Below, piece after piece: positions 1 to 29,399 of a stretch of 29,399 nt of DNA. Both the position numbers and the translations under genes were made by a program. The notes below the pieces were generated by a model. That model saw nothing but the letters and a program-made list of their open reading frames with translations. It had not been told where the DNA came from and made no database searches. The stretch is from IMG/VR virus record IMGVR_UViG_3300044742_000190, positions 1 to 29,399 of that record; one strand, given 5' to 3'. The first letter of the stretch is position 1; each line of letters opens with the position of its first letter. The stretch comes from a virus.

Positions 1-5
1 CGGAG

Positions 6-446
6 TCATGGTGCCACCCCACCGCGGTACTTGAAGGCATACTGGAGGATCTTCCGCGTCAGCGCCTGCCCGTGCGCGCGATCGTCGGCGAAGAACACCT
101 GCACCCCGTGCTTCACGCTCCACGCGTGGAGAGAGCAAACGGCCGCACGCGGGTTCATTTGCGTGAAGCCGGGCGGACACAAGAGCCCAGAGAGAGACGA
201 CTCCACAACGATCGCGCCGTAGTCGAGCCTTCCCAGGCGCGCCACCTCGCGCTCGAATCGCTCCCGACCTTGGCCCAGAGAGCTGTATAGGTCCTCCTTC
301 GACTTCCGTTCTATGGCGAATCGATCCTCGTACCCAGTGACCGAGTAGTCCCCCGTGTCCAGCGTGGAGAGAACGAACGGCTCGAAACGATACGGCCGCT
401 GTTCCCTGGTATCGATGACGATGGCAGGAGTCCCAGGCTTCTTCAC
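6..446 (-). CDS. ERCC4/XPF-type nuclease domain protein
   Basis: A 146-residue protein that is almost entirely one ERCC4 nuclease fold. The active-site signature is visible: D12-x-R14-E15 near the N-terminus, GDYS at 32-35, and ERKS at 46-49 followed by D52, matching the family pattern GDx(n)ERKxxxD. The family (XPF, Mus81) cuts branched or flapped DNA using a metal ion. Phage versions are short and lack the helicase and HhH parts, as here. It starts with GTG, preceded by GGAAAG four bases upstream. It is the last gene of the early recombination operon, 63 nt after the RecD2-like helicase, which suggests processing of recombination or replication intermediates. The family call is secure; the exact substrate is inferred. 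Confidence 0.88.
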   Translation of the reverse strand: MKKPGTPAIVIDTREQRPYRFEPFVLSTLDTGDYSVTGYEDRFAIERKSKEDLYSSLGQGRERFEREVARLGRLDYGAIVVESSLSGLLCPPGFTQMNPRAAVCSLHAWSVKHGVQVFFADDRAHGQALTRKILQYAFKYRGGVAP

Positions 447-509
447 TTATCTTTCCGTGGCCTCCCGCTCTTCCCCAGGGAGGCTCCTCTCTACTTCTGT
501 TCTCTCGTC

Positions 510-2741
510 TTACTTTGTCAGCAACTCGGCGAGCCGCGTGTACCTTACGGCCTGCTTGTTCCTCCCTATGATCTTTGAGGTTTCGTTACGATTCCCTACG
601 AGAATGACCCGGTGTTTCGCGCGTGAAATGGCGGTGTAGATCCACGCCCGTTGAAGGATCAACGGGCCGAAACACCCGTGGATCGGGATCACGATGACCG
701 GGGCCTCGCTACCCTGAAACTTGTGGACCGTCAGAGCGTAGGCCAGGTCCAAGCCGCGAGTGGACGCGCTTTCGTCCCCAGTCGCAGCGAAGCGAACGAC
801 GCGCTTCGGGTTCTCGAACTCGACCATGACCGCCTTGCGTGGAGACTCGACCAGACTGGTAACGTAGCCCAGGTCCCCGTTGACGATCGCAACTTCTGCG
901 CGTGTCAAGGTGTCCTCGACAATCTCGTTCTTGAGCTGGATCACCTTGTCTCCAACCCGGAACTGACTCCAAGAAACCGGATCGTTCGGATTCAGCTTCT
1001 CCTGAAGCAGTTTGTTCAGGTTGTTCGCGGAAAGATCCGACAGCTTGCGCGTCGCCGTGATCAGCTGCACGTCGCGCAAGGGATGGATGGCTCGCCCCTC
1101 TATCTGCGCCTTCGGTAACCGATCGCCCATGAGCTCCACGATCGTCGCGGCAATGGACTCGGGTTCCTTGCGGTCGAGTACGAAGAAGTCCCGTGACCGG
1201 TTGTTAGCCTCTATGTCGTCCCCGGCCTTGATCCGGTGGCAGTTGATTACGATCTGCCCTGGGTCCTGCCGCTTGATCGTGGTCAACTCGACGGCTGGAA
1301 TTCCGGCGCGGATCATGGAGTCGAGCACTCGACCGGGGCCAACACTGGGAAGCTGGTTCGTGTCTCCTACGAAGAAGAGTCTCGTCCCGGGTGAAACGGC
1401 ACGAAGGAAGCTCGCCGCCAGGGTCACGTCGAGCATGCTCACTTCGTCGAGGATGATCAGGTCTGCTGGTATGGGTTTTTGCTCGCAGGCTTCGAACACA
1501 AAACCTCCGTGCCCGCCCTTCATTGGCCGTAGCAACTTGTGGATCGTCATGGCCTCGCGGCCAGTCTGCTCGGCCATGCGGCGTGCCGCCTTCCCCGTCG
1601 GGGCGGCGAGTTCTATCCTCGCGTTCGGGAACGAATCTATCAGCGCCTTGAGCGTGTGAGTCTTCCCGGTCCCTGGTGCCCCCGTGAGAATGAAAACCGA
1701 CTCCTCGACCGCACGGTAGATGGCCCCAGCCTGGTCGTCCATGAGCGGTGGATCTTGGTCCAGCGCGGGTCTGCCACCGACTCTCGGCTGGCAGGTTAAT
1801 AGAACGTCCAGCTTCGTCCGGATGTAGTGCTCGTCTTCGTGGAGCGAACGGAGGTAGACCCAGCCCGCTTCCTCGCGTAGAGCGTCCGACAAGAGAAGCT
1901 CAGGGATCTCGTGGTCCACCCTCTTGGGTTCTATCGCGAGGATCTTCGACCCAGCCGCCAAGGCCACGAGCTCGCCACGGGGCATGCAAACGTGACCGTT
2001 CGACCACGCCACCTCCTTTAGCGCGTGGAGTATCCCGGCCTGGACACGGAAGCTGCTCCGCAGGTCGTGCCCGAGTCGCTTCGCGATCTCGTCGGCTATC
2101 GCGAACCCTACCCCAGAGATGTGCTCGATCAGGACGTATGGATTCTTTCGAATCACGTCCGGCGCTTCGTGTAGCCACTTTTCCTTGATCTCGTTGACCG
2201 CACGCTTGGGAATCCTTGACCCAGTCAGCAGGTCTTTCAGGTCGAGGTCCAGAGACTCGTCACGTTCGATCTGCCTCAGGTAGGCCGCGAGGATCTCGGC
2301 GCGCTCGAGCTTGAGACCGGCAACCTCGCGCGCCACCCGAACTGGATCCGACTTGAGAACCGAGAGCGAGTCTTCCCCGAACGCTGAGATTATGCGCTTG
2401 GCAATGACCGGACCGACGTAGGAGCAGTGCTCCTCCAGATACTCCCTAATGGCGTCCAGGCTCCTCGGGAACTCGCTCTGGTACTCCTCGAACTGGAATT
2501 GTCGACCCCACTTCGGGTCATCGACCCACTTCCCGCGGAAGGTGTAGAAGAGCCCAAGGCTTGGGTTCAACATGGACCCCTTTACCGTTGTCCCGCCGTT
2601 CTTGTCGGAGACAACCCCGATCAGGAACCCGTCCTGGTGGAACCGGATCTTCTCCAGCGTTCCGGCGAGAACGGGCTCCGTCGGCAGTGTCTCCGGCGGC
2701 TTGACGTATGGTCTTAAGTCCATGTGAACCTCTGAGATCAT
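510..2741 (-). CDS. RecD2/TraA-like superfamily 1 helicase
   Basis: 743 residues. The N-terminal third resembles the OB-like and helix-hairpin-helix region of RecD2 (VGPVIAKRIISAFGED at 109-124). The helicase core follows: Walker A GAPGTGKT at 354-361, Walker B LIILDEVSM at 428-436, GDTNQLPSVGPG at 459-470, VHKFQGSE at 672-679 and AISRAKH at 704-710. RecD2 enzymes unwind DNA 5' to 3' without RecBC; a role in phage recombination or repair is inferred from the neighbouring Sak4-like, SSB-like and ERCC4 genes. The start ATG overlaps the stop of the SSB-like gene (TGATG). A second ATG at codon 7 (position 2723) has a better ribosome site, AGAGG five bases upstream, so the true start may be six codons later. 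It ends in TAA. Confidence 0.93.
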   Translation of the reverse strand: MISEVHMDLRPYVKPPETLPTEPVLAGTLEKIRFHQDGFLIGVVSDKNGGTTVKGSMLNPSLGLFYTFRGKWVDDPKWGRQFQFEEYQSEFPRSLDAIREYLEEHCSYVGPVIAKRIISAFGEDSLSVLKSDPVRVAREVAGLKLERAEILAAYLRQIERDESLDLDLKDLLTGSRIPKRAVNEIKEKWLHEAPDVIRKNPYVLIEHISGVGFAIADEIAKRLGHDLRSSFRVQAGILHALKEVAWSNGHVCMPRGELVALAAGSKILAIEPKRVDHEIPELLLSDALREEAGWVYLRSLHEDEHYIRTKLDVLLTCQPRVGGRPALDQDPPLMDDQAGAIYRAVEESVFILTGAPGTGKTHTLKALIDSFPNARIELAAPTGKAARRMAEQTGREAMTIHKLLRPMKGGHGGFVFEACEQKPIPADLIILDEVSMLDVTLAASFLRAVSPGTRLFFVGDTNQLPSVGPGRVLDSMIRAGIPAVELTTIKRQDPGQIVINCHRIKAGDDIEANNRSRDFFVLDRKEPESIAATIVELMGDRLPKAQIEGRAIHPLRDVQLITATRKLSDLSANNLNKLLQEKLNPNDPVSWSQFRVGDKVIQLKNEIVEDTLTRAEVAIVNGDLGYVTSLVESPRKAVMVEFENPKRVVRFAATGDESASTRGLDLAYALTVHKFQGSEAPVIVIPIHGCFGPLILQRAWIYTAISRAKHRVILVGNRNETSKIIGRNKQAVRYTRLAELLTK

Positions 2742-3223
2742 CAGAATGGCAGGTCGTCTTCCCCGAGGTTCTCGCCGGTGGCGGACGCAACGGCACCAGC
2801 AGGCACGTGCGCGTGGGCCTGGGTCCCGTCTACGCGCTCGTACCCGTCATAGGGGATCTTGTTCCCACGCTTCCCCTGGTAGGTCTCGATCACCGTGTTG
2901 ACGTAGACGTTCTTGTCCTTGATCAGAGACGGCGTCAGGTCGAGCGCCCCAGACACGTCGATCCCCAGCCTGGAGCAGATCAGCTTCAGCCTCTTCATGC
3001 CGTCTGGGGAGAACGTGATCTGATCGAAGAGTAGACGGCCCACGTTCTGCCCTTCAACGATCGTGAAGTGGAGCTTCCACTGGTCGTGGCCTCCGCTACT
3101 CCGGATCGGTTGCCCCTCCTTGTCGGTGTCGAGCACTGACGTGAGCTTGCAGAGGTAGCGCCCCTCCGGCACCACCGGGAAATCGTTCGCGTCTGGGATC
3201 TGAGAGAAATCAACTCGTGGCAT
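2741..3223 (-). CDS. SSB-like phage protein (DUF669-like)
   Basis: 160 residues. The N-terminal half (SQIPD..FPVVPEGRYLCKL) resembles DUF669-type phage proteins, which are thought to be OB-fold single-strand DNA binders. The C-terminus ends in the acidic-hydrophobic tip EDDLPF, like the protein-docking tail of bacterial SSB (DDDIPF). An upstream in-frame start exists, but the ATG used here has AAGGAAAGAG just upstream and makes a 14-nt overlap with the preceding ATPase gene. Its place between a Sak4-like ATPase and a RecD2-like helicase fits an SSB that partners the recombinase. The family assignment is by pattern, not by search. Confidence 0.8.
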   Translation of the reverse strand: MPRVDFSQIPDANDFPVVPEGRYLCKLTSVLDTDKEGQPIRSSGGHDQWKLHFTIVEGQNVGRLLFDQITFSPDGMKRLKLICSRLGIDVSGALDLTPSLIKDKNVYVNTVIETYQGKRGNKIPYDGYERVDGTQAHAHVPAGAVASATGENLGEDDLPF

Positions 3224-4244
3224 CAGTCTCTTTCCTTTCTTGGGTCTCGGTTGGCTTGCGCGAGGCAATGGCCGCCTCGAGCTTCGTGAAGATCACTGCG
3301 GCGTTCTCTTCGGTGAGGTCTTCGAGCGACTCGGCCCCGTAGTGCGCGAGCCGCTCGTTCATGCGCTCTTCGGGAATCTTGAGATCAGATGAGAGCTTCC
3401 GAATCGACTCGATCTGGCGCGCGGTGGCCATTGCCACAGGCTTCGCCTTGCGAGCGAGCTCTGTCTTCCCGAAGGCCCGTTCGAAGACCGAGAACTCGTT
3501 CTCGAACTCCGCAGCCGGCAGCCTGCCCGTGCGATCCTTTATGGTCTTCGCGTAGAACTTGCCTTCCGGTGAGCGGCGGAGCTGAAGGATCGTATCGAAG
3601 AGGTACGGGAGAGACTTCTCACCGTCGAAGGTCTCCCCGATCGCACGCATGAAGCCGCCGTCGGCATACTGGGTCTTCTGCCGAGCCGTCACGATCACGT
3701 TCATGTCGAGCGCGAGGATCTTCCGGATAAAGTGCCGGAGCTCGGCCTTGACGATGTTCCAATCGCGTGGCTGAAGCTCGTAGAACTCGAACTTGAACCC
3801 CTTCCCGCCCTTGTTCCGGGTCAGGAAGATGTCCGACCACTTCTTCTGGAGCGCCTCCCAGTAGACCGTGATAGGGTCTATCACGAGAGTGCGGTAGTCG
3901 TGGCGGTTCGTCGCGAGCCAGTCCAGCGCGGCCATTGCGTCGTCAGCGGTCGTGACTGGCAACACGTCAAAATCGAATCGGTTGCCGTACTCCTCGGAAC
4001 CCCGCTCGAGGTCGAGAACGGCTGGCTTGGGGAACTGGAGCGCGAACCAGGTCTTGCCGCAGCCCGAGTCCCCCCAGACGAAGAGCTTTCGGCGCTTCTC
4101 GATCGTCTTCGCGCGCTTGAATGGGCTATCAGGCTTCGAGAAATCGACCCGGATACGTCGCTCGTCCGTCACGCTGTAAGGCTCGGCAGTACCGTTCTTG
4201 GGGTCTACCGCTGGAGTCGTAGTCGTAGCAGTTGCTTCGGTCAT
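3210..4244 (-). CDS. RecA-fold ATPase, Sak4-like phage recombinase
   Basis: 344 residues from the chosen ATG. After a Thr-rich N-terminus comes an AAA_24/RecA-like NTPase core: Walker A GDSGCGKT at 58-65 and a Walker B-like TLVID at 119-123. The C-terminal region (ATARQIESIRKL to the end) resembles the small helical domain seen at the end of many phage recombination ATPases. Single-RecA-core phage proteins next to an SSB gene are typically Sak4 annealases, which stimulate strand annealing together with SSB; this role is inferred from context. The ATG at 4244 has GAGGGGGAAGG six bases upstream. An in-frame GTG at 4370 would add 42 plausible residues and overlap the previous gene by 14 nt, so the longer form cannot be ruled out. 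Confidence 0.82.
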   Translation of the reverse strand: MTEATATTTTPAVDPKNGTAEPYSVTDERRIRVDFSKPDSPFKRAKTIEKRRKLFVWGDSGCGKTWFALQFPKPAVLDLERGSEEYGNRFDFDVLPVTTADDAMAALDWLATNRHDYRTLVIDPITVYWEALQKKWSDIFLTRNKGGKGFKFEFYELQPRDWNIVKAELRHFIRKILALDMNVIVTARQKTQYADGGFMRAIGETFDGEKSLPYLFDTILQLRRSPEGKFYAKTIKDRTGRLPAAEFENEFSVFERAFGKTELARKAKPVAMATARQIESIRKLSSDLKIPEERMNERLAHYGAESLEDLTEENAAVIFTKLEAAIASRKPTETQERKETDATS

Positions 4245-4356
4245 GTAGCCTTCCCCCTCAAGTACCCTCCTTGTAAACAGTGCGATCTCATCCTTGAATG
4301 TTGTTTCCCAGGCGAGGTCTCGGATCGTGTTTGTGTAGGTCTCGTATCCGTGTGTC

Positions 4357-4557
4357 TCACGGGTGCCCACGCTCCCGCTCCTCCATGCGCCGTTCGATTT
4401 CCTCGACGTCTTCGGGCGCGAGGCGAAGCTCCTTGGCCAAGCACTCGCGGCGATACAGCTCGAGGATCATGAGCATTTCACGCTGGTCTGGTGTCAAATC
4501 CCCGCCCCCGCAGTACGGTGGGCAAGCCTGGGGGCGGGGCGCTTGTGGGTCGGTCAT
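4357..4557 (-). CDS. Small hypothetical protein, helical C-terminus
   Basis: 66 residues, function not recognised. The N-terminus is Pro/Cys-containing (CPPYCGGGDLTPDQREM) and the rest is a highly charged helix (ELYRRECLAKELRLAPEDVEEIERRMEERERG). The ATG overlaps the stop of the 26-residue membrane peptide gene by 4 nt (ATGA), so it is probably translated by coupling; only a weak GGTGG lies upstream. It is part of the chain of small early genes that precedes the recombination genes. Longer reading frames upstream in the same frame are out-of-frame shadows of the genes at 4631 and 4554. Confidence 0.6.
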   Translation of the reverse strand: MTDPQAPRPQACPPYCGGGDLTPDQREMLMILELYRRECLAKELRLAPEDVEEIERRMEERERGHP

Positions 4558-4634
4558 GAGAAGCACCACCAGATGAAGAGGTAGCCGATGAGTGCGTAGA
4601 TGAACGGCGAGAGCATGACGAGGTAGATCTTCAC
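4554..4634 (-). CDS. 26-residue single-pass membrane peptide
   Basis: A tiny gene of 26 codons plus stop, starting with GTG. GGAGG lies seven bases upstream. The GTG overlaps the stop of the 103-residue gene (GTGA), and its own TGA overlaps the ATG of the next gene (ATGA). After a short VKIY start, almost the whole peptide is one hydrophobic segment (VMLSPFIYALIGYLFIWWCF). Perfect coupling at both ends plus the strong ribosome site make it a credible gene despite its size. Function unknown; it could be a membrane micropeptide acting on host envelope or exclusion, but nothing in the sequence proves that. Confidence 0.6.
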   Translation of the reverse strand: MKIYLVMLSPFIYALIGYLFIWWCFS

Positions 4635-4942
4635 GGCGTGGCCTCCTTGGCGTCGAAGCGGGCGAGGATGGCGCGGATGCGCTCTGATAGCTCGGTCTCG
4701 CCATATCCAAGGTCGTTAAGGAACTCGCCGCAGCGGAAGAGCAGGCCCCGCATCTCGGCCACGTCGCGCTCGGGGTCGGGGAGCGAAGCGCAGGCCACAA
4801 CGCAGGCGTAGGCCCTCCGTGCGAAGAGGCCGTGTGGCGGGTCGCCTTCGTGGTCGTGAAGCCAGGACGAAGTCCACGCGGTAAGGTTGCGCAGCTCCTC
4901 CGGTTTCCACTTCGGCTCCGGCGTGCGTCCCTGCGCGCTCAT
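4631..4942 (-). CDS. Hypothetical early protein
   Basis: 103 residues, no recognised domain. It is mixed alpha-helical with two Cys in the middle and a helical C-terminus (ETELSERIRAILARFDAKEATP). The ATG is preceded by AGGAGG four bases upstream and overlaps the previous stop (ATGA). An in-frame codon nine residues earlier has no such site and was not chosen. Its 3' end contains the ribosome site of the next micropeptide gene, so its last codons (KEATP) double as a translation signal. Confidence 0.65.
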   Translation of the reverse strand: MSAQGRTPEPKWKPEELRNLTAWTSSWLHDHEGDPPHGLFARRAYACVVACASLPDPERDVAEMRGLLFRCGEFLNDLGYGETELSERIRAILARFDAKEATP

Positions 4943-5130
4943 GGGGCCTCCTGACTCGTCGCCAGCCATCTGGGGTCGGCGGCTCGCTGGAAGTACCGCC
5001 GCACGGCTTCCTTTGCAGCCGCGCTCTCCGTGGGGGCCAATCCACGCACGGATGGTTCGCTGCGGTCTGGGTCGAAGCAGTACGCGATCCAGCAGTCCTC
5101 TTCCTGTGTGATGTGAAGTTCGAGTCTCAC
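4939..5130 (-). CDS. Small protein, HicB-like in appearance
   Basis: 63 residues starting with GTG, with AGGAGG four bases upstream, and overlapping both neighbours by 4 nt. The pattern of a beta strand (MRLELHITQEED), a short aromatic strand (CWIAYCFDPD), a loop with a Gly, then a helix (ESAAAKEAVRRYFQRA) resembles the HicB/UPF0150 partly RNase-H-like fold. No HicA toxin partner is adjacent, so an antitoxin role is not supported; the fold resemblance is only tentative. The C-terminal QEAP is encoded by the ribosome-binding cassette of the next gene. Confidence 0.55.
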   Translation of the reverse strand: MRLELHITQEEDCWIAYCFDPDRSEPSVRGLAPTESAAAKEAVRRYFQRAADPRWLATSQEAP

Positions 5131-5540
5131 GGGGCCTCCTGGCGGGCGCTATCCCCCGACGGCGCGCGAGTGGCGTCGTCTTTGAGAATCCTCTTCAACA
5201 GCGCCTGCGCCTCGTCCTGTATCGCTCTGAGCGCGTACGTGCGGCGGTCGTAGTGGCCGCTGGCGAGGCGCGCGAGGAAGTCGCGGACCGCGTAGGCGGT
5301 GGCGTCGTCGCGGAACCACGGCCAGGGGTCGACGTGGCGTGTACCGAGTCTCAAAGAAGCGGGAGGCTGGTCGTCGCTCACGTTCGAACCACGCTCGTCG
5401 TTTCGAGCTTTGAGCATGCCTACCGACAGCGGCTGCGACCCCGCATTCTTCGGCAGCAGTTCGGGACCTCCGTCAGGTTCGCGAGTCCTGTCCGTGTGAG
5501 CTTCCCCCGTGTCGTCCGGCCGAGCCTCCGCTTCGTTCAT
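5127..5540 (-). CDS. Hypothetical early protein
   Basis: 137 residues, unrecognised. The first 60 residues are polar and probably disordered; the second half (DPWPWFRDDATAYAVRDFLARLASGHYDRRTYALRAIQDEAQALLKRIL) is predicted helical and looks like the folded part. ATG is preceded by GGGGGAG and overlaps the previous stop (ATGA). A later in-frame GTG could start a shorter version comprising only the folded half, but it has a poor ribosome site. It ends in QEAP, again from the AGGAGGCCCC junction. Confidence 0.6.
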   Translation of the reverse strand: MNEAEARPDDTGEAHTDRTREPDGGPELLPKNAGSQPLSVGMLKARNDERGSNVSDDQPPASLRLGTRHVDPWPWFRDDATAYAVRDFLARLASGHYDRRTYALRAIQDEAQALLKRILKDDATRAPSGDSARQEAP

Positions 5541-5833
5541 GACTTGCTCCCCCGCGATCGGCCGGGTTCACGATCCGGCCGTGCCTGAACGTCCCGCGCG
5601 TCGGGTCGCAACCGCTGGGGAGCTTCGGTTTCTGGGTTGAGAATGCGGCGTATGTTTTCCTGCGTGCGTGCGAGGCTGAGCTTGGCGTCGTCCTCGGCAC
5701 GGCAGGCCTTGGCGAACTCGATCACCGCCAGAGAAATCCGCCACTGGAGCGGGGAGGCCGCGTCCATGCGATCCTTGAGCGCAGCCTCCATGAGCTTGAT
5801 GGCCTTCTCGGCGGTCGTGCGGATGCGGCTCAT
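5537..5833 (-). CDS. Hypothetical helical early protein
   Basis: 98 residues. The N-terminal 70 residues are almost wholly helical (TTAEKAIKLMEAALKDRMDA..SLAVIEFAKACRAEDDAKL), followed by an Arg/Pro-rich, probably disordered tail. No family recognised. The ATG overlaps the stop of the upstream gene (ATGA) and its TGA overlaps the ATG of the next gene. The upstream GGTGG is a modest ribosome site, so translation is probably coupled. Confidence 0.6.
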   Translation of the reverse strand: MSRIRTTAEKAIKLMEAALKDRMDAASPLQWRISLAVIEFAKACRAEDDAKLSLARTQENIRRILNPETEAPQRLRPDARDVQARPDREPGRSRGSKS

Positions 5834-6054
5834 GCGCCACCGCCCTTCTCTTTCTGTTGGCGGGCCAGGCGCATACCAGCCACGAGGCCGCCAAGGAATG
5901 CGTCCTGGCAAATAGCCCTGAACGTATCCTTACCTATGAGGCTCGATATGAGTTCGTAGGCTATGGTCAACTGTTGTGCGCGTGGCGCGTTCCAGAACTT
6001 GTCGAACGCCTGGAGACTTACGGCCTCGACGTACTCTTTGGAGAACCCACTCAC
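5830..6054 (-). CDS. Hypothetical small early protein
   Basis: 74 residues, GTG start with GAGAGGGGG about five bases upstream, overlapping the preceding zinc-finger gene by 4 nt (GTGA). Composition suggests a soluble helical protein; there is a moderately hydrophobic stretch near DAFLGGLVAGMRLA but no clear membrane segment. Function not recognised. Confidence 0.6.
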   Translation of the reverse strand: MSGFSKEYVEAVSLQAFDKFWNAPRAQQLTIAYELISSLIGKDTFRAICQDAFLGGLVAGMRLARQQKEKGGGA

Positions 6055-6347
6055 AGGTACCCCCTCTCGCCGCGCTCACGGTCCTCGTGGCCGGTGTCGT
6101 CGTCGAGCGAGACGAAACACCCGCATGTAGCGTCGGCGTTCGCCGTCTCGTGGCACGGAAGGCAGAAGGTGCGGCCTTCAGACTCGCAGGCCGAGATCAG
6201 GCCTTCGGCGAACCACCTGGAGCACTCCTCGCAGCGTTCGATCTCGACCCCGACCTTGGCGTCAAGGCACCCGTCGCAGATCGGCTGTGCCTTCCCCTTG
6301 GCGCGGTAGGTCTCCCTGGCCTCGTTGCCGCAGTGCGTGCAATGCAT
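6051..6347 (-). CDS. Small multi-CxxC zinc-binding protein
   Basis: 98 residues with four CxxC pairs, CTHC, CDGC, CEEC and CLPC, spread over about 80 residues. This spacing suggests two zinc ribbons. Small zinc-ribbon proteins are common in phage early regions and often bind nucleic acid or host proteins, but no specific function can be given. ATG has AGGAAG about four bases upstream. Immediately 5' lies a strong 11-bp stem-loop. An in-frame upstream start would read through that stem-loop and was rejected. Confidence 0.72.
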   Translation of the reverse strand: MHCTHCGNEARETYRAKGKAQPICDGCLDAKVGVEIERCEECSRWFAEGLISACESEGRTFCLPCHETANADATCGCFVSLDDDTGHEDRERGERGYL

Positions 6348-6361
6348 TCGACTTCCTTTCC

Positions 6362-6397
6362 GGCCGGCGGTCGTTGTGACTCCTCTGACCGCCGGCC
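6362..6397 (-). other. Strong intergenic stem-loop
   Basis: A perfect 11-bp inverted repeat (GGCCGGCGGTC / GACCGCCGGCC) with a 14-base loop, lying between the 53-residue membrane gene and the zinc-finger gene. On the minus strand it ends 12 nt before the AGGAAG ribosome site and is not followed by a T-run, so it is not a simple terminator in the direction of the operon. The loop carries AGAGGAG on the transcript strand. It may be an RNA-processing or translation-control element. Confidence 0.5.
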
Positions 6398-6434
6398 TTC
6401 TCCCCCAAGGCTGTCCGTTCACACCACGTAGCTC

Positions 6435-6596
6435 TCACAGCCCCTTGTCCCATTCGTCGCGCAGGTACCGCTCCTCGTATTCCTTCTCCTCCTGGCGTCG
6501 CAGCTTGACGGCGTCCCAGACTTCCTTGGCGAGGTAGGCCAGCCAGAGAAGGACGACGAAGCCGACGATCACGAGGGTCACGCCGAGCGGGGTCAT
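6435..6596 (-). CDS. 53-residue single-pass membrane protein
   Basis: The N-terminus is one hydrophobic helix (LGVTLVIVGFVVLLWLAYLA), followed by a charged tail rich in Lys, Arg and Glu. Predicted topology is a membrane anchor with a short cytoplasmic tail. The ATG has GGAGGAGG seven bases upstream and overlaps the stop of the previous 50-codon gene (ATGA). Function unknown; it is not obviously a holin. Confidence 0.68.
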   Translation of the reverse strand: MTPLGVTLVIVGFVVLLWLAYLAKEVWDAVKLRRQEEKEYEERYLRDEWDKGL

Positions 6597-6745
6597 CGCT
6601 TGGCCTCCTCCCAGTTCCCGATGAGCGCGAGCAACCAGAACACGAACACGGCGCCGGCGACGTAGCAGACCCACTCCCACGCGCGGCAGCGCTTGCACGA
6701 GCCGCCTCGCCACGCCTTACGGTCGTCGCAGATCGGGCAGGTCAT
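6593..6745 (-). CDS. 50-residue zinc-knuckle plus membrane peptide
   Basis: A small gene of 50 codons. Residues 3-20 contain CPIC and, after a short basic spacer, CKRC, a compact zinc-ribbon-like unit; residues 24-43 form one hydrophobic segment (WVCYVAGAVFVFWLLALIG). The ATG has AAAGGAGG four bases upstream and overlaps the previous stop (ATGA); its stop overlaps the next ATG. Short proteins with an N-terminal zinc ribbon and a C-terminal membrane span are common, but no function is assigned here. Confidence 0.68.
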   Translation of the reverse strand: MTCPICDDRKAWRGGSCKRCRAWEWVCYVAGAVFVFWLLALIGNWEEAKR

Positions 6746-6948
6746 GGGGCCTCCTTTGGAGTGACCTCGACGTAGGTAGGCAGGTCCGCGTCGAGTCCAA
6801 CGACAACGAGCCGCCTAACGAACTGCGCAGCGTTGTCGGCCATGAGCTTGAGCGTCGGCGTCGGCTGCCTATCCCGCCAGCGCTCAAGAGACTGAACGAT
6901 CTCTGCCTTGCACGCCTCGTAGGCCATGCGCTTCTTGGCGTCGCTCAC
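6742..6948 (-). CDS. Hypothetical small early protein
   Basis: 68 residues, GTG start overlapping the stop of the upstream membrane peptide gene (GTGA), with GGGGTGG five bases upstream. Predicted as a helix (AKKRMAYEACKAEIVQSLERWR) followed by a strand-rich end (FVRRLVVVGLDADLPTYVEVTP). No family recognised. Its last codons PKEAP are formed by the ribosome-site cassette of the following gene. Confidence 0.62.
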   Translation of the reverse strand: MSDAKKRMAYEACKAEIVQSLERWRDRQPTPTLKLMADNAAQFVRRLVVVGLDADLPTYVEVTPKEAP

Positions 6949-7037
6949 GGCAACCACCCCACGATGAACCCGAACACGATCGCGATCCCGCAGCCAACGG
7001 CCGCGCCCAGGACGTACAAAGGCCAGTCTCTCAACAT
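6945..7037 (-). CDS. 30-residue membrane peptide, first gene of operon
   Basis: MLRDWPLYVLG, then a Gly-rich hydrophobic helix (GAAVGCGIAIVFGFIVGWLP) to the end. ATG has AAAGGAG five bases upstream. Its TGA overlaps the GTG of the next gene. It is the first translatable gene downstream of the long leader (7038-7551) and is too short for most gene callers. Function unknown. Confidence 0.62.
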   Translation of the reverse strand: MLRDWPLYVLGAAVGCGIAIVFGFIVGWLP

Positions 7038-7290
7038 CACTGCTCCTTTCTGGTAAAAGGCAGGAAGGAAGCGCGTAGGCGACGCAGAAGACTTGGTGGT
7101 TCTCCAACGGCCTTTCGCTGCCTCCTGCCTCGTTTCGTTCCCTGAAATCGGGTAAAAGGAGGTACCGCGCGCTCGCCCCCGCTCCAGGGGGTAACTGGGT
7201 GGGGTGAGACGCGCGGCCCTCGTATCGTTGGGCAGTGACGCTCTCAGTCCCCCGAGCGCAGCTTGGCCTCCGTTCTCTTCGTCTGGCGGT

Positions 7291-7337
7291 AAAGAAACGC
7301 CGCCCCGGCTCCCGAAGCCGGTGGTACCCGAGGCGGC
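7291..7337 (-). terminator. Terminator-like nested hairpin, minus strand
   Basis: Read on the minus strand: GCCGCC, then an inner perfect stem CCGGCT/AGCCGG with a 5-base loop, then GGCGGC closing the outer stem, then G-rich sequence and TTTCTTT. It would end transcripts from the integrase side or from the promoter at 7541-7514, or act as an attenuator ahead of the early operon. Confidence 0.55.
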
Positions 7338-7513
7338 TGGCCGTCCGTGCTCAGGCGAGTGCTCGCAAGAGAACAACAGATTCTCCTGCGAGGTATGCCC
7401 CTTCGAATGCCCCGCGAGTCGGCGTCTATTCCCTTCGGTGCTCGAAGTAGAAGACGCCCTTCTCATGCGAGGCTGGGGCACTGCGCTATCTCGCCTTTCG
7501 ATCACGTCGGCAG

Positions 7514-7541
7514 CCTATACTATCGGTAGTACCAGTGTCAA
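7514..7541 (-). promoter_or_regulatory. Sigma70-like promoter with palindrome in spacer
   Basis: On the minus strand a perfect -35 box TTGACA (7541-7536) is followed, after 16 bases, by TATAGG (7519-7514). Between and overlapping them is the palindrome TACTA-TCGG-TAGTA (7518-7531), a plausible operator. It begins 10 nt after the stop of the small basic gene and points toward the early operon. Confidence 0.55.
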
Positions 7542-7551
7542 CGGGAAAGTT

Positions 7552-7791
7552 TCAGGATTGTTCGGCAGCCTCCAGCCGCTTACGTTCCCTGAACTTTGCC
7601 CAGCGAACCCTGACCGCGTTTCGAGCGATCTCCGAGAGGCGCTCCTTCGACAGCTTTCGCTTCTTACAGAGCGCCATGTATCGCCCGACCTCGATGGCGC
7701 GGCGGCTCGGCTTCCTTCTTTTCTCTGCGGCCATCCGGCCGATAGTATCAGCGATCTGGATCGTCTCCGCAAGCCTCTCGCTTCGCCCCAC
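7552..7791 (-). CDS. Small basic protein downstream of integrase
   Basis: 79 residues from a GTG that overlaps the integrase 3' end by 44 nt; an ATG at 7734 would give a 60-residue form, and neither has a strong ribosome site. The C-terminal segment (LSEIARNAVRVRWAKFRERK) matches a motif common in small phage and plasmid proteins, in which an R/K-rich helix ends in ARxAxxxRWAK. Probably DNA-associated. A role in regulating integration is possible from location but not shown. Confidence 0.55.
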   Translation of the reverse strand: MGRSERLAETIQIADTIGRMAAEKRRKPSRRAIEVGRYMALCKKRKLSKERLSEIARNAVRVRWAKFRERKRLEAAEQS

Positions 7792-8722
7792 CCTCGAGGT
7801 AGTCCCCGAGCTCCTCCGATGCCGCCTCGATGTCCTTCGTCGGGACGATCCGGTATCGGTCGTAAATCGCGTCCGAGCGAAGACCTAGGAGCTTCTTCGC
7901 CACGCTCCGAGGTATCCCGGCGTTGTCCATCCGCCGAGCGCTCGTCCGGCGAAAGTCGTGCGGGTTCTTCTCGGGGCACCCGGCCCTCGTCCTGGCTGTG
8001 TTCCAGGCGTGCCAGAAGGAGCCGATCGCCGCGCCCTGCATGAACCCTCGCGGGTCGGCTCCGCGCCAGAAAACGGTGGGGATGATTTTCTCGAGCTTCC
8101 GTTCCATCCGCCGGGTAGCAGCGCGCTGCTGCTCGAGGAGTCTCTTCAGTTGCCGGAAGCGTTTGAAGGGGAAGCTCCTCGGCTCGCCGTTCTTCGACGT
8201 CGGGAGGTTGACCATGCCGATCTCCCAGTTGACGTTCGCCCACGTGAGCGCCTTCGCCTCGCTCGATCTCCATCCGGTGAGCCAGAGAAACGTCGCGAAC
8301 GGCCTGAGATCCCACGGCAGGAACTCGAGGACCGCCTTGAACTCCTTCGACTCGAAGAAGTCCTGCCGCGCGTTCTGGTACTCGAGCTCGGGGAACGGCG
8401 GGACCTTCAGCTTCCCGGCCTTCGCGTAGATCCCCATGGCCGTCCGGAGGAACGACAGCTCGCGGTCGATCGTCGCTGGCGCGTGCGTGCGCCGCCTCTT
8501 GTCCACGTACTCGAGGAGCACGTCGAACGTGAGAAGCTCGGCAAGGGTCTCCTCGCCGAAGAACCCGAATAGAGCCTTGAAACTCGTCAGCATCGCCCTG
8601 ATCGTCCCCGCAGAACGCTCCTTCTGCCGGTAGACCATGAGGAGCTTGTCCCTCAAGTCGACAACACGCACCGGAACTCCCGATTGAAACGCAGGGCGAT
8701 CGCCGTCTCTCTCCGGCGACAT
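7748..8722 (-). CDS. int: Tyrosine recombinase / phage integrase
   Basis: 324 residues. The N-terminal SAM-like core-binding domain covers about 15-115 and the catalytic domain 125-310. Visible catalytic residues are R152 (TGWRSSEA), K177 (TSKNGEPR), H255 and R258 (HDFRRTSAR), and the nucleophile Y290 (YDRYRIV). The second histidine of the usual LGH motif is a Leu here (LLGLRSD), an unusual change. It catalyses site-specific insertion and excision of the phage genome. It diverges from the plus-strand gene at 8848; an excisionase-like gene lies 1.5 kb away on the plus strand. The ATG has only a weak ribosome site. Confidence 0.95.
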   Translation of the reverse strand: MSPERDGDRPAFQSGVPVRVVDLRDKLLMVYRQKERSAGTIRAMLTSFKALFGFFGEETLAELLTFDVLLEYVDKRRRTHAPATIDRELSFLRTAMGIYAKAGKLKVPPFPELEYQNARQDFFESKEFKAVLEFLPWDLRPFATFLWLTGWRSSEAKALTWANVNWEIGMVNLPTSKNGEPRSFPFKRFRQLKRLLEQQRAATRRMERKLEKIIPTVFWRGADPRGFMQGAAIGSFWHAWNTARTRAGCPEKNPHDFRRTSARRMDNAGIPRSVAKKLLGLRSDAIYDRYRIVPTKDIEAASEELGDYLEGGAKREACGDDPDR

Positions 8723-8847
8723 GGGGACTCGCTTTCCCGGCTTCGGGAGTAGCTGTCATCCTTACCCTGCTAACCCGCTCCCCTGCAAGCTCTTTCTCTC
8801 GACACCCCTTGCAAGCGATAGAAGAAAGGTGTATAGGAGGCACTACG
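8723..8847. promoter_or_regulatory. Divergent intergenic region with TGCAAG repeats
   Basis: 125 nt between the integrase start and the plus-strand gene at 8848. It contains two TGCAAG copies 26 nt apart (8784 and 8810), the second within the 8-bp palindrome CTTGCAAG (8808-8815). These could be repressor or Int/Xis binding sites. No convincing consensus promoter was found in either direction. Confidence 0.35.
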
Positions 8848-9090
8848 ATGGCACCCAAAGCCAATAACGGCGGGAGGAAGAAAAAGATGAACAAGCTCCG
8901 GCGAAGCATGGTCTTCGACGACGGAGGCAAGCTGCTCGACGAGCTCACCAAGTTCTGCAACGAGGCGAGCACGCAGCACGTGTCGACACAACGAGCCGTG
9001 AACGCGCTGATCCAGTTCTGGAAGCGCCTCAAGGATCGGGAGGAGGTTACGCCTGCTGACTTGCTCATGAAACCGCCGGAAGAGGATTAG
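8848..9090 (+). CDS. Small basic hypothetical protein
   Basis: 80 residues. A Lys/Arg-rich N-terminus (GGRKKKMNKLRRS) is followed by a helical domain (LLDELTKFCNEAS.. QRAVNALIQFWKRLKDREEV) and an acidic tail. AGGAGG lies eight bases before the ATG; an earlier in-frame start at 8809 lacks this. The basic N-terminus and its position opposite int suggest a DNA-binding regulator, but no HTH is clear. It ends in TAG and is followed at once by a small hairpin. Confidence 0.65.
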   Translation: MAPKANNGGRKKKMNKLRRSMVFDDGGKLLDELTKFCNEASTQHVSTQRAVNALIQFWKRLKDREEVTPADLLMKPPEED

Positions 9091-9105
9091 GTGCCTTCAG
9101 GCACC
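9090..9105 (+). terminator. Small terminator-like hairpin
   Basis: GGTGCC-TTCA-GGCACC, a perfect 6-bp stem with a tetraloop, directly overlapping the stop codon of the 8848 gene and followed by CTTTAGG. The T-run is short, so termination may be partial. Confidence 0.4.
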
Positions 9106-9160
9106 CTTTAGGTGTCCCTTAGAACAAAGTACGGGTAGGCCGTCAAGAGGATTCCGAAGA

Positions 9161-9913
9161 ATGATGTGGGAACTTCCAGACGGGTGGTTAGAGCGGTACC
9201 AGGCCGGTGATCTTCGGACGTGCTACGCGGCGCTCGAGGGCGAGGATCACTTCTACGCCTGGAGCCTGCGCGGACGGATCAGGAGCCTCCAGCTTCGCGG
9301 CGTCCAGGCGGACGAGCTCTTCGACCACGCCAGCGAGCTTGCCGCCGACACGGAGCCCTCGGTCAAGGACCACGCCCGCATGATCGGCCACCTGGCCTTC
9401 GTCCGCGAGAACGGCCTCCTCATGGGCCACACGTCCTCCCTTCCTGACCCGGAGCTCATGCGGGAGGCCAAAGGCGCACGCGAGTGGATCGAGTCCCACC
9501 TGGCGATCGACGCCTGGGCGCACATCAACGACGGGAACAGCTGGCCCGCGATCGAGATCCTCCAGGGCCTCTTAAGGCTCGCAGGAGGCATAGAGCGGCA
9601 CGCGCAGCGGTCCTTCTGGAACCTTGGCCTTGGCGCGGCCATGGCGAACGCAGGAGAGCCCCTGGACGCCAGGGCGGCCCTGGAGCAGGCCGGGATATAC
9701 GCGCGGCTCGTGCCGACGAAGCTCGACGCCGGCCGGGTGGTCGGCATGCTCTGCGGGGTCTACCGGGAGCTCGGGGAGGCCGACGAGGCCGCGTCCTGGA
9801 TGGCCTACCTCGCGCGATTGGCGCTGCCCCTGAGCACGCGGCGGCTGATCCAGAGGCGCTCGGCGCTCCTCAGCTCTCGATCAAGCCTGGAGAGGCACCT
9901 TGTGCTGGTCTAA
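9161..9913 (+). CDS. Hypothetical helical-repeat-like protein
   Basis: 250 residues starting at ATG (a second ATG follows directly), with GAAGA close upstream. Nearly all alpha-helical, with TPR-like alternation of small and aromatic residues (SFWNLGLGAAMANAGEPLDARAALEQAG; RVVGMLCGVYRELGEADEAASWMAYLARLAL). This pattern suggests a TPR-type scaffold in the last 120 residues. No enzyme motif seen. It lies in the lysogeny region between int and xis-like genes, so a regulatory, accessory or superinfection-related role is possible but unproved. Confidence 0.7.
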   Translation: MMWELPDGWLERYQAGDLRTCYAALEGEDHFYAWSLRGRIRSLQLRGVQADELFDHASELAADTEPSVKDHARMIGHLAFVRENGLLMGHTSSLPDPELMREAKGAREWIESHLAIDAWAHINDGNSWPAIEILQGLLRLAGGIERHAQRSFWNLGLGAAMANAGEPLDARAALEQAGIYARLVPTKLDAGRVVGMLCGVYRELGEADEAASWMAYLARLALPLSTRRLIQRRSALLSSRSSLERHLVLV

Positions 9914-9936
9914 AAAGAGGCCTTGAAAGCAGGCCT
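9911..9936 (-). terminator. Minus-strand terminator beyond the late operon
   Basis: AGGCCT-(7 nt)-AGGCCT (9918-9936) forms a 6-bp stem. On the minus strand it is followed immediately by CTTTTTAG, a classic U-run. On the plus strand it is followed by GAAAAATC, which is not a U-run. It would stop leftward transcripts that run past the dockerin gene and antisense through the xis-like gene. Confidence 0.5.
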
Positions 9937-9958
9937 GAAAAATCTTTCTGGATTGCCC

Positions 9959-9987
9959 TTGCGAAACAGTAGGCCAGCGCCTATACT
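9959..9987 (+). promoter_or_regulatory. Sigma70-like promoter
   Basis: TTGCGA (9959-9964), 17-base spacer, TATACT (9982-9987): a good match to the sigma70 consensus with ideal spacing. Start would be near 9994, about 40 nt before the ATG at 10034, and would drive the small gene and the excisionase-like gene as one transcript. Confidence 0.65.
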
Positions 9988-10033
9988 TTCAGGCATGGAA
10001 ACAACCAAGGCCACGAGACAGGAGACGACAACG

Positions 10034-10225
10034 ATGAAGACTCACGAGCACAAGACCGCAAAGTACCGGATGATCATGGAACCCTCGGGGGTGGACCGCA
10101 ACGGAGGCTACCTCTACGGGTACCGCGAAACCTGCGAGTGCGGCGCGAGCAAGAAAACGCAGTATCGATCTGCTTCTGATGCCGAGGCTGCGCTGAAGGG
10201 TGCCACGGACGAAGACTCGAAGTGA
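10034..10225 (+). CDS. Small hypothetical protein upstream of xis-like gene
   Basis: 63 residues with AGGAG nine bases before the ATG. It contains one CxC pair in CECGASKKTQ, preceded by a Gly/Tyr-rich strand region (GGYLYGYRETC), and ends acidic. An ATG 39 nt upstream sits at the predicted transcription start and lacks a ribosome site, so it was not chosen. The stop overlaps the GTG of the next gene (GTGA), so the two are coupled. Function not recognised. Confidence 0.65.
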   Translation: MKTHEHKTAKYRMIMEPSGVDRNGGYLYGYRETCECGASKKTQYRSASDAEAALKGATDEDSK

Positions 10226-10413
10226 ACCTCCTCTCCGTCCGCGAGGCCGCTGCCACGCTGAAGCTCTCGCGCCAGCGCGTGCAGCGCCTCTGCCTTGACG
10301 GCCGCTTAGGCCGCAAGGTGGGCGGGGTCTACGTGATCACAGCCGAGGAACTCCAGGCTTTCCGTCGACGGCCGCGAAAGACCGGGAGGCCTAGCAGCCG
10401 ATGTTGCAGCTGA
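10222..10413 (+). CDS. Excisionase-like helix-turn-helix protein
   Basis: 63 residues, GTG start overlapping the previous stop. The sequence LSVREAAATLKLSRQRVQRLCLDGRLG followed by KVGGVYVITAEEL is the typical pattern of the HTH_17 (MerR-like winged-helix, excisionase) family: an HTH plus a short wing. Such proteins bend DNA at attachment sites or repress promoters. Being a separate gene from int on the opposite strand with its own promoter fits control of excision. The last 23 nt overlap the 3' end of the minus-strand dockerin gene. Confidence 0.78.
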   Translation: MNLLSVREAAATLKLSRQRVQRLCLDGRLGRKVGGVYVITAEELQAFRRRPRKTGRPSSRCCS

Positions 10414-10735
10414 TGATCGGATTCGAAGACTGCTTGCAGGTCGTGTTGAAGGGTCCTGGGGACGGAGGCGCAGGCCCGCCAGAGAAGAGCCAGTTCAGGA
10501 TGAAGCTTGCGTCCGCTCCGTTCACTTGCCCGTCGTGGTTCGCGTCCGCTTCGTTGAGGCACGGAGGCGCGGGACCGCCATGGAAGAGGTAGTTCGAGAT
10601 GTACGACGCGTCCGAGACGTTGACGGTTCCCGAGTGGTTCGCGTCTCCACGTGCTATGATCTCGGCGTCGGGGAAGATGGCGAACCCGCTCACCCCAACA
10701 AAACCCAAACACAGCGTCCAGAGTGCTTTCCTCAT
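10391..10735 (-). CDS. Secreted dockerin-type protein
   Basis: 114 residues. An N-terminal signal peptide is followed by two dockerin-like calcium-binding repeats: GDANHSGTVNVSDASYI near 30-46 and ADANHDGQVNGADASFI near 63-79, each with Asp/Asn ligands and a following helix plus GGPAPP. The C-terminus is Cys-containing. Dockerins bind cohesins or act as free calcium-binding domains; GGPAPP dockerin pairs are abundant in Planctomycetota-type and related genomes. AAAGGAG nine bases before the ATG; stop TAG. It looks host-like and was probably acquired, since it is not a standard tail gene. It is the last gene before the predicted terminator at 9911. Confidence 0.8.
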   Translation of the reverse strand: MRKALWTLCLGFVGVSGFAIFPDAEIIARGDANHSGTVNVSDASYISNYLFHGGPAPPCLNEADANHDGQVNGADASFILNWLFSGGPAPPSPGPFNTTCKQSSNPIISCNIGC

Positions 10736-10783
10736 GGCTCTTACTCCTTTTCCCGCCGCCCGTTAAGACTACGATGAATCGAC

Positions 10784-10804
10784 CGTAGGCTCTAACGTCC
10801 TACG
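10784..10804. promoter_or_regulatory. Inverted repeat between divergent genes
   Basis: CGTAGG-(9 nt)-CCTACG, centred in the 122-nt gap between the dockerin gene (minus) and lipoprotein gene (plus). A possible operator; no strong promoter boxes were found around it. Confidence 0.35.
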
Positions 10805-10857
10805 CGTGTACGATTTAGGTGAAGAGAAACAGGGGACCTTGCCCAAGGGGTAACGCG

Positions 10858-11250
10858 ATGCGGCTTCTTCTCCCTCTCCTCCTCTTCCTCTCCGGCTGCT
10901 CGACCATCCTCCACGGCGAGACCCAGAAGATGACACTGCTCTCCGACCCGCCCGGCGCGGTCGTGAGCGTCCGCGGCTACCAGGTCGGGACCACGCCATG
11001 CCAGGTCGAGGTGCGCCGCGAATCCACTCCGGCAGTCGTGTACCTCGCGAAGCCCGGCTACATTTCCCGGAGCGAGGAGATTCCAGCGCGCTTCAACGGC
11101 TGGGTCTTCGGGAACCTTGGCTTCGGGATCATCGGCGGCTTCATCGGCTTCATGGTGGACATCGAGTCCGGAGCCATGTGGTACTACGAGAGCCCGCCGG
11201 ACACCGGCTGGAAGCTGATGAGGGACCCTACTGCGGTGACGGCCCACTAA
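10858..11250 (+). CDS. PEGA-domain-like lipoprotein
   Basis: 130 residues. A signal peptide with lipobox LSGC (11-14) predicts a lipoprotein anchored through Cys14. The following STILHGETQKMTLLSDPPGA, VVSVRGYQVGTTPCQVEV is typical of small phage lipoproteins with a PEGA-like beta domain; the C-terminus has a Gly-rich hydrophobic segment (FGNLGFGIIGGFIGFMVDI). AAGGGG seven bases before the ATG. It is alone on the plus strand in the late region, so it may be expressed separately, perhaps from the lysogen as an envelope or superinfection protein; that is inference. Confidence 0.78.
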   Translation: MRLLLPLLLFLSGCSTILHGETQKMTLLSDPPGAVVSVRGYQVGTTPCQVEVRRESTPAVVYLAKPGYISRSEEIPARFNGWVFGNLGFGIIGGFIGFMVDIESGAMWYYESPPDTGWKLMRDPTAVTAH

Positions 11251-11267
11251 CTTTCGCATATAGCCCC

Positions 11268-11372
11268 TCACCACCGCCTCTTCTCCCGCCGCTTCTTGAG
11301 CTGGCGGAAAGCCGCGTCTACGACGAAGATCAGGCCTATCGCGGCGAGCGCCACGATCACGAGTTCCGTCAC
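11268..11372 (-). CDS. 34-residue membrane peptide
   Basis: GTG start overlapping the stop of the lyase-like gene (GTGA), with GGAAGGG five bases upstream. The peptide is one hydrophobic helix (ELVIVALAAIGLIFVVDA) and a strongly basic tail ending in KKRREKRRW. Small, positively charged single-span peptides at the end of tail or lysis operons include holin-like and antiholin-like proteins, but no lysis gene is recognisable nearby. Converges with the lipoprotein gene 17 nt away. Confidence 0.62.
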   Translation of the reverse strand: MTELVIVALAAIGLIFVVDAAFRQLKKRREKRRW

Positions 11373-12094
11373 TTCAGCCCTTCCCACTTCCGGAGCGAGT
11401 TGAGCCACACGCGGCGCTGGAACCCGGCCGGGTACAGGCCGGGGTCCCTCGCCCCCGGCACGTAGGCACCGAAGCGGAAGTACGGACCCACCGTCGTGAA
11501 CCCTCCCTTCTTCGAGAGCGTGGCGCGCTTCCGCTGGTTGAAGACCTGGACGCCGTTCAGCCAGGCCTGAGCGTGGCCCTTCGGGGACGCCTCCCAGCGG
11601 AAGGAGAACTCGAATAGGTGCCGACGCCCTATGACGTTCGGGACCACCGCCAGGATCGTCCGCGTGCCGTTGATCACCCGAACGAACCTGAACTCGTTAC
11701 GCACGACCTCGACGGACCACGGCGGGTTCAGGTGAATCTCGCCGCTCTGGAACCACTGGCAGACTACCGTCTTGTGGCTCGACTGCTCCCAGTCGGCGGG
11801 GATCTCGATCTCGAAGGCGAAGGTGCGCTCGGAGCCAACCGGGTCCCGTACGTGGATCTGGCTCGTCGTCGACGGGTCCCAGAGGCCAATCTCGGCGCGC
11901 TCCGGTCCCGTGGCCGTGCCGTCGATCACGAGCTGCGCCTGGACCCTACCTGGCTCGAGCAGGGTGATGTCCGCGCTCGAAGGCACGTAGAGGTACTGTC
12001 CCTGCGCGTGAACCGGGGCCGTCTGGAAGGTGTCCTCCCAGAGCAGAGCCGCCTGGCCGAGAACCCAAAGCGCGAGCGTGGCCGTTCCGATCAT
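11369..12094 (-). CDS. Heparin-lyase-like polysaccharide lyase
   Basis: 241 residues. The fold pattern matches the Polysacc_lyase (heparin lyase I-like) family: a signal-like hydrophobic N-terminus, a beta jelly roll, and the characteristic end GPYFRFGAYVPG (203-214), comparable to the family's YFKxGiYR motif. These enzymes cleave uronic-acid glycans by beta-elimination. Good site GGGAGGAG before the ATG, which overlaps the upstream stop (ATGA). Its place in the tail-fibre cluster suggests a capsule or slime depolymerase. Active-site residues cannot be fixed by eye, so activity is inferred. Confidence 0.7.
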   Translation of the reverse strand: MIGTATLALWVLGQAALLWEDTFQTAPVHAQGQYLYVPSSADITLLEPGRVQAQLVIDGTATGPERAEIGLWDPSTTSQIHVRDPVGSERTFAFEIEIPADWEQSSHKTVVCQWFQSGEIHLNPPWSVEVVRNEFRFVRVINGTRTILAVVPNVIGRRHLFEFSFRWEASPKGHAQAWLNGVQVFNQRKRATLSKKGGFTTVGPYFRFGAYVPGARDPGLYPAGFQRRVWLNSLRKWEGLK

Positions 12095-12288
12095 GGTCTC
12101 CTCCCGTCCCGAGGCTCCTCCACCACGAAGCTCGAAAGTTCCTCTGAGATCCGCAACCGCTCCTGGAGCTCCAGGTTCACGGCCTCGAGCTGCCGTATGC
12201 GGTCCTGGTCCCAGGCCATGCGCCGCGCGACTCCGAGCAGCGCCTCGACGAGTGCAAGCGGGTCGTGGCAGTTCGGTGGCTCGCTCAA
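12091..12288 (-). CDS. Small coiled-coil protein
   Basis: 65 residues from a TTG start that overlaps the stop of the LamG gene (TTGA), with GAGG eight bases upstream. Central long amphipathic helix (ALVEALLGVARRMAWDQDRIRQLEAVNLELQERLRISEEL) with a heptad-like pattern, probably a coiled coil. Small coiled-coil proteins at this position may be chaperones for tail fibres or oligomerisation factors; no specific family was recognised. Confidence 0.62.
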   Translation of the reverse strand: MSEPPNCHDPLALVEALLGVARRMAWDQDRIRQLEAVNLELQERLRISEELSSFVVEEPRDGRRP

Positions 12289-13340
12289 CGCCGCGTCCTC
12301 GCCGCCAGCGCACCCGAGGGTCTCGAGCCGGTCACGCGCGGTGTAAGCACGCTACGCAGGCGAGTCGCCGTCGAGCCGACCGCAGGCGTCCCGGCCACCG
12401 GCGTAGTCCCGGCCGAGATGTTGTCCGACGTGTCAACCGACTTGAGCTGGACGTCGTAGGAGACCCCGTTCGAGAGTCCGGTGATCGTGTAGCCCTCGAG
12501 GCCAGCCGCCACGTCCGCCGCTTTGAACCACGTCCCTGCTGCCGCGCCTCCGGAGTGCTCCACGGCGAACGTCGGGAGCATCCACGTCGCCTCGTACATG
12601 CGCCATGGATCGGTATAGAGCTGGAGGACCTCGGCTGCGCCGAGCACACGGTTCCGCCAGATCCGGATCCCGGCGATCATGCCTGCCAGACGGTTCGAGT
12701 CTGACCGCGCGCCTATCCGTATCGGCTCGATCGTGCCGGCGAAGATCGAGAGCTGCGCGCCGAAGTCCCCGTCTGTGGTGAGCGCGAGTCCGTCCTTGTA
12801 GGCGCGGAAAACTCCCGCGTCGTACGTGAGGACCACGTGCGCCCAGACACCGTTATTGAGGTTACAGTTAGTCGTGAGCTGTATCTCGTTAGCGACCCCG
12901 TCCGAGGAGACCTGGAGCGCGACCTCGTCGCCGTTAACGTAGATCCGCCAGGCACGTCTCCCGTCAGTCGTCGTGTACTTGCCGAGCAGCCCCTGGATGA
13001 TCCCGCTCCCGGCCACGGGGTTGTCGCAGCGGAAGATGATCTCCCAGGACATGCGCGGCTGGCCGTCGACCCACGCAGCGGGTGGAGCGGCTATCGTAAG
13101 TTCCTGGTTCGCGGCTCCGTCGAAGTCGAGGCACGAGCCGTAGGTACTGACGAGCCAGTCTCCGACCGGGTCGAGCGCGGAGCCGAAAACCGCATGCAGG
13201 TTGTGGCCAGACAGGTCCTCGCAGATCCTGCCGCCGTCCCAGAACGGCAGCGCCAGACAGCAACCAGGCCAGAGACCTTGAGCGCGCGGCGCTACGAGTC
13301 CTTTTTGAAATGCCCAGCGTTGCGGCTTGTGGAGCGGCAT
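12285..13340 (-). CDS. LamG-like tail protein with partial Fn3
   Basis: 351 residues. About 28-250 form a concanavalin-like LamG_3 jelly roll, with the typical strands WEIIFRCDN, WAHVVLTYDAGVFRAYKDGL, IRIGARSD and end motif LYTDPWRMYE. Residues 265-325 (GTWFKAADVAAGLEGYTITGLSNGVSYDVQLKSVDTSDN) look like the second half of a fibronectin III domain. The protein ends in a disordered basic tail. LamG domains usually bind carbohydrate, so a receptor-binding role in the virion is likely. The ATG overlaps the HNH gene stop (TAATG); ribosome site weak. Confidence 0.8.
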   Translation of the reverse strand: MPLHKPQRWAFQKGLVAPRAQGLWPGCCLALPFWDGGRICEDLSGHNLHAVFGSALDPVGDWLVSTYGSCLDFDGAANQELTIAAPPAAWVDGQPRMSWEIIFRCDNPVAGSGIIQGLLGKYTTTDGRRAWRIYVNGDEVALQVSSDGVANEIQLTTNCNLNNGVWAHVVLTYDAGVFRAYKDGLALTTDGDFGAQLSIFAGTIEPIRIGARSDSNRLAGMIAGIRIWRNRVLGAAEVLQLYTDPWRMYEATWMLPTFAVEHSGGAAAGTWFKAADVAAGLEGYTITGLSNGVSYDVQLKSVDTSDNISAGTTPVAGTPAVGSTATRLRSVLTPRVTGSRPSGALAARTRR

Positions 13341-14074
13341 TAACCAGGCAGCTCTCCAGAGATAGTCTTCGGCTTCCGCAGCGGAGCGGATAGCGGCTCG
13401 GCTGTCCCACGGAGGTAGGAGATTGCCCGGAGAAGAATGTCTTCGTTGTCTGCAAAGTGGCCAAGTCCAGCGTTGCAGAGGTTACAGAGGAAGCCGCGGA
13501 TTCTGCCTGTGGTGTGGTCGTGGTCCAGGTGCAGCTTTCGGCCGGTTCCGAGACGGTCGCCGCAAATTGCGCAGTCTTCTCCCTGCAAGGCTCTCCAGTA
13601 AGCCTCTGGCTGGCCCTGGTAGTCCGGAGGCGCGAAGCCTCCGTCGCGGGCCATTTCCATTCGCCTATAAACCCTGACCCTCTCTCTGTTATTGGCGCGC
13701 CACCTCGCAACGCTGGCTTTGCACTGTTCCTTGTTTTTCTGGTACTTCTCTTTCGATAGAACGCGCAGTCGATCTTTGTGCTTTGCCTGGTAACGAGCCT
13801 TGGCCCTGTCACGGCAGGCCTTGAACCCCTCGGGATCTTTTGCTTTCCACCGAGCTTCCGCGGCGGCCTGGCTCTCGCGGTTATACCGCCTCTTCACCTT
13901 CTCTGGATGCTCTGCGCGCCAGCGTGCTGCGGCCAATCGCGCCTTCTCTTTTACTTCTGGACGTTGACTGTACGCTTTCTTATAAGCCTTGACTCGGTCG
14001 GGATGCCTCTCTCTGTACCTCTTCATTGCGGCAAGATGGTAGGCACGCCTTTTTTCTTCTTCGGTTGGTTCCAT
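13340..14074 (-). CDS. HNH endonuclease VII-like, with basic repeat domain
   Basis: 244 residues. N-terminal half: a highly basic, repetitive helical segment with recurring RxRxxHPxxVK/RWRAxx units (about 15-140). C-terminal half: recombination endonuclease VII-like HNH, CAICG (168-172), HLDHDH (182-187), CNLCN (197-201). Such proteins are commonly homing endonucleases in phages and nick or cut intron or intergenic sites to spread themselves. Located between two tail genes, with an overlap to the next start (TAATG). The ATG chosen lies 10 nt after the upstream stop; ribosome site weak. It is probably a mobile insertion into the tail cluster. Confidence 0.85.
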   Translation of the reverse strand: MEPTEEEKRRAYHLAAMKRYRERHPDRVKAYKKAYSQRPEVKEKARLAAARWRAEHPEKVKRRYNRESQAAAEARWKAKDPEGFKACRDRAKARYQAKHKDRLRVLSKEKYQKNKEQCKASVARWRANNRERVRVYRRMEMARDGGFAPPDYQGQPEAYWRALQGEDCAICGDRLGTGRKLHLDHDHTTGRIRGFLCNLCNAGLGHFADNEDILLRAISYLRGTAEPLSAPLRKPKTISGELPG

Positions 14075-14084
14075 CTCGCCATTA

Positions 14085-14465
14085 TCACGCACTGGCTTGT
14101 TTGAGTCCACTGAACCTTCCAATGTACGTTCCAGACACACCCGTATTATTAGTCAGTTTTACGCTCGCATACGGACTGAAGAAGACCGTAAAACCCTGCT
14201 TCTTATTCCCAGTCGCAGAGAACGGTATCCTAAAAGTCTGGTCGGCCTCTGTGTCCTTGTTGGTGCCGTTGTCGCACGATCCGAATATCTGAACGACAAC
14301 GTCTCCGGCCGGTGACCCAGACGCGATATCGAAGTCGATCTGGCCACGCATGCCGAAATAGCCTGCTGCGTCAAGGTCCACGTTTTCTGTGGCGGTCCCA
14401 CCGTTCGTCACGACACTCGAAGAGTGAAGCGTTCCGTTCGTCCATTCGCCTGTGAAGGTAGCCAT
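14085..14465 (-). CDS. Hypothetical beta-rich structural protein
   Basis: 126 residues, mainly beta strands, polar, Gly/Thr/Asn-rich, without enzyme motifs (MATFTGEWTNGTLHSS; DVVVQIFGSCDNGTN; GFTVFFSPYASVKLTNNTGVS). Composition and location suggest a small virion protein such as a fibre cap or decoration protein. GGAAG precedes the ATG. Its stop is followed after 10 nt by the HNH gene. Confidence 0.68.
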   Translation of the reverse strand: MATFTGEWTNGTLHSSSVVTNGGTATENVDLDAAGYFGMRGQIDFDIASGSPAGDVVVQIFGSCDNGTNKDTEADQTFRIPFSATGNKKQGFTVFFSPYASVKLTNNTGVSGTYIGRFSGLKQASA

Positions 14466-14482
14466 GATCTCTCACTTCCTTT

Positions 14483-16843
14483 TTATACTGCGCTCGTCCT
14501 GTACCAGACCTCGATATGGTCCAAGTCTGCGTCTGCCGGATCGACCCAACTCGTCAAGAGCGCCGTGTTCTTCGGATCAACCACCACGCTCGTCGGGTTC
14601 GCAGGCGCGGTAACGTCCGGCCCTCCGCCGCCGCCAGGGTGGATCACCTGATCGAGCGTCCGGTGGACTCCGTAGTCCTCCGTGCCGTTCAGGCGGATCA
14701 TGTAGTGGTTTGGCTCCTGCGCGTCGGTACGCCACACGCGGGAGGCCGCAGGCTCGCTCGCTCCGTTAGCCGACGGCATGAGGAGGAAGACGTAGTGCTC
14801 CTCGCTGACCTGCGTTGTCTTCTTACAGTATAGCGAGTGCTTCTTGATGTCCCGGTACTCGCGCGAGTTCGCGTCCTCGTCCGGGAGGAAGTTCGTACCG
14901 GTCCCGAGACACTTGAACTGGTTCGCGAACCACACCGTTCCCGATACCGCGCTCCCCGGCGTCGAGTTAGTGAGCGTGTAGGCCGAGATATTCCGCACGT
15001 CCACCCAGAGCTTCCCTGCTGGCGAGATCGAGTTGGCAGCGTTGTAGCCGGTGGCGTGGAAGCCGTAGGCAGTTGTCGTGATCGTGTTCCCGAAGTGAAA
15101 CGGTATCGTCGTGATCCAGTCCGGGTCGGCCTTCACGATCCGCGCGTAGTAGAGCATTGCCCAGTCCGTGAGACCGTTAGCCACTGTCGGCTTGATTATC
15201 AGGTACTTCACATCGAGAACAGAGCACCGCTGCGAGCTCGTGTTGAACTTCTTGTACCCGTTTCGAATGTTGGCCTTCAGGAAGACAACGCTCGAATTGT
15301 TCGTGATCTCGGTGAAGCTCTCGCACCGAAGCCACGCCGTTCCGCCGCCGTCGTTGACCATGCGGACGGTGTTCGTAGGGTCGTAGTCCGTGCCGCCGGA
15401 TGTGTTGATCCACTTCCGATAGTGCTGCCCGCCGTCGTTGACGGACAGGTTGTTCGATATGATCGCGCTCTTGTGGTAGGTCTGGCTAGGGTCTATGACA
15501 AGCGGCACCATGGACTGGAGCCACGACCTCTGGAGCGCGTTGTTATTGTGGCACGTTGGACAGATATCGAGCGAATACGCTCCGGCAGGTGCCAAGAGTA
15601 TAGGATCGCCCTTGTAGACGATCTGCACGCTGCCGGAGTCCAAGTGGAAGTGGCCTTGCCAGAAATACTTCTTGGCGTTGATCCGGCACCACGTGGAGTC
15701 TTCGTAGCTCCATGCGTTGTCGCCGCTCGCAGCGCCGCGGTGGAAGTAGCTGCCAGGCGGGTAGAACATCTTGGAAGTTGCGGGTGGCGATCCTGCCGCG
15801 CTCGGCGCTAGGCTCGTCGTGTTCGCCCGATCCATGAAGATCACGTCCCAGATATTGTTGTCCGCGAACTGGGATTGATCGTTGTCGTACTGGTCGTACA
15901 TCCACCGCATGAACTTCCCGCTATCGCTGGAGGCGTACTTCGTGGCCAGCATGGATAGAATCCAGCGGAGCTCCACCTGGATCGTAGGCGAGCTTGACTT
16001 TCCGGTGTCGCCGTGCGCTTCCCACGCCTGAGCGACGTTCCCTCGGTACTGTGTCCAGATCACCCACTCCCATATCTTCGAGGCCCAAGCGTCCTCAGTA
16101 GTCCAGATATTCGTCAGGCTGGTCCCGTGCTCCATGAACCAGAGATACGAAAGCTCGGCACGGCAGCCGAGCTGGAAGTAAGTGGCACCCTTCTCAGCCC
16201 CGCCGCCAGTGTACTGGTAGCGCGCGGTCTGGATACGGCCTTCGTTGGCGTTGACTCCGAAGATAAAGTTCACGGCCTCGCTGAGGAGCGAAGAGGCAGT
16301 CGAATTGAATCCGGTCATCGTCAGCGCGGCGGCGAGCTGGTGCATCTGGTCGATACCCGAGTGGCCGTCCATCCACTCGTCTGACTGCGCGGACATTCCG
16401 GAGTCGTTACTGGTCGGTCCGGTACACCAGTAGATCATCTCGTTAGCGATTGTCGTTCGCTCGCTCGACGTCATGTAGTCGTAGAGCAGATCGAAGACGA
16501 TCACGAGGCACATTAGGACTTCACGGCCGCTTGCGTTCGTAGGGTTAGGCGGGTTGTTTACGGCCAGCCAGATAGCAGCGCTGATCGCCTTGTCCCGATA
16601 GGCGGCGTTGTTCTCGACGAGTCCAGCCAGCGCCAGAACCATGAAGCGACCAGGCCGGCCGGTGCCTGCTACAGACGAGTCTGCGTCGTCGTCGTAGTTG
16701 TTTGCCGCCGGGATGATGACGTTGTCCCAGAGCGTCTTCCAGCCGTTGACGTCGTTCGTGCGAGCGATAATGTCGGACAGGTCCGTGTCGCGGAAGAAGA
16801 CACGCGGACGGTTGCCGTAGACGGTGAAGGCAGGGACTGTCAC
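14483..16843 (-). CDS. Heparinase II/III-like tail-associated lyase
   Basis: 786 residues from GTG at 16843. The N-terminal half is an alpha/alpha toroid, the middle a beta-sandwich, matching the heparinase II/III architecture. The signature HFHLDSGSVQIVYKGDPILL (398-417 here) contains the conserved His-rich strand at the catalytic site; the closest known pattern is HxHxDxGS. The last ~45 residues (APANPTSVVVDP to VWYRTSAV) are an Fn3-like N-terminal half. Function: probable lysis of uronic-acid glycans on the host surface. The GTG follows the previous stop directly (TAACGTG); a TTG at 16867 has no ribosome site. Stop TAA. Confidence 0.82.
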   Translation of the reverse strand: MTVPAFTVYGNRPRVFFRDTDLSDIIARTNDVNGWKTLWDNVIIPAANNYDDDADSSVAGTGRPGRFMVLALAGLVENNAAYRDKAISAAIWLAVNNPPNPTNASGREVLMCLVIVFDLLYDYMTSSERTTIANEMIYWCTGPTSNDSGMSAQSDEWMDGHSGIDQMHQLAAALTMTGFNSTASSLLSEAVNFIFGVNANEGRIQTARYQYTGGGAEKGATYFQLGCRAELSYLWFMEHGTSLTNIWTTEDAWASKIWEWVIWTQYRGNVAQAWEAHGDTGKSSSPTIQVELRWILSMLATKYASSDSGKFMRWMYDQYDNDQSQFADNNIWDVIFMDRANTTSLAPSAAGSPPATSKMFYPPGSYFHRGAASGDNAWSYEDSTWCRINAKKYFWQGHFHLDSGSVQIVYKGDPILLAPAGAYSLDICPTCHNNNALQRSWLQSMVPLVIDPSQTYHKSAIISNNLSVNDGGQHYRKWINTSGGTDYDPTNTVRMVNDGGGTAWLRCESFTEITNNSSVVFLKANIRNGYKKFNTSSQRCSVLDVKYLIIKPTVANGLTDWAMLYYARIVKADPDWITTIPFHFGNTITTTAYGFHATGYNAANSISPAGKLWVDVRNISAYTLTNSTPGSAVSGTVWFANQFKCLGTGTNFLPDEDANSREYRDIKKHSLYCKKTTQVSEEHYVFLLMPSANGASEPAASRVWRTDAQEPNHYMIRLNGTEDYGVHRTLDQVIHPGGGGGPDVTAPANPTSVVVDPKNTALLTSWVDPADADLDHIEVWYRTSAV

Positions 16844-16844
16844 G

Positions 16845-16994
16845 TTAGCAAAGCCTCGAAGCTCCAAGCGCCGCGAGGCACGCGCCGAGCACGACCGGCG
16901 TGGCCGGTATCACCTGTAGCGCGATCAGCACACCGATCACGATCACGACGATTCCGATTACGCTACCCACGTTCTGGTACCTTTCGATGTTCAT
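16845..16994 (-). CDS. 49-residue double-span membrane peptide
   Basis: MNIERYQNVG, then a first hydrophobic segment (SVIGIVVIVIGVLIAL), a short turn with prolines, and a second (TPVVLGACLAALGAS). ATG overlaps the stop of the coiled-coil gene (ATGA). Two short spans in a small protein near the end of tail genes resemble class II holins, but no endolysin is next to it, so holin is only one possibility. Too short for most gene callers. Confidence 0.62.
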   Translation of the reverse strand: MNIERYQNVGSVIGIVVIVIGVLIALQVIPATPVVLGACLAALGASRLC

Positions 16995-17188
16995 GCTTCA
17001 CTCTTTCTGGATCTCTCGGAGTCGAGCGCCTTCGACATTTCTTCTATCCGCTTCTCCAGCGCTATGGTCTTGTCGCGCCAATCCTCCACCGACCTTTCCA
17101 GCGCAGTGTTCCGCGAGTTGACGATAGCGTGTGTAGTCTCGGTCTTCTCTGCCGTCTTCTCGCCGGTCTCCTTGATCTTCTCCGCCAT
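16991..17188 (-). CDS. Distal coiled-coil segment, possible separate product
   Basis: 65 residues from the first ATG after the amber codon (MAEKIKETGEKTAEKTETTH onward). If the amber codon is not read through, this could be made alone as a soluble coiled coil. The ribosome site is weak (GAGACA), and the frame upstream continues as coiled coil, so separate translation is less likely than its being part of the longer gene. Confidence 0.4.
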   Translation of the reverse strand: MAEKIKETGEKTAEKTETTHAIVNSRNTALERSVEDWRDKTIALEKRIEEMSKALDSERSRKSEA

Positions 17189-17422
17189 TGTCTCTGTGTT
17201 CTGCGCCGATTCCTTGATGCTCTTGATTACCGATCCTGTCTCCTCAAGAGTCTTCTTGTTTGCTGCGCTTGTCTTACCGTTAAGCTACGCAAGCACGAGC
17301 TGCGCGGAGGTTGTGATGAGAACAGTAAGCACCCCAGCGAGAATCGCACCGATCTCGAACGTCATGCCGCCGGTATCTGCGGCTGCATCTGCTGGTACTA
17401 CCTGCGCGAGAATCTCGATCAT
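16991..17422 (-). pseudogene. Membrane-anchored coiled-coil gene split by amber codon
   Basis: Reading from ATG 17422, 45 codons encode a short leader and a membrane span (FEIGAILAGVLTVLITTSAQ), then TAG at 17287-17285. The same frame continues open for 97 more codons of coiled coil (LNGKTSAANKKTLEETGSVI onward) to TGA. The whole lines up with the intact neighbour at 17419-17775 across the TAG, which replaces a Leu-like position in that alignment. So it is one gene with an in-frame nonsense codon, either a recent mutation, a sequence error, or programmed readthrough (TAG is followed by C). TAG is used as a normal stop elsewhere in the window, which argues against code reassignment. ATG overlaps the upstream stop (ATGA). 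Confidence 0.7.
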
Positions 17423-17775
17423 GTAGGACTGTCCTTTGTTTCCATGGCGTCAAAGAGCTTGGACTCGAGTACCGCGATCTTGGCATGCGCGGCCTCGAGC
17501 CTGCTTTCCAGCGCCGCCACCTTGGCGTCCAGCGCGTCCCTCTGGCCGTTCACGAGAGATAGCGTCTGCGTCGTCTTCTCGCTCACGTTGTTGATCTTAG
17601 TCGTCTGCTCGGCCATCTGAACGGCGTTGACGTTCAGCTTCTCCGTGTTCTGCTCGCTCACACGCTTGTTGTGAAGCGAGATGATCACTTGCGCCGTGGT
17701 GCTGATCAGAAGCACGAGCACGCCTGCGAGAATGGTACCAATCTCAATTTCCCCCAAAAGCTGAAGTGGATGCAA
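17419..17775 (-). CDS. Membrane-anchored coiled-coil protein (intact paralogue)
   Basis: 118 residues from TTG at 17775, preceded by GGAG eight bases upstream. One membrane span (IGTILAGVLVLLISTTAQVI) near the N-terminus, then a long coiled coil (VSEQNTEKLNVNAVQMAEQT; QRDALDAKVAALESRLEAAH). It is a tandem paralogue of the amber-split gene at 16991-17422: same span-then-coil order and shared motifs AGVL.L.TT.AQ and QNTE. Two such anchored coiled coils next to a small membrane peptide could form a holin/spanin-like or injection-associated unit; this is speculative. Confidence 0.65.
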   Translation of the reverse strand: MHPLQLLGEIEIGTILAGVLVLLISTTAQVIISLHNKRVSEQNTEKLNVNAVQMAEQTTKINNVSEKTTQTLSLVNGQRDALDAKVAALESRLEAAHAKIAVLESKLFDAMETKDSPT

Positions 17776-17802
17776 TCCATGGTCTCCGTCACCCCAGGCT
17801 CT

Positions 17803-18261
17803 CTACTCAAGGTGGTAAATCCCGCCTGCGACTTTCACGACCGTCTCGCCCGTAGCCATGAACACCTGGATCGCCACCTCAGTCCCTTCCTCGACGGCTA
17901 TCCCGTCGAAGGTCATTTCCCGAGCGAACGCTCCCTGCGGGTGAACGTGCGAAGGATAGAGCACGTCCCCGACCGTAGGCTCGACGGTGAAGTTCCACCG
18001 TGCGGTAGCGCGCGGCGTGCAGCCGAAGGCGTTGTTGAGCTTCTTCGGCGTGATCGCCGTGCCCGTGCCAGAGTCGGCCGTGATCCGCACCATGCGCGCC
18101 TTCAAGTGCTTCGCGTCGCCAGCGACACCGTTCGGGAACCACTCGGCGCGCTTCAGGCTCAGCATCTGGTCGGACGGAGCCTTCAACGAAGCCAGCGTCT
18201 TCCACGCATTGGCGACGGTGTCCACGTCTTCGAAGGGCGTCACGCAATCGAGCAGTGCCAT
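17803..18261 (-). CDS. Hypothetical virion-type protein
   Basis: 152 residues, beta-rich (VKARMVRITADSGTGTAITPKK-like strands; ARWNFTVEPTVGDVLYPSHV; VEEGTEVAIQVFMATGETVV). A conserved opening MALLDCVTPFEDVDTVANAW is seen; no named family was recognised by eye. Strong site AGGAAG before ATG. It ends in TAG, and the frame stays open beyond it into the next gene. Position just after the fibre gene suggests a tail-tip, fibre or decoration protein. Confidence 0.68.
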   Translation of the reverse strand: MALLDCVTPFEDVDTVANAWKTLASLKAPSDQMLSLKRAEWFPNGVAGDAKHLKARMVRITADSGTGTAITPKKLNNAFGCTPRATARWNFTVEPTVGDVLYPSHVHPQGAFAREMTFDGIAVEEGTEVAIQVFMATGETVVKVAGGIYHLE

Positions 18262-18275
18262 TTCTCTCTTCCTTC

Positions 18276-19319
18276 CTATAGCTGTCCGTAACCGAGCACT
18301 CGGATCACGAGGTTTGACCCAGTGCCGGAGACTTTCTTGTACTCAAACACCTTTGAGGCCGGCAGTTCCACCCACCACGAGCGGCCAGGGTGCGCCCCGT
18401 TTGACGTGTTCAGGTTTATGTTCATGTCGGTCGAGTCGCTCGCGCTGCCGTCCGGTCGCACTCGGATCACCATGTTGTCGAAGACCTCGAAGGCAAGCAG
18501 GACCGCGCGCGAAGTCGCGGTCACGCTGCCTGCGACGTTCACGTCGGTGTACGATGTCGCAGCCGGATCAACGTTGAGCGCAACGACAGGGATCACAAGC
18601 GGCACCACCGGCTGCGCCAGGGAGTAGATCGTAGTACCGTCCCCGTTCGACGTGAGCTTCGCTCCGGCCGCTGCCGCCACGGCGTCGAGGTTGATCCCAC
18701 GCACCTTGCGCGCGTCTGTACCGTCGTGGCGGTGACCGGTGGAAGTGTTGAAGACAACGAACGTCTTCAACTGATCCAAGGGAACAGCGTGCAGGGAAGA
18801 GGAGGCGATCCCTCCTAGCGTAAGCTGCCCTGTCATGGTCCCGCCGGTTAGTTTCAGGTACCGGCTCTCGTTGTAAATCTTTCTCGTCAGCGAGTTGTTC
18901 GTAGGCGGGTCCACCGCAAGCTGCGCGTCCGTCGTGAAGACCGGCGAGGCAATGTTGGCCTTCAGGTCAAGCTCGGCCTTACGCACGGCGTCGTTTGCCG
19001 CGCTGGCCGGTGCCATGTTGGTGATACGCCTGGTCGTTCCAAGCGATATATCTCCGGTCATGGTCCCGCCGGTCAGAGGCAATGCTCCGCTATACTGAAC
19101 CCCGATCAAGCCCATGACGATCCAGGCATCGTTGGCGGAGTTCCGTTGCTTCCAGAAGCCGGTCGTCGTGTCGAGCCAATCCTGATAAGCGGTCGGTGAC
19201 GGCGGCTCCGTGGGACCGTTGAACTTACCTTTCAGCGCCCGGTTTGTCCCCTGCGCCTGTGTGGGGTAGTTGCCGAGTAGGTCGGTACCCTGAATTTCGT
19301 AATAGTCTTGGTCAGACAT
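18276..19319 (-). CDS. Tail fibre protein
   Basis: 347 residues. The N-terminal third (DYYEIQGTDLLGNYPTQAQG; TTTGFWKQRNSANDAWIVMG) resembles tail-fibre attachment regions. It has two fibre repeats with LTGGTMTG (about 81 and 158) and PASAANDAVRKAELD, typical of phage tail fibres. The C-terminal 120 residues form a beta-rich head that probably binds the receptor. Starts immediately after the J-like gene stop (TAAATG). Confidence 0.82.
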   Translation of the reverse strand: MSDQDYYEIQGTDLLGNYPTQAQGTNRALKGKFNGPTEPPSPTAYQDWLDTTTGFWKQRNSANDAWIVMGLIGVQYSGALPLTGGTMTGDISLGTTRRITNMAPASAANDAVRKAELDLKANIASPVFTTDAQLAVDPPTNNSLTRKIYNESRYLKLTGGTMTGQLTLGGIASSSLHAVPLDQLKTFVVFNTSTGHRHDGTDARKVRGINLDAVAAAAGAKLTSNGDGTTIYSLAQPVVPLVIPVVALNVDPAATSYTDVNVAGSVTATSRAVLLAFEVFDNMVIRVRPDGSASDSTDMNINLNTSNGAHPGRSWWVELPASKVFEYKKVSGTGSNLVIRVLGYGQL

Positions 19320-22300
19320 TTAGAATCCGATCGCCAGATATTCCACTGTTCGTACGACTCTTGAACCCGCGTTGAAAACCGATAGAGTGAACCCAGTCGT
19401 CGTCGGTGCGCCACGCACGAGATCGTCACCTGCTACCGCGCTCTGGATTGTGCATGCCACCTTCGGAGGATTGTTGAACGGCTTGCCGAAGAGAACAGTC
19501 ACGTTCCCTACGGCGCTCGTATCGGCCGTGCCTGAGTCCCTGCGATCCGGCACGTCGAAGTAAATCTCGAACTCGCTGATCGAGACCGTGAATGCCGGGT
19601 CAAGCACGACGACATGGATACGAGCCTGCGCCCACTTCACGAGGGCCTCGGCGTTCTTCGCGCGCTCTTGCCATGGCCCGAACGCTGCCTCGTCCGAAGT
19701 GGTTGTCGAGAAACGCGTCTCGACTGTGATCGAGACCTTGCCGTCCGGCGCACGGCTCCATGCGCGCTCGCGCGCGAAAGCGCTTGACCACGCCTGAGTG
19801 GCCACTCCCGTAGCCGACCAGAACTCGGAGACGTTCAGCTGGGAGGCGTTGATCATGTAGCTGACAAGGGCACGCTCTGCGTTCCCCGCCGTGACCTGGA
19901 ACTTGTCCGTCGTGTACGTCCCCTGGACCTTGAACCCAGGAAGCCGCCCCCCTGCGAGGTACACCGAGCCGCCGTAAGAGCCAGTCTTCTGCGAGTTACG
20001 CCAGGCGACGACCTGGTCGCTCGTGTTGAGCACAAGCTCGTCCGAGATAACGTCGAACGCGTCCTTAGAGCCAGGGAAGGTCGGGTCCTCGGTTCGTGTG
20101 AACACCACGTTCTCGTTGATTCGAGCGTCCACCTCGATCACAACCGAGCGCGCGTCGACGGAGAACTTCCCAGCGCTGTTCTTCGCCTTGATGAAGAAGG
20201 TGTTCTCGCCCTTCACGAAGGCAGTGGTGAAGAACCTCGTCTCGACCGGCTCGCCGATTGTGATCCCGGTGTCCCATGAAGTTCCGGTCCGGATCTCGTA
20301 GTTAGCAAGGTCAAAGTTCCGCACCGGATCGACCGGGTCCCAGGCGAAGTAGAGACCCTCCATCATGCGGTCCACGCGGAAGTTGCTTACCGTGTCCGGC
20401 TGCCGCGTCACGCCTACGGTGACGATCCCCGCCCAGGGCGCGTCCTTCGGGTCCTTTCGGACGCCGAACTGGGACAAAGAGCACACGGCCACCTCGTACG
20501 CGCCGCCTGGAGAGCGCACGTTCTGCGTGATCGTGGCGTATCCCGTGTTGACGACGGACACCGCCTCCCATGTTGGGAACCCGTTCTCGCGCCAGAAGAC
20601 CTCGGCACGCACCCCGGCAATGATCGGCAGGGTGAAGAAGACGTCGATCCCAGTCGAGAGCGTCCCGTCCTCGGCGTAGACCTGGCGCTCGGCCAAACGC
20701 AGATCGGTAATGTCTGGAGGCAGCCTGAGCGGGTCCGGCAGGTTCGACACGCTCGGATCAGGCAGCACGGTCAGGTCCGTGCCGTAGACAGCCTCGTTGT
20801 ACTCGACGCCACGGACAAGTCGGTTAGCTCTTGCCGTCCCCCGGGTGATCCCCACGCAGCGGTACTTGACGTAGCTCTTCGTGAGCTCCCCGAAGCTGTA
20901 GTCCATCCCCTTCGTGGGGATGTCCATCCACTCGCCGGAGACCGCGATCCGGTCCGTGATCTCTGGATTCGAGACGACGCGCACAACGTCGAAGCCACGG
21001 GTATCCTGGTCCCCCTCGTGCCGGTCGTGGAAGACGGTGAGCTCGTACTCCTTCCCGGACTCGAGCGTCACGGTGCGATCGAGCCAGATCGAGGTTCCCG
21101 TCTCGTCAACCTCGCGGAGCTTGCCGGACAGGCCCCAGCCAGGAACGTCGTGGCTCACCGCGAACACGTCGCCGGCCTCCATGGCGAGCGCCTCGGCTCC
21201 GACCTGGAACTCGACGGTGCGCCTCTGGAGCCGGTTTGAAAGGACGATCAGGTTCAGGATCTTGTTGGCCTGAGCCAGGCTCGTGATACCGAGGAGGTTG
21301 ACCGTCGCCTCCACCTGCTCCTCTTCCGGTCCGATCGTCGGGTCTTCCTTCGGCAGAGAGTCGCGCTCGTAGTCAAGCGCTTCGTTCCAGAACTCTCCGA
21401 GGAGGTAGTTAGCGCTTTCTCCCTTGGATGACTTGGATGCGGTGAACGATCCCTTGATGATCCTGCCCATGGAAAAGAACTGGACAGGCTCCTCGGCTTT
21501 GTCAGGCCGCACCGTCCACTTGTCTCCGCGCAGGAGGAAGAGGAGCCGCCCAGCAAGGGAGATTTGTCGAATGGTGTCGAACGCGTTGAGAGACCCGTCC
21601 AGAACAACGTTCAGCGTCAGGTTCTCTGCCCGGCAGAATGTGTTCGCGTCTATGAAACTCTGGAGGTCAATACGGTCATAGTCTATGAACGCGCCAAGGC
21701 CGTACTTCTTGTCCGTAAGAAAGTCGAGCAGACACCACGCAGGGCTATCGCTCCACTGAACCGTGTACGTATTGATGTCCGAGTAGACTCGCACGAGCTT
21801 GCCCTTGACGAGCACATCGTATGTCGGCGTCGAGCCTGAACTCTGGCGCAGTCCGGCACCCTCTACCGAGTACAACGCGAGGCCAGGATAGGTCTGCGCC
21901 TCGTCCAGGATTTCTACGATCGCAAGGACGCTGAAGTCCGACAAGCCAGTCAAGTCCGTGTCGTCAGGAGTAAGCCTGGTGATACGAACGTCGTACTTTG
22001 CGCGCGGTAGCATAGGCGAGCGCCAGAAAGCGTCGAACTGGTTACGCGTGCTCCCTGGGACCGTTATGGACGCAAGGGTGTAGTTGAGCGTCCCTACTTC
22101 CTTGTACTCGATCCTTATGTCCACGGACTTCTGAAGCAGCTGGCCTCGGTCACCAGTCCTGAAGAGACCGGCGAAACGAAAGATTACCTCGAAGAAGTCG
22201 CACTCGTTATCCGTTCCCGTGGTGTACGAGCCGTTAACACCAGTGACCTTGAAGTCCTTCGTGACCTGCGTGCGAATGTCGCTAAAGGCCGGGATAAATG

Positions 22301-22919
22301 CCTGGTGGTTCGAGCCCTTCCTGACGTCAAAGATCCCAGGAGTGTTCGAATCCTTGTTGCCACGGAGAGAGCTTATGCGGTCAACCTCGCCGGAACAGAC
22401 ACCGACGAGCGTGCTCAGTACAGACTCTTTAGGCTGAAAGGCCAGGTTTGATACGCGGTTACGCTCGAGGTACTGCTGGATGATCTGGCCGCCAACCCTA
22501 TGGGTCCCGTAGATCAGAGTAATCCTGGTCCCAGGCGTGACCGTGTTAACGATCCCGCTTGCGCCGAAAGTATCCGACTCCTCGAGCTCCTTCCGGATCG
22601 GCTGTGCTCCAGCAAAGAACTGCTTCTGGATGTAATACTGGAGCGCGTAGATTACGAGTGAGACAACGACGAAGGCGACGATAGTAAGCGGGTCGCGCAC
22701 CTTCCGGTAGAACACCGCCTCGTCGCCGTCCCACATGGGAAACGTCTCGGCCACATTAGGCTCTATGATCTTCCCGTTGTGAATGATCCCGAGGTTCTCG
22801 ATCCTCGAGAAGCCGCGCGGGCAATACTCGATCACCGGCCTGCCTGGACCGTCACTCCAGGTTCTGCGGCCTTCCCGCGTGAAGAAGTTCTCCAAGGTGC
22901 GCACGGTTACGGCAGGCAT
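19320..22919 (-). CDS. Tail tip / host specificity protein, J-like
   Basis: 1199 residues, the largest gene in the window. The N-terminal 110 residues include a hydrophobic segment (PLTIVAFVVVSLVIYALQYY at 77-96), as in lambda-J-type central tail hub proteins, then the typical PGTRITLIYGTHRVGGQIIQ (129-148). The middle forms the hub and the later part has Fn3-like repeats (PDTVSNFRVDRMMEGLYFAW). The J family determines host specificity at the tail tip. Overlaps the K-like gene by 13 nt; the order L, K, J, fibre matches lambda without a recognisable I gene. Confidence 0.92.
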   Translation of the reverse strand: MPAVTVRTLENFFTREGRRTWSDGPGRPVIEYCPRGFSRIENLGIIHNGKIIEPNVAETFPMWDGDEAVFYRKVRDPLTIVAFVVVSLVIYALQYYIQKQFFAGAQPIRKELEESDTFGASGIVNTVTPGTRITLIYGTHRVGGQIIQQYLERNRVSNLAFQPKESVLSTLVGVCSGEVDRISSLRGNKDSNTPGIFDVRKGSNHQAFIPAFSDIRTQVTKDFKVTGVNGSYTTGTDNECDFFEVIFRFAGLFRTGDRGQLLQKSVDIRIEYKEVGTLNYTLASITVPGSTRNQFDAFWRSPMLPRAKYDVRITRLTPDDTDLTGLSDFSVLAIVEILDEAQTYPGLALYSVEGAGLRQSSGSTPTYDVLVKGKLVRVYSDINTYTVQWSDSPAWCLLDFLTDKKYGLGAFIDYDRIDLQSFIDANTFCRAENLTLNVVLDGSLNAFDTIRQISLAGRLLFLLRGDKWTVRPDKAEEPVQFFSMGRIIKGSFTASKSSKGESANYLLGEFWNEALDYERDSLPKEDPTIGPEEEQVEATVNLLGITSLAQANKILNLIVLSNRLQRRTVEFQVGAEALAMEAGDVFAVSHDVPGWGLSGKLREVDETGTSIWLDRTVTLESGKEYELTVFHDRHEGDQDTRGFDVVRVVSNPEITDRIAVSGEWMDIPTKGMDYSFGELTKSYVKYRCVGITRGTARANRLVRGVEYNEAVYGTDLTVLPDPSVSNLPDPLRLPPDITDLRLAERQVYAEDGTLSTGIDVFFTLPIIAGVRAEVFWRENGFPTWEAVSVVNTGYATITQNVRSPGGAYEVAVCSLSQFGVRKDPKDAPWAGIVTVGVTRQPDTVSNFRVDRMMEGLYFAWDPVDPVRNFDLANYEIRTGTSWDTGITIGEPVETRFFTTAFVKGENTFFIKAKNSAGKFSVDARSVVIEVDARINENVVFTRTEDPTFPGSKDAFDVISDELVLNTSDQVVAWRNSQKTGSYGGSVYLAGGRLPGFKVQGTYTTDKFQVTAGNAERALVSYMINASQLNVSEFWSATGVATQAWSSAFARERAWSRAPDGKVSITVETRFSTTTSDEAAFGPWQERAKNAEALVKWAQARIHVVVLDPAFTVSISEFEIYFDVPDRRDSGTADTSAVGNVTVLFGKPFNNPPKVACTIQSAVAGDDLVRGAPTTTGFTLSVFNAGSRVVRTVEYLAIGF

Positions 22920-23320
22920 TCCGGGCGCACCCTGTAAGAAAGGACCCCTTCTCGCGACTCCACGGCCATCACCTTCCGCGTGAAGGCTCCCGCAGCAGGA
23001 ACGATCGTGAGAGCTATGCCTGGACGAACCACGGTGAAGAGGCCGTCCGTGTCTCGCCGCATGTAGATCAGGTCAAAGAGCGTGTCTGCCGTCTCGATCT
23101 CCTCGAAGACCTCGTAGAAGTTGTCGACGACGTTCCCTTCACGAAGGTCGGGAAGCTGGAGGCCCGCGCGGCGGTAGATTTCGATCGCGATCCCCAGGCA
23201 ATCGATCGTCTTGTTCTCGCCCCTGGCGTCCCGGACGTAGCGGTACTGAAGCAAATCCTCGTACTCGACCTCGAGTGTCGGGAAGCTCGCGGAAATCTCC
23301 GATAGGCTCTGGAGTTTCAC
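22907..23320 (-). CDS. NlpC/P60-like tail tip protein, probably inactive
   Basis: 137 residues, GTG start overlapping the stop of the L-like gene (GTGA). The family's catalytic Cys motif is present (TIDCLGIAIEIYRR, Cys41). However, the whole protein contains no histidine, and the usual HVGI strand is replaced by VVRPGIAL (97-104), so the catalytic His is missing. It is in the position of lambda K, a tail-tip component with a cysteine-peptidase domain. Most likely structural rather than peptidoglycan-cutting. The upstream in-frame ATG at 23407 adds residues from inside the L-like gene and was rejected. Confidence 0.78.
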   Translation of the reverse strand: MKLQSLSEISASFPTLEVEYEDLLQYRYVRDARGENKTIDCLGIAIEIYRRAGLQLPDLREGNVVDNFYEVFEEIETADTLFDLIYMRRDTDGLFTVVRPGIALTIVPAAGAFTRKVMAVESREGVLSYRVRPECLP

Positions 23321-24564
23321 CGTCTCGGTATCCCGTCGAATAGGAAGATCCGGTGGACGTTGTCCTTCACACGGCAGCCGTCGACGCCCTCCTTCGTGCG
23401 ATCGCAAGTGCTCGGACCACCAGACGTGAACCTGAAGAACGGATAGCTGGCCGATAGACCCTGGCCCTCACCGCCGCCAATCGCTGCACCTATCCGGATC
23501 TCCGTGCTCATGGGGACCGTAGCCTGGGTGAGTTCAACCCAGTCCGTGTTCTCTACTAGCGCGTAGTAGAGGGTGAACAAGTCGCCTACCCGCTTCATGC
23601 GTAAGTAGCGCGGGTCCGGTTGCGTAGCGGCTACAGAAGTCTCTTGCGATCCGTCGATAGATGATCGCACCGTCAAGCTGATGTCCTCGCCGGTCTTACG
23701 TGTGCGTGCCAAGAAGATCCACGAGTCCTGCGGAGCTCCGTCCTCTTGGCATAGCATGCCGAGCAGGCCGCTCTCGCGTGTGCCGAAGACATTCACCTTC
23801 GTGTAGCAGTCGAAGTCGCCGGACAACTTCTTGTAGAGGAACGGCCCGTTTCGATTCGCACCAGACCAAGTAACGTCACTGGAAAAGGTCTCGAGGTAGA
23901 GGCTCCCGAATTCCGCCGTGTTCACATCTGCCGTCGATGCCTTCGTCATGTTCAGCGCGTACCAACCGTACCTGCGCTTCTGCTCCGAGTCGGTAACCGC
24001 TCCATTGACCAGAAGCTGGGTAGTGTCCGCCTCGAACTCATCCGAGGGAAAGCCGCAGCCGTTCCCGAGCTCGAAGCGCCGTTCCCAGTCGTGCAGGCAG
24101 CGGATTCTCTGGTAGCGCCGCCACGGGAGACGCCTACGGAAGAGGTTCGAGTATCCAAGCGTTATGCTCGCAACCTCGCGGGTGTACGCCTGTCCCTGGA
24201 TCGTGTACGTCTCCACCACGGCATCTGCCGGTGAGAGCGTCGAGACCGGAACCGTAGTGATCGTGACCCGCCGCCCGTCAAGCTCGTACTGCTCAATGTA
24301 GCCGCCTGGGACTCCGTCTATGTTTGAGACCTGAACCTCGAAGCTTCCGATTTCCCCGGCAATGGATTGCTCGACGTTCCCGCGCGCTATACCCGCAGGC
24401 GTGTAAACGTTCCCGTCGTACGTTATCGTGCCGCCTGTAGGGTTTCCTTCGACGAGCCGGACGGTGATCGCGTCTGTGATCGATATGTCGTAGAGGACGG
24501 CGATCGGCGAGACCTGGTTGTCCCCGGCCTTCCAGTCCTTCAGCGCCTGCGAGAGCGTGATCAC
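23317..24564 (-). CDS. Minor tail protein L-like with inserted domain
   Basis: 415 residues. The N-terminal 140 residues resemble L-type/DUF2163-like minor tail proteins. Cys156 and Cys170 form a first pair; Cys387 and Cys397 a second (CDRTKEGVDGC), followed by GIPRR, as in lambda gpL, whose four Cys bind an iron-sulfur cluster. Between the pairs lie about 200 residues of a beta-sandwich resembling DUF1349/laminin-like domains (KLSGDFDCYTKV; DSWIFLARTRK; RYLRMKRVGDLFTLYYALVE). This insertion is unusual and may bind glycan. Overlaps both neighbours (ATGA, GTGA). Confidence 0.82.
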   Translation of the reverse strand: MITLSQALKDWKAGDNQVSPIAVLYDISITDAITVRLVEGNPTGGTITYDGNVYTPAGIARGNVEQSIAGEIGSFEVQVSNIDGVPGGYIEQYELDGRRVTITTVPVSTLSPADAVVETYTIQGQAYTREVASITLGYSNLFRRRLPWRRYQRIRCLHDWERRFELGNGCGFPSDEFEADTTQLLVNGAVTDSEQKRRYGWYALNMTKASTADVNTAEFGSLYLETFSSDVTWSGANRNGPFLYKKLSGDFDCYTKVNVFGTRESGLLGMLCQEDGAPQDSWIFLARTRKTGEDISLTVRSSIDGSQETSVAATQPDPRYLRMKRVGDLFTLYYALVENTDWVELTQATVPMSTEIRIGAAIGGGEGQGLSASYPFFRFTSGGPSTCDRTKEGVDGCRVKDNVHRIFLFDGIPRR

Positions 24565-25247
24565 GAGTAGGTCTCCTCGAGATCGAGCGTGATCAGGTAC
24601 GTCGCGCCTGGACCGCGCTGCGCCCGGAAGCCGTTACCGATGAGCTTGCAGGTCGGGATCTCCCTGGCAGTGTTCGTCGTCTGCGGAGCGTCCGTGCCCG
24701 TCAGGAGCGCGCCGTCAGGCTGCGTCCAGGTACGAGCGGTGACCGTCGTCTGCTCGACCTCCGTCCCTGCCGCTCCCTGCGTGGCGTAGATCACCGCCTC
24801 CGTGACGCTCGGCGGGAATACCGGTAGCGAAACCACGATCAGGTTGTTCAGCGGGATGGTGAGGCTTGCAGCCGGGGAAGCGCGGGTGATCCCTAGCGCC
24901 GTCTGCCATGCGAACTTGCAGAAGATCGTGCGCTCGGCCTGCGCGCCTGAGACGACTGCCGTAAGCGTCGGCGCTGCGTCCGGCGAGGCCACGAACTCGG
25001 GCCACGCGTAGAAGAAGCGCCCGGCGGGTCCGACGTGCCTCTGGAAGAAGCTCGCGATGTACTCGTAGGGTGTCCGGTCCCGGCACTTGTAGACCAGGTT
25101 CTCGAGGCGCCTGAGCGCCTTCTCGGATACCGCGCGCGACTTCCAGCCGCCTATCTCGCGCTCGTCCTCGGCAACGTTATAGATCGGCGTGATCGTGTAC
25201 TCCCGCTGGAGGAGCGCGCCGTAAGCCTCTGGCGTGAAGGTGTCCAC
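24561..25247 (-). CDS. Minor tail protein M-like
   Basis: 228 residues, GTG start just after the tape-measure stop (TAGCGTG). The pattern of a Tyr/Asp-rich N-terminus (MDTFTPEAYGALLQREYT), a helical segment with IASFFQRHVGPAGRFFYAWP, and a beta-rich C-terminus matches DUF2460/gpM-like minor tail proteins, which sit between the tape measure and the tail tip. Position after the tape measure and before the L-like gene agrees with this. Exact family is by position and pattern. Confidence 0.72.
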   Translation of the reverse strand: MDTFTPEAYGALLQREYTITPIYNVAEDEREIGGWKSRAVSEKALRRLENLVYKCRDRTPYEYIASFFQRHVGPAGRFFYAWPEFVASPDAAPTLTAVVSGAQAERTIFCKFAWQTALGITRASPAASLTIPLNNLIVVSLPVFPPSVTEAVIYATQGAAGTEVEQTTVTARTWTQPDGALLTGTDAPQTTNTAREIPTCKLIGNGFRAQRGPGATYLITLDLEETYS

Positions 25248-25248
25248 G

Positions 25249-27456
25249 CTACGCCGCCCTCAGTTGCTCGCGGTAGTTGGACGACTCCCGTACTCCCTGC
25301 GCGACGGCCTGCCTGATCTGCTCGACGTTCCGCGCAAAGAGCGCCTTCTCGCCGATCGTGCCGTTGTAGTTCACGGTCACGTTCACGACCTGGCTGTTGC
25401 CGCCGCGTGCGCCGACCGTCTGGACGCCCAGGTCCCCGCGACTGTTCCGCATGAGCGGCAGGACTGCTTCGGGCCGGCCAGCCTCGGCTATCTGGAAGGT
25501 TCCGCCTGGAGGCGCGATCACGTCGCCACGCGCGAGGCCAGGAACACGCTCGGGCGACCCGGCTATGACTCCACCCTGCGCAAAGGCGAGGCCGCCAATA
25601 GAGCCAAGCGAGGACTGAACCGCCTTCAAGATCAGCGTCTGGATTATGATCCGCTGAATGTCGTTCAGCGTGCTCTTGGCGAAGTCTCGGAAGGCTTCCT
25701 TGGCGCTTTTCGTTCCTTCTGCGACCGCGATGAGGCCGTCTGAGAGGTTCGTGGCCAGCGCGTCAGATACACCGAGAACAGCGTCACGCGCCGCGAACCC
25801 AAACTCCTTCGAGTCCTCGCGCAGCTTGCTGAAGGCACCAGTGAGTCCGCTCACGGCGTTCTGGGCACGTTGGAGCTGTGCCTCTTCGTCCGCGGCGAGC
25901 CTCAGTTGCTCGTTACGACGGCCAGCGAACTCCTGCTGCGCCTCTATGAGCTCTTGAGACTGACGCAAGCGCTTCCTGAAAGCCTTGTCCTCTGCGGCGT
26001 TCAGCTCCTCTACCGCCAGCCTGCGATCGTCCAGCGCCTTGAGCTCGGCAAGGCCAGAGACCACCAGCGCCCTCCCGCCATCCACCGTCGCTGCAACGCG
26101 GTCCTTGACCGAACGAACCAGATCCTTGAGTACCTTGTCCTGGTCCTCATAGGCTTCCGTCAGCTTCTCCGTTGGAAGAAGCGGCACAAGCTCATTCGAC
26201 AGGGCCAGAGCTTTGTTGTTTTTCAGTACCTCTTCCTGGGCATCCGCCACTCCGCGTATCGCGTCGGCTGCGGCCTTGGCGCCCCTCTCGACACCACCAG
26301 AGGCAAGCTCTGCCTGCTTGGCCTGCGCTGTGGAGAGATCGGCGCTTCGCTGCGTTATGTCGTTCAGCTCTTTCTGAGCGGCTGCCAGAGCTGCTTGTTC
26401 CTTCCGCCGCTCTGCGAAGATCGCAGCCGACCTCGTCGGGTCGCCAAAGATATCGACGCCCTGGTCGCTGAGCTTCGTCAGTTGATCGTTGAGCGCTTCG
26501 ATGCGCCGCTGGATCTTGTTAACCTCGTTTGTGGCACTGTTGAAGTTGAAATCAGTCAGCGCAGTCTGCGCGAAGTTTACAACTTCGCTTATACCCTGGA
26601 ATGTCTTCCCGACGATCGTTCCGAACTCACCTGCGGACTGTATAATGTCCGCGAAGAAACGCAGAATCGCAGGTCTGTTCGCTACGAGGCTTTCAGTAGC
26701 AGACGTAAATATCCTCGAAAGCTCTGGCAGTAGCGGAAGGATTACCTGATTTCGGAACCCCTTAAGCGCGCCGGAAAGCTCCCCGATTGCGTCGTTGAAC
26801 TTGTCTGCACCGGCTGCTGCTGGACCCGAAATCGAAAGGCCAAGCTCGCGCGCCTTCTTCGTGGCGGCGTCGAGGTCCTCGGCGAAGAGCTGGAGGAAGG
26901 AACCGCCGCCTCGGCCGAACAACTTCGAGGTGACGAAGAGCTTCTCGGACTCAGGCAACGCACGGATCGCACGCGCCGTGGCCAGGAACTTGTCCGAGAG
27001 CGAGGCGTTCGACGTGAGCAGATCCTGCGTCTGCTGGTCGAGCTGCTTCAGTGCCTTGAGCGCAGGCCCGCCGCCAGTCGCAGCGATCTCGCCCAGGTTC
27101 TTCCCGAGCGTCCGAATACCGACCTCGAGCTCCCCGATACCCACGCCTGCCTGGCCGCCGGCGAACTGAAGCTCGGACAAGAACTCCGTCGAGGTCCCGA
27201 GCTGCTTCGAAAGGTCGCGCAGGCTGTCGGCCTCGTTGGCAGTCGCCTTGACCAGATCGGTAAGGCCCTTGATCGTGAAAGCCACGCCGAGGCCAGCGAG
27301 AGCGCCCTTGAGGGAGAAGACAGCGCCTGTGACGCTCTTGAACGCGCCAAGAGCGCCGGAGCCGAAACCCTTGACGACGGAGTTTAGCTTGCCGAATTGG
27401 GCCGAGGCGAAATCGCGAAGGCGCACCTCAATATTGAGCTGTTCGGAGCTAGCCAC
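25249..27456 (-). CDS. Tape measure protein
   Basis: 735 residues. N-terminal hydrophobic segments (GSGALGAFKSVTGAVFSLKG), long alpha-helical middle with Ala/Gln-rich coils, and a C-terminal Gly-rich hydrophobic part. The extreme end (VVNVTVNYNGTIGEKALFAR, then YREQLRAA) is the typical TMP tail. It sets tail length and is ejected with the DNA. GTG start with AGAGG seven bases upstream; the start overlaps the GT frameshift product by 8 nt. Short for the family, suggesting a tail of modest length. Ends in TAG. Confidence 0.93.
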   Translation of the reverse strand: MASSEQLNIEVRLRDFASAQFGKLNSVVKGFGSGALGAFKSVTGAVFSLKGALAGLGVAFTIKGLTDLVKATANEADSLRDLSKQLGTSTEFLSELQFAGGQAGVGIGELEVGIRTLGKNLGEIAATGGGPALKALKQLDQQTQDLLTSNASLSDKFLATARAIRALPESEKLFVTSKLFGRGGGSFLQLFAEDLDAATKKARELGLSISGPAAAGADKFNDAIGELSGALKGFRNQVILPLLPELSRIFTSATESLVANRPAILRFFADIIQSAGEFGTIVGKTFQGISEVVNFAQTALTDFNFNSATNEVNKIQRRIEALNDQLTKLSDQGVDIFGDPTRSAAIFAERRKEQAALAAAQKELNDITQRSADLSTAQAKQAELASGGVERGAKAAADAIRGVADAQEEVLKNNKALALSNELVPLLPTEKLTEAYEDQDKVLKDLVRSVKDRVAATVDGGRALVVSGLAELKALDDRRLAVEELNAAEDKAFRKRLRQSQELIEAQQEFAGRRNEQLRLAADEEAQLQRAQNAVSGLTGAFSKLREDSKEFGFAARDAVLGVSDALATNLSDGLIAVAEGTKSAKEAFRDFAKSTLNDIQRIIIQTLILKAVQSSLGSIGGLAFAQGGVIAGSPERVPGLARGDVIAPPGGTFQIAEAGRPEAVLPLMRNSRGDLGVQTVGARGGNSQVVNVTVNYNGTIGEKALFARNVEQIRQAVAQGVRESSNYREQLRAA

Positions 27457-28194
27457 TGGCAGGCCTCTTGTCCATGGCTTCCTGCATCAGTTGTTTCGCC
27501 CGATCAAGGAGACGCATGGCAAACAAATACGCTGCCGGCTGCTGATATAGTCCTCCCGCGAAAGGAAAAGCTCGCGGCCACAGGTCATGCAGCGACAGAA
27601 ACTCCCAACACCAGGAGGTATCGAAGCTCGAAGGACAGGCGTCGACTGGCTGGTACCCGTAGCCGAAGCAGAGCTGGCAAGAGCTATCAAAGCCATCGCA
27701 GCCAGTGCAAGGGACGACAAGGAAGCCATCAGAAGGCCAGATGCATACACCGTCGCTTCGCTCTCCTCCGCATCCGTCGTGTCTGGCGCATCCACGTGGT
27801 ATCTCGAGTCCTGTCTGGAAGGTTGCGCCGTAGCTCCTGGCTACGGCTATCAGGAGTTTTTTGCGGCGTCCTCCGTGAATCGCGTCTTGTCAAGGATCGC
27901 GTTGGCAAGCTCGATCGCGTATGGCTGGACGTTGTCGAGCGTGTCCTTGTGGAGCACGTTCGTCTTCTTGAACTCAATCTCGCTACCGTTCTCGTTCAAG
28001 AAATTCGTCCACCCCAGAAGGCCGTAGTTGAGAACCTTACGGATCGTTACGAGCGTGTTCTGCTCCGAGACAACTTCCTCTCGCTCGCTCCACGTGAGCG
28101 TTCTCAGCCTGTAGACCGTTTGCTTGCTGCGATCAAGATCCTTGTCGCACTTGCAAACGTAGTCGAATTCACCTAGCGACGGCGCGACAGGCAT
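27449..28194 (-). CDS. Tail assembly chaperone GT, made by -1 frameshift
   Basis: Starting with the G frame (28194) and slipping -1 at A AAA AAC (27862-27856), the ribosome reads 135 further codons to TAG at 27451-27449. The extension has the hallmarks of lambda T-like domains: Cys-rich zinc-like motifs (VPCTGCDGFDSSCQLCFGYG, then ACP) and a C-terminal FAGGLYQQPAAYLFAMRLLD. The fused product of about 248 residues would partner the tape measure during tail assembly. The extension overlaps the tape-measure start by 8 nt. Other frames in this stretch, including a longer-looking one at 27487-27795, lack these features. The join and slip site are read directly; the ratio of products is unknown. 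Confidence 0.85.
27827..27862 (-). promoter_or_regulatory. -1 ribosomal frameshift signal with hairpin
   Basis: Slippery heptamer A AAA AAC in zero-frame phase GCA AAA AAC (27864-27856), then an 8-nt spacer, then a perfect 8-bp stem GCCGTAGC/GCTACGGC (27847-27840 and 27834-27827) with loop CAGGA (27839-27835). The loop is complementary to TCCTG (27855-27851), which lies directly after the slip site, so an H-type pseudoknot or alternative stem is possible. Confidence 0.8.
27850..28194 (-). CDS. Tail assembly chaperone G
   Basis: 114 residues, the unshifted product. Polar and helical, with a long central helix (LTWSEREEVVSEQNTLVTIRK) and NYGLLGWTNFLNENG, consistent with phage tail-chaperone G proteins. 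Its end DAAKNS lies on the slippery site; normal termination gives G, frameshift gives GT. Strong site GAGGAG five bases before ATG, which overlaps the stop of the preceding gene (TGATG). Confidence 0.82.
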   Translation of the reverse strand: MPVAPSLGEFDYVCKCDKDLDRSKQTVYRLRTLTWSEREEVVSEQNTLVTIRKVLNYGLLGWTNFLNENGSEIEFKKTNVLHKDTLDNVQPYAIELANAILDKTRFTEDAAKNS

Positions 28195-28472
28195 CAGTCT
28201 CCTCTAAGTTGTTCTCTGTACGGCCCAGAACGCTTAAGCTGGTCCGCGACAGCCTGTTGAATCTGCTCTCGATTCCTCTTGAAGAGTTCACGCTCTCCGT
28301 TGACGTTCACAACGACGACGGTCTTAAGCTCTGAGACTTCCTTCCTCAGAGCCGCCAGCGCTTCGCTAAAACCTACGCAACACGCGCAGCAATTCGAGCG
28401 CTCACCTAAAAGCACTTGCTCTGGCTTGATCACGCCGCCAGTGGCGAATCCGTCACCGGTAGTACAGGACAT
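28194..28472 (-). CDS. Small protein with tape-measure-like C-terminus
   Basis: 92 residues. It starts MSCTTGDGFATGGVIKPEQV, has a Cys-rich NCCACC, a short helix, and ends VVVVNVNGERELFKRN.. EQIQQAVADQLKRSGPYREQ. That ending matches the last ~45 residues of the tape measure (VVNVTVNYNG..; NVEQIRQAVAQG; YREQLRAA) and the FATGGVI segment matches FAQGGVI in the tape measure, so this is a second, free-standing TMP C-terminus. Starts inside the tail-tube gene's last codons (20-nt overlap), weak site GAGG. It may act in tail initiation or termination. Confidence 0.72.
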   Translation of the reverse strand: MSCTTGDGFATGGVIKPEQVLLGERSNCCACCVGFSEALAALRKEVSELKTVVVVNVNGERELFKRNREQIQQAVADQLKRSGPYREQLRGD

Positions 28473-29399
28473 AGTCCTCGTCCAGAGCAACCGACCTATT
28501 CAAAAACACCGTCAACCCAGCCGTCTGCCTTCCCGCTCGCACGCCTTCCGAGTGCTCCCGAATCTGGCACTTCGTTGCCGCAATCTCGATCAGGTTCGGA
28601 GTCGTCCCGACAATGATCGAGCACGTGAACTCGTTGCCTGAGCTCAACAGGCCGTAGTCGTCGAACACGCTCGTCTTCTGGCGCAGCGGTCCGATCGTCA
28701 GCTTCGGCTCGCGGCGTGCGATCCGGCTTGCTATGTAGCCGCTCACTCCGCCGGACGTCGTCGGGTCAGGGTCGCTCTCGATCACGTTCCCGAAGTCGAG
28801 CGCGAACGAGTCCGGTATGATCGGCACCCCGTTCAGCTGGACGACGGCGTTCAGGAACTTCGGAGCGTTCCCGGTCTCGTAGGTGAACCCCGTGAAGAAC
28901 GAACCCGCTCCAATGAAATCGAGCGGTCCCGTGAACTCGGCGTTGAACCTGATCGCGTCAAGTGCCGCGCCGCTGATCGAGCCTGTGCCGGCCGATCCAC
29001 GCAGCCGATAGAGCTGGTCCTCGGCTGACGTTCCCTCGCTATTCTTCGCCGCACGCTGGATCGTCAGGTTCTGGAGGCCGCTCGAGCGCGGCTTGTACTT
29101 GACGGCGTAGAAAGTGCTGGTGCCGGAAGTCGTCGTCGACTCGGCACCAACAGTCACCACGTCCGACGCAGCCAGGTTGCCGCCAGTCAGGACGATATAG
29201 CGCATGGCACCAGCGCCGTTACGGTCCGCCTCGACAATGCCGGTCTTCGAGCCGGTGGCCGAGTAGATCGACCCGGCCGTAAGAGTGCCGTCACCGCCTG
29301 TAATCGCGCCTACCGTGATCTGGCTCACGATCTGCTCTTGCAAGCCGCAGCCACGGAGATACGTCCCGAGAGCGGGAGGAGTGCCGACGACACCGCTTG
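28453..29399 (-). CDS. Major tail tube protein (5' end beyond window)
   Basis: Partial gene; the frame stays open to the right edge, and the incoming residues (SGVVGTPPALGTYLRGCGLQ) match the start region of phage tail tube proteins (GTPPALGxxLRACG), so the TTG at 29343 is not the start. Mostly beta-rich with repeated Thr/Gly strands (TGGDGTLTAGSIYSATGSKT; PKLTIGPLRQKTSVFDDYGL) and the ending LNRSVALDEDYVLYYR, consistent with a tail-tube subunit. It precedes the chaperone and tape-measure genes as expected. Stop TGA. Confidence 0.82.
   Translation of the reverse strand, partial: SGVVGTPPALGTYLRGCGLQEQIVSQITVGAITGGDGTLTAGSIYSATGSKTGIVEADRNGAGAMRYIVLTGGNLAASDVVTVGAESTTTSGTSTFYAVKYKPRSSGLQNLTIQRAAKNSEGTSAEDQLYRLRGSAGTGSISGAALDAIRFNAEFTGPLDFIGAGSFFTGFTYETGNAPKFLNAVVQLNGVPIIPDSFALDFGNVIESDPDPTTSGGVSGYIASRIARREPKLTIGPLRQKTSVFDDYGLLSSGNEFTCSIIVGTTPNLIEIAATKCQIREHSEGVRAGRQTAGLTVFLNRSVALDEDYVLYYR

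Follow-up and report, generated by a model that had tools for sequence, protein, structure and literature searches.

How the second of two overlapping open reading frames comes to be expressed is the question raised by the tail region of an uncultured virus, IMGVR_UViG_3300044742_000190, of which positions 1 to 29,399, a stretch of 29,399 bases referred to here as the window, were analysed. Both frames lie on the minus strand directly upstream of a tape-measure gene, and the same order is found in two related loci (L001 and L002, see below). The first of them, the G ORF (27850..28194), is preceded by an SD-like GAGGAG and yields by standard decoding a putative short tail assembly chaperone of 114 aa, with a computed mass of 13.1 kDa. 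The second, the T region (27449..27861, minus strand), is a −1-frame extension of about 135 codons. The gene that follows (25249..27456, minus strand) encodes a protein of 735 aa which matched PHROG 8462 (tail length tape measure protein) with an E value of 7.4e-26, as well as further tape-measure PHROGs. A preliminary description of this DNA had proposed that a programmed −1 frameshift joins G and T in the tail chaperone, and the comparison with four relatives strongly supports this proposal; we put at roughly 93% the probability that the locus encodes, as predicted, a tail assembly chaperone of the lambda G/GT type by means of programmed −1 frameshifting.

The candidate slip site is the heptamer A AAA AAC at 27862-27856 (27856..27862, minus strand), found, as had been described, at the end of the G ORF and in the X XXY YYZ phase, the zero frame of G ending in GCA AAA AAC TCC TGA with its UGA stop at 27852-27850. 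In the −1 frame, the preceding stop codon lies at 27892-27890, and reading is possible from 27889 down to a TAG at 27451-27449; from the slip site onwards, 137 codons are available up to the tape-measure gene, close to the 135 codons reported previously. The predicted GT fusion comprises 248 aa and 27.8 kDa, close to the ~27 kDa initially estimated. Heptamers of this kind are rare in phase: in the 18 ORFs of the window that were taken to be genes, with 7101 codons in all, just two had AAA or TTT as YYY, the other one being a GGGTTTC within the tape-measure gene, and the chance of finding one such in-phase heptamer within 12 given codons is about 0.003. Openness of the −1 frame, expected from base composition in about 0.8% of cases, is by itself weak and only modestly informative evidence.

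Relatives of the locus were reached through the tape-measure protein (L001, whose tape-measure protein shares 64% identity with that of the window), a T profile (L002) and a G profile (L034/L035 and L039), while scans of genome contigs with the T and the tape-measure profiles found no relatives. L034 and L035 are near-identical (4 differences in 2174 bases) and were counted once; L039 is distant and has a higher A+T content. L031 and L032, remote relatives by their tape-measure proteins, were excluded, no comparable T homologue being seen in the translated stretch upstream. Each of the four further loci carries homologues of both G and T, the latter in the −1 frame, along with a canonical heptamer at the corresponding position. 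The T protein of the window is 53-62% identical to its closest two homologues, and third positions of the T frame change the most in 6/6 pairs (0.46-0.66 as against 0.22-0.44 at second positions).

The heptamer is A AAA AAC in L002, L034/L035 and L039, and A AAT TTT in L001. This differing heptamer is the strongest single argument for the predicted frameshift, with slipperiness kept and letters not. It also bears on two other ways of reading the frame break, both of which start from the six consecutive A residues in the heptamer of the window. Homopolymers of this length are a common site of indel errors, and a lost or gained A might have split one long gene, either in the assembly or through decay. 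Nevertheless, the same frame relation recurs in independent contigs, one of which (L001) has no long homopolymer at this point, and both halves are conserved, with the excess of third-position change in T described above; an error or decay appears exceedingly improbable. Similarly, a run of six A can make the polymerase slip in some bacteria, so that the second frame might be reached by transcriptional rather than ribosomal slippage. This explanation, which we consider most improbable, has to face the runs of only three and four in A AAT TTT, together with the conservation of a hairpin at ribosomal spacing. Since the L001 heptamer is slippery without a long homopolymer, neither an artefact nor polymerase slippage on A6 explains the family.

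Alternatively, T might be a gene in its own right, translated after re-initiation or through a start codon of its own and never fused to G. Coupling between the two frames is conceivable given the brevity of their overlap, and in L034 and L039 a GTG or TTG lies no more than 18 nt from the slip site. However, the T frame of the window has no ATG, GTG or TTG until 336 nt past the slip site, among its final 26 codons, and a search of the window and its relatives for a shared T-frame start codon found none: the starts are scattered and their positions differ in every relative, the element kept instead being the canonical heptamer. A separate T gene is accordingly very unlikely, and frameshifting is the simplest route to T expression, because no T-frame start codon is common to the relatives.

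Downstream of the heptamer, a predicted stimulatory hairpin with a perfect 8-bp stem and a 5-nt loop (27847-27827; 27827..27847, minus strand) reads GCCGTAGC-CAGGA-GCTACGGC, just as originally noticed. The 8-nt spacer that separates heptamer and stem (TCCTGATA), at 27848..27855 on the minus strand (UCCUGAUA), includes the zero-frame UGA stop. Perfect stems of at least 8 bp located 4-10 nt downstream are found for 0.2% of positions on the same strand, and when the T frame of the window was shuffled synonymously, a comparable stem arose in 2.6% of cases; the same test gave 1.6% for L001 and 0.4% for L002, although these values lack independence because the loci share ancestry. Fold energies were only moderately low in comparison with shuffles (z −0.4 to −2.7). 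In the alignment of the window with L001, L002 and L034, pairing of the stem is kept in 32/32 pair cells, a count based on four loci in which just two pairs vary, each of them changed to a G-U pair in L034. Two-sided compensatory changes were sought in these four sequences and none was found, so the alignment does not show covariation as such. The loop, on the other hand, varies (CAGGA in the window, ACTGA in L001, GAGGA in L002 and GCTGA in L034), as does the length of the spacer, which is 5 nt in L001 and 8 nt in the other three. As read from this alignment, the conserved RNA element is a simple hairpin, since the stem is kept while loop and spacer vary. In addition, one codon is used for 5/6 of the amino acids that are invariant over the hairpin in the window, L001 and L002, as against 21/58 across T (P 0.02). 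L039 has a different, longer stem, which starts 7 nt past its heptamer. The spacers at the window and its relatives fit the distance of 5-9 nt given as usual for stimulating structures in a review of archaeal recoding (PMC8211752). A pattern search of the whole collection for the 8-bp stem returned 25 stretches, among which the layout of slip site and T was found only in two known relatives.

The signal had previously been called pseudoknot-like, on the grounds that the loop CAGGA is complementary to the bases immediately past the slip site. The complementarity is literally present in the window, where UCCUG and CAGGA match exactly and could form an H-type pseudoknot that stimulates an otherwise genuine frameshift. 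In the four aligned sequences, however, pairing is kept in 55% of the cells of this loop-to-spacer helix (8-12/24-28), compared with 100% for the stem (16-23/29-36). Of the five pairs of the loop-to-spacer helix, three are lost in at least two of the three relatives, leaving the pairing broken in L001, L002 and L034 and complete only in the window. The geometry also appears unfavorable: the helix would take up the entire 5-nt loop, with zero nt remaining as a linker to the 3' stem strand, and UCCUG, within the 8 nt past the slip site, would be covered by the slipping ribosome. An alternative pairing of UCCUG with a CAGGA at 27813-27809 was seen in the fold of the window and was absent from the folds of the relatives. 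The UCCUG/CAGGA pseudoknot is hence not supported, and we regard it as very improbable that the frameshift depends on it; this conclusion concerns the proposed helix and not pseudoknots of every kind. The layout had also been contrasted with that of lambda, and that contrast stands for the slip site, which does differ.

With the simple hairpin as the preferred stimulator, a mechanism can be outlined. Most ribosomes would translate G and stop at the UGA at 27852-27850, giving the 13-kDa protein, while a minority, held by the hairpin 8 nt downstream, would shift back by one base at A AAA AAC, with AAA.AAC re-pairing on AAA.AAA, and would then read the −1 frame to the TAG at 27451-27449 to produce the 27.8-kDa fusion. 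By analogy with lambda, G would coat the tape-measure protein encoded just downstream, T would bring in the tail-tube subunit, and the G:GT ratio would set tail assembly. The slip site, the hairpin, the frame relation, their conservation in the relatives and the tape-measure neighbour were all observed here; the occurrence and efficiency of slippage and the roles of G and T are inferred.

The frameshift appears to be an ordinary one, and its assignment to a known kind, in a divergent group of uncultured phages, is well supported. In E. coli dnaX, a −1 frameshift likewise relies on an A-rich heptamer followed by a hairpin, and differs from the present site in its A AAA AAG heptamer, its upstream SD element, and the gene and purpose that it serves. 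The lambda G/GT tail assembly chaperone is a close comparison (Levin 1993; Xu 2004, 2013, 2014, as reviewed in PMC5009743), with a short ORF, a −1 shift near its 3' end, a long extension and a tape-measure gene directly downstream. The lambda slip site, in contrast, is G GGA AAG instead of A AAA AAC, and the window has a strong simple hairpin, a Cys-rich extension and no detectable sequence similarity to lambda. Classing the locus as lambda-type thus depends on the order of the genes and the arrangement of the frames, with the predicted fold in support, and not on a sequence match. Low-level −1 frameshifting between G and T is widely conserved in long-tailed phages despite low sequence similarity (PMC5009743). 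Nor is A AAA AAC new for such genes: the identical heptamer was already reported for the corresponding g-t frameshift of HCTV-2, though HCTV-1, -2 and -5 are haloarchaeal siphoviruses (PMC5009743). The likeness to the window phage lies in the heptamer and the corresponding genes, and no tblastn hit in the phage collection pointed to relatedness. In E. coli, which may not be the host here, slippage on A AAA AAC is far less efficient than on A AAA AAG (PMC5009743). The general picture of G/GT frameshifting is left unchanged by our data, which extend it to an uncultured phage group and to a chaperone with no match in protein-family libraries. Moreover, one slippery heptamer has naturally been exchanged for another at the same site, so that the contributions of heptamer, spacer and hairpin can be tested relative to one another.

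Searches with G against Pfam, PHROG and NCBIfam models, as well as tblastn against the phage collection, gave no match. An AlphaFold model of G, built from three sequences, reached a pLDDT of 81, the other four models being worse. Its Foldseek matches were viral proteins, some of them named tail assembly chaperones, with E values of 0.04 to 0.2, including the tail assembly chaperone of Gordonia phage Teatealatte (probability 0.99, E 0.04) and the tape-measure chaperone of Caulobacter phage Sansa (probability 0.57); the single match with E < 0.001 was a protein without a name, and a fold search of the PDB with the model returned no match. The predicted fold of G would therefore resemble those of phage tail assembly chaperones, a supportive though not conclusive result.

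As for T, no Pfam, PHROG or NCBIfam model matched it, so that the view of its Cys-rich and AGGLYQQPAAY motifs as typical of T domains was left unconfirmed; as far as tested, these motifs are family-specific. Direct searches of viral contigs and tblastn searches of phage records, with either the T extension or the GT fusion, were likewise negative, and a match to ribosomal L32 chains was weak and below threshold (E 0.06). The structure model of T, with a pLDDT of 39, was too poor for interpretation. T carries a CxxC-x6-CxxC knuckle and, near its end, a GGLYQQPA motif. The knuckle is present in the window, L001 and L034, replaced by a CxC variant in L002 and largely absent in L039, and may constitute a zinc-binding site. 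It is conceivable, though we hold it rather doubtful, that these phages form a divergent lineage in which a zinc-binding T knuckle is combined with an exchange of heptamers (A AAA AAC / A AAT TTT) over a simple hairpin that stayed conserved; if so, the zinc-knuckle T would be a metal-dependent variant that binds the tail-tube subunit differently from that of lambda. A conserved C-terminal motif, P-x-[AS]-GG-x3-Q-x-A, after which come AM and a helix rich in Lys/Arg, occurs in the window (27449-27570), L001, L002, L034 and L039, and its region is the stretch most clearly common to T and the distant L039.

Several further features of the surroundings were observed. The stop codon of T and the GTG start of the tape-measure gene overlap at 27449-27456 of the window (GTGGCTAG). 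Since this overlap recurs in L001 (GTGGCTAA) and L002 (ATGGCTGA), the sequences suggest that the tape-measure gene could be translationally coupled to the frameshifted reading. Upstream of G, an ORF of 296 aa (28453-29343) resembles by eye a 395-aa protein of L001 and a 396-aa protein of L034; family searches with the 296-aa and the 395-aa proteins returned no match, and by its position the ORF is probably the gene for the major tail protein. Downstream of the tail genes, an endonuclease VII-like gene was detected at 13340-14140 (PHROG 2914, E 6e-24). Finally, three contigs from metagenome 3300036851 are interrupted within G (L037 and L038 at their 3' ends, L002 at its 5' end) and share an identical 127-nt overlap, as if the assembly graph had split there between two strains differing at the start of G.
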